A stretch of DNA of 52,534 nt from a virus. A program made the position numbers and the translations under genes. Each line of letters opens with the position of its first letter. The first letter of the stretch is position 1. Below, in pieces: positions 1-52,534 of this stretch. The stretch lies in the IMG/VR virus record IMGVR_UViG_3300036828_000700, positions 1-52,534 of that record. One strand, 5' to 3'. The notes beneath the pieces were generated by a model. It searched no databases, was not told the DNA's origin, and worked only from the letters and a program-made list of their open reading frames with translations.

Positions 1-127
1 GCTGTTTCAACGTCCTCGTCGATCCGGCCTTTGCCCCTGCCGTGATGCGGTCCTAGCTTCGGCCTCTTCATGACGGCACACCCATGCCGCCTCCACCATT
101 GCCCATCTGCGGATTCGCCTGTGACGG
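1..127. repeat. Terminal direct repeat, left copy (assembly overlap)
   Basis: Bases 1-127 are identical to 52408-52534. An exact 127-base overlap at both ends is what a de Bruijn assembler with k=127 leaves on a circular contig, so the genome is probably circular or circularly permuted, and one copy should be removed. The repeat lies inside coding sequence (3' end of the gene at 68-541 and a gene crossing the join), which argues against a true non-coding terminal repeat. Confidence 0.9.
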
Positions 128-541
128 GCCAACGGCCGCGCCAGAGAATCCTAGTGATGGGCCGACTGGCACTGCCTGTTCCTTGATCGTGTCGTTCAGG
201 CTTTTGCCAGCCTGATCAAGCGCGGCCCATGCTCTGTTGAGATGACGGGCCACTTCCGGATGACTCTGCATCATGTGGATCATGTGTGCAGCGACCACAC
301 GTTTCATCTGATCGATATTGCCGGCGGCGAATCCGGAGTTGGCTTTCTTCTGCTCGTTGATCCGCTGTGCAATCGCGGTCATGAGCAGATTGCCGGGAGT
401 TTCGGCACCTGGGGTGCTGGGCATTCCGGCACCCGGAGCACCCAGAGCACCGCCCCCAGGTGGAGCGCCACCTGGGACGGGCGTCGGACCCATGGTGGGT
501 CCGCGCCTGAGCTGCATCATCGCGGCTGGTGTCAGTGCCAT
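68..541 (-). CDS. Virion-module protein, Gly/Pro-rich N-terminus
   Basis: 157 residues, not recognised. Residues 1-50 are Gly/Pro/Ala-rich low complexity. The rest looks helical (residues about 52-120, with a Met/His-rich AAHMIHMMQSH segment), followed by a Gly-rich tail. It sits between the portal block and the scaffold/capsid genes of the minus-strand late module, so a structural or assembly role is likely. Its last 20 codons are duplicated at 52475-52534 by the assembly overlap. Its stop overlaps (ATGA) the start of the next gene, which crosses the genome join. Confidence 0.75.
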   Translation of the reverse strand: MALTPAAMMQLRRGPTMGPTPVPGGAPPGGGALGAPGAGMPSTPGAETPGNLLMTAIAQRINEQKKANSGFAAGNIDQMKRVVAAHMIHMMQSHPEVARHLNRAWAALDQAGKSLNDTIKEQAVPVGPSLGFSGAAVGPSQANPQMGNGGGGMGVPS

Positions 542-543
542 GA

Positions 544-750
544 TCAGTCGCGGTCGTTAGCGCCAGTACCCTTCGGGAAATAACCGAGCGGGTCTTTGCT
601 CCGTGGTGCTGGGGCGGCCTCGCCCACTGCCACATCATTCTTCAACGGCATCCGTGCATACGGCGTCCTCATATCGGGGAGGCCACCCCGATCGTCGGTA
701 TTGAGCCGTCCCTGTCCGTTGGAAAGTCCTCTTCCGTTTCCGTTTGCCAT
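544..750 (-). CDS. Small hypothetical late protein
   Basis: 68 residues, Gly/Asn/Asp-rich at the N-terminus, with no recognised domain. The start at 750 is chosen because GAGGTGATCC lies just upstream. A GTG three codons earlier would place the start inside that ribosome site. Its stop lies 2 bases from the next gene start at 541, consistent with one transcription unit. Confidence 0.6.
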   Translation of the reverse strand: MANGNGRGLSNGQGRLNTDDRGGLPDMRTPYARMPLKNDVAVGEAAPAPRSKDPLGYFPKGTGANDRD

Positions 751-760
751 GTGGATCACC

Positions 761-835
761 TCATCTGCGGCTACGGCGCTGCCGCCGTGCGCGAAGCAGG
801 AATCGCTTGCCGCGGGATTTAACGCTGCGTGCCAT
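761..835 (-). CDS. Arg-rich mini-protein (24 aa)
   Basis: Short frame beginning MARSVKSRGK, with 11 Arg and 2 Lys in 24 residues. Only a weak AGG precedes the ATG. It is one of several tiny Arg-rich frames in the late module (also 1001-1066, 34830-34988, 34978-35133, 41936-42064, 52329-52478). Such peptides could bind nucleic acid in the capsid, but that is inference. Its length makes chance occurrence possible. Confidence 0.35.
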   Translation of the reverse strand: MARSVKSRGKRFLLRARRQRRSRR

Positions 836-980
836 TTGCGTACCTAGTTAAAGGGGGCGCGACGGCCCTGCATTGGTGGTGATCCATCGCAGTAGCCGCC
901 TCACCCCAGAACTGTTTCCAAGGCCTTCCCGAGGAGCCGATCCGTTAGGCAGCTCAACTCTCCCGGCGTTTAAGCCTTGT

Positions 981-1011
981 GTCGGAAGTCCCGTTGTTTG
1001 CTACTTCCGAC
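981..1011 (-). other. Perfect 9-bp inverted repeat (hairpin)
   Basis: GTCGGAAGT (981-989) and ACTTCCGAC (1003-1011) can form a 9-bp stem with a 13-nt loop. It overlaps the stop codon of the 21-residue frame at 1001-1066. No T-run follows on the minus strand, so a classical intrinsic terminator is not supported. RNA processing or partial termination are alternatives. Confidence 0.45.
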
Positions 1012-1066
1012 CTTTCCGAGATGCGCGCTTACCGCGCCGTCGATTCCGAACGATGTCCTCGAACAT
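1001..1066 (-). CDS. Basic mini-protein (21 aa) with ideal Shine-Dalgarno
   Basis: Encodes MFEDIVRNRRRGKRASRKGR plus a final Lys. The ATG at 1066 is preceded by AAGGAGGTGA at ideal spacing, one of the best ribosome-binding sites in the window. The peptide is almost entirely Arg/Lys after residue 8. The strong initiation signal is the main reason to accept it. Function unknown. Confidence 0.55.
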   Translation of the reverse strand: MFEDIVRNRRRGKRASRKGRK

Positions 1067-1083
1067 GTACGTCACCTCCTTGT

Positions 1084-1359
1084 TCAGATTCCGGTCTCGA
1101 CCTCGCCATTGCGGGCGATGATCTGTCCGTCCTCTCTGATGCGGACCTCGCGTGCGTCTCCGTAACGTCCCAGCAGGGTGACTGCGGAGCGCTCAAGATA
1201 CGCAGCGCGTTCGCGGTCATCCATCTGTTTCCAGTCCATCTCAGAAACATCGAAGGGCCAGGAGAGTTTTCCAGCGACAGCGACCTGCACCTTGAAATAG
1301 CCAGTGCGATCGGGCCACGGCTGGAAGTCGATGATCTCGACCCGCGAGTTAAGTCTCAC
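1084..1359 (-). CDS. Hypothetical protein
   Basis: 91 residues with a likely GTG start at 1359 and no clear ribosome site, so the start is uncertain. The sequence looks like a compact beta-rich domain (VEIIDFQPWP, FKVQVAVAG) followed by a helical, charged second half ending in VRIREDGQIIARNG. No family recognised. It lies downstream of the hairpin terminator at 1439-1458. Confidence 0.6.
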   Translation of the reverse strand: MRLNSRVEIIDFQPWPDRTGYFKVQVAVAGKLSWPFDVSEMDWKQMDDRERAAYLERSAVTLLGRYGDAREVRIREDGQIIARNGEVETGI

Positions 1360-1438
1360 GCTGTTAAGAAATGCGGGCGGGGAACTTTGAACTCAATCGC
1401 TGTGGAACAAACGAGGAGAATTTAGAGAAGAGAGAGAA

Positions 1439-1458
1439 GCGGGGGCCGAAGCCCCCGC
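1439..1458 (-). terminator. UUCG-tetraloop intrinsic terminator candidate
   Basis: Read on the minus strand, GCGGGGGC-TTCG-GCCCCCGC is a perfect 8-bp GC stem closed by the extra-stable UUCG tetraloop, followed by a pyrimidine-rich TTCTCTCTCTTCTC tract. It begins 11 bases after the stop of the gene at 1470-1829. The tail is not a pure T-run, so efficiency is uncertain. Confidence 0.65.
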
Positions 1459-1469
1459 AGCGGGTGAAA

Positions 1470-1829
1470 TCATCTGAGAACGAGCGGCGGGTTCTTCTCA
1501 GTCGCCTCAAAGGCTTCCTCAAACGACGGGCCAGCGCCGAGCACTTCAAACATCATGCCCATCAGCACGCGCCCGACTTTATATCTCGGCACCCAGTACT
1601 TGATGCGACCGAGCCTCAGCTCAGGTTCTTGAGCGATGATGTAGAAGTTGTGGCTGTCCTTGATCGTGCCGCAGCACTTGCCGCTGAGTTTGCCGTGCTC
1701 GCAGACCCCATGCGGCCATTCGCGCCACTGGAGATCCTCGCCGATGAATGCGCCGCGCTTCTCCATCGCCACGGCAGCGTTCTTGCCCCAGAGCTTGCGG
1801 GCCTTCCGTAGTGCCTGTGCTTCAGTCAT
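1470..1829 (-). CDS. Hypothetical protein with Cys cluster
   Basis: 119 residues from ATG 1829, chosen because GAGGAG lies 7 bases upstream. An upstream ATG at 1847 would precede that site. The protein is basic with a small Cys/His cluster (CEHGKLSGKCC, mid-protein) that could bind zinc, and a hydrophobic GRVLMGMMFEVLGAG segment. The start overlaps the end of the preceding gene by 8 bases, implying translational coupling. No family recognised. Confidence 0.65.
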   Translation of the reverse strand: MTEAQALRKARKLWGKNAAVAMEKRGAFIGEDLQWREWPHGVCEHGKLSGKCCGTIKDSHNFYIIAQEPELRLGRIKYWVPRYKVGRVLMGMMFEVLGAGPSFEEAFEATEKNPPLVLR

Positions 1830-2016
1830 GGGGCTGCTCCTCTCCATTGCGAAAGCGCATCGCGGTGGTCCAGGTGACCTTCTCGCGTGCGCCAGTGAGG
1901 AACTTCACAATCGCGTGGTCGCGGCGGATGCCGATGATGATGCCGGCGCACCAGCCGACCCCGATTTTCACCCAGACCGGATTGCCGAGCTGAGCGATGT
2001 AACGAGTGACAGTCAT
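1822..2016 (-). CDS. Small hypothetical protein
   Basis: 64 residues starting MTVTRYIAQLG at 2016, behind AAGGAGG at 9-base spacing. It looks like a small beta-barrel (WVKIGVGWCAGIIIGI, HAIVKFLTG), a shape often seen in phage SH3-like mini-proteins. It is the first gene after the promoter at 2068-2096 and is coupled to the gene at 1470-1829. Confidence 0.65.
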   Translation of the reverse strand: MTVTRYIAQLGNPVWVKIGVGWCAGIIIGIRRDHAIVKFLTGAREKVTWTTAMRFRNGEEQPHD

Positions 2017-2067
2017 TTCTTGATGCCTCCTTGCATTGGCGTCTTGTCTCATCACGTTCTGATAATA

Positions 2068-2096
2068 CTTATAGCATAGTCATTCGACTAAGTCAA
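2068..2096 (-). promoter_or_regulatory. Sigma70-type promoter
   Basis: On the minus strand, -35 TTGACT (complement of 2091-2096), a 17-base spacer, and -10 TATAAG (complement of 2068-2073) with an extended -10 TGC just before it. It reads into the gene at 1822-2016. The spacer contains one arm of the inverted repeat at 2078-2141, so repression by a bound protein is plausible. Confidence 0.7.
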
Positions 2097-2141
2097 ATAA
2101 CCTGCTATTTTTGATTATCAGATTGAGTAGTCGAAATGACT
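2078..2141. promoter_or_regulatory. Operator-like inverted repeat over the promoter
   Basis: Arms AGTCATTCGACTA (2078-2090) and TAGTCGAAATGACT (2128-2141) are reverse complements except for one extra base. The left arm lies between the -35 and -10 of the promoter at 2068-2096. The right arm overlaps the stop codon of the HTH gene at 2140-2373. The layout suggests an operator, possibly for that HTH protein, but the link is inference. Confidence 0.55.
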
Positions 2142-2373
2142 ATTGATTTAGGTGGACGAGGTCTTGCCGACGAACTTGGATGCGCCAACGGCCACGGGCA
2201 TCGCGGAAAGCCCGATAACCAAACTCCGCGAGAACGTCACCCTGATAGAGCCACTTGTAAATGGTTTTGGGTCTTCGCATCACGAGCACCGCGAACTGGC
2301 TTACCGGAATCCAGCGATCCCGTTCTCCTTCCTTAAGCCAGGGCGGCTGGGCCTTGCTGATCCGCACGCTCAT
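2140..2373 (-). CDS. HTH_17/MerR-type DNA-binding protein
   Basis: 77 residues. The core WIPVSQFAVLVMRRPKTIYK, followed by WLYQGD, matches the excisionase/HTH_17 pattern of a helix-turn-helix entered through a strand, followed by a wing (RGRWRIQVRRQDL). The start overlaps the portal stop (ATGA). It resembles the excisionase-like protein at 26889-27095 in the spacing of aFAxxVxRxxxxxYKWI. A regulator directly behind the portal gene, next to a promoter with an inverted repeat, may control the downstream late genes. Confidence 0.65.
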   Translation of the reverse strand: MSVRISKAQPPWLKEGERDRWIPVSQFAVLVMRRPKTIYKWLYQGDVLAEFGYRAFRDARGRWRIQVRRQDLVHLNQ

Positions 2374-4124
2374 GATTTTTTCTTCTGGTTCTTCAACTCC
2401 TGCATCTGCGCGGCCATCTGCGCCTGCATCTGGGCTTCCTTGTTCAGCCGGTCGAGCACCTTCTTGCGGTTGGGATAGCGCACGGCCTCGAGCAAGCCTT
2501 CGGTGTCGAGTGCGCCCATGTTCTTAAGGGCGAGTGCCATCTGCCGGATCATCACGCCAGAGAAAGGTTGTAGGGATGCCGGATCGACATGGGCCTCATA
2601 CTGCATCACTCGATTGGGGTCCACTGGCTGCCAACGGAGAGTGCCGAAGCCGTCCGCTCGCGGGTCCGCGTACAACCTTTCGTCTTTGGTGAACTGGGCC
2701 ATCGTCGCAAAGATCAGATAGGCCAATCGCCGGATCGGCTCGTACATGAGGCGAGCACGGCCACGCGTTAGCGTTTGCCCCTGCATCAAGCTGCCGGTGA
2801 AGAGATCGTTTGAGACGTTGCCCTGTGGCGTTTTTCCCATACGCGGATCGGAAAAGCCCTGGAGCAGACGCTGCTTGGTGAGCAGCAGCTCAGAGGCCTG
2901 AATTCCCTCACCGCTTCCTTTTGGCTGCACCAGCGTAGGAACGGGCGAGCCTTGCGCGATCATCTGGGTTTCACCCGGCACACCACCGAATCGTTCGGTA
3001 TCGATTCCCGTCGATTCATCGATGAACCAGATGCCGTTGAGCAGGCGCACCATGTTCTCAAAGTCCTGGGTCACGAACCTTTCGGCCATGTCCTGCAGGG
3101 CTTTGGAATACCTGAACGGAGGAGGTGCCCAGAATCCATGGAGCGCCGGCATCCCCACAAAACGAACCACGGGGAACTCGCCATGCCAGTAGGGATTCTC
3201 GCCGTCGAACAGGATGATGTTATTGCACTCCACGATCATACGGCCGCGCGGGTAGCGCATCCGGTAGTCCTGACGGGCCATTCCTGAGAATTCGATCGGC
3301 TCGTTCTTGCCGCCAGTGGTGCGGACCCGGGAATTGTCGCGCAGGAACAGGGTGCGGACGCGCACGCGGGCATCGCCGGGAGTGCTGCTCACTGGCAGAC
3401 CAGGAATCATTCCCTGCATGGGGCCAGTGGGCACTTCGAGTCCGAACACTCCGCGGCGACCCATTGAGGACAGGGGCAGCGGTTCTGGTGACCGATTGAG
3501 CGTGACCCGCTGGGCTGGGACAGGCCAGTACTGCTTCACCACGTCGAGCCACATATGGTCCTCGAGGATGACGTACTGCCATTTCTTGTCATCGATGGAA
3601 TACGGGTCGGGATAGACCGTCTCAGGGTCGCGCCAGTACGCGGTAGTGTCGCCGCGGCCATTGCGGAGATCGTTGTCGTAACCGACTTGGATGAATCCGC
3701 AACCGCAGAAGAAGGACCACATCAGGGCGTATAGGATGTTGAGATTGACCTGAGAGTCCCGCCACTGGGCCTGCAGACAGGCCTCCGCGTTTTCATCCTG
3801 GTCGTAGTTGGCGAAGGTCTTGACGATATAGATGCGGGGGTCGATGTCAGTCAGGTCGATCGCTTCCATGAAGCCCAGCACCTGGGCCTCCGGAATCCGC
3901 ATCGTCGGCCGGAAGATCGGAGTTTCAGTATCGCGGGGAAAGAGGTTGTAGGAATCCCTTATTTGTCGGAACCACTCGTCTCCGAGCTGATCTTTTCTTT
4001 GCTGCTGGGCGATTCTTTGGAGGTTGTCGATTTGCTGGCAGATGCGGGATTCCGCCGCGAGCTGCTCTTTGTCGGAATCGCTGACGCGGTCTGCGAGGCG
4101 ACGGACGGTAGCTCTATTCGCCAC
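2370..4124 (-). CDS. Portal protein
   Basis: 584 residues, the length expected of a podovirus-type portal, forming the dodecameric ring through which DNA is packaged and ejected. The N-terminal third has the usual WFRQIRDSYN...IPEAQVLGF...DPRIYIVKTF organisation. The centre carries FPVVRFVGMP and an ALQDMAERFVTQDFENMVRL region, and the C-terminus is a Gln/Lys-rich helix. GTG start at 4124 preceded by GGAG. The call rests on overall architecture, size and position next to terminase genes and upstream of scaffold/capsid genes. Confidence 0.8.
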   Translation of the reverse strand: MANRATVRRLADRVSDSDKEQLAAESRICQQIDNLQRIAQQQRKDQLGDEWFRQIRDSYNLFPRDTETPIFRPTMRIPEAQVLGFMEAIDLTDIDPRIYIVKTFANYDQDENAEACLQAQWRDSQVNLNILYALMWSFFCGCGFIQVGYDNDLRNGRGDTTAYWRDPETVYPDPYSIDDKKWQYVILEDHMWLDVVKQYWPVPAQRVTLNRSPEPLPLSSMGRRGVFGLEVPTGPMQGMIPGLPVSSTPGDARVRVRTLFLRDNSRVRTTGGKNEPIEFSGMARQDYRMRYPRGRMIVECNNIILFDGENPYWHGEFPVVRFVGMPALHGFWAPPPFRYSKALQDMAERFVTQDFENMVRLLNGIWFIDESTGIDTERFGGVPGETQMIAQGSPVPTLVQPKGSGEGIQASELLLTKQRLLQGFSDPRMGKTPQGNVSNDLFTGSLMQGQTLTRGRARLMYEPIRRLAYLIFATMAQFTKDERLYADPRADGFGTLRWQPVDPNRVMQYEAHVDPASLQPFSGVMIRQMALALKNMGALDTEGLLEAVRYPNRKKVLDRLNKEAQMQAQMAAQMQELKNQKKKS

Positions 4125-4387
4125 TGTGCTCCGATTGAATCCATCGGAAGCCGCCTGTCACCAGCAAGCGGGTTGGGGTTGTCTGTTCGACTTTTTCTTA
4201 TCTGGTCTTCCACGTCTTTGGCAATGTTTATCAAGTCCCGAACTGAACCCATCAGCTCAAACCTAGCTAGAGTCCGCAGGTTGGAAATCAGCGAGAGAAG
4301 CAGATTCTCCCACGCCAGCGTGTAGTTTGAGCGGTACTGCTCCAGAAAGTCGTCACCAATTTTCTTCAGCAGTTGATCAGCGTTCAG
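3959..4387 (-). CDS. Possible small gene overlapping the portal start
   Basis: An open frame of up to 142 residues between the Cys protein and the portal. Residues about 1-95 look like a real helical protein (QLLKKIGDDFLEQYRSNYTL, then LLLSLISNLRTLARFELMG). The last 55 residues lie inside the portal gene and are Ser/Lys low complexity. No ATG is well placed. CTG at 4387, overlapping the previous stop, or an internal ATG could be used. It could be a small terminase subunit by position (between nuclease and portal), but no HTH was recognised. Confidence 0.35.
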   Translation of the reverse strand: MNADQLLKKIGDDFLEQYRSNYTLAWENLLLSLISNLRTLARFELMGSVRDLINIAKDVEDQIRKSRTDNPNPLAGDRRLPMDSIGAQWRIELPSVASQTASAIPTKSSSRRNPASASKSTTSKESPSSKEKISSETSGSDK

Positions 4388-4629
4388 CTTTTTAGTTCGC
4401 GGTAGCGGAACATGTCGCCCACCGGCTGCTCCGGTCCCGCCAGCATCCGTGCGCGGTGCAGCTCCTCCTGGCGCTTGAGCATCCGCTCGTTGGTCAGGAC
4501 GACGCTGGTCGGCATCTTCTTGATGGGTTTCTTTTTCTCGCGGCAGATTGAGCACGTCTTCTGCTCGTGCCTGATCGCTGGGTGGGCGAGGTGTTCGAGG
4601 GCGTTTGCGATTCGTTTCAGATCGTTCAA
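4384..4629 (-). CDS. Small Cys-motif protein
   Basis: 81 residues with a TTG start at 4629 preceded by GGTGAT. A CSICREKK motif with a nearby His (HPAIRHEQKTC) suggests a half zinc knuckle, followed by a Lys-rich stretch and an Arg/Glu-rich helix. It starts a few bases after the terminase nuclease stop. Function unknown. Confidence 0.6.
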   Translation of the reverse strand: MNDLKRIANALEHLAHPAIRHEQKTCSICREKKKPIKKMPTSVVLTNERMLKRQEELHRARMLAGPEQPVGDMFRYRELKS

Positions 4630-4632
4630 GGA

Positions 4633-5448
4633 TCACCACACACCTTCCAGCTTGTCACCCACTTTCGGTTTAAAAATTTGGGTTTTCACCATCCACTTCT
4701 CGTGCAGACGCATGGCCGGATCATAATCGTAGTCGAGGGGGAAACGCTCCTGACCCTCCTTCTCCTCAAGCAGACGGCGCGACTGACCCGCGTTCTTGGG
4801 CGGCGGGTACTGATCGAGAGCGACCGCCGCGATGGCGGCCGCGACGAAGATATCATCGTGACCGCGCTTGACCTCCCAGCGCACCGTGAGATCATCGCGC
4901 ATACAGAAACCCATCTGGGCAACCAGCCGCTTGTCACGGACCTTGAGGAAGCCATGAGTTGCACCTGGATCGATTGGCCGGATGAACTCCCGAAAAACGA
5001 TGAGCATCTTCTGGCGCGATCGGTATGTGGTTTCCCAACCCAGCGCTTTCCCGATGTGCTTGTACCGCTTGTCGTCTTTGCCCAGCCATCCGTAAAGATT
5101 CGGGTAGTGGTATTTGTCACGAAGCAGCTTGTTAACCTGGCTTCCATCGCCGCCCGTCTGCTCCACGTTCACCAGCGCCTTGTTGTAGTAGCGACCGAGC
5201 GCGTTGACCGTCCAGGCAAACTCCTCGACTCCTAGGCGGTGCGCGAAGGTGAAGGCCTGATTACCAGTCATGCCGTTCCAGCATACTGCGGCCGAAAAAT
5301 CGCCTTTTGCGGTCCCATCCGGATCGAGATTGCCGCGAGCTGCATCGGCACCGAGATAGTACTTATCGCCTTCGATCGGTTGCTCCCAGATCCACAGCGG
5401 CGAGGACTCTCCGCGGCCGCGGCGCAGTTGGATGGGAAAATCACTCAT
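4633..5448 (-). CDS. Terminase large subunit, nuclease half
   Basis: 271 residues carrying only the RNase H-like nuclease domain of a large terminase, which cuts concatemeric DNA at the portal. The first strand holds GADAARG (Asp about 35), then GDFSAAV, the VNVEQTGGDG loop (Glu about 96, Asp about 101), and the C-terminal GHDDIFVAAAIA (Asp about 198), which together give the acidic metal site. The protein begins with PLWIWEQPIEGDKYYLG, the sequence that normally follows the ATPase domain in a single chain. No Walker motifs are present. They are in the separate gene at 6533-7504. Start overlaps the previous stop. Confidence 0.85.
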   Translation of the reverse strand: MSDFPIQLRRGRGESSPLWIWEQPIEGDKYYLGADAARGNLDPDGTAKGDFSAAVCWNGMTGNQAFTFAHRLGVEEFAWTVNALGRYYNKALVNVEQTGGDGSQVNKLLRDKYHYPNLYGWLGKDDKRYKHIGKALGWETTYRSRQKMLIVFREFIRPIDPGATHGFLKVRDKRLVAQMGFCMRDDLTVRWEVKRGHDDIFVAAAIAAVALDQYPPPKNAGQSRRLLEEKEGQERFPLDYDYDPAMRLHEKWMVKTQIFKPKVGDKLEGVW

Positions 5449-5800
5449 GAAGTTGCCACCCCTGCAGGGTGCGAAGAATCCGATGCTTTAGTCGATCGGC
5501 GGCGTCGTCCACTTCGTTGTAGTCCGCCACTGAGGTCGCCGCGAAGAACGTCGGACACTGGACCTTTTCAGGGTTGGAAGCCATGCCAGTGACCATGACC
5601 GAAATCGCCCCTGGCAGGTTGCTCCAGTCCAAACCCCACTCCCAGCCTTTCATCAGCGGTTCATCCCTGAGCATCTCGTTGAGCACAGCTCCAACCGCCT
5701 GACACAGCCCCAGCGGGTCGCGCCGGAACGCCACATCGAGATCGATGTGATCGCGAATGATCTCCTGCTCAGAGGCGAGGTGCCAGCCCTTGCGTTTCAT
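5441..5800 (-). CDS. Hypothetical protein between terminase halves
   Basis: 119 residues, helical, with no recognised family. It contains a conserved-looking DPLGLCQAVGAVLNEMLRDE helix, a hydrophobic GAISVMVTGMA segment and a C-terminal ADRLKHRILRTLQGWQ helix. Four-base overlaps on both sides indicate tight coupling with its neighbours. It is one of the genes separating the two terminase halves. Confidence 0.7.
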   Translation of the reverse strand: MKRKGWHLASEQEIIRDHIDLDVAFRRDPLGLCQAVGAVLNEMLRDEPLMKGWEWGLDWSNLPGAISVMVTGMASNPEKVQCPTFFAATSVADYNEVDDAADRLKHRILRTLQGWQLHE

Positions 5801-6399
5801 TTTCCAGTCGTCAGCAGTCGCTGCATCTGGTCGAGAATTTTGGCCTGTGCTGGGGGCCAGTGTCCCTGCCGTTCAACCCACTCCTGCCCCTGACTCTTGG
5901 GGAACATGTAGCCGCGCATGAACATATCGAGATAACTCTGGTTCATGAACTGGTCGAAGGATCGGTTGTCACCTTCGCGACCTCCACTGGCTTTGAAATC
6001 TTTCTGCTCCTCCTGCCAGTGCTGCTGCGCCAATTCCATATCGCGCGGAGTCATCGCCTGCCGAAACTGCTGCTTGAGGTTCCACCACGCAGGATGCACT
6101 GGCTCCCCGCTAGGCTTGACGTTACCCAGATAATGCATCGCCTCGGTGGTGATGATGTCCTGCAACTCCTGCGGGGTCTTGGGCCGCGCCGCCCGCAATT
6201 GGATGGACAGCTTTCCCGGCGCGGGGTTGTCCTCGCCCCAAGGCATGTAGGTTTCGTCCTGATAGGGACCAGCGGCTCTCGTTACATTGATCGGTACATT
6301 GGCAAGCAGTGGGTACTGGCGATTCACTGCCTGCACTGCGGCGGTATACGAAGGATCATCCGCAGGATGCGTCGGTGCCAGTGGGATTCCTGCTGCCAT
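5797..6399 (-). CDS. Hypothetical protein between terminase halves
   Basis: 200 residues. Starts with a Pro-rich segment, then a domain including ELQDIITTEAMHYLGN, followed by Gln/Trp-rich helices (QHWQEEQKDF, FMNQSYLDMFMRGYMFP) and a C-terminal ILDQMQRLLT. The TTEAMHYLG stretch resembles a metallopeptidase helix but lacks HExxH, so no enzyme activity is claimed. Position suggests packaging or head assembly. Confidence 0.65.
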   Translation of the reverse strand: MAAGIPLAPTHPADDPSYTAAVQAVNRQYPLLANVPINVTRAAGPYQDETYMPWGEDNPAPGKLSIQLRAARPKTPQELQDIITTEAMHYLGNVKPSGEPVHPAWWNLKQQFRQAMTPRDMELAQQHWQEEQKDFKASGGREGDNRSFDQFMNQSYLDMFMRGYMFPKSQGQEWVERQGHWPPAQAKILDQMQRLLTTGK

Positions 6400-6402
6400 C
6401 TC

Positions 6403-6528
6403 TTAAACGCAACGCGCCTTGTGCCTAGTGTGGCAGCGGTTGCAGACGTACTTTCCACATCGCGGGCAGATCCGCGAGGTCTGGTCACCGCAGCTTATGC
6501 ACTTCTTCATCTCGACCGTTCGTTTCAT
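6403..6528 (-). CDS. Zinc-ribbon mini-protein (41 aa)
   Basis: MKRTVEMKKCISCGDQ followed by ICPRCGKYVCNRCHTRH and a C-terminal Cys. Four Cys pairs or Cys/His positions make two potential zinc knuckles. ATG 6528 is preceded by AGGG and begins 5 bases after the stop of the terminase ATPase gene. The spacing and metal-ligand pattern support a real gene. It could mediate protein or nucleic-acid contacts in the packaging complex, but no function is known. Confidence 0.7.
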   Translation of the reverse strand: MKRTVEMKKCISCGDQTSRICPRCGKYVCNRCHTRHKARCV

Positions 6529-6532
6529 TTCC

Positions 6533-7504
6533 CTACTCTGCGGGTGGCGGGATTTCCACTGACCCCATGAACCGCGGTTTACGGAGTGTCGATTCGGCCG
6601 CCTTCATTTCCCCCGGCAGAAAGGCCGGATCACCCGTGGAAACGAAGGCCTCCTCTGGATTTGTCGGATACTCTTGGTGAAACTTATCGACGTAACCTTG
6701 GCACCGATTCGGAATAGCCCAGCGCCGCCAACTGATCTGCTCAAGGTCGGCACCGTACAGCTCGACCAGCTCCTGTTCCTCCTGGTCGAGGTTCGAGGAC
6801 AGGACATTGTTGACCTCAACATCCATCCGCGAAACGGGATCCATCAGCCAGGAAATAAAGATCGGGGCGAACTGGTTTTTCCGCTCGACCGCCTCAATCC
6901 AGTAGTTGTAGAACGTCTCGCCCGCGCCCACCTTCCCGTTGGCGGTAGACTCGATGAGAATCATCGTGTCCTGCCGGTAAGCTACGGTCGAGATGAGCGC
7001 GGTGAATGCGTCCTCGGCCTGTTCGTAAAATGCAGCTTCGGATAGATGCAGCGCGGTGACGGTGAGTCCGCGTGCGCCTTCGACCGTTTTCGCGGTCGCG
7101 ATGCTGTAGAGCGATTCTCCATCCAGATGAGGAAATCGGAGTTCGTGCGCGGTTCTGAGCTGCTCCGGATCTAGGTTGCAGTCGTAACAGAGCGTGGTGT
7201 GGCCGGCGCGCGCATCGCGGAACATCGCACGCACGTTCTTGGCGCGGTGTGCGACTGACATCGCCACCGCATTGGGGAACGCGGTGCAATGAATGACGTT
7301 GAGAAAAGAACAGTGGGTGGAGATGCCAACGCGGCGGGCTTTCAGAATGATCGCCCACATCGGCAGGCCTTCGGCGGCCTGCTGCATGAGCCTATCGATA
7401 ACTAGGAGCTGGGAGGGATTCGGCTCAAACGGAACCTGAGCGGCGCGGTCGCGGTGCTTGATGCGGAACTTGGAGAAGTTGACGGCGCGGAGATCGAGGT
7501 ACAT
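6533..7504 (-). CDS. Terminase large subunit, ATPase half
   Basis: 323 residues holding only the packaging motor ATPase. NPSQLLVIDRL (30-39) is the adenine-binding Gln segment, LKARRVGIST (54-63) the terminase Walker A, VTALHLSEAA (149-158) the Walker B with catalytic Glu, and IESTANG (184-190) the coupling motif. It ends after YPTNPEEAFVSTGDPAF, where intact terminases pass into the nuclease domain, which here is a separate gene at 4633-5448. The start lies in a long frame with a weak ribosome site. Confidence 0.88.
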   Translation of the reverse strand: MYLDLRAVNFSKFRIKHRDRAAQVPFEPNPSQLLVIDRLMQQAAEGLPMWAIILKARRVGISTHCSFLNVIHCTAFPNAVAMSVAHRAKNVRAMFRDARAGHTTLCYDCNLDPEQLRTAHELRFPHLDGESLYSIATAKTVEGARGLTVTALHLSEAAFYEQAEDAFTALISTVAYRQDTMILIESTANGKVGAGETFYNYWIEAVERKNQFAPIFISWLMDPVSRMDVEVNNVLSSNLDQEEQELVELYGADLEQISWRRWAIPNRCQGYVDKFHQEYPTNPEEAFVSTGDPAFLPGEMKAAESTLRKPRFMGSVEIPPPAE

Positions 7505-7516
7505 GTTCCGGCCCTA

Positions 7517-7544
7517 GCAGTGGGTGCCCGAAAGCACCCACTGC
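7517..7544 (-). other. Perfect 11-bp hairpin before terminase
   Basis: GCAGTGGGTGC (7517-7527) and GCACCCACTGC (7534-7544) form an 11-bp perfect stem with a 6-nt loop in the gap between the Pro-rich gene and the terminase ATPase gene. No T-run follows on either strand, so it may attenuate transcription, stabilise or process mRNA, or be a protein-binding site. Confidence 0.55.
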
Positions 7545-7559
7545 CAACGAACTTGTCAT

Positions 7560-8207
7560 TCATTTCCTTACGGGCGTCGGCGCACTCTCACTAGGAGGTA
7601 GATTGCCCGGAGGTCCGGGCTTCGGAATCAGCGCTGCCTTGTAGCCTTCACCCGGAACGTAAACGATGACCAAGGCCTTGCCCTCTGGCACGGTAATGCC
7701 TGGTGGCAGAGCATCGGGCGGCAGCACAATCGGCGGCGTGGCATAGCCCGGCCACGGAGCGTCTCCACCCCAAGTGCCCAATGGCGGCGACGGCGGGTAG
7801 AAGATCGGCGGCATCGGATACGTCGGCGGATAGTAAATCGGCGGAGTCGGCCACGGCAGAGGTGCGCCTCCCCAAATGCCTAGAGGAGGAGGACCACCGC
7901 TAACAGGCGGATTCGGCCATACTGTCGGCGGTATCGGGTGCGCCGGATAAGGAGGCGGACCACCCGGAGCAATCGGATGCGCCGGATACCCCGGAGACGT
8001 CGGGGGGTAATAGATCGGTGGAGTGGGCCAAGGTATAGGGGCACCACCCCAAATCCCCGGTGGAGGTCCAGCACTGCCCGGTGGTGGAGTGGGCCACACT
8101 CCCGGTGGAATCGGGTGCTCAGGATGCCCCGGCCACCAGGGCGGCTTCTCATCGGGTGGCCGTGATGGCATCGGCATCGGAACGATCAACGCGTAAAATG
8201 GATCCAT
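7560..8207 (-). CDS. Proline-rich repeat protein
   Basis: 215 residues, over one third Pro. Three imperfect copies of a unit beginning G[IT]WGGAP and running through PWPTPPIYYPP are separated by PAHPI-type segments. The last 50 residues form a non-repetitive segment with a strand pair (KALVIVYVPGEGYKAALI). ATG 8207 is preceded by GAGG. Similar extended Pro/Tyr/Trp repeats act as flexible spacers or adhesive segments, but no function is assigned. It precedes the terminase gene in the late module. Confidence 0.65.
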   Translation of the reverse strand: MDPFYALIVPMPMPSRPPDEKPPWWPGHPEHPIPPGVWPTPPPGSAGPPPGIWGGAPIPWPTPPIYYPPTSPGYPAHPIAPGGPPPYPAHPIPPTVWPNPPVSGGPPPLGIWGGAPLPWPTPPIYYPPTYPMPPIFYPPSPPLGTWGGDAPWPGYATPPIVLPPDALPPGITVPEGKALVIVYVPGEGYKAALIPKPGPPGNLPPSESAPTPVRK

Positions 8208-8264
8208 AGTTTCCTCACTTCCTCCTCATCTTTTAAGGGTTTCGTATCAGCACATTGTTACCGT

Positions 8265-8474
8265 TCATCGGATTCTCGGTACCAGCAGCGGTCCACTGAG
8301 CAGACCCAGGGCTTGGAGCAGGACCACAACTAGGATCAGCGCGAGGATTGCCCGGATCACCACCCGCACTGGTTGAACCATGGGAATCTGCCCGATGAGC
8401 CAATCGATCAGATAAAAAATCAGCCCGAGAATCGCCAGATAGATGAGCAGCGCGATCAGATTCTCCAAGTTCAC
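8265..8474 (-). CDS. Two-TM membrane protein (Thivi_2564-like)
   Basis: 69 residues with two hydrophobic helices, about 5-28 and 37-62, separated by IGQIPMVQPVRVV, a layout seen in the Thivi_2564-type small phage membrane proteins. A holin role is possible (short, two TM segments, late module) but not shown. Start overlaps the previous stop by 4 bases. Confidence 0.65.
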   Translation of the reverse strand: MNLENLIALLIYLAILGLIFYLIDWLIGQIPMVQPVRVVIRAILALILVVVLLQALGLLSGPLLVPRIR

Positions 8475-8947
8475 ATCGCTACCGTGCCGCGGACCGATCC
8501 CTGATGTCGTTGTCGTCGCTCATTGGCAACCCTTGAAATCTCGCGATAACAGCCCTCGCTGCACGCCCGCAGCGCCTTCAGCTCGTTGGTAATTTCGTCG
8601 CGGATCACAATCTCCCCAGCGAAGCGGCCACCCGGGAGCACTTTCTTGCAGTGGTCGCAGAGCATCGCGGTGCGCGTGTTCTCGAGCTGCTGCAGACGCT
8701 TGGCGCAGCGGTCCAGCGTACCCTTCATGAAGTCGCAGAGCTGGCGCAGATTCTGCTCCGTGAAGTTCTTGTTGAGGTAGTCGATGGTTAGCGCACCGAG
8801 CTGCTCATAAAGCCGGTCGATGTCTAAGGTCGGCTCAAGCAGCGTGCCGTTACCGTTGTGATGCTCCTGCTCCTGCGGTCGCGGTTTCTTCTTCGCCGAC
8901 TTCTTTTTCTTCGTAGCGCCGAGGCTTCCCTCCATGTCGATTTCCAT
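8471..8947 (-). CDS. Hypothetical protein with zinc-like Cys pairs
   Basis: 158 residues from ATG 8947, placed 8 bases after GAGG. Residues about 10-35 are a Lys-rich basic tail, the middle is helical (YEQLGALTIDYLNKNF, LCDFMKGTLDRCAKRLQQLE), and CDHC plus CSEGC could bind zinc. A nucleic-acid contact is plausible from the basic tail. No family recognised. Confidence 0.65.
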   Translation of the reverse strand: MEIDMEGSLGATKKKKSAKKKPRPQEQEHHNGNGTLLEPTLDIDRLYEQLGALTIDYLNKNFTEQNLRQLCDFMKGTLDRCAKRLQQLENTRTAMLCDHCKKVLPGGRFAGEIVIRDEITNELKALRACSEGCYREISRVANERRQRHQGSVRGTVAM

Positions 8948-8952
8948 CACCG

Positions 8953-9159
8953 TCACCTCAACGTATTGATTGCGCGTTCACGCCTGACCTGATCGCGCAG
9001 GAACTGCTTATATTCGGGCCGCGTGAGCACATTGACCTGTCCGCACGCGGAACACTGGAACACCCACTCCTGTTCGCTCTCCTGGATGCATTTCATCGGC
9101 TGTCCACCGCGCACACAGTAGGGCGCGCGGTTGCCGCAGCTAGGTGGTTGCGGTCGCAT
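8953..9159 (-). CDS. Small zinc-ribbon-like protein
   Basis: 68 residues with an N-terminal CGNRAPYC, a single Cys in MKCIQES and CSACG. These ligands and the strand WVFQCSACGQVNVL suggest a zinc ribbon. The C-terminus is a basic helix (PEYKQFLRDQVRRERAI). ATG 9159 overlaps the stop of the upstream gene; a TTG lies one codon earlier. Function unknown. Confidence 0.6.
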   Translation of the reverse strand: MRPQPPSCGNRAPYCVRGGQPMKCIQESEQEWVFQCSACGQVNVLTRPEYKQFLRDQVRRERAINTLR

Positions 9160-9887
9160 CAAAGTACAACCCCTACGGCGAAGATGTTGCCGACCATGAC
9201 TGCGGCTGATCCAAAGACCCTGAATTCAATCGCGACCGCTGGGTAGAGCTTGGTGTCGGCATTGATGTCCATCTCCCACTGGGGCCACCCGGGTATCGGG
9301 GGATTTCCGTCCATGTTCAGATCGACCGTGTCCACCCTGAACATGGTCACGGTACGACTCTGCCCAGGCTCTATGGTCTCGGGGTCAGTGTCACCATTTC
9401 TTATGTCGGCGCAATGCGCGTAACCCAGATATGGATACATGGGCCGGTTGTTCTGCGAGGGGCGATCGACACCTAACCCCGTTGAGAAACTACCCCTGGC
9501 AGTGCCGCCCTTAACCAGCAGTGTCGCCATACTCAGAAACTGCACGCGGTTGGTTCCTGAAACCGGCGGCTGGATGCGGATTGGCTCGTTGCCAGTCGCA
9601 GACCCAGTACCGTAGGAACCTCCCTTACTGCCCGATGGAACTCGGTAGCCTGGTGGCCACGTGCCGGGAGCGATGTGAAGTGTGTTGTTGCCGGGTTGAA
9701 TGGTTCTCCAATTGGGGCTGCGATCCAGATAAAGGCAACCGTAGCCCGCAAACCCGCTCACCGCAGGGAACGACTGGCTAGCGCCTGAGTGACCTGAGAG
9801 CACATCGCTGCTGCCGCCCCCACCGGAAGGGTTATCGGGAATCTCTACCGAACCAGGCGTGCTTCCAACTACCGGATATTTAGCCAA
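9159..9887 (-). CDS. Predicted beta-rich structural protein
   Basis: 242 residues. The N-terminal 45 are Gly/Ser/Pro-rich, and the rest reads as alternating strands and loops (RVQFLSMATLLVKGG, RTVTMFRVDTVDLNMDG, YPAVAIEFRVFGSAAVMVG), typical of phage decoration or tail proteins. TTG start at 9887 with CGGAGGA 9 bases upstream. No family recognised. Confidence 0.6.
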   Translation of the reverse strand: MAKYPVVGSTPGSVEIPDNPSGGGGSSDVLSGHSGASQSFPAVSGFAGYGCLYLDRSPNWRTIQPGNNTLHIAPGTWPPGYRVPSGSKGGSYGTGSATGNEPIRIQPPVSGTNRVQFLSMATLLVKGGTARGSFSTGLGVDRPSQNNRPMYPYLGYAHCADIRNGDTDPETIEPGQSRTVTMFRVDTVDLNMDGNPPIPGWPQWEMDINADTKLYPAVAIEFRVFGSAAVMVGNIFAVGVVL

Positions 9888-10030
9888 TGGAAAAGATCCT
9901 CCGGTCGGAGCTGTACTGACTTGGTCGGGGTCGCCTTGGGTTTCGGATGTTTCTTTTTATGATGAGTCTTCGCCAGTGCCAGACTGGTCATCAAGAAGAA
10001 CGTCATCACCAACACAATTATTGACTTCAC
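9869..10030 (-). CDS. Secreted-type mini-protein with signal peptide
   Basis: 53 residues from GTG 10030, preceded by AGGTGAG. Residues 1-20 (MKSIIVLVMTFFLMTSLALA) form a classic Sec signal peptide, followed by a His/Lys-rich mature part (KTHHKKKHPKPKATP). Its 3' end overlaps the next gene by 19 bases. Export to the periplasm or membrane, perhaps at lysis or superinfection, is inference. Confidence 0.6.
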   Translation of the reverse strand: MKSIIVLVMTFFLMTSLALAKTHHKKKHPKPKATPTKSVQLRPEDLFHWLNIR

Positions 10031-10031
10031 A

Positions 10032-10619
10032 CTATCTCACCTGGAAGATGTCCTTCACCCCACGTCCTGTTGCCAGCGCTTTCTCCACCGTCTGGAAATC
10101 CGCCGCATCCTGGTCCGGTGTCACCGAACTCTCACGCGGATGCGGATTCAGACGCGGATGATCCGCAGGCAGACTAGCGGGGATATCCGTCCGCGGACCA
10201 TCCTTGGAGACATACGAATTCTCAAACAGACGCGCTGGCTGGGGACCTGCGGCCGTTTCCGCATTCGCACCGCCAATCACGATGGGATTCGGCCTCTTCT
10301 GGGAATGTGGCCGCCCTCGCTTGCGCTTCACGCGAGCTACGGGCTTCGGCTCTCGGGGGGAATGAGCCTCGACCTGCGGGCGGCCGACCTCAACTGTAGC
10401 AGCCGGTGGTGATGGAGGCTTGATCATTCCCGCTCGAGCACGCGGTACGAATAGTTCAGGAATCCCGCCGAAGTCCTGGGTCAGTTTGAGAAACCACTCA
10501 TCTGACTTGCCCACCGCTTCCTTCAACGCAGCACGCAGATCGACCGCGTCTCGAGCGGTCAGCGTGTCCCATTCGATTCCGCGCAACAGCTTTAAAAATT
10601 CCGGTCCAATCCCGGTCAT
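10032..10619 (-). CDS. Hypothetical protein with AT-hook-like basic segment
   Basis: 195 residues. An N-terminal helical part (EFLKLLRGIEWDTLTARDAV) is followed by a disordered Pro/Arg-rich middle with RVKRKRGRPHSQKRPNP, where RGRP is the AT-hook core, and a C-terminal helix near AADFQTVEKALATG. DNA contact through the basic segment is possible. No family recognised. Confidence 0.6.
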   Translation of the reverse strand: MTGIGPEFLKLLRGIEWDTLTARDAVDLRAALKEAVGKSDEWFLKLTQDFGGIPELFVPRARAGMIKPPSPPAATVEVGRPQVEAHSPREPKPVARVKRKRGRPHSQKRPNPIVIGGANAETAAGPQPARLFENSYVSKDGPRTDIPASLPADHPRLNPHPRESSVTPDQDAADFQTVEKALATGRGVKDIFQVR

Positions 10620-10620
10620 G

Positions 10621-10776
10621 CTAGTCTGGATCCAACGGTACGTCCTTGCTCAGGTCCAGCAACTGGTTCAAATAGTCCTGACAGTCATTCAACAACAACT
10701 GGTCGCTGACCTGCTGGCGTTTCTGCCCTAAGCTGGCTGCGAACTGCTTGATCTCTTCGTATTGATGATCGGTCAT
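10621..10776 (-). CDS. Small helical protein, tandem paralogue A
   Basis: 51 residues starting MTDHQYEEIKQFAASLG at 10776 behind GAGGACTG. It aligns with the upstream neighbour at 10778-10969 over its whole length (RQQVSDQLLLNDCQDYLNQL against RQQVNDQQLLDRCQKFLSDL, and PLDPD against PLEPD). The pair is a tandem gene duplication. Amphipathic helical protein of unknown function. Confidence 0.65.
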   Translation of the reverse strand: MTDHQYEEIKQFAASLGQKRQQVSDQLLLNDCQDYLNQLLDLSKDVPLDPD

Positions 10777-10777
10777 C

Positions 10778-10969
10778 TCAGTCCTCATCAGGCGTTGGCT
10801 CCGGTGCCGGATCCGGCTCCAACGGCGCGTTCGCGTAGTTGACCAGCCCGACCAAGTCACTCAAAAATTTCTGACAACGGTCAAGCAACTGCTGATCGTT
10901 TACCTGCTGCCGAAGCTGCACCAGATTAGCCGCAAACACGGTGATCTCATCAAACTCGCTCTGAAGCAT
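10778..10969 (-). CDS. Small helical protein, tandem paralogue B
   Basis: 63 residues, beginning MLQSEFDEITVFAANLV. Paralogue of the gene at 10621-10776, with the same helix pattern plus an acidic Pro/Asp/Glu tail (APEPTPDED). One base separates its stop from the paralogue's start. Unknown function. Duplication and retention of both copies hints at a heteromeric pair. Confidence 0.65.
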   Translation of the reverse strand: MLQSEFDEITVFAANLVQLRQQVNDQQLLDRCQKFLSDLVGLVNYANAPLEPDPAPEPTPDED

Positions 10970-10984
10970 AACTGTCTCTCTCCT

Positions 10985-11317
10985 TTAATGGTGGGGTGCC
11001 GCCGGAATCTCGAAGCTCGGAGGATATGACGTTCGCCCGGGCGGATACGGCGGATTAGGCTCTGCTGAGACTGGCGCCTTCCTCTGATTCGGAACCACCG
11101 TGCTCGTCGCTGTCGCGGTCGTCACTGGTGGATTGGTCGGATTCATTTGCGGCGTCGGTGAAATGCTCTGGATCGGAACCACCGTCGGGCTCGAGGTCGG
11201 GGTCGGCACGGTCTGCGTCGCGGTCGCGGTCGCGGTCTGCGCCTGCGCTCCAGGCTGATAGGAATTGATCACCACCGCTGTCAGCGCCAGCATCGGCCAG
11301 AAAATCAGGTTCTTCAT
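10985..11317 (-). CDS. Secreted Thr/Pro-rich protein
   Basis: 110 residues from ATG 11317, preceded by GAGAGG. Residues 1-28 form a signal peptide (KNLIFWPMLALTAVVIN...AQAQ), and the remainder is a Thr/Ala/Pro-rich low-complexity stalk (TATATATQTVPTPTSSPTVV) ending in a Pro-rich tail. The Thr/Pro stretch resembles the linker in the glycosidase at 46222-48357. Likely exported or cell-surface. Function unknown. Confidence 0.6.
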   Translation of the reverse strand: MKNLIFWPMLALTAVVINSYQPGAQAQTATATATQTVPTPTSSPTVVPIQSISPTPQMNPTNPPVTTATATSTVVPNQRKAPVSAEPNPPYPPGRTSYPPSFEIPAAPHH

Positions 11318-11331
11318 GCTGACAACCTCTC

Positions 11332-11448
11332 TCACGCCGCCCACCTTCGCGTGCGCCACCAGATCCACATAAGCGCTGCCCCCATCATCATGCCGGTAGT
11401 CATTCCCACTGCCAGGACTACCAGCACCCCAACCGCTGCGATGTCCAG
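11332..11448 (-). CDS. Possible single-TM mini-protein
   Basis: The frame ending at 11332 encodes a strong hydrophobic helix (DIAAVGVLVVLAVGMTTGMM, then MGAALMWIWW) with a basic RTRRWAA tail. No ATG is well placed. CTG 11448 or GTG further in are the only obvious starts, so the boundary is uncertain. It would be a 30-38-residue membrane peptide just upstream of the secreted Thr/Pro protein. Confidence 0.35.
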   Translation of the reverse strand: MDIAAVGVLVVLAVGMTTGMMMGAALMWIWWRTRRWAA

Positions 11449-11564
11449 TATCCATATATGATGATGCCGCCCTAGCCTTCTTCTCCTCGCTATAGAACCA
11501 ATCTCTTGAGTACCACGGCATAGATCGAGCTTCTCAACTACCGCCTCCCTGACCGGCGGCTTCT

Positions 11565-11804
11565 CTACCGCCGTCTCCCGAAAAAACTCCGCCCCGACCG
11601 CTGCAATAGTTCCGGCGGAAAATTGTCCCGATGCGGCATCCCAGTGCGATCCGTCCACACCACGTTAACCCGCCCAGAGTCCGTTATCTCCTCGACCTGC
11701 ATCTTCGGACTCCCACTCCGCAACTGCACCAGCTCCCCTGCCCGCAACGGATACTCCGCAAGATCCCCGCGACTCTGATTCACCATTCGTGCATAACCCA
11801 GCAT
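11565..11804 (-). CDS. DUF2158/YodC-like small protein
   Basis: 79 residues. LRAGELVQLRSGSPKMQVEE, a Val-Trp strand (VNVVWTD) and NFPPELL match the YodC/DUF2158 pattern (F..G..V.LkSG.P.M.V...W......F....L), a small beta-barrel of unknown function. Start 11804 is preceded by AGGGG. It is the first gene after the guide array, about 47 bases from its distal end. Confidence 0.7.
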   Translation of the reverse strand: MLGYARMVNQSRGDLAEYPLRAGELVQLRSGSPKMQVEEITDSGRVNVVWTDRTGMPHRDNFPPELLQRSGRSFFGRRR

Positions 11805-11850
11805 ACTTAACCCCTATCTCGGACCTCCCATCCTACGTCAATCGTCAGGA

Positions 11851-12627
11851 CGGAAAAGCGCTCAAACTGTTATCGGGTTTCTCACACGCTACGGCTCGCT
11901 CAGTCTCCATGGGTATCTCGCCTTGGTCGGCTCGCTTCATGATATCGGGTTACTCAACATCCGCGGCTCGCTCATCACGGTCGGGGTTTCTCCGACTTCA
12001 CGGCTCGCTCAGGTGTACCGGGGTGCTCATCTTTGGCGGCTCGCTCGACTGGAGCGGAATCCTCTCTTATCACGGCTCGCTCTGCTGTGTCGGAATTCTC
12101 AATATTGACGGCTCGCTCACTTCATCTGGGTGACTCCATCAAGTCGGCTCGCTCTCTGGGGAATCGGGTGTCTCGTTATTTACGGCTCGCTCTGAGGGGT
12201 CGGGTTACTCGCCAACGGCGGCTCGCTCACGAATTACGGGTGTTCTCTGATCGCGCGGCTCGCTTCCATGCTACGGGTGCCTCTTTGCTTACGGCTCGCT
12301 CTAACAAATCGGGGTGCTCCTCCGTAACGGCTCGCTCATGTATGTCGGGTTCCTCAATACTGGCGGCTCGCTCAGACTACACGGGCATCTCCTTGTTGAC
12401 GGCTCGCTCGCGCCATACGGATGTCTCACAGAATGCGGCTCGCTCAACTACCCTGGGTTTCTCGTGGACAGCGGCTCGCTCCGATGTTTGCGGGTGTCTC
12501 CTCATCCACGGCTCGCTTCTGGATAGTGGGTTTCTCACGCTGGACGGCTCGCTCATTCATCGCGGGTTAACTCAGCGAAGACGGCTCGCTCCACGGAGAC
12601 GGGTGACTCACAAATCTCGGCTCACGC
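11851..12627 (-). repeat. TIGR-type dual-spacer guide array (21 units)
   Basis: Tandem array with a 36-38 bp period. Minus-strand units read GAGCGAGCCG, a variable stretch of about 8 nt, GAGNNACCCG, and another variable stretch of about 8-10 nt. The first repeat is near-invariant, starting (plus-strand copies) at 11892, 11928, 11964, 12001, 12037, 12073, 12109, 12145, 12183, 12219, 12256, 12292, 12328, 12364, 12400, 12436, 12472, 12509, 12545 and 12582, with a degenerate copy at 12618. Three copies have AAG in place of the first GAG. The second repeat is degenerate in two to four positions. A further unit ends at a decayed repeat, 11851-11863. No two variable stretches look alike. Two short repeats with two ~9-nt spacers per 36 nt fit TIGR arrays, which yield ~36-nt dual-guide tigRNAs. 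CRISPR is excluded by repeat and spacer length. Transcription from the tas side is inferred. Confidence 0.9.
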
Positions 12628-13473
12628 CACCTTTATAAGCGTGCTGTGTCCCAGCTTCTCGATCGCATACGGCAGCGGCGGCTCCTTCTTGAACTTCCTC
12701 CGATACGCCTCTGCCCACCACTCCCGCAAAAAGATCTTCGTCGCCCACCGCTGCGCCCGCCGATCAATCCGCCCATCCGGTAACCGGCCCGCCTCGTAAA
12801 TCACCCGCATCTCCTTCTTGAACTTCTTCGCCGCCAGCGTCGCCCTGGCCGTCTCCGCATTCATCCCGCTCAAGTTGCGCTCCACCTCCAGGCGCTTGCG
12901 CTGCTCATACAACTTCCCGAATACACAGTCCTCCCGATTGTGAAACTTCATGAACGAATCCCCCAGCTTGTACGCTATCTGCTTCCCCAACGCACTCCAC
13001 GGCCGCTTCTCCCCCTTCCTCCACACCACCGTCGGATCCAATCCGTAGAACCTCCAGATCTTCGACGGCGTCGTCGCGATATCCATATTGATCGTAGCCA
13101 GTAATCCCGCCGAGATGATCGGTCCTACTCCAACGAACGAACGCGCCCACATCCCCATCCCCGTCGTCTCCTCCCTCGTGTACTGCTCCAGCATCGCAAA
13201 TATCGCCTTCTCCGTATCCCGATCCCTCCCCGCCAACCAACTCAGCAACTGCGCACTCGCCCCAGCCTCCTCCGTCTTCCTCGCCCTGTGTGCACTCGAT
13301 ATCCGAAACTGCTGCTGATCGTAATACGACTCCACCAGATACCTCACGATCGTCAGCCCCCTACTCGGATCCTCTGCCAGTCGAGCTACTGCGGCTTTCG
13401 CATCCGCCCTCAGCAAACTCGCCGTCTCCGGATTCACCATCTCCTCATCTACCACCAATTCCATTCTCGCCAT
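12622..13473 (-). CDS. tasA: Tas-like protein, IS110/Nop-type RNA-binding domain, no nuclease
   Basis: 283 residues. After a helical N-terminus (1-105), FVGVGPIISAGLLA (113-126) is a helix-hairpin-helix like that of the IS110 Transposase_20 domain, followed by WRFYGLDPT (140-148) and KGEKRPWSALGKQIAYKLGD (153-172), matching the GLxP and GK.R...K.. positions shared by IS110 and Nop56/58-type proteins. A basic helical C-terminus (205-283) follows. No DEDD/RuvC or HNH residues are visible, so it is not an IS110 transposase and resembles the nuclease-less TasA class of TIGR-Tas effectors. ATG 13473 has an excellent GGGAGGTGAT site. Its stop codon lies inside the first, degenerate repeat of the array. 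The symbol is by analogy. Confidence 0.82.
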   Translation of the reverse strand: MARMELVVDEEMVNPETASLLRADAKAAVARLAEDPSRGLTIVRYLVESYYDQQQFRISSAHRARKTEEAGASAQLLSWLAGRDRDTEKAIFAMLEQYTREETTGMGMWARSFVGVGPIISAGLLATINMDIATTPSKIWRFYGLDPTVVWRKGEKRPWSALGKQIAYKLGDSFMKFHNREDCVFGKLYEQRKRLEVERNLSGMNAETARATLAAKKFKKEMRVIYEAGRLPDGRIDRRAQRWATKIFLREWWAEAYRRKFKKEPPLPYAIEKLGHSTLIKVA

Positions 13474-13754
13474 CTTCGGATCACCTCCCGCTCTTTTCTC
13501 TGTAGCTACCTAGGAATTTTTTTTCCACCCAGCCACGACACAGAGGTGCTGAAGACCACCGCGCGCGCCGGGGCCGCCGCCGGCCAGGCTTGGAGCCATC
13601 GGACGGGCGGGTCAAGCCAAGCCAAGGCACAGGACGACCGCATCTATCGGCACAGGCAAAAGAAAGGATGCGTTATCCTTTTCACACAGGATAAAGACCA
13701 GCGTCCGCGCGGACTATTGGCGGACGATCGCTCTGGTTGGAAACAGGTTGGAAT
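13474..13754. other. Non-coding leader of the tas-array locus
   Basis: 281 bases without a convincing gene. It contains a T8 run at 13517-13524 (an A-run on the minus strand), a GC-rich self-complementary patch near 13573-13590, a TTATCC/GGATAA palindrome and two GTTGGAA motifs at 13736-13753. No clear -35/-10 pair was found for tas. Promoter and operator elements are expected here but only the palindrome is specific. Confidence 0.4.
13673..13694. promoter_or_regulatory. TTATCC-N10-GGATAA palindrome (operator candidate)
   Basis: TTATCC (13673-13678) and GGATAA (13689-13694) are perfect reverse complements. A similar site, TTATCC-N8-GGATA, occurs at 25538-25556 in front of the helicase gene. 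In both places GTTGGAA motifs lie nearby. A shared DNA-binding protein for the two loci is a reasonable inference. Confidence 0.4.
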
Positions 13755-13961
13755 TCAGTAGCCTTTTGGCTTCTGCTTCGACGTCAGAGCATACGGACTA
13801 TCTATTGGCTTCGTTGGCTTCGCTGCCTTGACGTGTCCTGCCCAACGAGCCTGTCGAGCCAGCACAAGGTTTGGAAAGCCCTGTGCACGCCAGAATCGTG
13901 CACGCGCTATGCCCTGTGCCGTGGCTCGTGCGACGTTCGCGGATTTTGAATCGAACAGCAT
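13755..13961 (-). CDS. Small basic hypothetical protein upstream of tas
   Basis: 68 residues, basic, with Ala/Arg-rich helices (NVARATAQGIARARFWRAQG) and FPNLVLARQARW, then a Lys/Pro-rich tail. The ribosome site is weak. It is the first minus-strand frame of the late module, divergent from the accessory operon at 14124. Unknown function. Co-transcription with tas across the 281-base gap is possible but not shown. Confidence 0.5.
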   Translation of the reverse strand: MLFDSKSANVARATAQGIARARFWRAQGFPNLVLARQARWAGHVKAAKPTKPIDSPYALTSKQKPKGY

Positions 13962-14053
13962 ACTCGACAGGGATTAGATGAGAGCACAGGGCAGGATTGC
14001 GAGAAAGCCGATCATTCGATTGAAGAAAATCTTAGGTGCACACGTCAAACCTA

Positions 14054-14082
14054 TTGACAGATGATAAGCAGAAGAGCATAGT
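14054..14082 (+). promoter_or_regulatory. Promoter of the accessory operon
   Basis: TTGACA at 14054-14059, a 17-base spacer and CATAGT at 14077-14082 (4 of 6 matches to TATAAT). It precedes the first accessory gene by about 40 bases. GATTGTCAATC at 14085-14095 is palindromic and sits at the expected transcription start, so it may be an operator. Confidence 0.65.
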
Positions 14083-14123
14083 TAGATTGTCAATCGAAAC
14101 GTTCCCAAAGAAGAGGAGCGACA

Positions 14124-14864
14124 ATGGTCACAAAGAGCAGGACCACACAGGGCAGAATCAATCGCAATGGATTGGTTCTATGGGAATCCGCGACACAGGT
14201 TGCGATTGCTACGGGATTTAAAAGGCCTTCGGCTAATCGCAAGACTGGCAAAATGATTCAGATCTTTATCATCGTGAAGCAGGTTGATCCTGTTACTGCG
14301 ATACACACAGGGCAGGACGAAGCAGTGTGCTTCTCTTGCAAACTGCGCGGACGAATCAACGAGGAAGGAAAGCTTGTCGAGCGAGCCTGTTACGTTGATT
14401 TGCCAAAGAGCGTGCTGTCAGTCTGGAATTGCTTTCATCGTGGTGGATATCGCAAGCTTGAAGACTACTCTGTGTTTGACGGACGCAACGTCCGCTTTGG
14501 CGCATACGGAGAGCCTGTCCTGCTTCCTCTAGACATGGTTCGCGAGATAGCAGGACGCGCAAGCAAACGCACAGGCTACACCCATCGTTGGAAGGAAGTA
14601 GCGATCCAAGGCTACCGTCATTTCTTTATGGCGTCCTGTGACCAGAGCGATTATCAGGAAGCCGAAGCACTAGGCTGGCGGACGTTTAGCGTGAGCGAGG
14701 AAGCACTAGAGAAGCACGTCCTGTGTCCTGCTTCTGAGGAAGCAGGAAAGCGGACCAATTGCGCTAAGTGTGGCCTGTGCTCTGGCACTAGCCTACAGGC
14801 ACGCTCGATTTGGATTCCTGCCCATGGTCAAGGCAAGAAATACGCTTACAAGGTTGCAGCGTAG
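14124..14864 (+). CDS. Phage protein with two Cys clusters (DUF7227-like)
   Basis: 246 residues. Conserved-looking segments include NVRFGAYGEPVLLPLDM, TGYTHRWKE, a GWRTFSV strand and a C-terminal CPASEEAGKRTNCAKCGLC followed by IWIPAHGQG, an arrangement known from a widespread phage family (DUF7227). The C-terminal four Cys could hold zinc or an Fe-S cluster, and CFSCKLRG lies near residue 69. Function unknown. Leader TTCCCAAAGAAGAGGAG precedes the ATG. First gene of the accessory operon. Confidence 0.75.
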   Translation: MVTKSRTTQGRINRNGLVLWESATQVAIATGFKRPSANRKTGKMIQIFIIVKQVDPVTAIHTGQDEAVCFSCKLRGRINEEGKLVERACYVDLPKSVLSVWNCFHRGGYRKLEDYSVFDGRNVRFGAYGEPVLLPLDMVREIAGRASKRTGYTHRWKEVAIQGYRHFFMASCDQSDYQEAEALGWRTFSVSEEALEKHVLCPASEEAGKRTNCAKCGLCSGTSLQARSIWIPAHGQGKKYAYKVAA

Positions 14865-14920
14865 GCTAGCACGGACGATAATCAAACTGACTCAATATTC
14901 CCAAAGACGAGGAAACGATC

Positions 14921-15184
14921 ATGGAAAACATTTGCAACGATTGTCTGCACAACCAGTGTGATGACTGTTACGAATCCGATTGCCAGTGCAATCTTTCCAG
15001 TCATACGCTCGCAGCCGGATTGCTTCTGCGTTTCGCAGCCGAAGCAGTCAATCCCGATCATGACGTTGATATTCAGACTGGCAACGTCACGATTCAATTC
15101 CTGACCAAAGACGGCGCGAATGATCAGGCTGAGTTCAACCTGCTGATCAACGGACGCACCTATCATGTGACGGTGCGAGCATAG
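14921..15184 (+). CDS. Cys-rich small protein
   Basis: 87 residues. The first 23 contain seven Cys (CNDCLHNQCDDCYESDCQC), a dense metal-binding knuckle, followed by a predicted beta domain (TGNVTIQFLTK, FNLLINGRTYHVTV). Preceded by the shared leader TTCCCAAAGACGAGGA. Not recognised. Confidence 0.7.
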   Translation: MENICNDCLHNQCDDCYESDCQCNLSSHTLAAGLLLRFAAEAVNPDHDVDIQTGNVTIQFLTKDGANDQAEFNLLINGRTYHVTVRA

Positions 15185-15211
15185 CGTGTATCGCGCGTAC
15201 AGGAGAGCATC

Positions 15212-15442
15212 ATGAAAATCGGCGACAAGGTTGCTTATTCGGTCAAGTGGCTGCGGTCCTGCGGAATCTACACAGGTCCGATACCGTTTGCGCGCGGTGT
15301 AGTCACGGGTATCGCGCGTATGGGGTCACGGTACGACGGCACCACGATCGCGACGGTGGATTGGGGCGACGATGAAATTCCGTCCAAGGTAAACGCCGCG
15401 AATCTGGTCCGCGTGGCTGATTTACACAAGGAACTTTCTTAA
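15212..15442 (+). CDS. Small beta-barrel-like hypothetical protein
   Basis: 76 residues. The order of strands (MKIGDKVAYSV, RGVVTGIARM, TTIATVDWGDDEIPSKVNAA, LVRV) resembles SH3-like/KOW mini-proteins. ATG 15212 follows CAGGAG. Function unknown. Confidence 0.7.
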   Translation: MKIGDKVAYSVKWLRSCGIYTGPIPFARGVVTGIARMGSRYDGTTIATVDWGDDEIPSKVNAANLVRVADLHKELS

Positions 15443-15471
15443 CGGGAAATTTCCCAAAGACGAGGAACATC

Positions 15472-15744
15472 ATGGACGAAAGACTCAAATCGATTTTGCA
15501 GCGGATGGACTATTTCACGGTCGCTGCTTTGGCAGAACGCATCGAAGCACTAGGCGCGGACGCTGTGAGCGAATTGCGTGCCCTAGCAGAGCAGAAGCAT
15601 CGGCGCGCGATATGGGATGGACGTGCCTACATCCGCCCTGACGTTGCCCTGCAGATGGACGCGATTGTAGCGATTACCAAGGGATTGAATTTCAGCAAAC
15701 GCCGCACGGGCAAAAATGGATCGCGCGTGCGGACAACCAACTAA
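15472..15744 (+). CDS. Helical hypothetical protein
   Basis: 90 residues, mostly amphipathic helix (YFTVAALAERIEALGADAVS) with a basic C-terminus (KRRTGKNGSR). Shared leader TTCCCAAAGACGAGGA at 15451-15466. Not recognised. Confidence 0.65.
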   Translation: MDERLKSILQRMDYFTVAALAERIEALGADAVSELRALAEQKHRRAIWDGRAYIRPDVALQMDAIVAITKGLNFSKRRTGKNGSRVRTTN

Positions 15745-15767
15745 TTTTCCCACAGGAGAGGAAAGCA

Positions 15768-16406
15768 ATGAGCAAGTCACTTTGGCTAGACGAGTTTGGC
15801 AAGGAATACGCGCCCGATGTGGTGGTCGAGGATCTGCTTTCGATTCGTGGCGTGGTTGACGATTCGTGGCATAACGATGTAGCGCCGCACTTCCGCTTTG
15901 AGCGGGATAACGCCGCTGTCGAGCTGTGGTTCTACACTGCGGATCCGAATGACCGCGCAAACGAGGGCGACAGCATCCCACCGGATCAGCCGCGCTATGT
16001 GGTCTACGACATAGCTCCGGACGCGCGCGGGCAACTAGAGGAAATCCCTGACTACGGTGCCGCACAGGTCGCCTATCAGGGCGAGAGTGGGTGCGGGGCG
16101 GTCGCGAAGTTCCTTGAGCTATCGCGCCTGCCACAGGCTGTGGGCGACAAGTTTGCCAAGCTTCTGCGCCGCGAGCTGACCCCTGCGGAATTCTCAGAGA
16201 TGCGCCGCCGCAATCGCGATGCTGGCGATGTCCATGGATTCTGCGCCAGCCACGATTTTTGCGATGCGAATATGCCGATGGCTGAGGCCCTGCTCGTGGT
16301 CACGGGCTGCGAACCTTCCTTTGAGCATGACGCGATAACTGAGCTGTGGAATCAGGCGTGGGATTACGCCAAGCGCGAGCATCTGACCGCACGCAAAGAC
16401 GCCTAA
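15768..16406 (+). CDS. Hypothetical phage protein
   Basis: 212 residues, acidic. An N-terminal beta-rich half (APHFRFERDNAAVELWFYTA, RYVVYDIAPDARGQ) is followed by a helical half. DVHGFCASHDFCDANMPMAE is a distinctive Cys/His stretch near residue 158. Leader TTTTCCCACAGGAGAGGA variant. Function unknown. Confidence 0.7.
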   Translation: MSKSLWLDEFGKEYAPDVVVEDLLSIRGVVDDSWHNDVAPHFRFERDNAAVELWFYTADPNDRANEGDSIPPDQPRYVVYDIAPDARGQLEEIPDYGAAQVAYQGESGCGAVAKFLELSRLPQAVGDKFAKLLRRELTPAEFSEMRRRNRDAGDVHGFCASHDFCDANMPMAEALLVVTGCEPSFEHDAITELWNQAWDYAKREHLTARKDA

Positions 16407-16429
16407 CTGACGAGGGGCGACACCCCGAA

Positions 16430-16453
16430 ATCCGCGTCTGAGGTGGCGCGGAT
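16430..16453 (+). other. Intergenic hairpin
   Basis: ATCCGCG (16430-16436) and CGCGGAT (16447-16453) pair perfectly around a 10-nt loop. It is preceded by a second small stem, GGGG/CCCC, at about 16414-16426. It occupies the gap between two accessory genes, as the related elements at 17265 and 18554 do, but the sequence differs. Confidence 0.45.
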
Positions 16454-16488
16454 ATTAGGCTACGAAACCCAAAGACGAGGTTATGACA

Positions 16489-17265
16489 ATGCAACGGAAT
16501 TACTTGGATCGAATCGGTGACCAGATGGATCGCGCGTGCGAGGTTCTAGGAACCCTGGAATTTTCCAGGGCGGATTTACGCTCCGCGATCCTGCGCGTCA
16601 AGAACGCTATGCAGACACCGGAGTATCCGGCGGCGGTGCTGGAAATGGAGCGGATCGAACACCACACCGTGCAGCATGGATTCCTGCCCCCGCGCAACGC
16701 AGACGAGATGTGCGAGGAAATTGCGCGGGAAATCAACGCGATCAACCAGTTCAAGCCTGACATGGTCGCCTATGCTGAGGGGTTCCAAGGCGTGCTGACA
16801 GTCAAGTGTGCGGACGGCGAGAGCTTCACGGTTGGCACCGCCAACGAGACGTGGGCGGCTGACTTCTATCCTTCTGACGATGCTGCGGAATCCGGCGAGT
16901 GCTACGTGGGGTTCGACACTGGAATCGATGGGACGTGTACGGATGCTAATCAAGTTGCGGTCGCGATTGTGTTGAACGTGAAAGACTACATGAGACGTCG
17001 CCCAGTGCGCGGCGAGTTTCTGGAAAGGCTGCGCGATTTCCGCGAGGCGGCGGCTGAGCTTAATGCCGCGTGGGGCAAGCTCGACGCTGAGGACAGCAGC
17101 GCGCTGGTCGATTACTACCCGTTCCAGAATTCGTTCGATGAGATGGTGGGCAAAATCGATGAGTGGGTCACGCAGGCGCGGTCCACGCTGAATGACGAGT
17201 GTCAGGAACATCCGGCGGATGACAACTTCGCGATTGAACCGAAGCAGGCGGTGAAAGGAACCTAG
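16489..17265 (+). CDS. Hypothetical phage protein
   Basis: 258 residues. ATG 16489 is preferred over 16483 because it is 8 bases from GAGG. Helical N-terminus (LRSAILRVKNAMQTPEYPAA), a central beta domain (GVLTVKCADGESFTVGTANE, ECYVGFDTGIDGT) and a helical C-terminus (FLERLRDFREAAAELNAAWG). Not recognised. Confidence 0.68.
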   Translation: MQRNYLDRIGDQMDRACEVLGTLEFSRADLRSAILRVKNAMQTPEYPAAVLEMERIEHHTVQHGFLPPRNADEMCEEIAREINAINQFKPDMVAYAEGFQGVLTVKCADGESFTVGTANETWAADFYPSDDAAESGECYVGFDTGIDGTCTDANQVAVAIVLNVKDYMRRRPVRGEFLERLRDFREAAAELNAAWGKLDAEDSSALVDYYPFQNSFDEMVGKIDEWVTQARSTLNDECQEHPADDNFAIEPKQAVKGT

Positions 17266-17310
17266 CCCTGAAACTGCGGGGTCGCCTGCGGACCCCGCCT
17301 CTATCAAGGC
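17265..17310 (+). other. Structured intergenic RNA element, copy 1
   Basis: Starts at the stop codon of the preceding gene. GCCCTGA...TCAAGGC form an outer stem around AACT and CTCTA bulges, and GCGGGGTC/GACCCCGC form the inner stem. The same flanks occur at 18554-18598 with a different inner stem that still pairs, which is covariation and supports a real RNA structure. It may be a processing or attenuation signal between operon genes. Confidence 0.6.
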
Positions 17311-17348
17311 GATTAGGCCTGAACAACCCAAGGAAGAGGTGAGTGACG

Positions 17349-17729
17349 ATGAAAGTTTTCAACCCGCAATGGCAACGTCACATGGACGTTGACGATAAGC
17401 TTGCGACCTATATGAAGGCGCAGGGCTACGAACCCTGTCACACGGGCGGCGGCTGTATGGCGTGGTGGAAGGACGAGGAAGGCTTCTACACCATGATCAC
17501 GTATATCGACGTCGAGCTGGGCGACTGGGCGCACATCGACGATCCGCAGTGGCTGGTTGGGCGCTACGGACGCGACACTGACGGCTGGAATGACGGCTGG
17601 GTCTGCTATGAGGGCGGCGTGAAATTGGAGGTGGCGTTTGAGATTGCGCGCCATCTGCCGGATCCAAAGGCGGGCGAGGAGTGCTACGTCACGGCGGGCG
17701 ACAAGGAACTGGGAGGGCGGCGGCGATGA
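17349..17729 (+). CDS. Hypothetical protein
   Basis: 126 residues from ATG 17349, spaced well from AGAGGTG. Trp-rich and acidic, e.g. MAWWKDEEGFYTMITYIDVE and DDPQWLVGRYGRDTDGWNDG. Leader AACCCAAGGAAGAGG is a variant of the shared accessory leader. Overlaps the next gene by ATGA. Not recognised. Confidence 0.65.
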   Translation: MKVFNPQWQRHMDVDDKLATYMKAQGYEPCHTGGGCMAWWKDEEGFYTMITYIDVELGDWAHIDDPQWLVGRYGRDTDGWNDGWVCYEGGVKLEVAFEIARHLPDPKAGEECYVTAGDKELGGRRR

Positions 17730-18079
17730 ACACATGCCAATGCGGTCATCCAAGGCGCGCTCACGATTTTGACTCAGGCAAATGCACCCACTTGAACCTT
17801 GAGCAGGGCAAGTATTGCGACTGCCGTCTCTATGAGCTTGCGGGTAACGCGCGTGTCCAGGAACCCGCGGCCAACTGGCGCAAGGCCAAGGAAGTGCTGG
17901 TGTGGGCGAAGCACACGCGCAAGTGGGAATTTGCACGGCAGGAATTGCCGCACGCCAACGACATCGCCAGAGGCGACACTCGCGCCTTCTGGGTGCGGCG
18001 CGACTACTCCACCATCTGTCCGGTAGGCGAGGAAATCGCCACGCTGCCCGTGCCGCCGCCGCCCAAGGTCGAGGCCTGA
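17726..18079 (+). CDS. Zinc-finger-like protein
   Basis: 117 residues. CQCGHPRRAHDF with CTHLN and CDC (residues 4-34) matches the C-C-H...H...C...C.C pattern of small phage zinc proteins. The remainder is a charged helix and a Pro/Ala tail. Start 17726 is after GGGAGGG and overlaps the previous stop. Confidence 0.65.
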   Translation: MNTCQCGHPRRAHDFDSGKCTHLNLEQGKYCDCRLYELAGNARVQEPAANWRKAKEVLVWAKHTRKWEFARQELPHANDIARGDTRAFWVRRDYSTICPVGEEIATLPVPPPPKVEA

Positions 18080-18153
18080 ATATCGGCTTGCTTGCGGACG
18101 TCTACTATGTTAATTGATTATCAATCTAACTTTCCCATAGAGGAGGGAAGCAA

Positions 18154-18378
18154 ATGAACCTGACAGTTTGGCCCGTAGAGAAGACCAGTGAATGGGTCCA
18201 GTGCGAAAAGCTGGGTTCGATGACTGGCAAGCGTGTCTGCCACCAGCAGGCGTCCTATGTGGTGGCGGTGCGCGACCCTGAGAAGGAAACGGAACTCAGG
18301 CTCTGCCGCCAGCACGCCAAGTACGCGGTTGATGGCGCGATGGATCTGATCCTGAAAGCCTCGCAGGAGGTTAAGTGA
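18154..18378 (+). CDS. Small Cys/His protein, family A
   Basis: 74 residues. KRVCHQQASYVVAVRD...LRLCRQHAKY is the pattern C..xA...V......LrLC..HA.y, also present in the gene at 19940-20158, so the two are probably paralogues and may bind zinc. Leader TTTCCCATAGAGGAGGG gives a strong ribosome site. Confidence 0.65.
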   Translation: MNLTVWPVEKTSEWVQCEKLGSMTGKRVCHQQASYVVAVRDPEKETELRLCRQHAKYAVDGAMDLILKASQEVK

Positions 18379-18379
18379 A

Positions 18380-18553
18380 ATGGACGGATTAGTGATCGAC
18401 AATGACGGACTCGCCAATTGCGACTGCGGAGTGGTGGGTTTTGAGGTGACTTTCGGTGCTGACGGAGCGGTCGAACTGGTGTGCGTATCGTGCGGCAACC
18501 TGTACTCGACTCAGGACGTCGAACGCGCACGCAAGGAAGGACGCAGCAACTAA
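18380..18553 (+). CDS. Zinc-ribbon mini-protein (57 aa)
   Basis: Begins MDGLVIDNDGLANCDCGVVG and contains CDC plus CVSCGN at the expected zinc-ribbon distance, then a basic C-terminus. ATG 18380 follows AGGAGGTTAAG. It fills what would otherwise be a gap in the operon, directly after the gene ending at 18378. Function unknown. Confidence 0.6.
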   Translation: MDGLVIDNDGLANCDCGVVGFEVTFGADGAVELVCVSCGNLYSTQDVERARKEGRSN

Positions 18554-18598
18554 GCCCTGAAACTGCGGGGAGGGAAACCTCCCCGCCTCTATCAAGGC
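18554..18598 (+). other. Structured intergenic RNA element, copy 2
   Basis: Follows a TAA stop. GCCCTGA...TCAAGGC flanks are identical to the copy at 17265-17310, while the inner stem is GCGGGGAGG/CCTCCCCGC with a GAAA tetraloop. The changed but still paired inner stem indicates selection on structure. Confidence 0.6.
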
Positions 18599-18629
18599 AA
18601 TTTAACTTTCCCACTGAGGAGGGAAGAAG

Positions 18630-19085
18630 ATGAAAGCTCTCAACTGGTTTGAAGTATCTACCCTAGACGATGGCGTGAACTACGGAACCGCCGCTCAGGC
18701 CGTCGTATTTGCGACGGACTACTGGATGACGCCGGATTGCGTGATCCCGTGCGGATCGCGCGCGCGCGTGAGCTGCAACTCCCTGAACGAACTGTGCTGC
18801 TACTTGGAAGTCACGCTGGACGAGCCGCGCAAGGGCGTCGAGGACGGAATCGTGTTCTTTGGCGGTCACCTGGATCCGGGCGCGGACTGCCACGGTCCTG
18901 CGGAAGAGCGCGAGGATGACGCGAAGGAATGGTTCAAGCCGTCGCCGCTGACGGTCGAGGAGGTCACGCCCTATTACTGCACGGGTTGCGGCCACAGTGT
19001 TAACGAGCCTTGGAGCCTGCATCGCGTCCGTTGCATTGGCGAGTGCCCCCAGACGCTCTACCCGCCGCCGAAGGAGGTCAAGTGA
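18630..19085 (+). CDS. Cys-rich hypothetical protein
   Basis: 151 residues with ten Cys. The N-terminal two thirds look beta-rich (QAVVFATDYWMTPDCVIPCG, CCYLEVTLDEPRKGVED), and the C-terminus has a YYCTGCGHSV...RCIGECP zinc-ribbon-like arrangement. Leader CTTTCCCACTGAGGAGGG. Not recognised. Confidence 0.68.
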   Translation: MKALNWFEVSTLDDGVNYGTAAQAVVFATDYWMTPDCVIPCGSRARVSCNSLNELCCYLEVTLDEPRKGVEDGIVFFGGHLDPGADCHGPAEEREDDAKEWFKPSPLTVEEVTPYYCTGCGHSVNEPWSLHRVRCIGECPQTLYPPPKEVK

Positions 19086-19258
19086 TTATCGAGGTCGTCC
19101 TCTGCGAGGACTGCGGGCAGGATGCGCGGGTGCCTAGGCGTCCGCAGCTCCCTGCGTGCACGATGTGCGGGTCAACGCGCGTGTCGCTCTGCGAACGCGA
19201 GGAAACCCCAGACGAGATTAGCCGCCTGATGAAGGCGCTGAACGAGAGGCGAGGATGA
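19082..19258 (+). CDS. Zinc-ribbon protein (58 aa)
   Basis: GTG 19082 follows AAGGAGG and overlaps the previous stop (GTGA). CEDCGQDA and CTMCGSTR are two CxxC knuckles of a zinc ribbon, followed by a helix (PDEISRLMKALNERRG). Unknown role. Confidence 0.65.
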   Translation: MIIEVVLCEDCGQDARVPRRPQLPACTMCGSTRVSLCEREETPDEISRLMKALNERRG

Positions 19259-19533
19259 TGAGTAAGAAACTGGGACATCCATCGAACCGGCAACGCCGGA
19301 TTACCGGCAGGAGATTCATAGACCGTGCGGAACTTACTTACGAGAACGGGAGGGTGGTCGATTCTCTGGTCGATATGCTGACCGACATCCGGCACTCCTG
19401 CGGCCAGAAACCGGGCATCGACTTCGATAACTGCGTGCGCCTGTCTGAGATGCACTATCAGGACGAAATAAAGGGCAACGAGACGCGCCGCACCAAGGGC
19501 GGCTATGTATCGCGCGTGAGGAAATCGCAATGA
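19255..19533 (+). CDS. Basic hypothetical protein
   Basis: 92 residues, basic at both ends (NRQRRITGRRFIDRA; TRRTKGGYVSRVRKSQ), helical in the middle (VVDSLVDMLTDIRHSCG). Start by ATG 19255 or 19258 after GAGG. Overlaps both neighbours by 4 bases. Not recognised. Confidence 0.62.
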   Translation: MMSKKLGHPSNRQRRITGRRFIDRAELTYENGRVVDSLVDMLTDIRHSCGQKPGIDFDNCVRLSEMHYQDEIKGNETRRTKGGYVSRVRKSQ

Positions 19534-19721
19534 CCCAGAAAAAAGTGCGGAGCGATATCTTCGACGCGTTTACGGCCGGCTTTAACGCCGCTCGCGCGGT
19601 TCCGTCTGACGTTGACAAGCCGCTGAAGGAATATTTTGAGGACGCCTGGAAGGCGTTCATCGCGGCGACGGGCATTATCGACGAGCCAGCCAAGGAATGG
19701 CCGGACTGGATGACCAAATAG
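19530..19721 (+). CDS. Small helical protein
   Basis: 63 residues, with FDAFTAGFNAARAVPSDVDK, a Lys-Glu-rich middle and a Trp-rich end (EWPDWMTK). This resembles small phage proteins of the IFDAFNAGF type, of unknown function. Coupled to the previous gene. Confidence 0.6.
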   Translation: MTQKKVRSDIFDAFTAGFNAARAVPSDVDKPLKEYFEDAWKAFIAATGIIDEPAKEWPDWMTK

Positions 19722-19748
19722 CAGACAAACAGGAGTCTCGGAATCACG

Positions 19749-19943
19749 ATGACGACGAGCTACACTCAGGACGATGAGCGCAGAGCGCATATCGAGAATA
19801 TGAACATGGACACCGAATACAAACGTGGGCTTTTGAAGTACGAGCCGTGGAAAGTGGTGGTCACCGCGCTTGGTGCGGGAGCTGCTCTCACAATCGCGAT
19901 CATCGCGTTGCTGACCTTCATGGCGGCGAGGGGTTTCCGATGA
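19749..19943 (+). CDS. Single-TM membrane protein
   Basis: 64 residues. A charged cytoplasmic-type N-terminus (DDERRAHIENMNMDTEYKRG) precedes one long hydrophobic helix (VVTALGAGAALTIAIIALLT). Overlaps the next gene (ATGA). Role unknown. Holin-like function is possible but it is in the early accessory block. Confidence 0.6.
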   Translation: MTTSYTQDDERRAHIENMNMDTEYKRGLLKYEPWKVVVTALGAGAALTIAIIALLTFMAARGFR

Positions 19944-20158
19944 AAATCCGCCGCATTCCCAAAGAGGAACTCAACCGCGGGTTCTGCCACGATTGCCACT
20001 CGCGGGCTGAAATCGAAGTCACCTTCGGCTCCAAGCGACCAGCTCTGCGCCTGTGTCTGCATGACGCGAGGTATATGGGTGGCGTGATGACCTCGCGCGT
20101 GGCTGAGGCCGATGCGGGCGTGCCGATTCCGAAGCCAGGGGAACGCCCGTATACCTGA
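19940..20158 (+). CDS. Small Cys/His protein, family A paralogue
   Basis: 72 residues from ATG 19940. RGFCHDCHSRAEIEV...LRLCLHDARYM matches the pattern of the gene at 18154-18378. GAGGGG precedes the start. Probably a zinc knuckle protein. Confidence 0.6.
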   Translation: MKIRRIPKEELNRGFCHDCHSRAEIEVTFGSKRPALRLCLHDARYMGGVMTSRVAEADAGVPIPKPGERPYT

Positions 20159-20190
20159 TTTGCTTATCAAACGCGGTGCCGCGCGGATTG

Positions 20191-20221
20191 GGTCTTGAGG
20201 AGCGGCACTTCCCTCAAGACC
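20191..20221 (+). other. Perfect 10-bp hairpin in a 5' leader
   Basis: GGTCTTGAGG (20191-20200) and CCTCAAGACC (20212-20221) pair perfectly. It sits just upstream of the GAGGAGGG ribosome site of the gene at 20243, so it may tune translation or transcription of that gene. Confidence 0.5.
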
Positions 20222-20242
20222 AACCCCACGAGGAGGGATTCC

Positions 20243-20425
20243 ATGCGGCGAATGAAATCCGGCGAAGAGAGGCTGGTGCCACCTTGGGCGGCTGCACAAA
20301 TAAAATACATAGAGGTTCCATGTGGCATGTTTGAATTGCTGGCGCGTTGCCTCGATTGGGGAGACACGAATCAAGACCTGATTCGGCAGGGATTCGTAAA
20401 CTCAGTCGTATTCTCAAAGAATTGA
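20243..20425 (+). CDS. Small hypothetical protein (60 aa)
   Basis: ATG 20243 follows GAGGAGGG. The sequence includes SGEERLVPPWAAAQIKYIEV and PCGMFELLARCLDWG. No family recognised. The start is chosen over upstream ATGs because of the ribosome site. Confidence 0.6.
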   Translation: MRRMKSGEERLVPPWAAAQIKYIEVPCGMFELLARCLDWGDTNQDLIRQGFVNSVVFSKN

Positions 20426-20449
20426 TTTATCCAAAAGGAGCGACTAATC

Positions 20450-20650
20450 GTGGTCGAAATATTGGCGGGAATTATCGTGGTCGCCATCTGTATCGCGGGT
20501 GCTTGGGCGCTGGTCCTGTTCGGAGCGCTGCTGGTTACGTCAGCGCTCGAGTTCATCATCTGGGTCGTCACCGCACCCTGGAATATCTACCGTTGGTGGC
20601 GGAACCGTCAGGCGGAACACGAAGCGCAGACTAGGAGTTTGGACGCCTGA
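20450..20650 (+). CDS. Membrane protein at the end of the accessory operon
   Basis: 66 residues from GTG 20450 after AAAGGAG. Two hydrophobic stretches (ILAGIIVVAICIAGAWALVL; LVTSALEFIIWVV), then a Trp/Arg-rich tail. Its last 20 bases overlap the end of the convergent cytosine methyltransferase gene. Function unknown. Confidence 0.62.
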   Translation: MVEILAGIIVVAICIAGAWALVLFGALLVTSALEFIIWVVTAPWNIYRWWRNRQAEHEAQTRSLDA

Positions 20651-22244
20651 GTTTGATAAGCAATTCCTCGACAGCCTGAATCCGTTCCCCGATCCACGCC
20701 ATCACTGGCACCGCCATCGAGTTTCCCAGAGCGCGATAGCGCGGACCATCTGCCGCCGTCTTTCCGCGATATCTGATCCGCGTGAAGTTATCCGGAAAGC
20801 CCTGGAGGCGTTCGCACTCGAGCGGAGTGAGCCGCCGCACGCGCGCCTGATGCAGAACCTGTCGGCTGTGGGTTCGGCCACCGCTGCCCGGATTGGTCAG
20901 GGCATAGGCGGTGTCTTCCAGAAACTCGAGGTTGCGACCGTCGCTGCGCGTGCGCTCAGTGAAGGTCATTACCGCTGGGTAGCCCTGCCCAGGTTTGCCG
21001 CCGCCACAGGTGAGATTGGCCGTCTCATTCTGGGTGACCTCAGCACGCCGGTTTTCCTTGAACGCTATCGCGTGCTGCTTACCAGCCTGCAGGGTGAACA
21101 TGGGATCGCCTGCGTTGCCGATTCCCAGTCCGTCGCCCAGATCCGGCCTGTCCCGCCGTGCTCCGACTTCCAGGATCGGGATTATCGGCGAACCGCGGCC
21201 GGTACCATCCTCCGTCACATGGTCCGTCTCAGTGGTCAGAGCGTGGGTCACCAGCGGCACCCCTCGACCAGTTCCGTCCTCAGTCACTCCGCGCTGCAGA
21301 TTGGCGAGCGCGTGGGCTACCACGAGCGGAGCGCCTCGACCAGTTCCGTCCTCTGACGCATCGAACCCATCAGCTCGCAATGTGTGGGCTACCACTGTGC
21401 TGGAGCTGCGCTCCGGATACGCACCCTTGTAGTCGCGGGCGCTGATGCTCATGGCGATTTCCGGAATGAAATCGATCCTGTCAGGGTCGTTGCACTTGCT
21501 CTCCTGGCGCGGTCGCACCGCGTGGCTCAGGACGGAGTTGTGCATCCGGAAGGTGTTACCTTCGTGCGACCAAGTTCGTCCCTCGTTGGCAGTGACAGGA
21601 TCCGCCACGAAGCTCATTCGATCGGTGTCTGAGCACCAGCCACGAACCCCAGAGCCGCCCCCAAGTGTTCCGGCAGGGTCTTCCCGCGCCGGTCGGCTCG
21701 GCGCAGGATTCCAGCGCAGGCTCGAGCGCTCAAATAGTACTGCGGCGGCAGCTCGCCAGTCTCCAAGATATCCGACAATGAAGACGCGACGGCGGCGCTG
21801 TGGAATTCCGAAGAACTGAGCGTCAAAAATTCGGTAGGCGAACCCATACCCGAGTTCTGCCAGTCGAGTGAGGATGAGTCCGAAAACGCGTCCTTCGTCA
21901 AGCGAGAAGACGCCGGGAACATTCTCCCAGACCAGCCAGCGGAAGCGTGCTCGTTCAACAAACGCAAGCCATTCAAGGGTGAGGTTACCACGAGCTCCAT
22001 CCAGTCCAGCTCTGAGTCCTGCGACGGAAAAGTCTTGGCACGGGGTTCCCGCCACGAGAAGGTCTGCTGCTGGGGGGAAAGGGATTCGGGTGAAGTCTCC
22101 ATGGTTGTGTACTCCAGGCCAGTAGTGTTTGAGCAGGGTGCGACAGAACGGCTCGATCTCAGCGAAGCCCACCGGATTCCAGCCCAGCGGTTCCCACGCC
22201 ATGCTGGCGGCCTCGATGCCGGAACAGATGCTCAGGTAGTTCAT
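20631..22244 (-). CDS. dcm: C5-cytosine DNA methyltransferase
   Basis: 537 residues. Motif I ICSGIEAASMAWEPLGW (6-22), catalytic motif IV GTPCQDFSVAG (66-76, Cys69), motif VI WENVPG (106-111), motif VIII QRRRRVFIVG (149-158) and motifs IX-X RRLTPLECERLQGFPDNF and GNSMAVP at the C-terminus. The long target-recognition region carries three copies of EDGTGRG (298, 322 and 345), as in phage Dcm enzymes. It modifies cytosine C5, probably to protect phage DNA. The start overlaps the stop of the adjacent nuclease-like gene. Confidence 0.92.
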   Translation of the reverse strand: MNYLSICSGIEAASMAWEPLGWNPVGFAEIEPFCRTLLKHYWPGVHNHGDFTRIPFPPAADLLVAGTPCQDFSVAGLRAGLDGARGNLTLEWLAFVERARFRWLVWENVPGVFSLDEGRVFGLILTRLAELGYGFAYRIFDAQFFGIPQRRRRVFIVGYLGDWRAAAAVLFERSSLRWNPAPSRPAREDPAGTLGGGSGVRGWCSDTDRMSFVADPVTANEGRTWSHEGNTFRMHNSVLSHAVRPRQESKCNDPDRIDFIPEIAMSISARDYKGAYPERSSSTVVAHTLRADGFDASEDGTGRGAPLVVAHALANLQRGVTEDGTGRGVPLVTHALTTETDHVTEDGTGRGSPIIPILEVGARRDRPDLGDGLGIGNAGDPMFTLQAGKQHAIAFKENRRAEVTQNETANLTCGGGKPGQGYPAVMTFTERTRSDGRNLEFLEDTAYALTNPGSGGRTHSRQVLHQARVRRLTPLECERLQGFPDNFTRIRYRGKTAADGPRYRALGNSMAVPVMAWIGERIQAVEELLIKLRRPNS

Positions 22245-22648
22245 AGAGTGTGAGTATTGGCAGCAGCTACAAAGTCCTCGTATTTGACCAGTCGCAATTC
22301 GCTATGGCAGCTAATTGCTTCCGCTAGGTCCGTCACGAATACATCGCGCAGGGTCCATGCTTGATCCGGCCCACCGAGCACCAAGTAGGCCTTTGAGATA
22401 CACGATCGGTGGAGCAACATATTGAGTCGCACCGCGTCATAAACGATCTTTTGTTCTGCAGTTCCCGGGTGCTGTTGCCATTTGAGGGATATCACGCAGC
22501 GCAGCTCAGGCATCCAGAGATCGGCGCGATACATCGCCCCAAGGACTGGCGCAATTGGTCGTTCACGCTCGCACAAATACCCGCGGGTGCGGAGCATTTC
22601 CTTGATATCATCGCGAAACAGATTGCCGGTGTTAGTGTTCAACGGCAT
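22241..22648 (-). CDS. PD-(D/E)XK nuclease-fold protein
   Basis: 135 residues. AMYRADLWMPELRCVISLKW gives the Asp and a [ST]xK variant of the PD-(D/E)XK core, followed by QQHPGTAEQKIVYDAVRL and KAYLVLGG, the signature of the slKwQ..GTaeqK nuclease-like family. ATG 22648 is 8 bases past AAGGTGA. Lying between two DNA methyltransferases, with an ATGA overlap with dcm, it may be the cognate restriction enzyme or a protective partner. Activity is uncertain because the usual second acidic residue is replaced. Confidence 0.7.
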   Translation of the reverse strand: MPLNTNTGNLFRDDIKEMLRTRGYLCERERPIAPVLGAMYRADLWMPELRCVISLKWQQHPGTAEQKIVYDAVRLNMLLHRSCISKAYLVLGGPDQAWTLRDVFVTDLAEAISCHSELRLVKYEDFVAAANTHTL

Positions 22649-23534
22649 CGTCATCTTCACCTTGAAACAACCAGTCGAAAGCAGGCATGAAAATGCTCCC
22701 CACTGGCCCGAAATGCTGGGCAAAGCTGTGCCCGCGCGGCCCGAGATAGAAAGCCGCCGAAGGAAATGGCGCACTATTTTCGGAGTCAGAGAATTTCAAC
22801 CGGCCATCGAAGAAACAGACGGGGGCATTGGTTGGATAAAAGCGCCGGAACCAGTGAGTATCGGTGCGCGACGGAACCAGAGCGATCGCTTCCGTAACCC
22901 CGTCTTCACTCAGCAGCTTTTCCACCCACGAATCGATGACGTCGCCGTAGGGTGGATTCATATAAACCCGCCCGCTCCAGGTCTGCGCTAGCCCATCGTC
23001 CTCGATCGTGAAGTGGCGCTTGGCGGGAACCGCCTTCGCGTGTTCAGCGCAGGGATCGAGATCAATGCCGCGCATCACTGCAGAAACCCGCACAATGATG
23101 TCAGGCGGGGTGAGCCACTGATCGGTCTTGCTGCTGAAGGCTGTTCGCAGAAATCCGTTGCCGTGATCTGCGATCGTCCTTTCAAATTTCTCTTCGGGAA
23201 TGGCGGCCAGCTTCTGCCACTTGGATGATTCGCTGCGGGTAACGCCCAGGTCGTTTAATGTCGTCGCCCGCGACATTACTTTCGGTTGTCCCTTGTCCGC
23301 CCGTTCGCCGCGTTCTTTCATTTCCGCCAGCAGTCGTCCTGCGCCGCGCTCCGCCCGCAACCGGATTTCAGCGCACCAATCGGCCATCTCGTGATCCTTC
23401 GCCTGCCTAGCGTATGCCTCGAGCGCCACGGCTTTGTCGCGGATGTCCTTAATCTCATCGACACTGTGCGCCTCAGCCAAAGCGCGGCGGGCGGCATCGT
23501 ACTTGATCAGTTCCAGTTTGGCCGTCGTTTTCAT
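22632..23534 (-). CDS. dam: DNA N6-adenine methyltransferase (phage Dam type)
   Basis: 300 residues. The N-terminal 130 are a helical, ParB/DUF3102-like DNA-binding part (ALAEAHSVDEIKDIRDKAVA, GVTRSESSKWQKLAAIPEEK), and the C-terminal half has the phage Dam domain with TDQWLTPPDI, IDLDPCAE and MNPPYG (192-197), the amino-methyltransferase catalytic motif, plus LVPSRTDTHWFRR. Transfers methyl to adenine N6. Likely for anti-restriction or regulation. Confidence 0.88.
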   Translation of the reverse strand: MKTTAKLELIKYDAARRALAEAHSVDEIKDIRDKAVALEAYARQAKDHEMADWCAEIRLRAERGAGRLLAEMKERGERADKGQPKVMSRATTLNDLGVTRSESSKWQKLAAIPEEKFERTIADHGNGFLRTAFSSKTDQWLTPPDIIVRVSAVMRGIDLDPCAEHAKAVPAKRHFTIEDDGLAQTWSGRVYMNPPYGDVIDSWVEKLLSEDGVTEAIALVPSRTDTHWFRRFYPTNAPVCFFDGRLKFSDSENSAPFPSAAFYLGPRGHSFAQHFGPVGSIFMPAFDWLFQGEDDDAVEH

Positions 23535-23626
23535 GGGAAACAGACCCTGAGTTAAATCAGTTCTTCTTATGGATTTTCGATCTTGTTGTGCTGTATACGG
23601 GGGTTAAGGAATACAACAACAAACCC

Positions 23627-25330
23627 TCATTCGGTCCGATCCGAAAACAGGTCGTTGGTTTTTAAGAAATACTGATAGCCCTTGCCTGCCCTCTCACGCT
23701 CGAGCTGACCCCCTGGCCTGCTCATCTGGTAGAGCGCGTTCTGGGTTTCGACGCGGGAAATAGCCAGTGCTTCCATCACCTGAGCGACGGACATCCGGCG
23801 TCCCTCTTCGCCGCCCTCAAGAAGCCCGATGATTCGCTCCGCATACATTCGCCACTTCATCCAGGGTTTGAAGTCACCAGCAGGCCGTGCCCAACCTTCG
23901 TTGTCCCGGGTGATGCAAAGCGGTCTGATGGGCAATCCCCGCGGGTCGCGGGTCATGGTGCTTTCGATGGTGTACAGCTCGTCAGTCCATTTTTTTGAGA
24001 GCAGGACTGGCGAGAACTTGGCGACGATACCCTGTGAACCCAGTGCCGCCTTGGCGGCCGTCGTCGCATCCGGCATCCATTTCGGACTGTGGTGGGTCGC
24101 CTTGACGTGGCCGTTGATCTCATCCGCCAAGGTCTGGATTCGACCGACTGCCGTCCGAGTCTGGGCGTACTTGATTTCGTCTTGAACGCGGATGAAGTCG
24201 AAGAGCATATCCAGGATGACAAAGCGGCTACCCTCGACCTCAGCAATTCGGGCGATCTCCGCGAGAATCTGCTCCGGTTCAGGGTTCTCGCTCGCGTTGA
24301 TCTTTACCAGGCGCAAGGGCAACCGGCGGCGCAGCCAGCCCATCCGCAGCAGCTCCATCCGGGTGGTCGCGTATTCGTCATCGGACGCCGCGTAGATGAC
24401 GGGCTGCTGGAGGGTTGCGCGTCCATAGACTTCCTCGCCGGCCGCAATCGCGAGCGCTTCGGTGCGAGTCGCGGTGGTCTTGCCCTCGTGTTTGCCGCCC
24501 ACTCCGAGTGAAATCGCGCGCTCGTAATAGAGCTGGGCGACTGACGCAGCGCGGCTCATATATTCCTGATTGGAGAGTTCCGCCTGTTCTGCGGTTTCGC
24601 AGATTACAACGGAGTGTCCCGGAACGGCTGGAAGATGTTCTTCAGCGATCGCCGGCAAATAATCATCGCGGAACGCCTGGACTATCTTCACCGCGAGGCG
24701 ATGCAGCTCCTCATCGACCTCTGATTCGTTCAGTTCCGGCAAAGGCCAGAGCGGCGACTTCTGAGCGGTGATCCAATCCTTGGCCTGGGTGACGAGAGTC
24801 TCGACCAGCGTGTCTTCTTCGGTGCTGGCTAGCAGCTCACGCTGTTGGTCAGGAACCTGAGTGAACCAGTGCTTGAACCTGTAGCCGACCTCGAGTTGCC
24901 ATTTGCCGAAATCGCGGGAGGCGGTAACCGCCGCGCTGCGCCCCGAGTCGGCGGATTCCCGAGCGCGCTGGGTTCTCCATCCGCCTGACAACGATGGGGT
25001 GTCATCGGTCACCGCCTCGACGTCCGGAAGCTTACCGTTGGAGTAGTGAGTCGTCCCGTTGGTCGAAAGTGCCGCAGCGGGCACCGTAGCCTCAGGAATG
25101 GATATTCTGAGGTCGGCCGCCGTCAGCCCGATTGTGGTGAGTATGCTGTCGGTGGAATCGCCCTGGTCTGCGATGCACGCAAGGAGGATCCGCCCGTTGG
25201 ACTCTCGAGCGATGAGTGACAGTTCTGGGTCACCGTCATTGTGCGTTAAGCATGGGCACTGCGATCGGAACTTCTGATCGCCAAGCCAATGAACACCCTC
25301 GAACCTGCCAGCAAACTGGCGCAGGTCCAT
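23627..25330 (-). CDS. RepA-like primase-helicase (AAA_25 ATPase)
   Basis: 567 residues. CPCLTHNDGDPELSL with a later Cys (25, 27, 30, 52) looks like a CHC2-type zinc segment of primases. A Lys/Glu-rich helical region follows, then an AAA_25 ATPase: GGKHEGKTT (278-286, Walker A) and RFVILDMLFDF (369-379, Walker B). The C-terminus resembles a winged helix (MSVAQVMEALAISRVETQNA). Probably the phage replicative helicase or initiator. Start at 25330. Confidence 0.78.
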   Translation of the reverse strand: MDLRQFAGRFEGVHWLGDQKFRSQCPCLTHNDGDPELSLIARESNGRILLACIADQGDSTDSILTTIGLTAADLRISIPEATVPAAALSTNGTTHYSNGKLPDVEAVTDDTPSLSGGWRTQRARESADSGRSAAVTASRDFGKWQLEVGYRFKHWFTQVPDQQRELLASTEEDTLVETLVTQAKDWITAQKSPLWPLPELNESEVDEELHRLAVKIVQAFRDDYLPAIAEEHLPAVPGHSVVICETAEQAELSNQEYMSRAASVAQLYYERAISLGVGGKHEGKTTATRTEALAIAAGEEVYGRATLQQPVIYAASDDEYATTRMELLRMGWLRRRLPLRLVKINASENPEPEQILAEIARIAEVEGSRFVILDMLFDFIRVQDEIKYAQTRTAVGRIQTLADEINGHVKATHHSPKWMPDATTAAKAALGSQGIVAKFSPVLLSKKWTDELYTIESTMTRDPRGLPIRPLCITRDNEGWARPAGDFKPWMKWRMYAERIIGLLEGGEEGRRMSVAQVMEALAISRVETQNALYQMSRPGGQLERERAGKGYQYFLKTNDLFSDRTE

Positions 25331-25594
25331 AGCGCGAACCCCCTTCGCTGGTTCAGCGCGTTGGAAGTATGTTGGAAAAAACCGGTGGACGGCTGTAATC
25401 GACTATCAACTCAGGTAACCGCTCAGGCACACTGGCTATTCCGCACATAGTGCCTCTCCCCGTAGGATGAACTGTGCATTTTTGGTTATTCATGATTATT
25501 CAGTTTTACGGGGGTTTACAGGGCAGGTCAGGATAGGTTATCCTTTGGAACGGATACCCTGTCCTTTTCCTGCACCTAAAACCCCAGTAAATCC
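25331..25594. other. Intergenic region by integrase; candidate attP/operator zone
   Basis: 264 bases between integrase 3' end and helicase start, AT-rich compared with its flanks. It contains GTTGGAA-type motifs at 25359-25366 and 25370-25377, and a TTATCC-N8-GGATA palindrome at 25538-25556. Three CGTTGGAA copies with 11-bp period (25622, 25633, 25644) lie inside the adjacent integrase end. Such repeats could be integrase arm sites or regulator sites. No core attP sequence can be identified without a host junction. Confidence 0.4.
25538..25556. promoter_or_regulatory. TTATCC-N8-GGATA palindrome (operator candidate)
   Basis: TTATCC at 25538-25543 and GGATA at 25552-25556, within the longer imperfect pair GGTTATCC/GGATACC. 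It resembles the site at 13673-13694 near tas. It lies upstream of the primase-helicase gene, where it could control that gene. Confidence 0.4.
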
Positions 25595-26830
25595 CTAGCT
25601 TTTTTGCCCGTTCCCAGTGCTCGTTGGAAGCCCGTTGGAAGCCCGTTGGAATGACACCACTTTCGCCTGCCGCTGTTCGGTCGCTTTCGCAAGTTGCTCA
25701 CCGATTTCCAGCAACCGCTCGTCGTTCTTCAGCTTGTAGCGCTTGTGCATCGCAAAGCTCTTGTGACCCACGAGGTCCATCACGTTGGCCGATGAGATGA
25801 CCCGCTCTAGGTTCGTGGTCGCGGTGCGCCGGAAGTCATGGTAGAGACGGCTGCGCTTCTCGCCGGTACGCTCATCGACGTAGATCCCTGACTCCGTGCA
25901 GGCCTTCACCCAGTCTAGGTGGAAGTTCGTCATCGGCTTGCCCTTGGGGGTGGGAAACAGCCAAGGAATAATCTGACCCAGCTCAACTTCCAAGCTCCGG
26001 ACGTATGCCGCCTGTTCATCGAGCACCGCCCTAAGCTCAGGGGTGAGCGGAAACTTCCGGCCCTCGCGGTTCTTGGAGTGGTCCTCATCGAGGATCAGGA
26101 ACTTGTCATCGACGTCGCTCTTGCGGCGCGACAGCACCTCGCGCTTTCTCCAGCCCGTCAGGTAACCGACCCGCACCACGGCATGGAGATGCTGCGGCAA
26201 GTGGGCGATGAGCTTCTCCAACGCCTCAGGCTCAAAGAAGCCTTTGCGGATGGTCCTGCTCTCGTCCTGATAATCCATGACCGGAATGTGATCCACCAAT
26301 TCAAACTTCTTACCCAGCCAGAACGCACGGCGGATTGCTGACAGATGGCGATTGATCGTTCCAGGCGCGAAGTCTTCGGCCTTCAGATGATCGACGTAGC
26401 CAGCGACCACCTTGCTGCTGCAATCGTTGGCGAACATCCCAGTGAAGTACGGACGGAGGTGCTTGTTGAGCTTGTAATGAAGATCCTTGAGCGATCGATT
26501 GCCCTTCTCCTCCCACTTGCGGACCAGAAGGTCGAACAGGTCGTTGACCGTGGTCTGCGCTCCGACCACCAGCCCTGCTAACTGCAGCGCGGCGCGGAGC
26601 TTCTCGTTGTCAGGGAAGAGCTTGAGCAGTGCGTCGAAGTTGCGACTGTCGATCAGAAGCTTGACATCTTTGACAATGCCCTTCTCGTACTCGCGGCGTC
26701 TTTCTTCGGTGTATTTGGCCTCATAGCCCTGCTTGAAGACCTGAAGCTTCTCAGGGTTCTTGGGGTTCTTGATTCCAGGGATATCGAAGTAAATCCCCAT
26801 TTTGTCGCGGCGCGCTTCTATTCCGACCAT
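25595..26830 (-). CDS. int: Tyrosine recombinase / phage integrase
   Basis: 411 residues. The core-binding domain is around 92-185 (VNDLFDLLVRKWEEKGNRSL) and the catalytic domain 195-385. Arg228 (TGWRKREVL), Lys253 (DHSKNREG), His331-x-x-Arg334 (YHDFRR), His356 (GHKS) and Tyr365 (HKRYK) form the complete catalytic set. ATG 26830 is preceded by AGGAGA. It integrates and, with the small basic proteins upstream, excises the prophage. Confidence 0.93.
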   Translation of the reverse strand: MVGIEARRDKMGIYFDIPGIKNPKNPEKLQVFKQGYEAKYTEERRREYEKGIVKDVKLLIDSRNFDALLKLFPDNEKLRAALQLAGLVVGAQTTVNDLFDLLVRKWEEKGNRSLKDLHYKLNKHLRPYFTGMFANDCSSKVVAGYVDHLKAEDFAPGTINRHLSAIRRAFWLGKKFELVDHIPVMDYQDESRTIRKGFFEPEALEKLIAHLPQHLHAVVRVGYLTGWRKREVLSRRKSDVDDKFLILDEDHSKNREGRKFPLTPELRAVLDEQAAYVRSLEVELGQIIPWLFPTPKGKPMTNFHLDWVKACTESGIYVDERTGEKRSRLYHDFRRTATTNLERVISSANVMDLVGHKSFAMHKRYKLKNDERLLEIGEQLAKATEQRQAKVVSFQRASNGLPTSTGNGQKS

Positions 26831-26888
26831 GTGTCTCTATCTCCTATTGATAAGCATCCTGACACAATGGTCCTTGGCTAGCAAGCCC

Positions 26889-27095
26889 CTAGGGTACAGG
26901 CTGAATATCGGCCTTTTCGTACACCGTCCAGATGATTTCTAGGTGGCCGTGCACCCGCACCACCGATCCGGGCGGCATCTGCTTGAGCCGGATCCACTTG
27001 TAGACCGCGCCTTTCTTGCGATGGACGCGTCTGGCGAATTCCTCGATGGTAATCCGCTCGTGCGGGACGATGCCGTTTCCGTCAGCCTTGCTCAT
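26889..27095 (-). CDS. Excisionase-like HTH protein
   Basis: 68 residues. ITIEEFARRVHRKKGAVYKW followed by IRLKQMPPGSVVRVHGHLEI is an HTH_17/excisionase fold with a wing. Directly upstream of int on the same strand, the usual position of xis. It shares its pattern with the HTH protein at 2140-2373. A 4-base overlap couples it to the previous HTH gene. Confidence 0.75.
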   Translation of the reverse strand: MSKADGNGIVPHERITIEEFARRVHRKKGAVYKWIRLKQMPPGSVVRVHGHLEIIWTVYEKADIQPVP

Positions 27096-27502
27096 GGCTC
27101 CTCGTTCTCGCCGTCCGGATATTGTTGAGGCGTATCGTTCTGCTCGCCTTCTTCAACCTTAAGGGCGGAATCGTCGTACATCCGGTTGCAGTTCGCGATC
27201 CACTGATCGAGCGCGGTTCGCACCGGATAGAGCAGGGTGAGCAGTGACTTGGTGACGTCGCGGACGTGAGCGTCACCCAGCACTGACATCGGCATCCGCC
27301 GCCAGTGAAGGAACTGGTACTCATCGATCCGCAGCCCGCGCTTGCCGGGTAGCACCTGAAACACCCCTTGTTCCTCACGCCAGCCGTGCTCCTGGATCTG
27401 CCGATAGATGGCACCAGGCTTCACGTTCAGGTGCTTTGCGAGGTCTTGGACGCTGATCAGGTGAAGACTGGGTGTATGAATTTCCTTGTTAGCGTTTTGC
27501 AT
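27092..27502 (-). CDS. HTH regulator
   Basis: 136 residues. SVQDLAKHLNVKPGAIYRQI is a helix-turn-helix, followed by a region with RGLRIDEYQFLHWRR and an acidic C-terminus (ALKVEEGEQND). It is first in the minus-strand lysogeny/replication operon, transcribed away from the recombination genes at 27794. It could be the regulator of the divergent control region or a directionality factor. Confidence 0.65.
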   Translation of the reverse strand: MQNANKEIHTPSLHLISVQDLAKHLNVKPGAIYRQIQEHGWREEQGVFQVLPGKRGLRIDEYQFLHWRRMPMSVLGDAHVRDVTKSLLTLLYPVRTALDQWIANCNRMYDDSALKVEEGEQNDTPQQYPDGENEEP

Positions 27503-27793
27503 GAAACCAACTCAGCAAATCGTCTGAGCGTTGTTATTTCAGCGGCAGATGCGAAGGCTACACCTTGTAGCGAAAAAAGCTGCAACGGGTTTGATGAGTT
27601 TTTCCACAGCAGACCTCGAAATCGATACGATTAGTGACTACTTGTGTCTGATCGACACTATTCGGGAGCAATCTCTGTGGACTGGCAGCATCCTTTCGCT
27701 GTCGTTTTGAGCGGCTCTGTATTCAAATGGGTAGCCCTTTAATCGAGGCTCAAGCGAACGGCTGTACAGACTTCAGGGCAGGTAGGTCCACCA
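27503..27793. promoter_or_regulatory. Divergent control region
   Basis: 291 bases between divergent operons. GCTACA-CCT-TGTAGC at 27557-27571 is a perfect palindrome suited to a dimeric regulator. A looser inverted repeat (CGATTAGTG ... CACTATTCG, about 27624-27662) lies in the middle. AGGTAGG precedes the ATG at 27794. No unambiguous -10/-35 pair was found. Most likely holds the lysis/lysogeny switch. Confidence 0.5.
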
Positions 27794-28489
27794 ATGGCTA
27801 ACTACGCTCTATTCGACGTGGAAACGGTGATCGACTGGGAGTTAGTCGAAGACGTGGAGGAGTGTGGCAAGCATGAGTTCGTTGAGCTGCTTCGCGATGA
27901 GCAAAAACGCGGCGCGCTAGAGGATGTCTTCGTGCCGTACACCTATCACGTTCCCGCTGTAATTGGCCTAGGAGTCCTCTCGCCGCAGGGCGATCTCAAA
28001 CACGTCGGGTGTGTTCGCGGGAATGACAGCGAGGGCGTGAGTCGAGAATTCTGGGACTGGATGAGTCGCTTCCAGGCACCACCCAACCGGGGCACCCTCG
28101 TCTCGTTCAACGGTCGCGGTTTCGATTTGCCGGTCTTGGAGTTGGCGGCCATGCGCTACGGCATCCGAGTTCCCCAGCACTTCAACGAGAAGTACGGCAA
28201 CCGTTATCGGTTCCAAGAGGATTGGCATCTCGACATGCTGGACTACTTCACGGCCCACGGAGCCACCAGAGGCCTGCGCGGCGGGTTGTCGATGCTCTCC
28301 CACGTCTGCGGTATGCGGACCAAGCACCTTGTGTCGCACACCAATCTGGAGGAGGTGCCAGTCGAGCGGATGCAGCGCTGGTGTCGCAACGATATCCGGC
28401 GGCTCTATGTGACCTTCCAGCGACTGCAGTTTGTTCGCGGCAGGGCTGACGAAATGCCGGAAGTGCCAGAGTTGGAGGACGAACTCTGA
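27794..28489 (+). CDS. PolB-like 3'-5' exonuclease
   Basis: 231 residues. FDVET (7-11) is exonuclease motif I (DxE), VSFNGRGFDLPVLELAAMRY motif II, HLDMLDYF and CRNDIRRLYVTFQRL the third motif. This fits the DNA polymerase B-like exonuclease family (DNA_pol_B_exo2). Probably degrades ssDNA in recombination or replication. ATG after AGGTAGG. First of the plus-strand recombination operon and adjacent to the next gene (TGATG). Confidence 0.85.
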   Translation: MANYALFDVETVIDWELVEDVEECGKHEFVELLRDEQKRGALEDVFVPYTYHVPAVIGLGVLSPQGDLKHVGCVRGNDSEGVSREFWDWMSRFQAPPNRGTLVSFNGRGFDLPVLELAAMRYGIRVPQHFNEKYGNRYRFQEDWHLDMLDYFTAHGATRGLRGGLSMLSHVCGMRTKHLVSHTNLEEVPVERMQRWCRNDIRRLYVTFQRLQFVRGRADEMPEVPELEDEL

Positions 28490-29187
28490 TGGCAAACGAA
28501 ACCGCATACCCCCTGTTTTGGCCTCGAGGTAGAGCGCGAACTCCTGTCGGCAAGCGGATCGCTGATGCGCCGTTCTCAGTCGGCGAAAACTTCGCCACTA
28601 CTAGGCGCGAAGTCCGCGAAGGGCAAATGCACGAGGTGGCGGTTTCCCGGCGCCGCAGCAAGGCCGTCGGGCTTCCGATCGCGGTGGACCGGCTTGAGGA
28701 CCAACTGCAGCGGCTGGGCGCTCAGGCCATCGTGCTCTCGACCAACCTTGAGTTGCGGCTCAACGGGCAACCTCGAGCTGGGCAGCGCGACCCCGAAGAC
28801 CCAGGCGCGGCGGTCTGGTTCAACTTGAACAAGAAGCGCATGGTCCTAGCCTGCGACAAGTGGACCCGCGTGGCAGACAACATCGCGGCGCTCGCCGCTC
28901 ACATCCGGTCGATCCGGTCAGTCGAGAGCTACGGTGTGGGTACTATGGAACAGGCCTTCGCGGGCTATCGGACGTTGGAGGACTTCAGCGGTGGTGACAT
29001 GCCTTGGAAGCGTGTCTTGGGATTCGGTGTGGACACTCATCCGACCTTAGCGGAAGTCGAATCGAAGTATCGGACCCGCATGAAAGAGATTCACCCAGAC
29101 ATGTCGGGTCAGAGTGGATTGCAGGCCTCGCAGTTGAACGTCGCCATCACTCAGGCCCGCGCTGACTTAGGAGGAGGGCAATCATGA
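28489..29187 (+). CDS. J-domain-containing protein
   Basis: 232 residues. The C-terminal ~65 residues have WKRVLGF...PTLAEVESKYRTRMKEIHPD (HPD near residue 200), then QLNVAITQARADL, a DnaJ J-domain. The N-terminal part is unique (AVDRLEDQLQRLGAQAIVLS). It may recruit a host DnaK to remodel recombination or replication complexes. That role is inference. Overlaps both neighbours. Confidence 0.78.
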   Translation: MANETAYPLFWPRGRARTPVGKRIADAPFSVGENFATTRREVREGQMHEVAVSRRRSKAVGLPIAVDRLEDQLQRLGAQAIVLSTNLELRLNGQPRAGQRDPEDPGAAVWFNLNKKRMVLACDKWTRVADNIAALAAHIRSIRSVESYGVGTMEQAFAGYRTLEDFSGGDMPWKRVLGFGVDTHPTLAEVESKYRTRMKEIHPDMSGQSGLQASQLNVAITQARADLGGGQS

Positions 29188-30290
29188 ATGACGTCGTCAA
29201 ACAGCTCGTCGATAACAACCGCGAGAACATTCTGGCGCGGTTACCGCGGTACATGACTCCGGAGCAGTTCTTCTCGTTCTGTTACAACCTCAGCCGCAAC
29301 GCAGGACTCGCCCGGGTGGCGCAGAACAATCCCGAATCGCTGCTCAATGCGATCATGAAAGCGGCTGAACTCGGGCTGGTCATCGGCGGTGCCTACGAGC
29401 ACTGCTGGGTCATCCCCTACAAGGAAGAGGCGCAGCTCCAGATTGGCTGGCAGGGAATGCGCTACCTGCTGATGCGCTCTGGGGCAATCGTCAAACTGGC
29501 TGCTGCCTGCGTGTACGAGGGCGACGAGTTCAACATCGAGCTGGGCGACAAGGAAGCGCTCATCCATCGACCGATGCTGAACGATGACCGGCGGCGCGAT
29601 CCGAAGTGGATGTTCGACAAGCGAAACATCCGAGGCGCTTACGCGGTCGCGTGGCTACCGACTGGCCTGACCGCGCATCGCTGGTGCGAGATGGGCGAAA
29701 TCGAAGCCGCACGCCTGAAGTCGAAGGTTCCAGACGGACCCGCCTGGACGCACTTCTACCCAGCCATGGCGAGCAAGACGCCCGTGCGGCGGCTTGGAAA
29801 GCTGATCGACAACTGCGGACCCACACCTGAGAACCTTGAAGCCTGGGAGCGATACGGGCGGGTGCTGGAAGTGGAACGCTCCCAGTATCACAACCTCGAT
29901 GACATACCGAAGCTTGCGGCGACTGACGATATGCCGAAAGCGAAGAAAGATCGTCGGGCGGGGGGAACCCCTGCGGGCACGGAACGCGTTGAATCCTCAC
30001 CACCACAAGATGGGGACCGGAAGACGAAGGCGCCGGAACGCTCCGCTGCTCCAATCCCCCCGCCTATCCAGACAACAGCGCGAAAGGTTCCAGACCCGAA
30101 ACCCGCTGAACCGGAAGAACCGATCTCGCTCGAGCGGCAGGATCAGATCATGGATCGGGTGAATGCGGCCGGCATCAAAGCAACCGCCATCCTTGAATTC
30201 ATCCGCAGCGAATTCGGAATCGCAGGTTTAGGCGTCACACCGTCACAGGCGACCAAGATCGATCAGTACATCCGAGAGCACGCCTCATGA
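29184..30290 (+). CDS. recT: RecT-family single-strand annealing protein
   Basis: 368 residues. LLNAIMKAAELGLVIGGAYE, WVIPYKEEAQLQIGWQGMRY, LAAACVYEGDEFNIELG and RGAYAVAWLP...MGEIEAARLKS are RecT-family landmarks. The Pro-rich linker around 255-315 and a C-terminal helix (RQDQIMDRVNAAGIKATAIL) are typical extensions. Anneals ssDNA with the exonuclease encoded next. Confidence 0.9.
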   Translation: MNDVVKQLVDNNRENILARLPRYMTPEQFFSFCYNLSRNAGLARVAQNNPESLLNAIMKAAELGLVIGGAYEHCWVIPYKEEAQLQIGWQGMRYLLMRSGAIVKLAAACVYEGDEFNIELGDKEALIHRPMLNDDRRRDPKWMFDKRNIRGAYAVAWLPTGLTAHRWCEMGEIEAARLKSKVPDGPAWTHFYPAMASKTPVRRLGKLIDNCGPTPENLEAWERYGRVLEVERSQYHNLDDIPKLAATDDMPKAKKDRRAGGTPAGTERVESSPPQDGDRKTKAPERSAAPIPPPIQTTARKVPDPKPAEPEEPISLERQDQIMDRVNAAGIKATAILEFIRSEFGIAGLGVTPSQATKIDQYIREHAS

Positions 30291-30841
30291 AGTGGCCGTC
30301 TACCACCGACATCATCAAGTACTTCGGTCTGTCTGCGGACTACGAGGAATTCGCCAGCGATGCAGCCAGCCAGCGTGGTCGGCTGGTTCACGCCGCCTGT
30401 CATCTGCTCGCTAGGAACGAGGAGGATTCAGAATGGGAGGCGCGTCATCCTGAATGTCACCCCTACCTGGATGCCTACCGCAAATTCCGGCGCGAGCATT
30501 CCTTTCGTCTGCATTCCGCTGAGAAGGAATTTCGTTGCGAGGCCCATCGCTTCATCAGCCATCCCGATCAGATCGGCAAGCTCGATACTTTCGGGTCAGT
30601 CGATCTTGAACTGAAATCCGGTTCGATGCCGCAGTGGTGTGCTCTTCAGACCGCAGGGCAAATCCTAGCGATAGGCACGCCGACAATGCCGCGATTCGCG
30701 CTGCTGCTCAAAAGCGACGGCAACTACAAGCTCTACCCCCACGAGAACTTCCGCGACCTCGACCGCTTTCGCTCCATGGTCGAAACGTGGTGGACGATTA
30801 AGGAGTTCAGCAATGGCGACCGTACCGGCGCTCCCAGATGA
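30287..30841 (+). CDS. RecB/Cas4-like PD-(D/E)XK exonuclease
   Basis: 184 residues. RGRLVHAACHLL, HPDQIGKLDTFGSVDLELKS (Asp, then DLELK = D-x-E-x-K) and WCALQTAGQILAIG are in the order of RecB-family nuclease motifs. As the recT neighbour (ATGA overlap) it is the likely 5'-3' exonuclease partner. Confidence 0.82.
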   Translation: MKWPSTTDIIKYFGLSADYEEFASDAASQRGRLVHAACHLLARNEEDSEWEARHPECHPYLDAYRKFRREHSFRLHSAEKEFRCEAHRFISHPDQIGKLDTFGSVDLELKSGSMPQWCALQTAGQILAIGTPTMPRFALLLKSDGNYKLYPHENFRDLDRFRSMVETWWTIKEFSNGDRTGAPR

Positions 30842-31559
30842 GAGCGAATTCACCAGAGGCTTCGCTGACATCGCGGGCACTCTGGACAGCTACGAGAAAA
30901 CCCTGCGCGGCATGGAGTCAGGAACGCTCAAGGCCAGCATCGCGCTCGAGTACGCACAGGAGGCGAAGCGGTATCTGGACGCCGTCGATAACTCAGAACT
31001 GAAGATCCACGTCGGTCGCCTTTACCAGGAGCATCGCAGAGCGTCCGGTTGGCTCAAACGACTGCGCGCACCAGGCGAGCTGCTACTCAAGTACTGCAAT
31101 GACATCCGCGGCGACTGGGAGGTTGAGCGGCGCCGTCGCAGAGACGAGGAGGTCCGCAAGCGCGAGGAGCAAGCCAACTTGTTCGCAGCGAGCCAGCGGA
31201 AAGCTGAGGTCATCCATCTGCGGAAGATCGGCAAGGAAGCTGAGGCCGATGTTCGAGCGGCCGCAGCCATCGTACCGATAACCGTCAATGTGGATCCCGA
31301 CCTAGGCAAACCTGTCGGCGAAATCATGGTCGAGGTATGGCAGCCGAAGCGCGACGAGCACGGCGACATCGTCTTCAGTGACGAGACGGCTTACCGAGTG
31401 TGGAACGCAGCAAACCCCGCGTTGCATTTTCTGATGGGTCATAACTACGGGAAGTTGAAAAAGTGGTTGACCGATAACAACGGCCTGATGCAGCCGCCAG
31501 GGCTGGAGATTGAGCACAAGTTTGAACCGCGCACGCGGAGCGAGCCTGACAATGAATAA
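30813..31559 (+). CDS. Coiled-coil hypothetical protein
   Basis: 248 residues. Helical N-terminus, then a strongly charged coiled coil (WEVERRRRRDEEVRKREEQA through 150), and a C-terminal beta domain (VPITVNVDPDLGKPVGEIMV...). Position behind the exonuclease matches phage proteins of the DUF1351 type. Function unknown. Overlaps the exonuclease by 29 bases. Confidence 0.7.
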   Translation: MATVPALPDESEFTRGFADIAGTLDSYEKTLRGMESGTLKASIALEYAQEAKRYLDAVDNSELKIHVGRLYQEHRRASGWLKRLRAPGELLLKYCNDIRGDWEVERRRRRDEEVRKREEQANLFAASQRKAEVIHLRKIGKEAEADVRAAAAIVPITVNVDPDLGKPVGEIMVEVWQPKRDEHGDIVFSDETAYRVWNAANPALHFLMGHNYGKLKKWLTDNNGLMQPPGLEIEHKFEPRTRSEPDNE

Positions 31560-31620
31560 ATTTATCAAACGCATCCGGGCAGCAGTCGTTCGTTGGTGGG
31601 AACGACAGGGAACTCTGTGA
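31552..31620 (+). CDS. Amphipathic mini-peptide (22 aa)
   Basis: MNKFIKRIRAAVVRWWERQG followed by Thr-Leu. An amphipathic cationic helix preceded by GGAGCGAGCC, coupled to the next start (TGATG). It could be a small membrane-active or regulatory peptide, or a coupling frame only. Confidence 0.4.
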   Translation: MNKFIKRIRAAVVRWWERQGTL

Positions 31621-32042
31621 TGGTTTACCGAGGGTATCGTTTCGGCGGCAGATGCGTCGTCGTTTGCGACGGCAGGAAGATCAATCCGCGCTTGGATCTC
31701 TTCAACCACAGCCCGAGCGGCTTTGAGTGGGGCTATGGCGGCAGCGGTCCCGCGCAAACGGCTCTCGCCATCCTCGCGGATTATCTGAAGGACGACGATC
31801 GCGCGGTCTTGCTCCACCAGAAATTCAAGTGGGACGTGATTGCGCGGATGCCGCACAAAGACTGGCGCATCAACGAAGTTGTACTGCGCGGATGGCTCAA
31901 GCTCCATGAGGACGTAAAGGACGCCCAAGGGATGGCTGACCGGACTCGCGAGCAGGAAGCTGACGCACCAGGACGTGACGCACCAGGACGTGGTTCGCTC
32001 GCTCATTTGTGGGGCAGCAAAGGCCACTTCCATCCCAAATGA
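31620..32042 (+). CDS. DUF6166-family protein
   Basis: 140 residues from ATG 31620. HSPSGFEWGYGGSGPAQTAL, ILADYLKDDDRAVLLHQKFK and WDVIARMPHKDWRI follow the DUF6166 pattern (SPtGFeWGYgGSGPaQLALA). The C-terminus has a duplicated DAPGR from a 15-base repeat. Function unknown. Confidence 0.8.
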   Translation: MVYRGYRFGGRCVVVCDGRKINPRLDLFNHSPSGFEWGYGGSGPAQTALAILADYLKDDDRAVLLHQKFKWDVIARMPHKDWRINEVVLRGWLKLHEDVKDAQGMADRTREQEADAPGRDAPGRGSLAHLWGSKGHFHPK

Positions 32043-32236
32043 GCACGAGCAACGAGCATCAGCATCCCTGCGTGCGATGCGGCGATATTTTCCAGTGCTG
32101 GTGTTCCGCACCTGGGGAAATGTGGGATCAGCGGATGTGCCATAGGTGCGCCAACCAGTACCACCGGATTCGCGATGCCGCGCACTTACCTAGGGGCACA
32201 CACTTCCGGCGGCCGAACGATTTCAGGAGGAAATGA
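32039..32236 (+). CDS. Small zinc-finger protein
   Basis: 65 residues starting MSTSNEHQHPCVRCGDIFQC, then MCHRCANQYH. Cys pairs suggest zinc binding. The start overlaps the previous stop (ATGA). Function unknown. Confidence 0.62.
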   Translation: MSTSNEHQHPCVRCGDIFQCWCSAPGEMWDQRMCHRCANQYHRIRDAAHLPRGTHFRRPNDFRRK

Positions 32237-32487
32237 TGGCTGAAATAGATGAGATTGAATGGCTGCGCGAGTCTGATGAGAAACGCCTAGGTGGGGTGCG
32301 CGATGAGATTTTGCAGGTGATCTCGGATCATGAAGAGAGGATTCACGGCGGAGGGTGTTGTCTCTCAGAACGGATCAACGCGATTGCATTCTTCGCACAC
32401 AGTCTTGGATTGAGATCAGAGGCGGACGAAACCTGGACTTATATTCGCGCGATTCTGGGGGCGGTCTACGAGTCACACCATCATTAA
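32233..32487 (+). CDS. Small hypothetical protein
   Basis: 84 residues, acidic and helical (EIDEIEWLRESDEKRLGGVR), then HGGGCCLSERINAIAFFAHS and a His-rich end. ATG after AGGAGGAA (a second ATG follows one codon later). Not recognised. Confidence 0.6.
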   Translation: MMAEIDEIEWLRESDEKRLGGVRDEILQVISDHEERIHGGGCCLSERINAIAFFAHSLGLRSEADETWTYIRAILGAVYESHHH

Positions 32488-32494
32488 AATCGAA

Positions 32495-32941
32495 GTGCTG
32501 GGCGAGGCGGCACCGTTCCGCAAGAAGGTAGCGAGCTGGCAGGCCAAGGACGGTCGCTTCGGAACCCACGCCTACGATGAGAAGAAGTATGCGGGCTGGA
32601 AAGATCACGCGAGACTGGCCGCCAGCCGGGAGATGAATGGCCGACCACCGCTCGCTTGTCCGATTGACTTTAAAGTCAAGATCTACTTCCAGATTCCGGA
32701 ATCGTGGAGCGGTCGCAAGACGCAGCAGGCGATCAGCGGCATCATCCGGCCCACGATCACACCGGACTACGACAACCTCGCGAAGGCGTGCGCTGACGCA
32801 TTGACTGGGATTGTGATCCGCGATGACAAGTACATCGTCATTGCACGAATCGAGAAGTGGTACTCCGACCGACCGCGGGTCGAGATGGAAGTGAGCGAGA
32901 TCGAACCTTTGAGCCAGACGAGTGAGCTCAGGTTTTCCTGA
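32495..32941 (+). CDS. rusA: RusA-family Holliday junction resolvase
   Basis: 148 residues. PFRKKVASWQ, FKVKIYFQIP and PDYDNLAKACADALTGIVIRD (three Asp of the active site) identify RusA, which cleaves Holliday junctions with Mg. The start is uncertain: GTG 32495 has no clear ribosome site and the frame stays open a few codons upstream (IIKIE), where RusA proteins usually begin. Confidence 0.88.
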   Translation: MLGEAAPFRKKVASWQAKDGRFGTHAYDEKKYAGWKDHARLAASREMNGRPPLACPIDFKVKIYFQIPESWSGRKTQQAISGIIRPTITPDYDNLAKACADALTGIVIRDDKYIVIARIEKWYSDRPRVEMEVSEIEPLSQTSELRFS

Positions 32942-32958
32942 TAAGCAGGGTACTAGAC

Positions 32959-33234
32959 ATGATTGATTATCATGTTATGCTCGATGGCATGGAGATTAAT
33001 ACGGGCAAGATAGCCCCTGAAGGCAAGGTAGTGTTCCTGCGATTAAGCCCAAAGCTTTACGCGGAACTGGAGGAACTCAGATCCCGCACCAAAGGCCGCG
33101 GCGTTGCGACAGTCATTCGGCAGATAGTGGAAGCCGCGATTTCTGAAGGCATCACGGTGCGTAACGACCTGAAGAAAGGATCGAAGAAGAATGGACGTTC
33201 CAAAGGCCGAGTGGAAGCTGGGGCCGTGGCATGA
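32959..33234 (+). CDS. Ribbon-helix-helix-like protein
   Basis: 91 residues. KVVFLRLSPKLYAELEELRS followed by GVATVIRQIVEAAISEG is the strand-helix-helix pattern of Arc/MetJ-type DNA-binding proteins. The C-terminus is Lys/Arg-rich. A regulator is likely, with unknown target. Confidence 0.65.
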   Translation: MIDYHVMLDGMEINTGKIAPEGKVVFLRLSPKLYAELEELRSRTKGRGVATVIRQIVEAAISEGITVRNDLKKGSKKNGRSKGRVEAGAVA

Positions 33235-33931
33235 CGAACCGGACCGGCTGGAGTGGCGATCGCCTAGCGGACTGCCGACTCTGATTGTCCGGAGTTCTGT
33301 CACTGGTTCCCTCTGCGGTTACGCTGGCGTTCCGCCTGGGCATCCGCTCTACGAAGTCCCTGCTAGCGACTGCGGCTTTCACTTCAAGGCGGCGGATTGT
33401 CGGCGCGTCTCGTGGCACAGGTATCACCGCAGCATGAGAATCGGACAGCGCTACCTGTGGCGGCGCTATGGTGGTCCGGAGGAGCCAAGAGGCTACAACC
33501 TCTTCACCCGCATGGACCCTGACCCTCACCATGCCCACACTGAGTGCGACGGCCATTCGCCTGAGGACGTTCTCAGTTGCCATGGCGGAATCACTTTCTC
33601 AGGTGGATGTGGTGGTCCGATCTGCCATACGCCAGCTTCCGGCGAGCCAGAACACATCTGGTGGTTCGGGTTCGATTGCGGCCACACTGGAGATGTCACT
33701 CCTGGGATGGACGCGCTACTCGACAAGATTGGCTCGCTCTGGAGCGATGGTGATCATCATCGGGGCGATGAGTACCGCGACCTTGCCTACGTGCAGGCTG
33801 AGGCCAACCAGCTCGCGGAGCAGCTCGCCAAGTTCAAGGGCCGCATCTACTGTCAGCGGTGCCATCGACGTCGGCGGCTAAAGCAGCTTTACTGTCGGTG
33901 CGGTTCCACGGGCGCGTGGCGTTGCGCTTAA
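33191..33931 (+). CDS. Conserved-looking phage hypothetical protein
   Basis: 246 residues overlapping the previous gene by 44 bases. LCGYAGVPPGHPLYEV, CHGGITFSGGC, IWWFGFDCGHTGDVTPGMDA and YRDLAYVQAEANQLAEQL match a widely seen phage protein type of unknown function. A C-terminal CQRCH...CRCG zinc ribbon is present. Confidence 0.72.
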   Translation: MDVPKAEWKLGPWHDEPDRLEWRSPSGLPTLIVRSSVTGSLCGYAGVPPGHPLYEVPASDCGFHFKAADCRRVSWHRYHRSMRIGQRYLWRRYGGPEEPRGYNLFTRMDPDPHHAHTECDGHSPEDVLSCHGGITFSGGCGGPICHTPASGEPEHIWWFGFDCGHTGDVTPGMDALLDKIGSLWSDGDHHRGDEYRDLAYVQAEANQLAEQLAKFKGRIYCQRCHRRRRLKQLYCRCGSTGAWRCA

Positions 33932-33967
33932 CAGAATGGTGGTGAATCCAGCGCAGGAGGAAGTTCC

Positions 33968-34126
33968 ATGCAGTGGACACACCTGTTTCTGGGTTTGGTC
34001 GCGGTCAGTTGGCTGATCAGCGTCGAGTATCGCCTCTGGGCCAATCTTAAGATCCTGAGCGAGTTTCAGAGTCGGGTCACCAAGGCGAAAGAGACACCGT
34101 CACATCTGCGTGCGGTGGAAAAATAG
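33968..34126 (+). CDS. Single-TM mini-protein (52 aa)
   Basis: ATG 33968 follows AGGAGGAAG. One hydrophobic helix (LFLGLVAVSWLISVEYRLWA), then a charged tail. Last gene of the plus-strand recombination operon, 4 bases from the convergent gene at 34130. Membrane anchored. Function unknown. Confidence 0.6.
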   Translation: MQWTHLFLGLVAVSWLISVEYRLWANLKILSEFQSRVTKAKETPSHLRAVEK

Positions 34127-34129
34127 CGC

Positions 34130-34345
34130 TCAGTTCAGTTCTTCTCGCATTGGTGGTCGCGTGCTACGCCACTGTCGGCGCAGTCTTCCCTTTAGGTCTG
34201 GCAACGCCGTCCGCACATAACAGGATTGGCAAAAGATGACTCCTTCCATCAGTTGCCGGTACTTCCATGGCGTCGCCCAGGTGTATGCAATCGGCCGCTT
34301 ACACCCCCAGCAGGTTATCTCAGACCATGTGCGCTGGCCCGCCAT
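34130..34345 (-). CDS. Small zinc-finger protein
   Basis: 71 residues with CWGC and CQSC pairs separated by 22 residues, a classic zinc ribbon, then a basic tail (KGRLRRQWRSTRPPM). Last gene of the minus-strand late module. Confidence 0.62.
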   Translation of the reverse strand: MAGQRTWSEITCWGCKRPIAYTWATPWKYRQLMEGVIFCQSCYVRTALPDLKGRLRRQWRSTRPPMREELN

Positions 34346-34348
34346 GTT

Positions 34349-34723
34349 TCATTTCTTCTTCGCCGCGATGCCGTACTCCTCCAGCCGCGCCTGCGGCGTC
34401 AGGCACTCGATCCGCTCCTGATTGTCCTTTGCCGCGTTGACACAGGTCTGGTACTGCGCCCTCAAATCATCCGCGATGTATCCGCGCATCGCGTTCCAGC
34501 GTTGGTCATCCTCCACGTGCATCTGGCTCAACTGGTGTAGCTCGCTCAGGTTGTATTGCTCCAGCGTCCGCAGATCGCGGGTGACGGCGTGGGCGATAAA
34601 CCATCCTGCCATGATGGCGATGAACGAAGGCACGCCGACTATCCCAGCAGCCAAAACTGGAACGGCGGACCACCACGGCGCCTTCTCGTGGACCTCCTTG
34701 GCGAGTTCCAGGTCATCGCTCAT
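34349..34723 (-). CDS. Membrane protein with coiled tail
   Basis: 124 residues. A hydrophobic stretch (VPVLAAGIVGVPSFIAIMAG and following WFIAHAV) is followed by a hydrophilic helical region (LRTLEQYNLSELHQLSQMHV, RIECLTPQARLEEYG). Topology fits a small lysis or membrane accessory protein, but no lysis gene family is recognised. Confidence 0.6.
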   Translation of the reverse strand: MSDDLELAKEVHEKAPWWSAVPVLAAGIVGVPSFIAIMAGWFIAHAVTRDLRTLEQYNLSELHQLSQMHVEDDQRWNAMRGYIADDLRAQYQTCVNAAKDNQERIECLTPQARLEEYGIAAKKK

Positions 34724-34829
34724 TGCAAACCCCCCTTTGTCCGCGATTTAATTGACTAGGGGATGACGGGAATCCTGGGTCGAAGACGGTAGCGCGTTAA
34801 ATAATTAACACCACATCCGGCATCCCCAC

Positions 34830-34988
34830 TTATCGTCTCCTCGCCTTCCGCACCTTCCGCCGCTTACCACTCTCGCGTTTCTTCCGCATTGCAGCGGCAA
34901 CCGCTTGGTCTTGCGGGTGCCCAGCGCGCACCATCTCGCGGATGTTCCCCGATACCGTTGCTTGGCTGGTTCCGGCTTTAAGAGGCAC
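34830..34988 (-). CDS. Small conserved phage protein (52 aa)
   Basis: GTG 34988 follows CGGAGA. MPLKAGTSQATVSGNIREMV, then RAGHPQDQAVAAAMRKKRES matches the frequent phage mini-protein pattern PLK.G.S...vS.NI.eLi..G.pq.QAvA.A, followed by a Lys/Arg-rich tail. Function unknown. Confidence 0.7.
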   Translation of the reverse strand: MPLKAGTSQATVSGNIREMVRAGHPQDQAVAAAMRKKRESGKRRKVRKARRR

Positions 34989-35133
34989 GCTGCGATCTCC
35001 GCTTCTTATGTCTGTGCTCGCGCCTGCGCTTGTAGCGCTGACGCGGGATGTCGCGTGCGCGGACTGGACCCTCGTCAGAGGTGGTCGGCGAAAGAAAGTC
35101 AGTGAAGGCGTTGGGCGGTTCTTTGCCGTTCAC
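34978..35133 (-). CDS. Basic mini-protein (51 aa)
   Basis: GTG 35133 overlaps the transglycosylase stop (GTGA) and follows GAGGA. An acidic/neutral N-terminus (NGKEPPNAFTDFLSPTT) leads to an Arg-rich C-terminus (RQRYKRRREHRHKKRRSQRA). Overlaps the next gene by 11 bases. One of several Arg-rich late mini-proteins. Confidence 0.55.
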   Translation of the reverse strand: MNGKEPPNAFTDFLSPTTSDEGPVRARDIPRQRYKRRREHRHKKRRSQRAS

Positions 35134-36920
35134 GGTTGTTCCTCTTCCGGCTGATCCCCAGCGAATTGGCCGAGGGTGCGGCTGATGGGAGTCGCTAAGG
35201 GTCGCGTTACATATCGGGAGGAAAGCGCCCGGGGAATGATCGGCATGACCGATCGGGTTTCCGGCATATAGGGTATCCCAACCAACCGCGAGAGCATGTC
35301 TATGACTCCGCCGCGGGGTTCTCTCGCTCCGACTTCCGGAATCGCGGCCGCAAGGTCAGGTGCCACTGCCCGCTGGAAGGCATTCGCCTTGGCGGGGTCT
35401 TGTAGCCGGGTGAGAAACGGCATCTCTTTATCGATTCTCTTCATCAGCGTGGGTTGGTCGATGACGCCCTTGAGTTTACCTCCGCTAAAGGTGGTTCGGC
35501 GCGCCCCTTTGAAAGCGTCCTCGAGAATCACTGACGTACCATAGTCGCCGGATAGCTGACCGTAACGGTCACCCCACTTCTCGCCCAGTGGTTTACTGAT
35601 CTGATTCAACCGCTCTTTCAGCGCATCGCGACCGTCATGCCCCGCCACACGATATAGCCAGGAATCCTGTGCGCTCTTCTCAACCCCTGTCGTCCCATAG
35701 GACAGCGCATTCATCCTGCGGATGTGATCGATCGCATCGCCGATGCTGAAGTCCTTCATAACAATGGTGTGCTGGGCGCTGTCCACGTCAGGAAGAGTGA
35801 ATTTTTCTCCGGTCGCTGCTTTGCCCGCTTTGCCGTAGAGCTTCGCTTCAGCGGGTTCCGCAGGTTTGTACTCCTTGATTTTGTTAATGAGATCGTCGCG
35901 GAAATTGCCGAGCTGTTTGCCGGCGCTTCTCTCCAGATCGCCGTTGGCAATCTTTTCGGTCATTTCATCGATGGTCTTGGGCGCACTGCTCAGCGGGAAT
36001 TCGTTGAAGAGATCCATCACCCCCTGCCCGATGCGGCGCGTGGTACGCTCGAGCATTCCGCTCCTGCCCGTATAACGACCTGCCAGCTCAAAACCCTTAC
36101 CCAACAATTTCCCCCCGAGCATTCCACCAGCTTCCTTCGCCCCTTCCACCCCAGCTCGAAAAAGGCGTTCCCCTGACAGATACGGCTTGTCGGACGGTTC
36201 CATGTAACCGCCGACCATGGCCGCACCGATCGGAAGCGCGAGTGAGAGGCCACCAGTCTCAGGGGCCAGAGCTAACGCCGCTACATTGCCTGCCGTGCCG
36301 GCCGCTTCGCCGATCGTTCCTGGGGCAACGTATTGCGCCGCACCCGGCAGTTTCGTGAAAGCGTGTTCGTATCGTTGTTCCAAGCTCGGTGGTCCGCTAG
36401 GCGCTGCGGGCGGTGTCGCGGCGGCGGGAGGTGTTGAAGATGCGGATTTCGGTAGGTAGCGCGCACGGACATCGGCTGGCACTTGGTCCGTTGGTACGGG
36501 CGTGATGCTGCCATCCGGATTTACCATCCCGAACTGATTTCTGCTCGGACTGTATTTGTATTGTGGAGCACCTGAATCAGCCATCGTCGCCCCCGGTACT
36601 CGTGACAGAACTTTCGGTACATACGCGCGGGTTTCGGCCGGGAATATGCCGCGGTCCACATTTGTTTCCCCAGCGTTCCATGCCGCAAGAGCCATCCGCT
36701 CATCGCCGTGGTACTTCCGCAGCAGATAACCCATGTGCGCGTCGTACAACCATTTCTGCGTGGCGGGATTGGTGAGGTCTTTCGCTGGCACACCGTAGTG
36801 AGCAGCGAGTGCAGGCGTGATCTGAGCGAGGCCGATTGCGCCCTTCGGACTTACCGCATAGGGATTACCGCTACTCTCGACACTGACGACGGCAGGCCAG
36901 AGTTCCTCGCTGGAGGGCAT
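35130..36920 (-). CDS. Virion-associated lytic transglycosylase (internal protein)
   Basis: 596 residues. The N-terminal ~110 are an SLT-type lytic transglycosylase: SVESSGNPYAVSPKGAIGLA (catalytic Glu15) and LAQITP, with LAAWNAGE near 82. It cleaves the peptidoglycan glycan strand. The rest is Pro/Ala-rich then helical with Gly-rich hydrophobic stretches (LGGKLLGKGFELAGRYTG), typical of podovirus ejection proteins that open the cell wall at DNA entry. Confidence 0.85.
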   Translation of the reverse strand: MPSSEELWPAVVSVESSGNPYAVSPKGAIGLAQITPALAAHYGVPAKDLTNPATQKWLYDAHMGYLLRKYHGDERMALAAWNAGETNVDRGIFPAETRAYVPKVLSRVPGATMADSGAPQYKYSPSRNQFGMVNPDGSITPVPTDQVPADVRARYLPKSASSTPPAAATPPAAPSGPPSLEQRYEHAFTKLPGAAQYVAPGTIGEAAGTAGNVAALALAPETGGLSLALPIGAAMVGGYMEPSDKPYLSGERLFRAGVEGAKEAGGMLGGKLLGKGFELAGRYTGRSGMLERTTRRIGQGVMDLFNEFPLSSAPKTIDEMTEKIANGDLERSAGKQLGNFRDDLINKIKEYKPAEPAEAKLYGKAGKAATGEKFTLPDVDSAQHTIVMKDFSIGDAIDHIRRMNALSYGTTGVEKSAQDSWLYRVAGHDGRDALKERLNQISKPLGEKWGDRYGQLSGDYGTSVILEDAFKGARRTTFSGGKLKGVIDQPTLMKRIDKEMPFLTRLQDPAKANAFQRAVAPDLAAAIPEVGAREPRGGVIDMLSRLVGIPYMPETRSVMPIIPRALSSRYVTRPLATPISRTLGQFAGDQPEEEQP

Positions 36921-36923
36921 GAT

Positions 36924-38057
36924 CTATCTCCAGTCGTTGATCCCCGATGCTCCCCCACCAGCTCCACCAGCAGCGGCAGCGGCATCTGCTTGCTCTCCAA
37001 TAAGGGTCTTGTATTGGTCGAAGTATCCGCCCGGCTCCATCCAATCATGAATCTTTTGCAGAATCAGAACTGGCGCGTCGCCTACTTGCGGAATGTGGTA
37101 CTTCGTAATTTCGTCTGCTTTGGTCGGATTCCTAGACCTCCACGCCTGATCGACCATGCCGATCATAGCCGTGTGGATCATGCTGACTTGACCAACAATC
37201 TCTTGTTCTTTGGGGTCGCCCGCCATGTGCATCGCATTTCTAATGACCGTTCCCCACATCGGCGCTCTGGACTTATCCATCTTATAGTCGCCGATCGTCT
37301 TCTGCAGACGGTTCATGCCCTGCACGGCACTTGCGAGCACATGCTTTCCCTCCTCCAACTGTGCAGCACCAGCGCGCGGAGGTGCCTCACCAGCGATGGT
37401 TCCGGCGGGTGCCTGCTTGGGAACATACTTGTAGTAGGCCTTACCGCCCTCCCAGAAGGGTCCCTTGATTTCCGTCGCGTCAGGTCCAGCCGCTTGGTGA
37501 AATTTGTCGAAGCTGGGAATCACAGACTTGTCGAATTCTTCGAGGTCAGCCGGATTGGGATTTGGATCCTGCGCGATTGCTTTGGCTCGAGCGAGTACAT
37601 CCGCAGGGACACCAGGCGGATTTGAATTCGCCCAAGTCCCGATATGCGCCTGCATCTCAGCGGGCGTTGCGGGTTTGGGTTTTGCCGCCTGGGTCTGCAA
37701 TTCGTAGAATTTGTCTGGCGTCATCGCGCCGATGCCGACCAGCCTCATCTGCTTGTCCGTATCAGACATCGTCTTATCGGCGATGATGTCATTGATGTGC
37801 TGTTGCATGGCTGACTGCTGCAACGACTTGCCGATGTCACCACCCATGACACTGGTGATGGCGTTTGGTGATGCGCCAGCCTTGAACATCTGGCGTGCCA
37901 TCTCATATTCGGGATCTGGGCCGAGTGCATCGAGTGCTTTCCCGAACGACGAACGGTCGAGGTTCTGTTGCTGGACGTTCTGGAGGTTTTGCCAGTTCCG
38001 CCCAGCCGATCCAGCCAGCGTACCCGCGAGGCCCAACCCAGTGAGAAAGCCCGCCAC
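36924..38057 (-). CDS. Putative internal virion / ejection protein
   Basis: 377 residues, helical, with a hydrophobic Gly-rich start (MAGFLTGLGLAGTLAGSAGR) and Ala/Gln-rich helices. Lies immediately upstream of the transglycosylase. Size, composition and position resemble podovirus internal core proteins. No family recognised. Confidence 0.6.
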   Translation of the reverse strand: MAGFLTGLGLAGTLAGSAGRNWQNLQNVQQQNLDRSSFGKALDALGPDPEYEMARQMFKAGASPNAITSVMGGDIGKSLQQSAMQQHINDIIADKTMSDTDKQMRLVGIGAMTPDKFYELQTQAAKPKPATPAEMQAHIGTWANSNPPGVPADVLARAKAIAQDPNPNPADLEEFDKSVIPSFDKFHQAAGPDATEIKGPFWEGGKAYYKYVPKQAPAGTIAGEAPPRAGAAQLEEGKHVLASAVQGMNRLQKTIGDYKMDKSRAPMWGTVIRNAMHMAGDPKEQEIVGQVSMIHTAMIGMVDQAWRSRNPTKADEITKYHIPQVGDAPVLILQKIHDWMEPGGYFDQYKTLIGEQADAAAAAGGAGGGASGINDWR

Positions 38058-38264
38058 TTATTCCTCCAGCGATCCCAGAGCGCCGTTCTTTCGGTAGAGC
38101 AGGAAGTCGTAGTTCGGTGCCTGCTGGAGTGGTGCGGATGGCATCCCGAGGATCGCGCGCTCAAGTACCAGCTCAAACATCTGCATCGGCTCAGGCTCAA
38201 ACATGGTTCCCGGCGGGAATCCCATCAGCGCACGTTGGATCGCTTGTACGAGTAAATCAGCCAT
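38058..38264 (-). CDS. Small hypothetical virion-module protein
   Basis: 68 residues, hydrophobic helical (LLVQAIQRALMGFPPGTMFE, FELVLERAILGMP). Between two putative internal virion protein genes. Not recognised. Confidence 0.6.
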   Translation of the reverse strand: MADLLVQAIQRALMGFPPGTMFEPEPMQMFELVLERAILGMPSAPLQQAPNYDFLLYRKNGALGSLEE

Positions 38265-38276
38265 TTGTGCGCCCCG

Positions 38277-39182
38277 TCAGGAGGAGGAGGACGTTCCGCC
38301 TCGGCCCCCTCCGAAAATATCGGACTCCACGAAGCCCCCTAAGGCACTCGTGTCTCCCCCTGGGTACAGTCCACTCGCGAGTGCATTCGACCTGAGCCAG
38401 TCAGTCATGGCTGCTTCCTGCATCTGCGCGAGGACTGGTGCGATGGCCGTGGTGTAAGCCTGATTCATCAGGTAGGGCGCGTTTATCTGGCCGGTTTCTT
38501 GGCCCTGTGCAGCCAACTGCGGCATGATGGATTTCCGAAGTGCCGCCGCCTGTGACTTGGCAAGCTGCTGTGATTGTTTCGCAAGAGCGTTTGGGTCCAG
38601 CAGGCTGCGTTGCTGGAGGTACTTCAGGAGATCGGTGGTGCCGCCAGCGATACCCTGCAGACCCTGTGCACTCAGAAGCCCAGGCCAACCACCTTTGTCA
38701 GAAGCGGGCTGATTGCCAAAGAACAGGCTGCGCCAGAAACCGGGAGAGGAGGGATCGGTCGCCGCTGGGTCAGTGAAAGCCACGGCGGGGTTGCCGCCTG
38801 GTGTCCCGACCCCAGTACCTGTGGGATCGGTGTACCAGTTCGCGGCTACTGGCGACGGTGGACCGGCGAAAGGCGACGTACCAGCCACCGCGCTTCCTCC
38901 AGCCGTCAGATTTGGGCTGATGGTCGGTGGTGGGCCGTAAGGACCGACACCGACAGGTGCCGCCATCATACCGCCTGAACTAGAACCGTCCGCTGCGGCC
39001 CCCGTCACATCGCCGAAGTTAGTGGGCAAATTCACCCCCGTGTAGTCACCACCACCAGCGGGTGCGCCACTACCAGTGAGGTAGTTGCCCGCTGCACCCA
39101 TCCACCCAGTCGGGCCACCACCGATGAAACTCGGAGCGACGTTGCCCAGAGCCGATAATCCTGCACCGATTGTTTCCGACAT
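38277..39182 (-). CDS. Putative internal virion protein
   Basis: 301 residues. A Gly/Pro-rich N-terminal half (residues 1-150) and a Gln/Ala-rich helical C-terminus (LAKQSQQLAKSQAAALRKSI, AIAPVLAQMQEAAMTDWLRS) as in ejection proteins. No family recognised. Confidence 0.6.
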   Translation of the reverse strand: MSETIGAGLSALGNVAPSFIGGGPTGWMGAAGNYLTGSGAPAGGGDYTGVNLPTNFGDVTGAAADGSSSGGMMAAPVGVGPYGPPPTISPNLTAGGSAVAGTSPFAGPPSPVAANWYTDPTGTGVGTPGGNPAVAFTDPAATDPSSPGFWRSLFFGNQPASDKGGWPGLLSAQGLQGIAGGTTDLLKYLQQRSLLDPNALAKQSQQLAKSQAAALRKSIMPQLAAQGQETGQINAPYLMNQAYTTAIAPVLAQMQEAAMTDWLRSNALASGLYPGGDTSALGGFVESDIFGGGRGGTSSSS

Positions 39183-39191
39183 AATGCTCTC

Positions 39192-39626
39192 CTATGCCGC
39201 CATCGCGTATTGCGCGAACGGGTTGCTGGGACCGAACAGATTGGCGGCGATCTGATTGCCGTAATCCCCTGTACCAGCACCAGCACTAGGCGGCGTCCCA
39301 GCACCGAAGGGGTTGAGAGTAAGCTGCTGGGGTTGAGCACTGGGGAGATCTCCTCCCGCTACCATCGGTGCTGCGGTCAACGCTGGTGCTGAAACCGATG
39401 GCAAGCTCGGCGCTTTCGGTTGAGTAAGAGCGGACCCTATTCCGCCGCCGACACCTGAGACCAGACCCGGAAGAGCGGTCGCCAGTCCGCTCGCCGTTGC
39501 TCCGCTCAGTCCTGCGGACGCCAACGAACCAGCTATTGGTCCTGCTGGACCTATGAATGGTGTCAACGCTGCGCCTGCCGCCATTGGCAGAATCCGCGCC
39601 ATCAGTTGTCCTATGCCAGATCCCAT
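39192..39626 (-). CDS. Hydrophobic Ala/Gly-rich virion-module protein
   Basis: 144 residues, nearly all Ala/Gly/Leu/Pro in the first 100 (LMARILPMAAGAALTPFIGP). It may insert into membranes during DNA ejection, by analogy to podovirus internal proteins. Inference only. Confidence 0.55.
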   Translation of the reverse strand: MGSGIGQLMARILPMAAGAALTPFIGPAGPIAGSLASAGLSGATASGLATALPGLVSGVGGGIGSALTQPKAPSLPSVSAPALTAAPMVAGGDLPSAQPQQLTLNPFGAGTPPSAGAGTGDYGNQIAANLFGPSNPFAQYAMAA

Positions 39627-39974
39627 TTAAATAACTCCCACTGCTAGATCGCCCTTGAACGGCTCAAAGTAAGCTCCCTGTCGATGGGCGATTTCTAGCA
39701 ATTTTTTCTCTTCATCGATCTCGCTTGCCAGCCAGACCATGTATCTGCGAAAACCGCGCTCGCGGCATTCCTTGAGAACGTGTTGTAGCAGCCGGTGTGC
39801 CCACAGCGTCGGCATTTCTCCCCAGCGCACAAGGCGTAGCAGCATGACGACATCATGTGCGCCGCCCGCGATGAGCACCGCGTTGCCATAAACCCAGACC
39901 CAGGCCGGATCGAAGGTCTGGAACTCCAACGGGATGGGCAACACATCGCCCTCGCGTGGATGCTTGATCTCCAT
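39627..39974 (-). CDS. GNAT-like small protein
   Basis: 115 residues. VWVYGNAVLIAGGAHDVVML, then LLQHVLKECRERGFRRYMVW and LEIAHRQGAYFEPFKGDLAV follow the strand-helix order of an acetyltransferase-like fold. Podoviruses often encode such a protein next to tail and internal protein genes. Catalysis is unproven. Overlaps the tail gene by one base. Confidence 0.5.
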   Translation of the reverse strand: MEIKHPREGDVLPIPLEFQTFDPAWVWVYGNAVLIAGGAHDVVMLLRLVRWGEMPTLWAHRLLQHVLKECRERGFRRYMVWLASEIDEEKKLLEIAHRQGAYFEPFKGDLAVGVI

Positions 39975-41935
39975 CAGAACCTCTGGCCGAACGGCCGCGG
40001 CTCCTTCGCGGTGATGTGGTAGTCCACGCCCTCGATGTTGGCGGGGCCGGAACCGGAGTAGGTTCCGTTGAGCGAGGGACCAGTCTGATGAACGTCGAGC
40101 GCCACCCCCAGATCCTCGTTGCCGTAATAGTTCGCCGTCGTCGCAATGTTAGGAGAGGTGCCGGACGAAGGTCCAGCGCCACCTACCTGCTGAATGTTAT
40201 TCGGCTGTGACTCCTCCCCGATGTTGAAAAAGCCGGTGATCTGTCCCGCTTGCGGCGCGGTCAGCCGCACATTGGCCCGCCGGAAATATGCTCGTGACCC
40301 TGGTTCACCGACTTCTGGCGGTCGGAAGGACCAGGCGACTTGCGTCGGAGGAGCGGTAGCATCCCACGCGGAATCTCCCGCCTGCCACTGCCGGATCGAT
40401 GCGACGTTGCCTGGACCGAAATCCGCTATCACCGTCCTCGCGTCGAAGCCGCTCACATACGGTGGTCGCAACTGCTGCATACAGGTGATCGGATACTGGG
40501 TGCCATTCGGTAGCGGTAGTAGGGTTCCGTTCATGTAATCGATAACCATCCACGCCCGCATCACCAAGTCGTAGGCGAAGATCCGCGTGGTGTTCCCGTC
40601 AGTGGTCGGCAGGGAGCAGATATACAGCGGCGGATTGGTAGTCAGGGTTCCGCGCGCCTTGCTCAAGCGCTTGAAGTCCACGCCTGGAGTTACCAGATCA
40701 CCGTAGATGTAGGGTCGCACTTCTTCGCTGATGAGCCGATCGTTGATGCCGTCGAAGAGTGCGAATCCCAAGTGACAGAACCTAATCACGCCGAAGCCCG
40801 TGGCGAACTGAACGCTGCGGGGCGCGAGACATCCCATGTCAGTTTTCACCTGGGTGGTCTGGAAGTTCTGCGCCTGAAAAACCCCAGAGACGGTGTAGGT
40901 ACTGTAGTCCTTGAACAGGACCAGCGTGCCGCTGGGCGTGATTCCAGCCTCAGCGATGGTGAAGGTCGCGATGCCAGTCCCTTGAGTTCCGTCGTCCTGT
41001 CCCACGGTTTCGGTGTTGCCGAGCGGCCACGCATCCGCGTTGTTGGGATCGCTCTGCCGCAGCACGCTGGGACCGTCGATGCTGCCATTGGCGATGGTGG
41101 TCTGCGGAGCTGTGTTCCAGGCCCACAGCGAGTTGGCGTGCTTGATGATGTGCGCGGCTCCATGCGGCGGGAACTGCTTGGCGAGGTCGGGCTTTTCCTT
41201 GATCACCATCCAGATGATCTGGTTGTCCGCGATGGTTTCGCCTGAGCCTGGGTGTGCTGCGCCCGAACTACCGAAAGCGGGCTTAGTGGTTCCGGACATC
41301 CCGCCAGATCCGACGCCGCTCGAGTTGGACAGCCCGCTAGCCGCAGAACTGACGGTGACATTGACCACTTGCCAGGTTGAGAGAACACCGTTGCCGTCAT
41401 TCTCAGCGATTCGCTGGCCGATCGAGTAAAAGGTATTCGCTTTCCAACTGGGTGCGCCGATGTCGCCGATCCCGAGATTCTGAAAGACACCTCCCAATGA
41501 TGGCAACCCAGTCATCTTCACCAGCGAAGCGTTGTTGCCCAGCGAGATGACCGTGACGCCGGCAAAGTTGACGAACTGCGGCATATCCCAATTGGCGGTG
41601 TTCGAAAGCAGCGTCAGGAACGTGAAGGCGCTGACAGGCGTCAGACCCCACTGGTAAATTCCCATGTTTTGCCCGTTGGGAGCGGCCATGATGGGAAACA
41701 CTTGGAAGGTGTTGGGATCGATGAACAGACCAATCTCCTGGATGGGACTGCCAGGATTGGATCCTGAGGCATCGGTCGAAAGCACCCCAGTCCCATCGCA
41801 GACCGTGAGCGCACCGCGCTGACTGAGCAGAAAATTGCTCGAGCGCTGGATCGCCCCTTTCGTGATGTTGAAGCGGTCCATCGAGGCGATGACGCCCTTC
41901 AGGAACCCCTTCTGCGAGACCACCTTGAACGGCAT
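39974..41935 (-). CDS. Tail/tube-type structural protein
   Basis: 653 residues, beta-rich with many Gly/Ser loops. The N-terminus (PFKVVSQKGFLKGVIASMDR, then GALTVCDGTGVLST) and repeated short strands (FGVIRFCHLGFALFDGINDR, RTVIADFGPGNVASIRQWQA) resemble podovirus tail nozzle or stabilisation proteins of the P22 gp10 type. Identity inferred from size, composition and position. Confidence 0.55.
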   Translation of the reverse strand: MPFKVVSQKGFLKGVIASMDRFNITKGAIQRSSNFLLSQRGALTVCDGTGVLSTDASGSNPGSPIQEIGLFIDPNTFQVFPIMAAPNGQNMGIYQWGLTPVSAFTFLTLLSNTANWDMPQFVNFAGVTVISLGNNASLVKMTGLPSLGGVFQNLGIGDIGAPSWKANTFYSIGQRIAENDGNGVLSTWQVVNVTVSSAASGLSNSSGVGSGGMSGTTKPAFGSSGAAHPGSGETIADNQIIWMVIKEKPDLAKQFPPHGAAHIIKHANSLWAWNTAPQTTIANGSIDGPSVLRQSDPNNADAWPLGNTETVGQDDGTQGTGIATFTIAEAGITPSGTLVLFKDYSTYTVSGVFQAQNFQTTQVKTDMGCLAPRSVQFATGFGVIRFCHLGFALFDGINDRLISEEVRPYIYGDLVTPGVDFKRLSKARGTLTTNPPLYICSLPTTDGNTTRIFAYDLVMRAWMVIDYMNGTLLPLPNGTQYPITCMQQLRPPYVSGFDARTVIADFGPGNVASIRQWQAGDSAWDATAPPTQVAWSFRPPEVGEPGSRAYFRRANVRLTAPQAGQITGFFNIGEESQPNNIQQVGGAGPSSGTSPNIATTANYYGNEDLGVALDVHQTGPSLNGTYSGSGPANIEGVDYHITAKEPRPFGQRF

Positions 41936-42064
41936 CTATCGTCGCCGACCTCTCATGCTGTAACGCCGCGGCGGATGGTGCATCGGTCCCATCCGACCGC
42001 GCCGCTGTCCTGGTGATGCGATGTGTGGTCGCCGTCCGTGATGATGAGTGGTGTTCCTTGCCAT
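41936..42064 (-). CDS. His/Arg-rich mini-protein (42 aa)
   Basis: MARNTTHHHGRRPHIASPGQ, then an Arg/Met/His-rich end. ATG 42064 follows AGGAGATGACC, and the stop abuts the start of the tail gene at 41935. The clean ribosome site and fit between genes support it. Arg-rich like other late mini-proteins. Confidence 0.6.
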   Translation of the reverse strand: MARNTTHHHGRRPHIASPGQRRGRMGPMHHPPRRYSMRGRRR

Positions 42065-42066
42065 GG

Positions 42067-42261
42067 TCATCTCCTATATTGGCGAGAGCGTTTGCGTCCC
42101 TTCGCTCCCATCGCCTGAAATCGTCCTTTGCCGTACTTGGCCCGTCCGATCGCGGCCGCAACGGCACCTGGATCACTGACATTGCCACGCCTACCGATCT
42201 TGGCCTTGAGCGAGGCGAACCGTCCACCGCCGCCCAGCTTCATCGATTTTCTTCGGGCCAT
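42067..42261 (-). CDS. Basic small protein
   Basis: 64 residues, strongly basic (ARRKSMKLGGGGRFASLKAK; QAMGAKGRKRSRQYRR). Resembles small phage proteins that carry a G..K.GK..F...MA.. motif. Probably nucleic-acid associated. Function unknown. Confidence 0.62.
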   Translation of the reverse strand: MARRKSMKLGGGGRFASLKAKIGRRGNVSDPGAVAAAIGRAKYGKGRFQAMGAKGRKRSRQYRR

Positions 42262-42272
42262 TGGCTTCCTCC

Positions 42273-43016
42273 TTATCCGTTTATTGGCCCCATGCTGGGC
42301 GGGGTCACGTTGCTTTGCTGCATTCCTTCGGACGGCTCCTCGATGTCCCCCGACTTGGGGAAGCCGGGTTGATTGCCCGCGCCGCCGCTTGGACCCGTGA
42401 ACGTGAGGATCATTGCGTTGCCCGCGCCGGGAGTGATCGCAGTCCAGCCACCTGTAAGCGGACTGCCTGCGGTGCCAGCGGCGGGATTATACGCCACCAC
42501 GCCATTTAGCGGTGAAAAGGCCGTGTTGGCCTGTTGTTGCGTGGTCGTAAATCCCGGCATCGGGGTCACAGTGACCGTGTACTGGGTCTGCTGCCACGCC
42601 ACGGCTACCTCGCCAGTTTGCGCCAGCGATCCAGCGGTGGTCACTTCTGCCGCGCTGCCCGAGGGGAATGGTGTCAGTTGCTCGCCGATCTGATCCTGCG
42701 CGGTAACTCCTCCAAGGTCGAGGACGTAATAGGTCATCCCGTCGAAGGTAAGCCCCGTTGTTGAGAACGACGTTGTTCCTCCCGGCACGTTGAATGCCCA
42801 CGCCGAACCCATCGTCACATCGCCGTCTGCGGACTGGAACGTAGGGCCATAGACCCATGAATAGCCGGGAGTGGAGATCGTGATGGCATGGGCAGTGCCA
42901 CCCGCCTGTAATGACCAGACCACCAGCACGCAGTCGCCTGCGTTGGGGGTGAAGGGACGGCTGGTCAGTTCAGGACTGCCTCCAATGCCATCCTGAGTCA
43001 GTAGCGTGACAGTCAT
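42273..43016 (-). CDS. Predicted beta-sandwich structural protein
   Basis: 247 residues. Successive strands (DCVLVVWSLQAGGTAHAITI, TMGSAWAFNVPGG, MTYYVLDLGGV, EVAVAWQQTQYTVTV) in the style of jelly-roll phage proteins, with a Gly/Pro tail. Probably a tail or decoration component. No family recognised. Confidence 0.6.
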   Translation of the reverse strand: MTVTLLTQDGIGGSPELTSRPFTPNAGDCVLVVWSLQAGGTAHAITISTPGYSWVYGPTFQSADGDVTMGSAWAFNVPGGTTSFSTTGLTFDGMTYYVLDLGGVTAQDQIGEQLTPFPSGSAAEVTTAGSLAQTGEVAVAWQQTQYTVTVTPMPGFTTTQQQANTAFSPLNGVVAYNPAAGTAGSPLTGGWTAITPGAGNAMILTFTGPSGGAGNQPGFPKSGDIEEPSEGMQQSNVTPPSMGPING

Positions 43017-43019
43017 AGG

Positions 43020-43286
43020 CTAGTGTTTCGTCGCTCCCGATTTCGGCGGGTCGAGCTTTTGAATCTCGGCCTTCAGCGAGTCATTCTCCTTTTTGAGTGC
43101 CGCGATGGTCTGAGCCGCTGCGGTTTCTTCTGCGTTGCAGCCGACTTGGTGAAGTTGGCCCAAAAGCTGCTGCACATCAGGCGCGACGGTGGGCTGGGCT
43201 ATCGGTGCCTGAGCAGACACCATCGCATCGACCAGAAAAACATTCGCTACACAGACCGCGAGCACGATTCCTAAAATGACTCTCAT
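43020..43286 (-). CDS. Exported coiled-coil protein (spanin-like?)
   Basis: 88 residues. An N-terminal signal/anchor (VILGIVLAVCVANVFLVDAM) followed by a coiled coil (NAEETAAAQTIAALKKENDS). Layout resembles inner-membrane spanins but no outer-membrane partner is visible. Position directly downstream of the tail fibre is consistent with a late accessory gene. Confidence 0.5.
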   Translation of the reverse strand: MRVILGIVLAVCVANVFLVDAMVSAQAPIAQPTVAPDVQQLLGQLHQVGCNAEETAAAQTIAALKKENDSLKAEIQKLDPPKSGATKH

Positions 43287-43294
43287 GGTTCACC

Positions 43295-46252
43295 CTAGTT
43301 GGTGAGATAAGTAACGTTACCTATCAGGTAACTGGTATTTGTGAAGTTGGTATCGAAGGCTTGGGAGCCCAATGCCGCACCGGTACTAGCCTGTTGGTAG
43401 ATGTATAGACACGTCGTATTTCCTGTAATGAGGGTAACAAGTATGCCCGTAAGACCTGTCATCCCAAATTGGTTATTGACCAACCACGGACCTTGGTTTC
43501 CAGCACTGGTGTAGGTGGCAACCGGCAACCCACATATCTGTGCGCTGCCAGTTGAGGTTCCTTTGGCAGAGAGTGAAATATCAAAGTAGGCCGTAATCTG
43601 TTTGCCATTCTGGGTGTAGTAACCAGTTTGATGCGAGTAGGTCATTCCTACACTACCGCCGCCCAACTGCAATGCGGGGGTCCATGGCGTAACCGACGCC
43701 GCACCACCGGGCGTACTCCACGCAAATGCGCTCCCGGTATATTGCAGATAACCTGCCGCCAGAGTCGGAACCGCGACCCCCTTGAGGCCTGCCACCGTCA
43801 GAGCGCCCGCACTAGTAATCGTGGCGTCTCCCGACAAGCTTACCGGCGGGAACGAGGTGGCTGAAGCCGCCACCCTGATCTGCCCAGCCGAGGGAGCCGT
43901 AGCACTCCCTTCGCCACCGTTGGCGATGCTCAGAGGCGTGGTTGCAGTCGCCAGCGCGCCGAACGAGGTGCCCGAGGTCTTGGTCACCGTCAATGCACCA
44001 GTCGATGCCAAGGTCGCATCACCAGACACAGTCTCTGGAAGATATTGGGTGGCCGACTGGGCGATCAACATCTTTCCCGATGTCGGTGCAGTGTTAGTCC
44101 CAGTCCCCCCATTGGCGACCGGAGCGATATTCGTCGTGGCGAGCGGGCTGAAGGAAGCACCATTGGTAGCGGTTACCGTAATACCCCATGTACCCGCCGA
44201 TACCCGTGTGAGAGTAGCGTCCCCGCTTATGGTCGCGGCTTCACCCACTCCGCTCGTTGTCGTATAACCCACTATCTGTGGGGCGGTTCCTCCTGCGGGA
44301 AGTCCACCGCCACCAATAGCAACGCCGTTGACTTTATAGATACTGCCCGTAGGGATGTTTATCCCGGTTGCATCAATTGTTGCGATTGTGGTCTGCGTAA
44401 AGGAATTACCTACTGTTAACCCCGCATTTTGGGAAAAATAGAAGCCGGTCCCATACATACCAACGTCTTGTGAGGTAGTAGCGGCGGCAATAAAGTTGGT
44501 TCCGTTGTAATAAGCACCAGCGGTAAAGTGGAAACTGTCTACCCCCGTGCTCAGCAGTGACGCGCCAGGGGTAGTCGTATTGCCAAAAAAGATCGAGGTC
44601 GAGCCAGTGTTGGATACCACCAGAGTCGGTGTGGTTGCTATGCCGGTCAGAGTTGGCGAGGCGATTGGCGCGTAATTAAGCTGACCACCAGCAGGGTTAG
44701 CCCCTAATGCAATCGTTCCAGTTGTAGTAATCGCTCCGCCAGTTAGACCCGTACCCGCAGTGATGCTGGTGACGGTTCCGCCGCCACCACCCAGAGCAAC
44801 ACCGTTGATTTTATAAGTGCTGCCCGTAGGTAAATTGATTCCAGTGCTATCAATCGTGGCGATCACGGTGGGAGTGAACACCGTGGCGAAAGCTGCTGCG
44901 GGGCCAGTGCCGAAGGTATAAACCCCGTGCAACATTGTGAGAACGGTAGGCACAGCGCTTGTAGTTGAGACGTCGATGTACCGCCCCATGTTATCGACGA
45001 CGGCTCCCTGCGCCTCAACGAGAAGATTGGTCATTTGACCATTGACGGTCGGGCCGATGAATATATGCCCTCCGATCAAGCCGGTGTAAGTTCCCGCACC
45101 TTGGCCGACTCCTGCCTGTCCGAACACTATGGAATTTTTCGCTACCGGATTCGCTCCGGCTATAGGGGTATACCCAGTGCCCATGTTGAGGCCGAGAATC
45201 TGGATATTGCCAAGGCCGGTGTAATCCCAAAATTGATTCGGTTGAGTGCCGGATACCTCCACCTGAATCGACGGGCCATTTGCTGGGATATCGATCGTCC
45301 CTGTGGACGGTGCCATGTCGAGTACCGTGAGGTTGCTAATACCGTAATTTCCCCACGTCGCACCGTCATGGAAAGTGTAGTCCTTGCCGTTGATAGTCGG
45401 CGCATGGAGGCCAGTGGTATCCCACGTCGTACCGTCGGGGAAGGTAAGAGTGCCAGTGATAGAGACGGTGGTGCCGCTGATCGAATGGACCGTGGTCGCG
45501 CCGCTAGGAAGTATCGACACGTCGCCCGTCATGGTGACGGGGTTGTACGCGGTCGCGCTTGAAGCGACCAGAATTTGACCTACAGCGGGTGCAGCCCCTT
45601 GGCCCAATCCGCCGTTCGCGACACTGAGTGGCAGTGGCGGTCCACCACCAGCACCGGCAGGGGTCGCACATGACGGGACACCAGTCGCGCTGATTGCATT
45701 CACGAAATCACTGCCAGCACAGGTACCTCCCATCGGTACGCCATTGAAGGTCAGGGAGGGAGCAGTGCCCGTGATGTTTATGCTGCCGATGGTAACCGAA
45801 CCGGGAATGCTGGTGATCGCCGCGCAAGACGGCACCACCGTGGAACTCAGCGCGATCATGAATTGATTGGCAGCGCACGTCCCGCCTAGCGGCACTCCGT
45901 TGAAGGTGATCGCCCCGCCCGCAGCTATATTCAGAGACTTGAGATTATCGATCCCGCTGCTGGTCCAGACGCTTCCATTGGGACCGTTGATGATCGTGCT
46001 GGGGTCGTAGTTGATGACGGTGCCCGGATTGTAGGTGCTCGTCCCGTTGAACGTCGGGTTGTTGATCAGCGGATTGTTCAGAGTCGAATCGTTGATGGTC
46101 GAATCGTCAATGATGACATCCAGCAGCACCGTGCCGGGGCCAACGCCGGGGAAATTCGACCGGAAGCCCGCGAAGCTAGGAGTCGCGCATACCAGGAAGA
46201 TGAGGAGCGGCGCCCACCATTTCATCGGTAATATTGCAGCAAGAAGCCGCAC
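43295..46252 (-). CDS. Tail fibre with repetitive beta stalk and signal-peptide-like start
   Basis: 985 residues. The first 30 contain [20 protein letters not shown], a signal-peptide-like segment unusual for a fibre. The stalk has repeated units with LSGDAT, TFNGVP.GGTCA and IANGG/AGQI..A.SAT patterns typical of phage tail fibres. The last ~120 residues form a non-repetitive C-terminal domain (likely receptor binding). GTG 46252 or ATG at M10 may be the true start. It overlaps the glycosidase gene by about 30 bases. Confidence 0.75.
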
Positions 46253-48357
46253 TCATCAGATGGCGTGAAGGTCGATTGTGTGATCGAACAGCACGCCATG
46301 ATCCCATGGTTGAACGCCCAGCCGCGTACATCGCCCACAGACAGATCGCGATCTGACTGCGCCATGATTTGCCAGCTTGACGATCCGATCGGGGTTGCTC
46401 CCGCTGCTGGCATCCATGTTGTGTCGAAGAATTGCAGGTAACGCTGCCCCGTCCATCCGGCGACCGTGGGCATCGGGGTCGGCTGCGCCGTCCGTGTCCC
46501 GGTCGCTGTCGCAGTACGAGTCGGGGTCAATGTCGGAGTAGGCGTGGCCGTTGGAGCCATCGTGGGAGTAGGCGTCGGCGACATCGAGGGCACCCCGCTC
46601 ATAGTAGGCGTGGGAGTAGGTGTGAACGTGGGAGTAGGTGTGGGCGTCCCAGCCATCGTGGGTGTGGACGTGGGTGTGGGCGTGGGCGTCGGAGCCGCCA
46701 TGTTCCAGAGCACGATTACCGGATGATCGTCCACGGTGATGACGGGGCCGCTTCCAATCGGGCTGGTGCCAGACAATACGTCGTAGATCTGCGCGTTGGC
46801 CGGAACACCGCTCAACATCCAACTTTCGACGTGCTCGCCTTGTGGACGGTCGCCGGTCGCAATCAACCAGTTAGTCCCGTTGTACTTCTGGCCGCACACC
46901 ATATAGTCGGTCGTCGCCATTGGCCCGCTGATCGAAGGACAGTGGGTATTCGGCGTAAATGTCGCGCCGACAGGATCGTGCATAATCGTGGTGAAGTTAT
47001 GGATCGCCGTGGCAGCTTGGTACGGGGTTCCCGGCGTGCCGTTGTTCTCGTTCTGAAACAATCCGAAATTGGTGGTGTCGTCCGCTACTGCGTAGATCGA
47101 CACCAAGCTCCAGCCACGGATGTACCCGATGATATAGCCGTTGACGATCATCGCTGCGCGGGCTTCTTCGGTAGTGTTGGGAGCGCCGAATTGCACGCCC
47201 GTTTCGCTGGTCACACGGGGCACTTGGGGGCATTGCGCGATAGGAACCGCAGGGAAGTTGCCTTGCACAGTATTGCCGCAGAAGTTGCCGGTCATCCCGT
47301 CGTCGGAGCCGCCAGTGCCGGTTTCAAAGGCTTGGGTTACGATGAAATCGGCCGGGCCGCTGTAGCCGTTGCCTTCGATGTAATTATGAACGTCGGCGTA
47401 GTCGCCCAGCGTGGGATGACTCGCGGGTGTGAAGGAACCAGTAAACTGGAGCAGCACGTTGTCGGGTTCCGCGAATGGGTTCTTCCACGAAAAGATCGGC
47501 ACGCTGGGGAAGTTGGATTTCGCGTTGGTGTAATAATCAGCCGCGAACGAAGCACATCCTGCCCAAGTAGAGCCGCCGCCGCCGCAATTGACGCCGTTGT
47601 AGGTGAACGTAAGGTTGTTGGCCTCGTTGCCCACCTCAAGCGCGTGGATCGTGTTCCCGAAGAATGTGAGATTCGGCATTTCAAAGCCGGTTATGGTGCT
47701 GGTCGTTACGCTACCAGCCGTGTAGGGCATCACGTCCCAGTAGTCGGTCGGAAAGGTATTGAAAAAGGTGGTGATAAGGTTGCGTACATCGCACCCGCCA
47801 CCCCAGATCGCGAAGTCGCAAGTGAAGTCCGTGCGAGCGTGCGCCACCCCCAAGTAGTTCAGTTCGTTCCTAGCGATGGTCAGGTTGTTGCCGTAGGCGG
47901 CAGGGTCAGTGACCACGCGGAGATCCGCACTGGTCGAATACAGCAAGGCCGCAGCGGTGCCGAAAATGGGCGTCGAGACGGCGAGCGGTGCGACTTGTTT
48001 CGGTGCGGACGTGCGCTGCATCACTGTCCCAATAGGAATGTGCGTGGCGAGCCACGGGACTGGAGTCCCACGCGCCAGCGCCAGCGTGGTCGGAGTGCTC
48101 GTAGGCGACGGAGTAGCGATCACCGAGTTCTCGTTGGAAACGTGAGCACCGTAGAGAACAACTGCGGACTCTACGACCATAGTCGGTGTCCCACCGGGAA
48201 CCGGCTGGGTCATCAGCGGCGCCGGAACCACGCAACAAACCGCTGGTGCCGGACAGAGCGAGTAATGGTAAGGCGCGTTCTCCTGGCCGAAGGCTCGCGC
48301 GAAGCCGAGCGCCATAACGACCAACACAAGAATCGCGAGGATTAGTTTATTAACCAC
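46222..48357 (-). CDS. Clan GH-A-like glycosidase with signal peptide and Thr/Pro linker
   Basis: 711 residues. A signal peptide (1-24, [20 protein letters not shown]), a TIM-barrel-like domain with [11 protein letters not shown] (acid/base Glu245) and [10 protein letters not shown] (nucleophile Glu385), about 140 residues apart as in clan GH-A, then a (PT)n linker (~560-650) and a C-terminal domain that could bind carbohydrate. Substrate unknown. Placed between head-tail and fibre genes, so probably a polysaccharide depolymerase in the virion or a secreted enzyme. Confidence 0.68.
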
Positions 48358-49646
48358 CCGAATCCAATCCCATTGACGTTGCGCGCGTCCGAAGTGTTCT
48401 GGCCCCAGACGGGTATCTGGCGCGGTTTTAACCGGCCCAGCCGACTCTGTTTCGCGATCTTGTCCGCCTGCGATTGGAAATCACTTAGCAGCTTTTCAGC
48501 ACCCGCCTCGTCCTGCTCCATCGAGCGGACTTGCGAGAGCATATGGAGCACCACGGGTGTCTCCCAAGCTGGTGGGACCATGATGGTCTGGTTGGAGTCG
48601 CCCACGTCGTATGTCTCTGCGAGCCGATAGCCGCTAAGGCGGATATTGAGTTCCGTGACTGGAGCATTGGCCGAATGTACGACGGCATCAGTTCCGCCCA
48701 AGCCTCTGGTCACCCCGTTGAACTGCCAGATGTTGTTGAATGGCGGCTGCTGGGCGTTGTCGATGATGTGGTTAACGGAGGAAAAGGCCACGATCTCGCT
48801 GTCGATCTGCGCGAGGCCGATGGAGAGAAATCCGGCACCGTTGAACATCTGAAAGAAGTTCGTGTCGGCAAGGATGTTGCCCGCCAACTGGTTGCTTCCA
48901 CCCGTCCGGTTGCTCTGCGGCCAGACTTGAATGACCGACTGCGGGCCATCCTGCTCGTAGCTCAAGATGCCCGAGAAACCCGCCGCTGAGTTACGCAGGT
49001 ACATGAAACTGCGTGGCACCACATCCATCGGATAGCCGTCGTACCAGGCATTCGTGAATTGGTAGAACGGCGAGGCCAGCCGGTACATGGACTGGTTGAT
49101 CTGAGACTGCACCCCGGTGATGTCCACGATCCCGCCGCCGATCTTGACCATTTCCTGAAGCGCACGGTTGAGCAGCCGGAAAGCTGTGTACGCTCCGATG
49201 AAGTTGCCATCGGTATCGGGCAGAAAAGCGGTCGAGCGCGTCGGCAGCGCGGTGTGAACCAATGGAGTCCCGACACCCACGTCGTAGTTCCCAATGCCGG
49301 ACGCTTGCTGCGCAGGGAAGCTCCACATATCTGCCGTGGAGGTCAGCGGGGTTCCCTGTCCAGCTTGGTAGATATTGATGGTCTGGATCTGAATGCCAGA
49401 CATCTGGACTTGTGCGACTATCGCGTTTTGGCTTCCGGTGAGCGTAATTGATTGTTGGTTTGACGGTGCGGTCTCGCCCCAGTTGGTGACGCCGGTCGCG
49501 GCGAGGGTGTTCGTGGTTCCCGGCTGGAACTGGCCCCCTGTCAGATTGGTGCCTGTCAGGGAAACGAGGATGGGCGGATTGTGAACTGCGGGTGCGTCGG
49601 GGATCCGCGCCCGAAGGTCCATTATAATGTCGCCGACTAAACTCAT
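48342..49646 (-). CDS. Putative head-tail adaptor / tail protein
   Basis: 434 residues. [12 protein letters not shown] at the N-terminus, beta strands ([20 protein letters not shown]) and a long C-terminal helical segment ([20 protein letters not shown]). Position after capsid and decoration genes favours a head-completion or adaptor role. No family confidently recognised. Confidence 0.55.
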
Positions 49647-49654
49647 TAACTTCC

Positions 49655-49696
49655 CTATAAAAACAAATGGCGGTCACCCGCGAGGCGTGCCGCCAT
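49655..49696 (-). terminator. Intrinsic terminator after the capsid genes
   Basis: On the minus strand ATGGCGG...CCGCCAT (arms 49667-49673 and 49690-49696) forms a stem, immediately followed by TTTGTTTTTAT. It sits 39 bases past the stop of the decoration gene, as expected for partial termination that raises capsid expression relative to downstream genes. Confidence 0.7.
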
Positions 49697-49734
49697 CGTT
49701 GTTCGCGAGTCTCCGCGACTGCGTTCCGCTTCGC

Positions 49735-50139
49735 CTACATCAGCGCGCCCCAGACCTCCGCATCACATACCGGCGTGCCTCCGGTGCCAGCCGCCGTCAT
49801 CACGAGAGTCGCGACTATCGAGGTGAGGGCCACGTCGGTGATGAACTCAATCGGGACGCTGACGAAGTCGCCCGCCGCCCCTGCCGCTGACGGTGCCATG
49901 TAACCGATGTCCCAGAAGTTGGTTCCGTCGTTGCCGCGCAATGAGAGCGAGACGAATCCGCCACCCGTGGTGAAACCCTTGGCCTGCACTCGAACGATTC
50001 CAGTGTTGACTGGCTGAGGGAGAGTCAGCGTAAGGGTATTGCTCGTACCGACTGAGGCTTGGGTTGCTTTCGCACTCCGAGCAGTAAGTCCGGTCCCCAT
50101 CCCCTCAAGAATTCCTGCGACTGACTTGAGAATTGCCAT
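49735..50139 (-). CDS. Head decoration-like protein
   Basis: 134 residues, all-beta pattern (NTLTLTLPQPVNTGIVRVQA, GFVSLSLRGNDGTNFW, TSIVATLVMTAAG). Located right after the major capsid gene, the usual decoration position. Followed by a terminator. Confidence 0.6.
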   Translation of the reverse strand: MAILKSVAGILEGMGTGLTARSAKATQASVGTSNTLTLTLPQPVNTGIVRVQAKGFTTGGGFVSLSLRGNDGTNFWDIGYMAPSAAGAAGDFVSVPIEFITDVALTSIVATLVMTAAGTGGTPVCDAEVWGALM

Positions 50140-50148
50140 GGTCGTCTC

Positions 50149-51153
50149 CTATTGCCCGAAGTCGAGCGCGCCGTTCATGCGCGGGCTAACGACCGACAAC
50201 TGCCAAGTCAGCGTGACTTGCGCCACGAGAACCTTTTGGTTGCTGGGTCTGATGAAGGGGTCAACGTCAAAATAGTTGGCCGGATGGAACACTGGGAACA
50301 GATACTTCGTGTTCAGCATCAGCGAGGCTGCGTGTCCGTTCGCGAGTGGTGCCTGCGCCAGGAAACGATCCTGGAAGACGACCATATTGTTGTACTTGAG
50401 GTGATATCTGAACCCGAACTGGACGGCTTGCTCGTCCTGGTCGGGTTGGTTGTAACGGATCTGGCCGTAGTACGACTTGCGGAAACTCCGGTACATCTGT
50501 GGAGTCATCAGGAACAAGTCTGGCTCGTCCCAACCATAGGTTACTTGCTGGTAGAGGTTCTCGACGTCGTCTGCCAGCACGGTTCCAGCAGTAGTGACCG
50601 CGACATTCGCGTTGGGTTGCCAGAACGCATTGATGGTCTGCGAGCGATCGATCCCCGCGATGATGTTGTTGGTCACCGCAACCCAAGACATCAGGTCGTC
50701 TATATCGATCGTGGTATTCTGCGGTGCCGTGTGAAACAGCGCTCGCGAGAGCTTCATCAGAAGCGAAGCGATACCGACCTGCCACTTCGCTTTCGCCAGT
50801 TTCACGATTCCAGTGGGACCAGCATTGATGACGAGGTCGGTGAACGGGATCGCCACCGACTGATAGTAAAACCGCCACAACTGGTTGGCCGGCTGGATCG
50901 AATCAATGATCTGGGTTTGCAGGATCTGGTCACCGTAGTACGCGCCGCCCGTGGTTTCTTCTTGGGTGACGAGCGGGTACACGAGTTCGCCGCCAACGAA
51001 CCGGCGACCGTTTCTTGTCATCCACTGAAGCGCTGGGCTTGGAGTGAATGCGTTGTCGGCGAGCTCGGGGTGAACGTATTTCTGGGTGATTGAGTTGAGC
51101 GTGTTCACCAGTAAGGCTGGTGGCGCATTAATCCCAGTTCCTACGACGGCCAT
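50149..51153 (-). CDS. Major capsid protein
   Basis: 334 residues. Compatible with an HK97-fold capsid protein of podovirus type: strand and helix order with LVNTLNSITQKYVHPELAD, FVGGELVYPLVTQEETTGGA, a long spine helix (TGIVKLAKAKWQVGIASLLM), LFLMTPQMYRSFRKSYYG and C-terminal VAQVTLTWQLSVVSPRMNG. It lies directly after the scaffold gene and before the decoration gene. Confidence 0.85.
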   Translation of the reverse strand: MAVVGTGINAPPALLVNTLNSITQKYVHPELADNAFTPSPALQWMTRNGRRFVGGELVYPLVTQEETTGGAYYGDQILQTQIIDSIQPANQLWRFYYQSVAIPFTDLVINAGPTGIVKLAKAKWQVGIASLLMKLSRALFHTAPQNTTIDIDDLMSWVAVTNNIIAGIDRSQTINAFWQPNANVAVTTAGTVLADDVENLYQQVTYGWDEPDLFLMTPQMYRSFRKSYYGQIRYNQPDQDEQAVQFGFRYHLKYNNMVVFQDRFLAQAPLANGHAASLMLNTKYLFPVFHPANYFDVDPFIRPSNQKVLVAQVTLTWQLSVVSPRMNGALDFGQ

Positions 51154-51166
51154 GGGTTACTCCTCG

Positions 51167-51997
51167 CTACTGCGGTATCTGATTCCAGACGTCGGGATCG
51201 TTGAGAATTGCATCGTCGGGAATCTTATCGACCCCGCCGAATTTGGACTTGAGCTGGAGCGAACCACCACCGCCGAAGCCGGGACTCGGAACGTAGCTTC
51301 CGTGCTCAGTAAGCTCCTTGCGCGCCTGGGTGTAGCCTTCCTCCCGCGCCTGCTTGACGATTTCGTCGCGCTCAGTGGCGGCGTTGATCGGAGCCATGAC
51401 TGACTCATGGATGCGGTCAAAGTCCGGATAGCGGCTACCAGGCTCAACGAGTTGCCGTTCGTTGGCGAACTCAAGAACTTTATTGAAGGTCCAGTCCTTC
51501 GGCCACTGGAAGCTGCGATAATCGCGCTTCATGTCTTTGTTCACTTGAAAGCCGAAGGCGCTGACGAGTTCTTTGCGGAGGTCTTCCTTGAACTTGTTCT
51601 GGTTGGACTCGATCTCGTCGAGCTTCTTGAGCCGCTCGATTACAGGAGCGAAGAACTCTCCCGGCTTGTCCATGACCGTCGGGTTGCGCTCGCCTTGGAG
51701 GCGTGCGACGAGCTGATCCAGAAGGTCAGGTTGCCCGTTCGGGTTGGGGTTCTGCTGGACAGTCTGAAGCTGCTGCGCGACCTGATCGTAGAGCGCGCGT
51801 AGCTCGTTGTATTGATTGGCGAGCTTGCCGTACTCGCCCTCGAGCTGGCCCGTGCGCTTGGTGAATCGGTCGAGGCTGCCGCGCTGTTCGATGTCGTAGG
51901 CACGCAGATCGCCCAGCTTCACCTTCATGTCTCCGATAGTGAGTTCGAGGTCGTCCGCGAACTTTTCTTTGTCATCGAGAAACTTGCGGTCAATCAT
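51167..51997 (-). CDS. Scaffolding-like coiled-coil protein
   Basis: 276 residues, highly charged. Coiled coils (LELTIGDMKVKLGDLRAYDI through QLQTVQQNP, LKKLDEIESNQNKFKEDLRK) and a C-terminal Gly-rich segment (SPGFGGGGSLQLKSKFGG). Located immediately before the capsid gene, the normal scaffold position. No protease motif was seen. Confidence 0.68.
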   Translation of the reverse strand: MIDRKFLDDKEKFADDLELTIGDMKVKLGDLRAYDIEQRGSLDRFTKRTGQLEGEYGKLANQYNELRALYDQVAQQLQTVQQNPNPNGQPDLLDQLVARLQGERNPTVMDKPGEFFAPVIERLKKLDEIESNQNKFKEDLRKELVSAFGFQVNKDMKRDYRSFQWPKDWTFNKVLEFANERQLVEPGSRYPDFDRIHESVMAPINAATERDEIVKQAREEGYTQARKELTEHGSYVPSPGFGGGGSLQLKSKFGGVDKIPDDAILNDPDVWNQIPQ

Positions 51998-52191
51998 CGT
52001 CGTTTGCTCGTGGTTCGGCGTGCCTGACGCGTCGAGCGGAAGCGCGCACGTTGAGTTTTGCGTTTGACCTTGCGATTGGAGCTGTCATCGTCGTCGGACT
52101 CAGGAGGCGCACCTGGTTCGGTATACATGCCACCGCCTTCGTCGGTGCCGCTCCCAATGACGGAGCTACTGGGATCATCATCGCCGTTCAC
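51994..52191 (-). CDS. Small acidic-to-basic protein
   Basis: 65 residues. An Asp/Gly-rich first half (GDDDPSSSVIG, PPESDDDDSS) and an Arg/Lys-rich second half (KVKRKTQRARFRSTRQARRT), a charge-split layout. Overlaps the scaffold start (ATGA). Unknown function. Confidence 0.6.
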   Translation of the reverse strand: MNGDDDPSSSVIGSGTDEGGGMYTEPGAPPESDDDDSSNRKVKRKTQRARFRSTRQARRTTSKRR

Positions 52192-52372
52192 TGCGTCGTC
52201 TCCGTTCGTGTTCCCGTCGGCGGTGCTTCCGGCGCCTGCGCCGGTACGGTTCCTCTAGGATGATGGGGCCACCACCAACGACTTCCTCGCGTTCCCCTCC
52301 CTCGCGTCCACCTCTAGCGCCGCCTCCCCTAGCGCCGCCTCGAAACCCGCCGCCGAATCCGCCTCGTGCCAT
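52178..52372 (-). CDS. RGG-rich mini-protein
   Basis: 64 residues. Begins ARGGFGGGFRGGARGGGARG, an RGG-type repeat known to bind nucleic acid or mediate weak interactions, then a Glu/Arg segment and a very Arg-rich end. Such boxes are rare in phages. Overlaps the next gene. Confidence 0.62.
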   Translation of the reverse strand: MARGGFGGGFRGGARGGGARGGREGGEREEVVGGGPIILEEPYRRRRRKHRRREHERRRRSERR

Positions 52373-52478
52373 GGTGTTTCTGCCTCACTGGGGTTCGATC
52401 GATGGGTGCTGTTTCAACGTCCTCGTCGATCCGGCCTTTGCCCCTGCCGTGATGCGGTCCTAGCTTCGGCCTCTTCAT
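52329..52478 (-). CDS. Basic mini-protein crossing the genome join
   Basis: 49 residues starting MKRPKLGPHHGRGKGRIDED and ending in an Arg-rich tail. ATG at 52478 (equal to 71) overlaps the stop of the gene at 68-541 (ATGA). The frame continues through the join, which supports circularity. It overlaps the RGG-rich gene by 44 bases. Confidence 0.5.
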   Translation of the reverse strand: MKRPKLGPHHGRGKGRIDEDVETAPIDRTPVRQKHHGTRRIRRRVSRRR

Positions 52479-52534
52479 GACGGCACACCCATGCCGCCTC
52501 CACCATTGCCCATCTGCGGATTCGCCTGTGACGG
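52408..52534. repeat. Terminal direct repeat, right copy
   Basis: Identical to 1-127. Bases 52475-52534 repeat the 3' end of the gene at 68-541, so this copy is a duplicate made by assembly. Confidence 0.9.

Follow-up and report, generated by a model that had tools for sequence, protein, structure and literature searches.

A T4 gp17-like terminase large subunit encoded as two separate genes in uncultured temperate phages

Two intact open reading frames (ORFs) on the minus strand of IMG/VR virus record IMGVR_UViG_3300036828_000700 together encode the terminase large subunit (TerL), and three other genes lie between them (Table 1). We analyzed positions 1 to 52,534 of that record, referred to here as the window. 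Its ends are a 127-bp identical direct repeat, which suggests that the genome is complete. Its genes for a major head protein, a tyrosine integrase, RecT and DNA methyltransferases mark it as a temperate tailed phage. To our knowledge, TerL is a single chain of two domains almost universally. The hinge that joins the ATPase to the nuclease is central in models that link ATP hydrolysis to the movement of DNA. How did this gene come to be broken, and how might the two products work together?

Layout of the locus

In the direction of transcription, the ATPase half is followed by a 41-aa zinc-ribbon-like ORF, a 200-aa gene, a 119-aa gene and the nuclease half, and then by further genes and the portal. 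The genes are tightly packed: the 200-aa and 119-aa genes overlap by 4 nt, and the 119-aa gene overlaps the start of the nuclease half by 8 nt. A first-pass annotation had described TerL as two genes separated by a zinc ribbon and two genes of unknown function. Its coordinates and gene order are exact, and it correctly assigned the ATPase motifs to one ORF and the nuclease motifs to the other. The split of TerL is genuine.

Table 1. Genes of the split terminase locus in the window
Feature	Position	Strand	Basis or remark
TerL ATPase half, 323 aa	6533..7504	-	PHROG_2 and T4 gp17 profile match; ends in interdomain linker
Zinc-ribbon-like ORF, 41 aa	6403..6528	-	Weak zinc-ribbon matches
200-aa gene, no assigned function	5797..6399	-	No family match; position varies among relatives
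119-aa gene, no assigned function	5441..5800	-	Predicted alpha-beta-beta-beta-alpha fold
TerL nuclease half, 271 aa, RNase H fold	4633..5448	-	PHROG terminase, T4-family gp17 nuclease and fold match
Portal protein, downstream, same module	2370..4124	-	PHROG_156 E=5e-7; Pfam P22_portal E=0.005, below its cut-off

Both halves most resemble T4 gp17. The ATPase half matches the TerL family PHROG_2 (E=7e-14), and its profile finds T4 gp17 at E=1e-20, T4-family gp17 being its best solved relative by sequence. A variant Walker A of the lysine-shifted kind (LKARRVGIST, with K55), a Walker B-like motif (LHLSEAAF, with S155-E156) and motif III (ESTANG, beginning at E185) all lie within this one ORF; K55, E156 and E185 are unchanged across 52 homologues. 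The nuclease half matches PHROG terminase families (E=3e-7 and 6e-6) and, as its best match by sequence, the T4-family gp17 nuclease (E=6e-15). T4 gp17 is also the best PDB match of its AlphaFold model (E=8.5e-10). The acidic triad of the RNase H fold is present (D35, E96 and D198-D199). T4 gp17 itself is one chain, and the break in the window's TerL maps to its interdomain region.

Two other genes of the window deserve mention. Upstream of TerL, at 8471-8956, lies a gene for a 161-aa coiled-coil, zinc-finger-like protein that is conserved in the split relatives described below, with similar-looking genes in contigs L021 and L134; it is possibly the small terminase subunit. At 12622-13473 a 283-aa protein resembles IS110-type transposases (PHROG_4285, E=3e-33).

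Descent from a single-chain TerL

The identical split occurs in six further IMG/VR contigs from six different metagenomes, five at 78-93% protein identity and one (L021) at 55%. In all seven members the two domains are on separate ORFs, never on a single polypeptide. Other genomes with the same break, which the first-pass annotation had proposed to look for, thus exist. The same annotation had raised two objections to its own reading. One was a single-chain TerL elsewhere in the genome; six-frame translation of the window, an apparently complete genome, holds neither a second ATPase half nor a second nuclease half. The other, an assembly error joining the pieces, is refuted by the recurrence of the split in seven independent contigs.

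Its view that the genes are functional and not decayed also stands, as far as substitution patterns can tell. Between the window and its close relatives, dN/dS is 0.06-0.11 for the ATPase half and, where dS is unsaturated, 0.06-0.12 for the nuclease half, resembling the 0.08 of the portal gene. The catalytic residues of both halves are invariant across the seven split loci. Both pieces of TerL, judged by these rates, remain under purifying selection. An assembly error or a decayed terminase has nothing in its favor apart from the oddity of the arrangement. With seven independent contigs, zero internal stops, low dN/dS and catalytic residues retained against it, we consider it practically out of the question. 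Two scans of GTDB genome contigs found no prophage copies. Two more distant loci, L045 and L053, look split as well, but their reading frames overlap where the gene is interrupted, and we set them aside as probable frameshifts.

Was the gene ever whole? In about 70 sister loci (35-45% identity in the nuclease), the ATPase and nuclease are found in one ORF, mostly of 580-620 aa, and the ATPase half of the window aligns to the N-terminal domain of these proteins. The seven split loci form one clade nested among the sisters, and its SH-aLRT support is 100% whether the tree is built from both domains, the ATPase or the nuclease; these trees are of the 'quick' type and have long branches. On these trees a single change of state, from fused to split, is needed. 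We measured the linker as the stretch between F295, where the conserved ATPase core ends, and the first aspartate of the nuclease. Placed end to end, the split halves have linkers of 59-71 residues (62 in the window), compared with 62 in the fused L022 and 24-57 in other fused TerLs. Since this resembles the fused relatives with the longest linkers, the two domains have apparently kept all their sequence, which puts the break within the linker. Alignment likewise maps the ends of the halves to the linker of fused relatives, where the first-pass annotation had placed the break. The trees and alignments show that an ancestral T4 gp17-like single-chain TerL underwent one break, in the linker that joined ATPase to nuclease.

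The gap and the origin of the break

The distance between the halves ranges from 201 to 1232 nt among the split loci, in all three frame offsets, and what fills it differs. The window has the zinc ribbon, the 200-aa and the 119-aa genes; L003 has a 63-aa ORF followed by the 200-aa and 119-aa genes. In L002 and L004 the 119-aa gene stands alone, in L004 within 301 nt. L005 has a 51-aa gene, related to one at 10621-10860 of the window, and then the 119-aa and 200-aa genes in swapped order. L006 has a 38-aa ORF and the 119-aa gene, with the 200-aa gene after the nuclease. In L021 a 70-aa ORF fills the roughly 200 nt. The earlier suggestion that the intervening proteins may help the halves to assemble finds no support: the zinc-ribbon ORF has no match in the related split loci and is found in the window only, the 200-aa gene moves (between the halves in three of seven loci, after the nuclease in two, not found in one close relative), and the 119-aa gene occurs nowhere on the 44.6-kb contig of L021, the deepest split member, which may be incomplete. 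Differences of this kind mark the gap genes as shuffling cargo, not a fixed scaffold. In L006, a 909-aa ORF (7103-9832) has been inserted after the 200-aa gene, ahead of the portal region; the window has none at that place.

The 70-aa ORF of L021 offers a clue to the cause. It overlaps the genes on either side, the ATPase stop at its own start and the nuclease start at its end, and it matches HNH endonucleases (PHROG_59, E=7e-6; PHROG_959, 0.003) and NUMOD4 (0.04, below the Pfam cut-off). The catalytic HNH part is gone from this short ORF. Such a remnant is found at the break in one of the seven split loci and is absent from the window's gap. Its presence in L021 suggests that insertion of an HNH homing endonuclease probably caused the fission, a reading drawn from this one short remnant. 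An HNH gene inserted in the linker would have provided the new stop and the new start; later it would have been cut down to a remnant, as in L021, or would have given way, as in the window, to small cargo genes unrelated to it.

There is precedent for breaks of this sort. Aeh1 nrdA is split by the HNH endonuclease gene mobE and is fully functional, T4 gene 60 is split by mobA, and in phage 25 the 43A and 43B products purify together and show activity (PMC2988022). The Aeh1 case is a close parallel: an HNH endonuclease interrupted the gene for a phage enzyme, and the pieces function together, as the TerL halves may do. It differs in that the enzyme is another one and the Aeh1 endonuclease is still intact. 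Homing-endonuclease insertion is a likely way for a hallmark gene to be split and yet retained.

In keeping with such an origin, homing elements have repeatedly invaded the TerL of relatives. LAGLIDADG inteins of several hundred residues occur in the fused TerLs of L014 (6999-10037), L056 (6369-9206), L069 (3904-6762) and L128 (4729-7842). Their sites differ: the intein of L014 interrupts the nuclease, that of L056 the ATPase, and that of L069 lies close to where the ATPase ends. L003 and L019 carry an intact HNH gene upstream of the TerL ATPase (L019 6506-7045; PHROG_826, E=5e-50), flanked by a treble-clef-like gene and a small membrane-protein gene. L134 has both a full TerL and, 2 kb upstream, a second, nuclease-only paralogue in which the GHDD motif has become GHDG (5698-6954 and 8898-10697); a gene with an AP2 domain, probably a homing endonuclease, directly precedes the full TerL.

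A probable packaging motor in two chains

The split clade is of interest because the same operation, performed on T4 gp17, was damaging: gp17 split at the linker kept its ATPase and nuclease activities, but translocation was abolished (PMC3012670). Function without a covalent link is therefore not to be taken for granted. Either the interface between the halves is stronger in the split clade, or pumping is left to the ATPase and the nuclease does no more than cut.

We favor the former. The two polypeptides would be co-expressed from one operon, in which gene order repeats the domain order of the fused gene, and would most likely assemble non-covalently at the portal. Nuclease subunits would dock on a gp17-like ATPase ring through the interdomain surface; the ATPase ring would pump DNA, while the nuclease ring would grip or guide it and make the headful cut. 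Taken as a whole, we think it likely that this TerL arose by gene fission, with a single break in the linker, selection on both pieces, an HNH insertion as the cause and non-covalent association at the portal. That the naturally split gp17-like motor translocates without a covalent hinge, with force passing through a protein-protein interface, we hold to be somewhat better than an even bet. If so, the linker is unnecessary as a mechanical connection.

The converse arrangement, in which the translocating ring consists of the ATPase half only and the nuclease half is recruited just for cutting, would uncouple pumping from cutting. It accords with the separate translation of the two genes and with T4 nuclease-centre mutants that still package linear DNA (PMC3012670). 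In the same system, however, the translocation groove lies on the gp17 C-domain and translocation fails in an R406 mutant (PMC3012670), and in the split clade the two halves evolve at similar rates, with no sign that constraint on the nuclease half has relaxed beyond the active site; we consider this arrangement unlikely. More improbable still is that the 119-aa protein is an obligate adaptor holding the halves together. The gene lies between them in six of the seven split loci, overlaps the nuclease start, is under purifying selection and is found only in these phages, with no homologues in phage records. Against this stand its absence from the possibly incomplete L021 contig and its identity of 53-90%, below the conservation of both TerL halves. 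Its predicted fold has no significant PDB match, merely a loose dsRBD-like topology. Even so, if any gap gene acts as a helper in the six close relatives, it is most probably this one.

Could the chain be made whole after transcription or translation? The TerL coding region of ICP1 also lies in two pieces, split by an intron and joined by RNA splicing (PMC10448857), terL of IBB_35 is split by inteins (PMC3322345), and the inteins of L014, L056, L069 and L128 show that such elements reach related TerLs. Yet neither the window nor five relatives contain an Rfam match to a group I or II intron, and the gap, whose content differs in every relative, narrows to 201-301 nt in L021 and L004, where it is filled by an ORF. 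The halves end within the linker without extra intein-sized sequence. Restoration of a joined chain by a group I or II intron or by protein trans-splicing is thus very improbable; a split intein in particular was ruled out, the ends of the halves matching the linker of fused relatives. Ribosomal frameshifting or readthrough was ruled out by the spacing and frame offsets of the halves.

By persisting with a split TerL, this small clade of uncultured temperate phages provides a natural system for testing the need for a covalent link, and with it how the motor couples ATP hydrolysis to the movement of DNA. It also carries a warning for annotation: phages with a split TerL will be missed or mislabelled by searches for the full-length protein.

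A TerL in two genes is not in itself a new idea, since Arthrobacter cluster AY phages have already been reported to carry the ATPase and nuclease domains in separate genes, in one sentence and without analysis or experiment (PMC11920828; PMC12820723). Relative to the open-access literature, what is new here is an apparently independent gp17-like case, with genes between the halves, trees that trace it to one origin, and a probable cause for the break. The AY phages are temperate as well, and the ATPase and nuclease genes are consecutive in BillyTP (genes 2-3; BillyTP record) and BlueShadow (2-3). They differ from the window in that the two genes overlap by 17 nt and nothing lies between them. 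Profile comparison detects no relation between the TerL of AY phages and that of the window, so the AY split is apparently an independent event.
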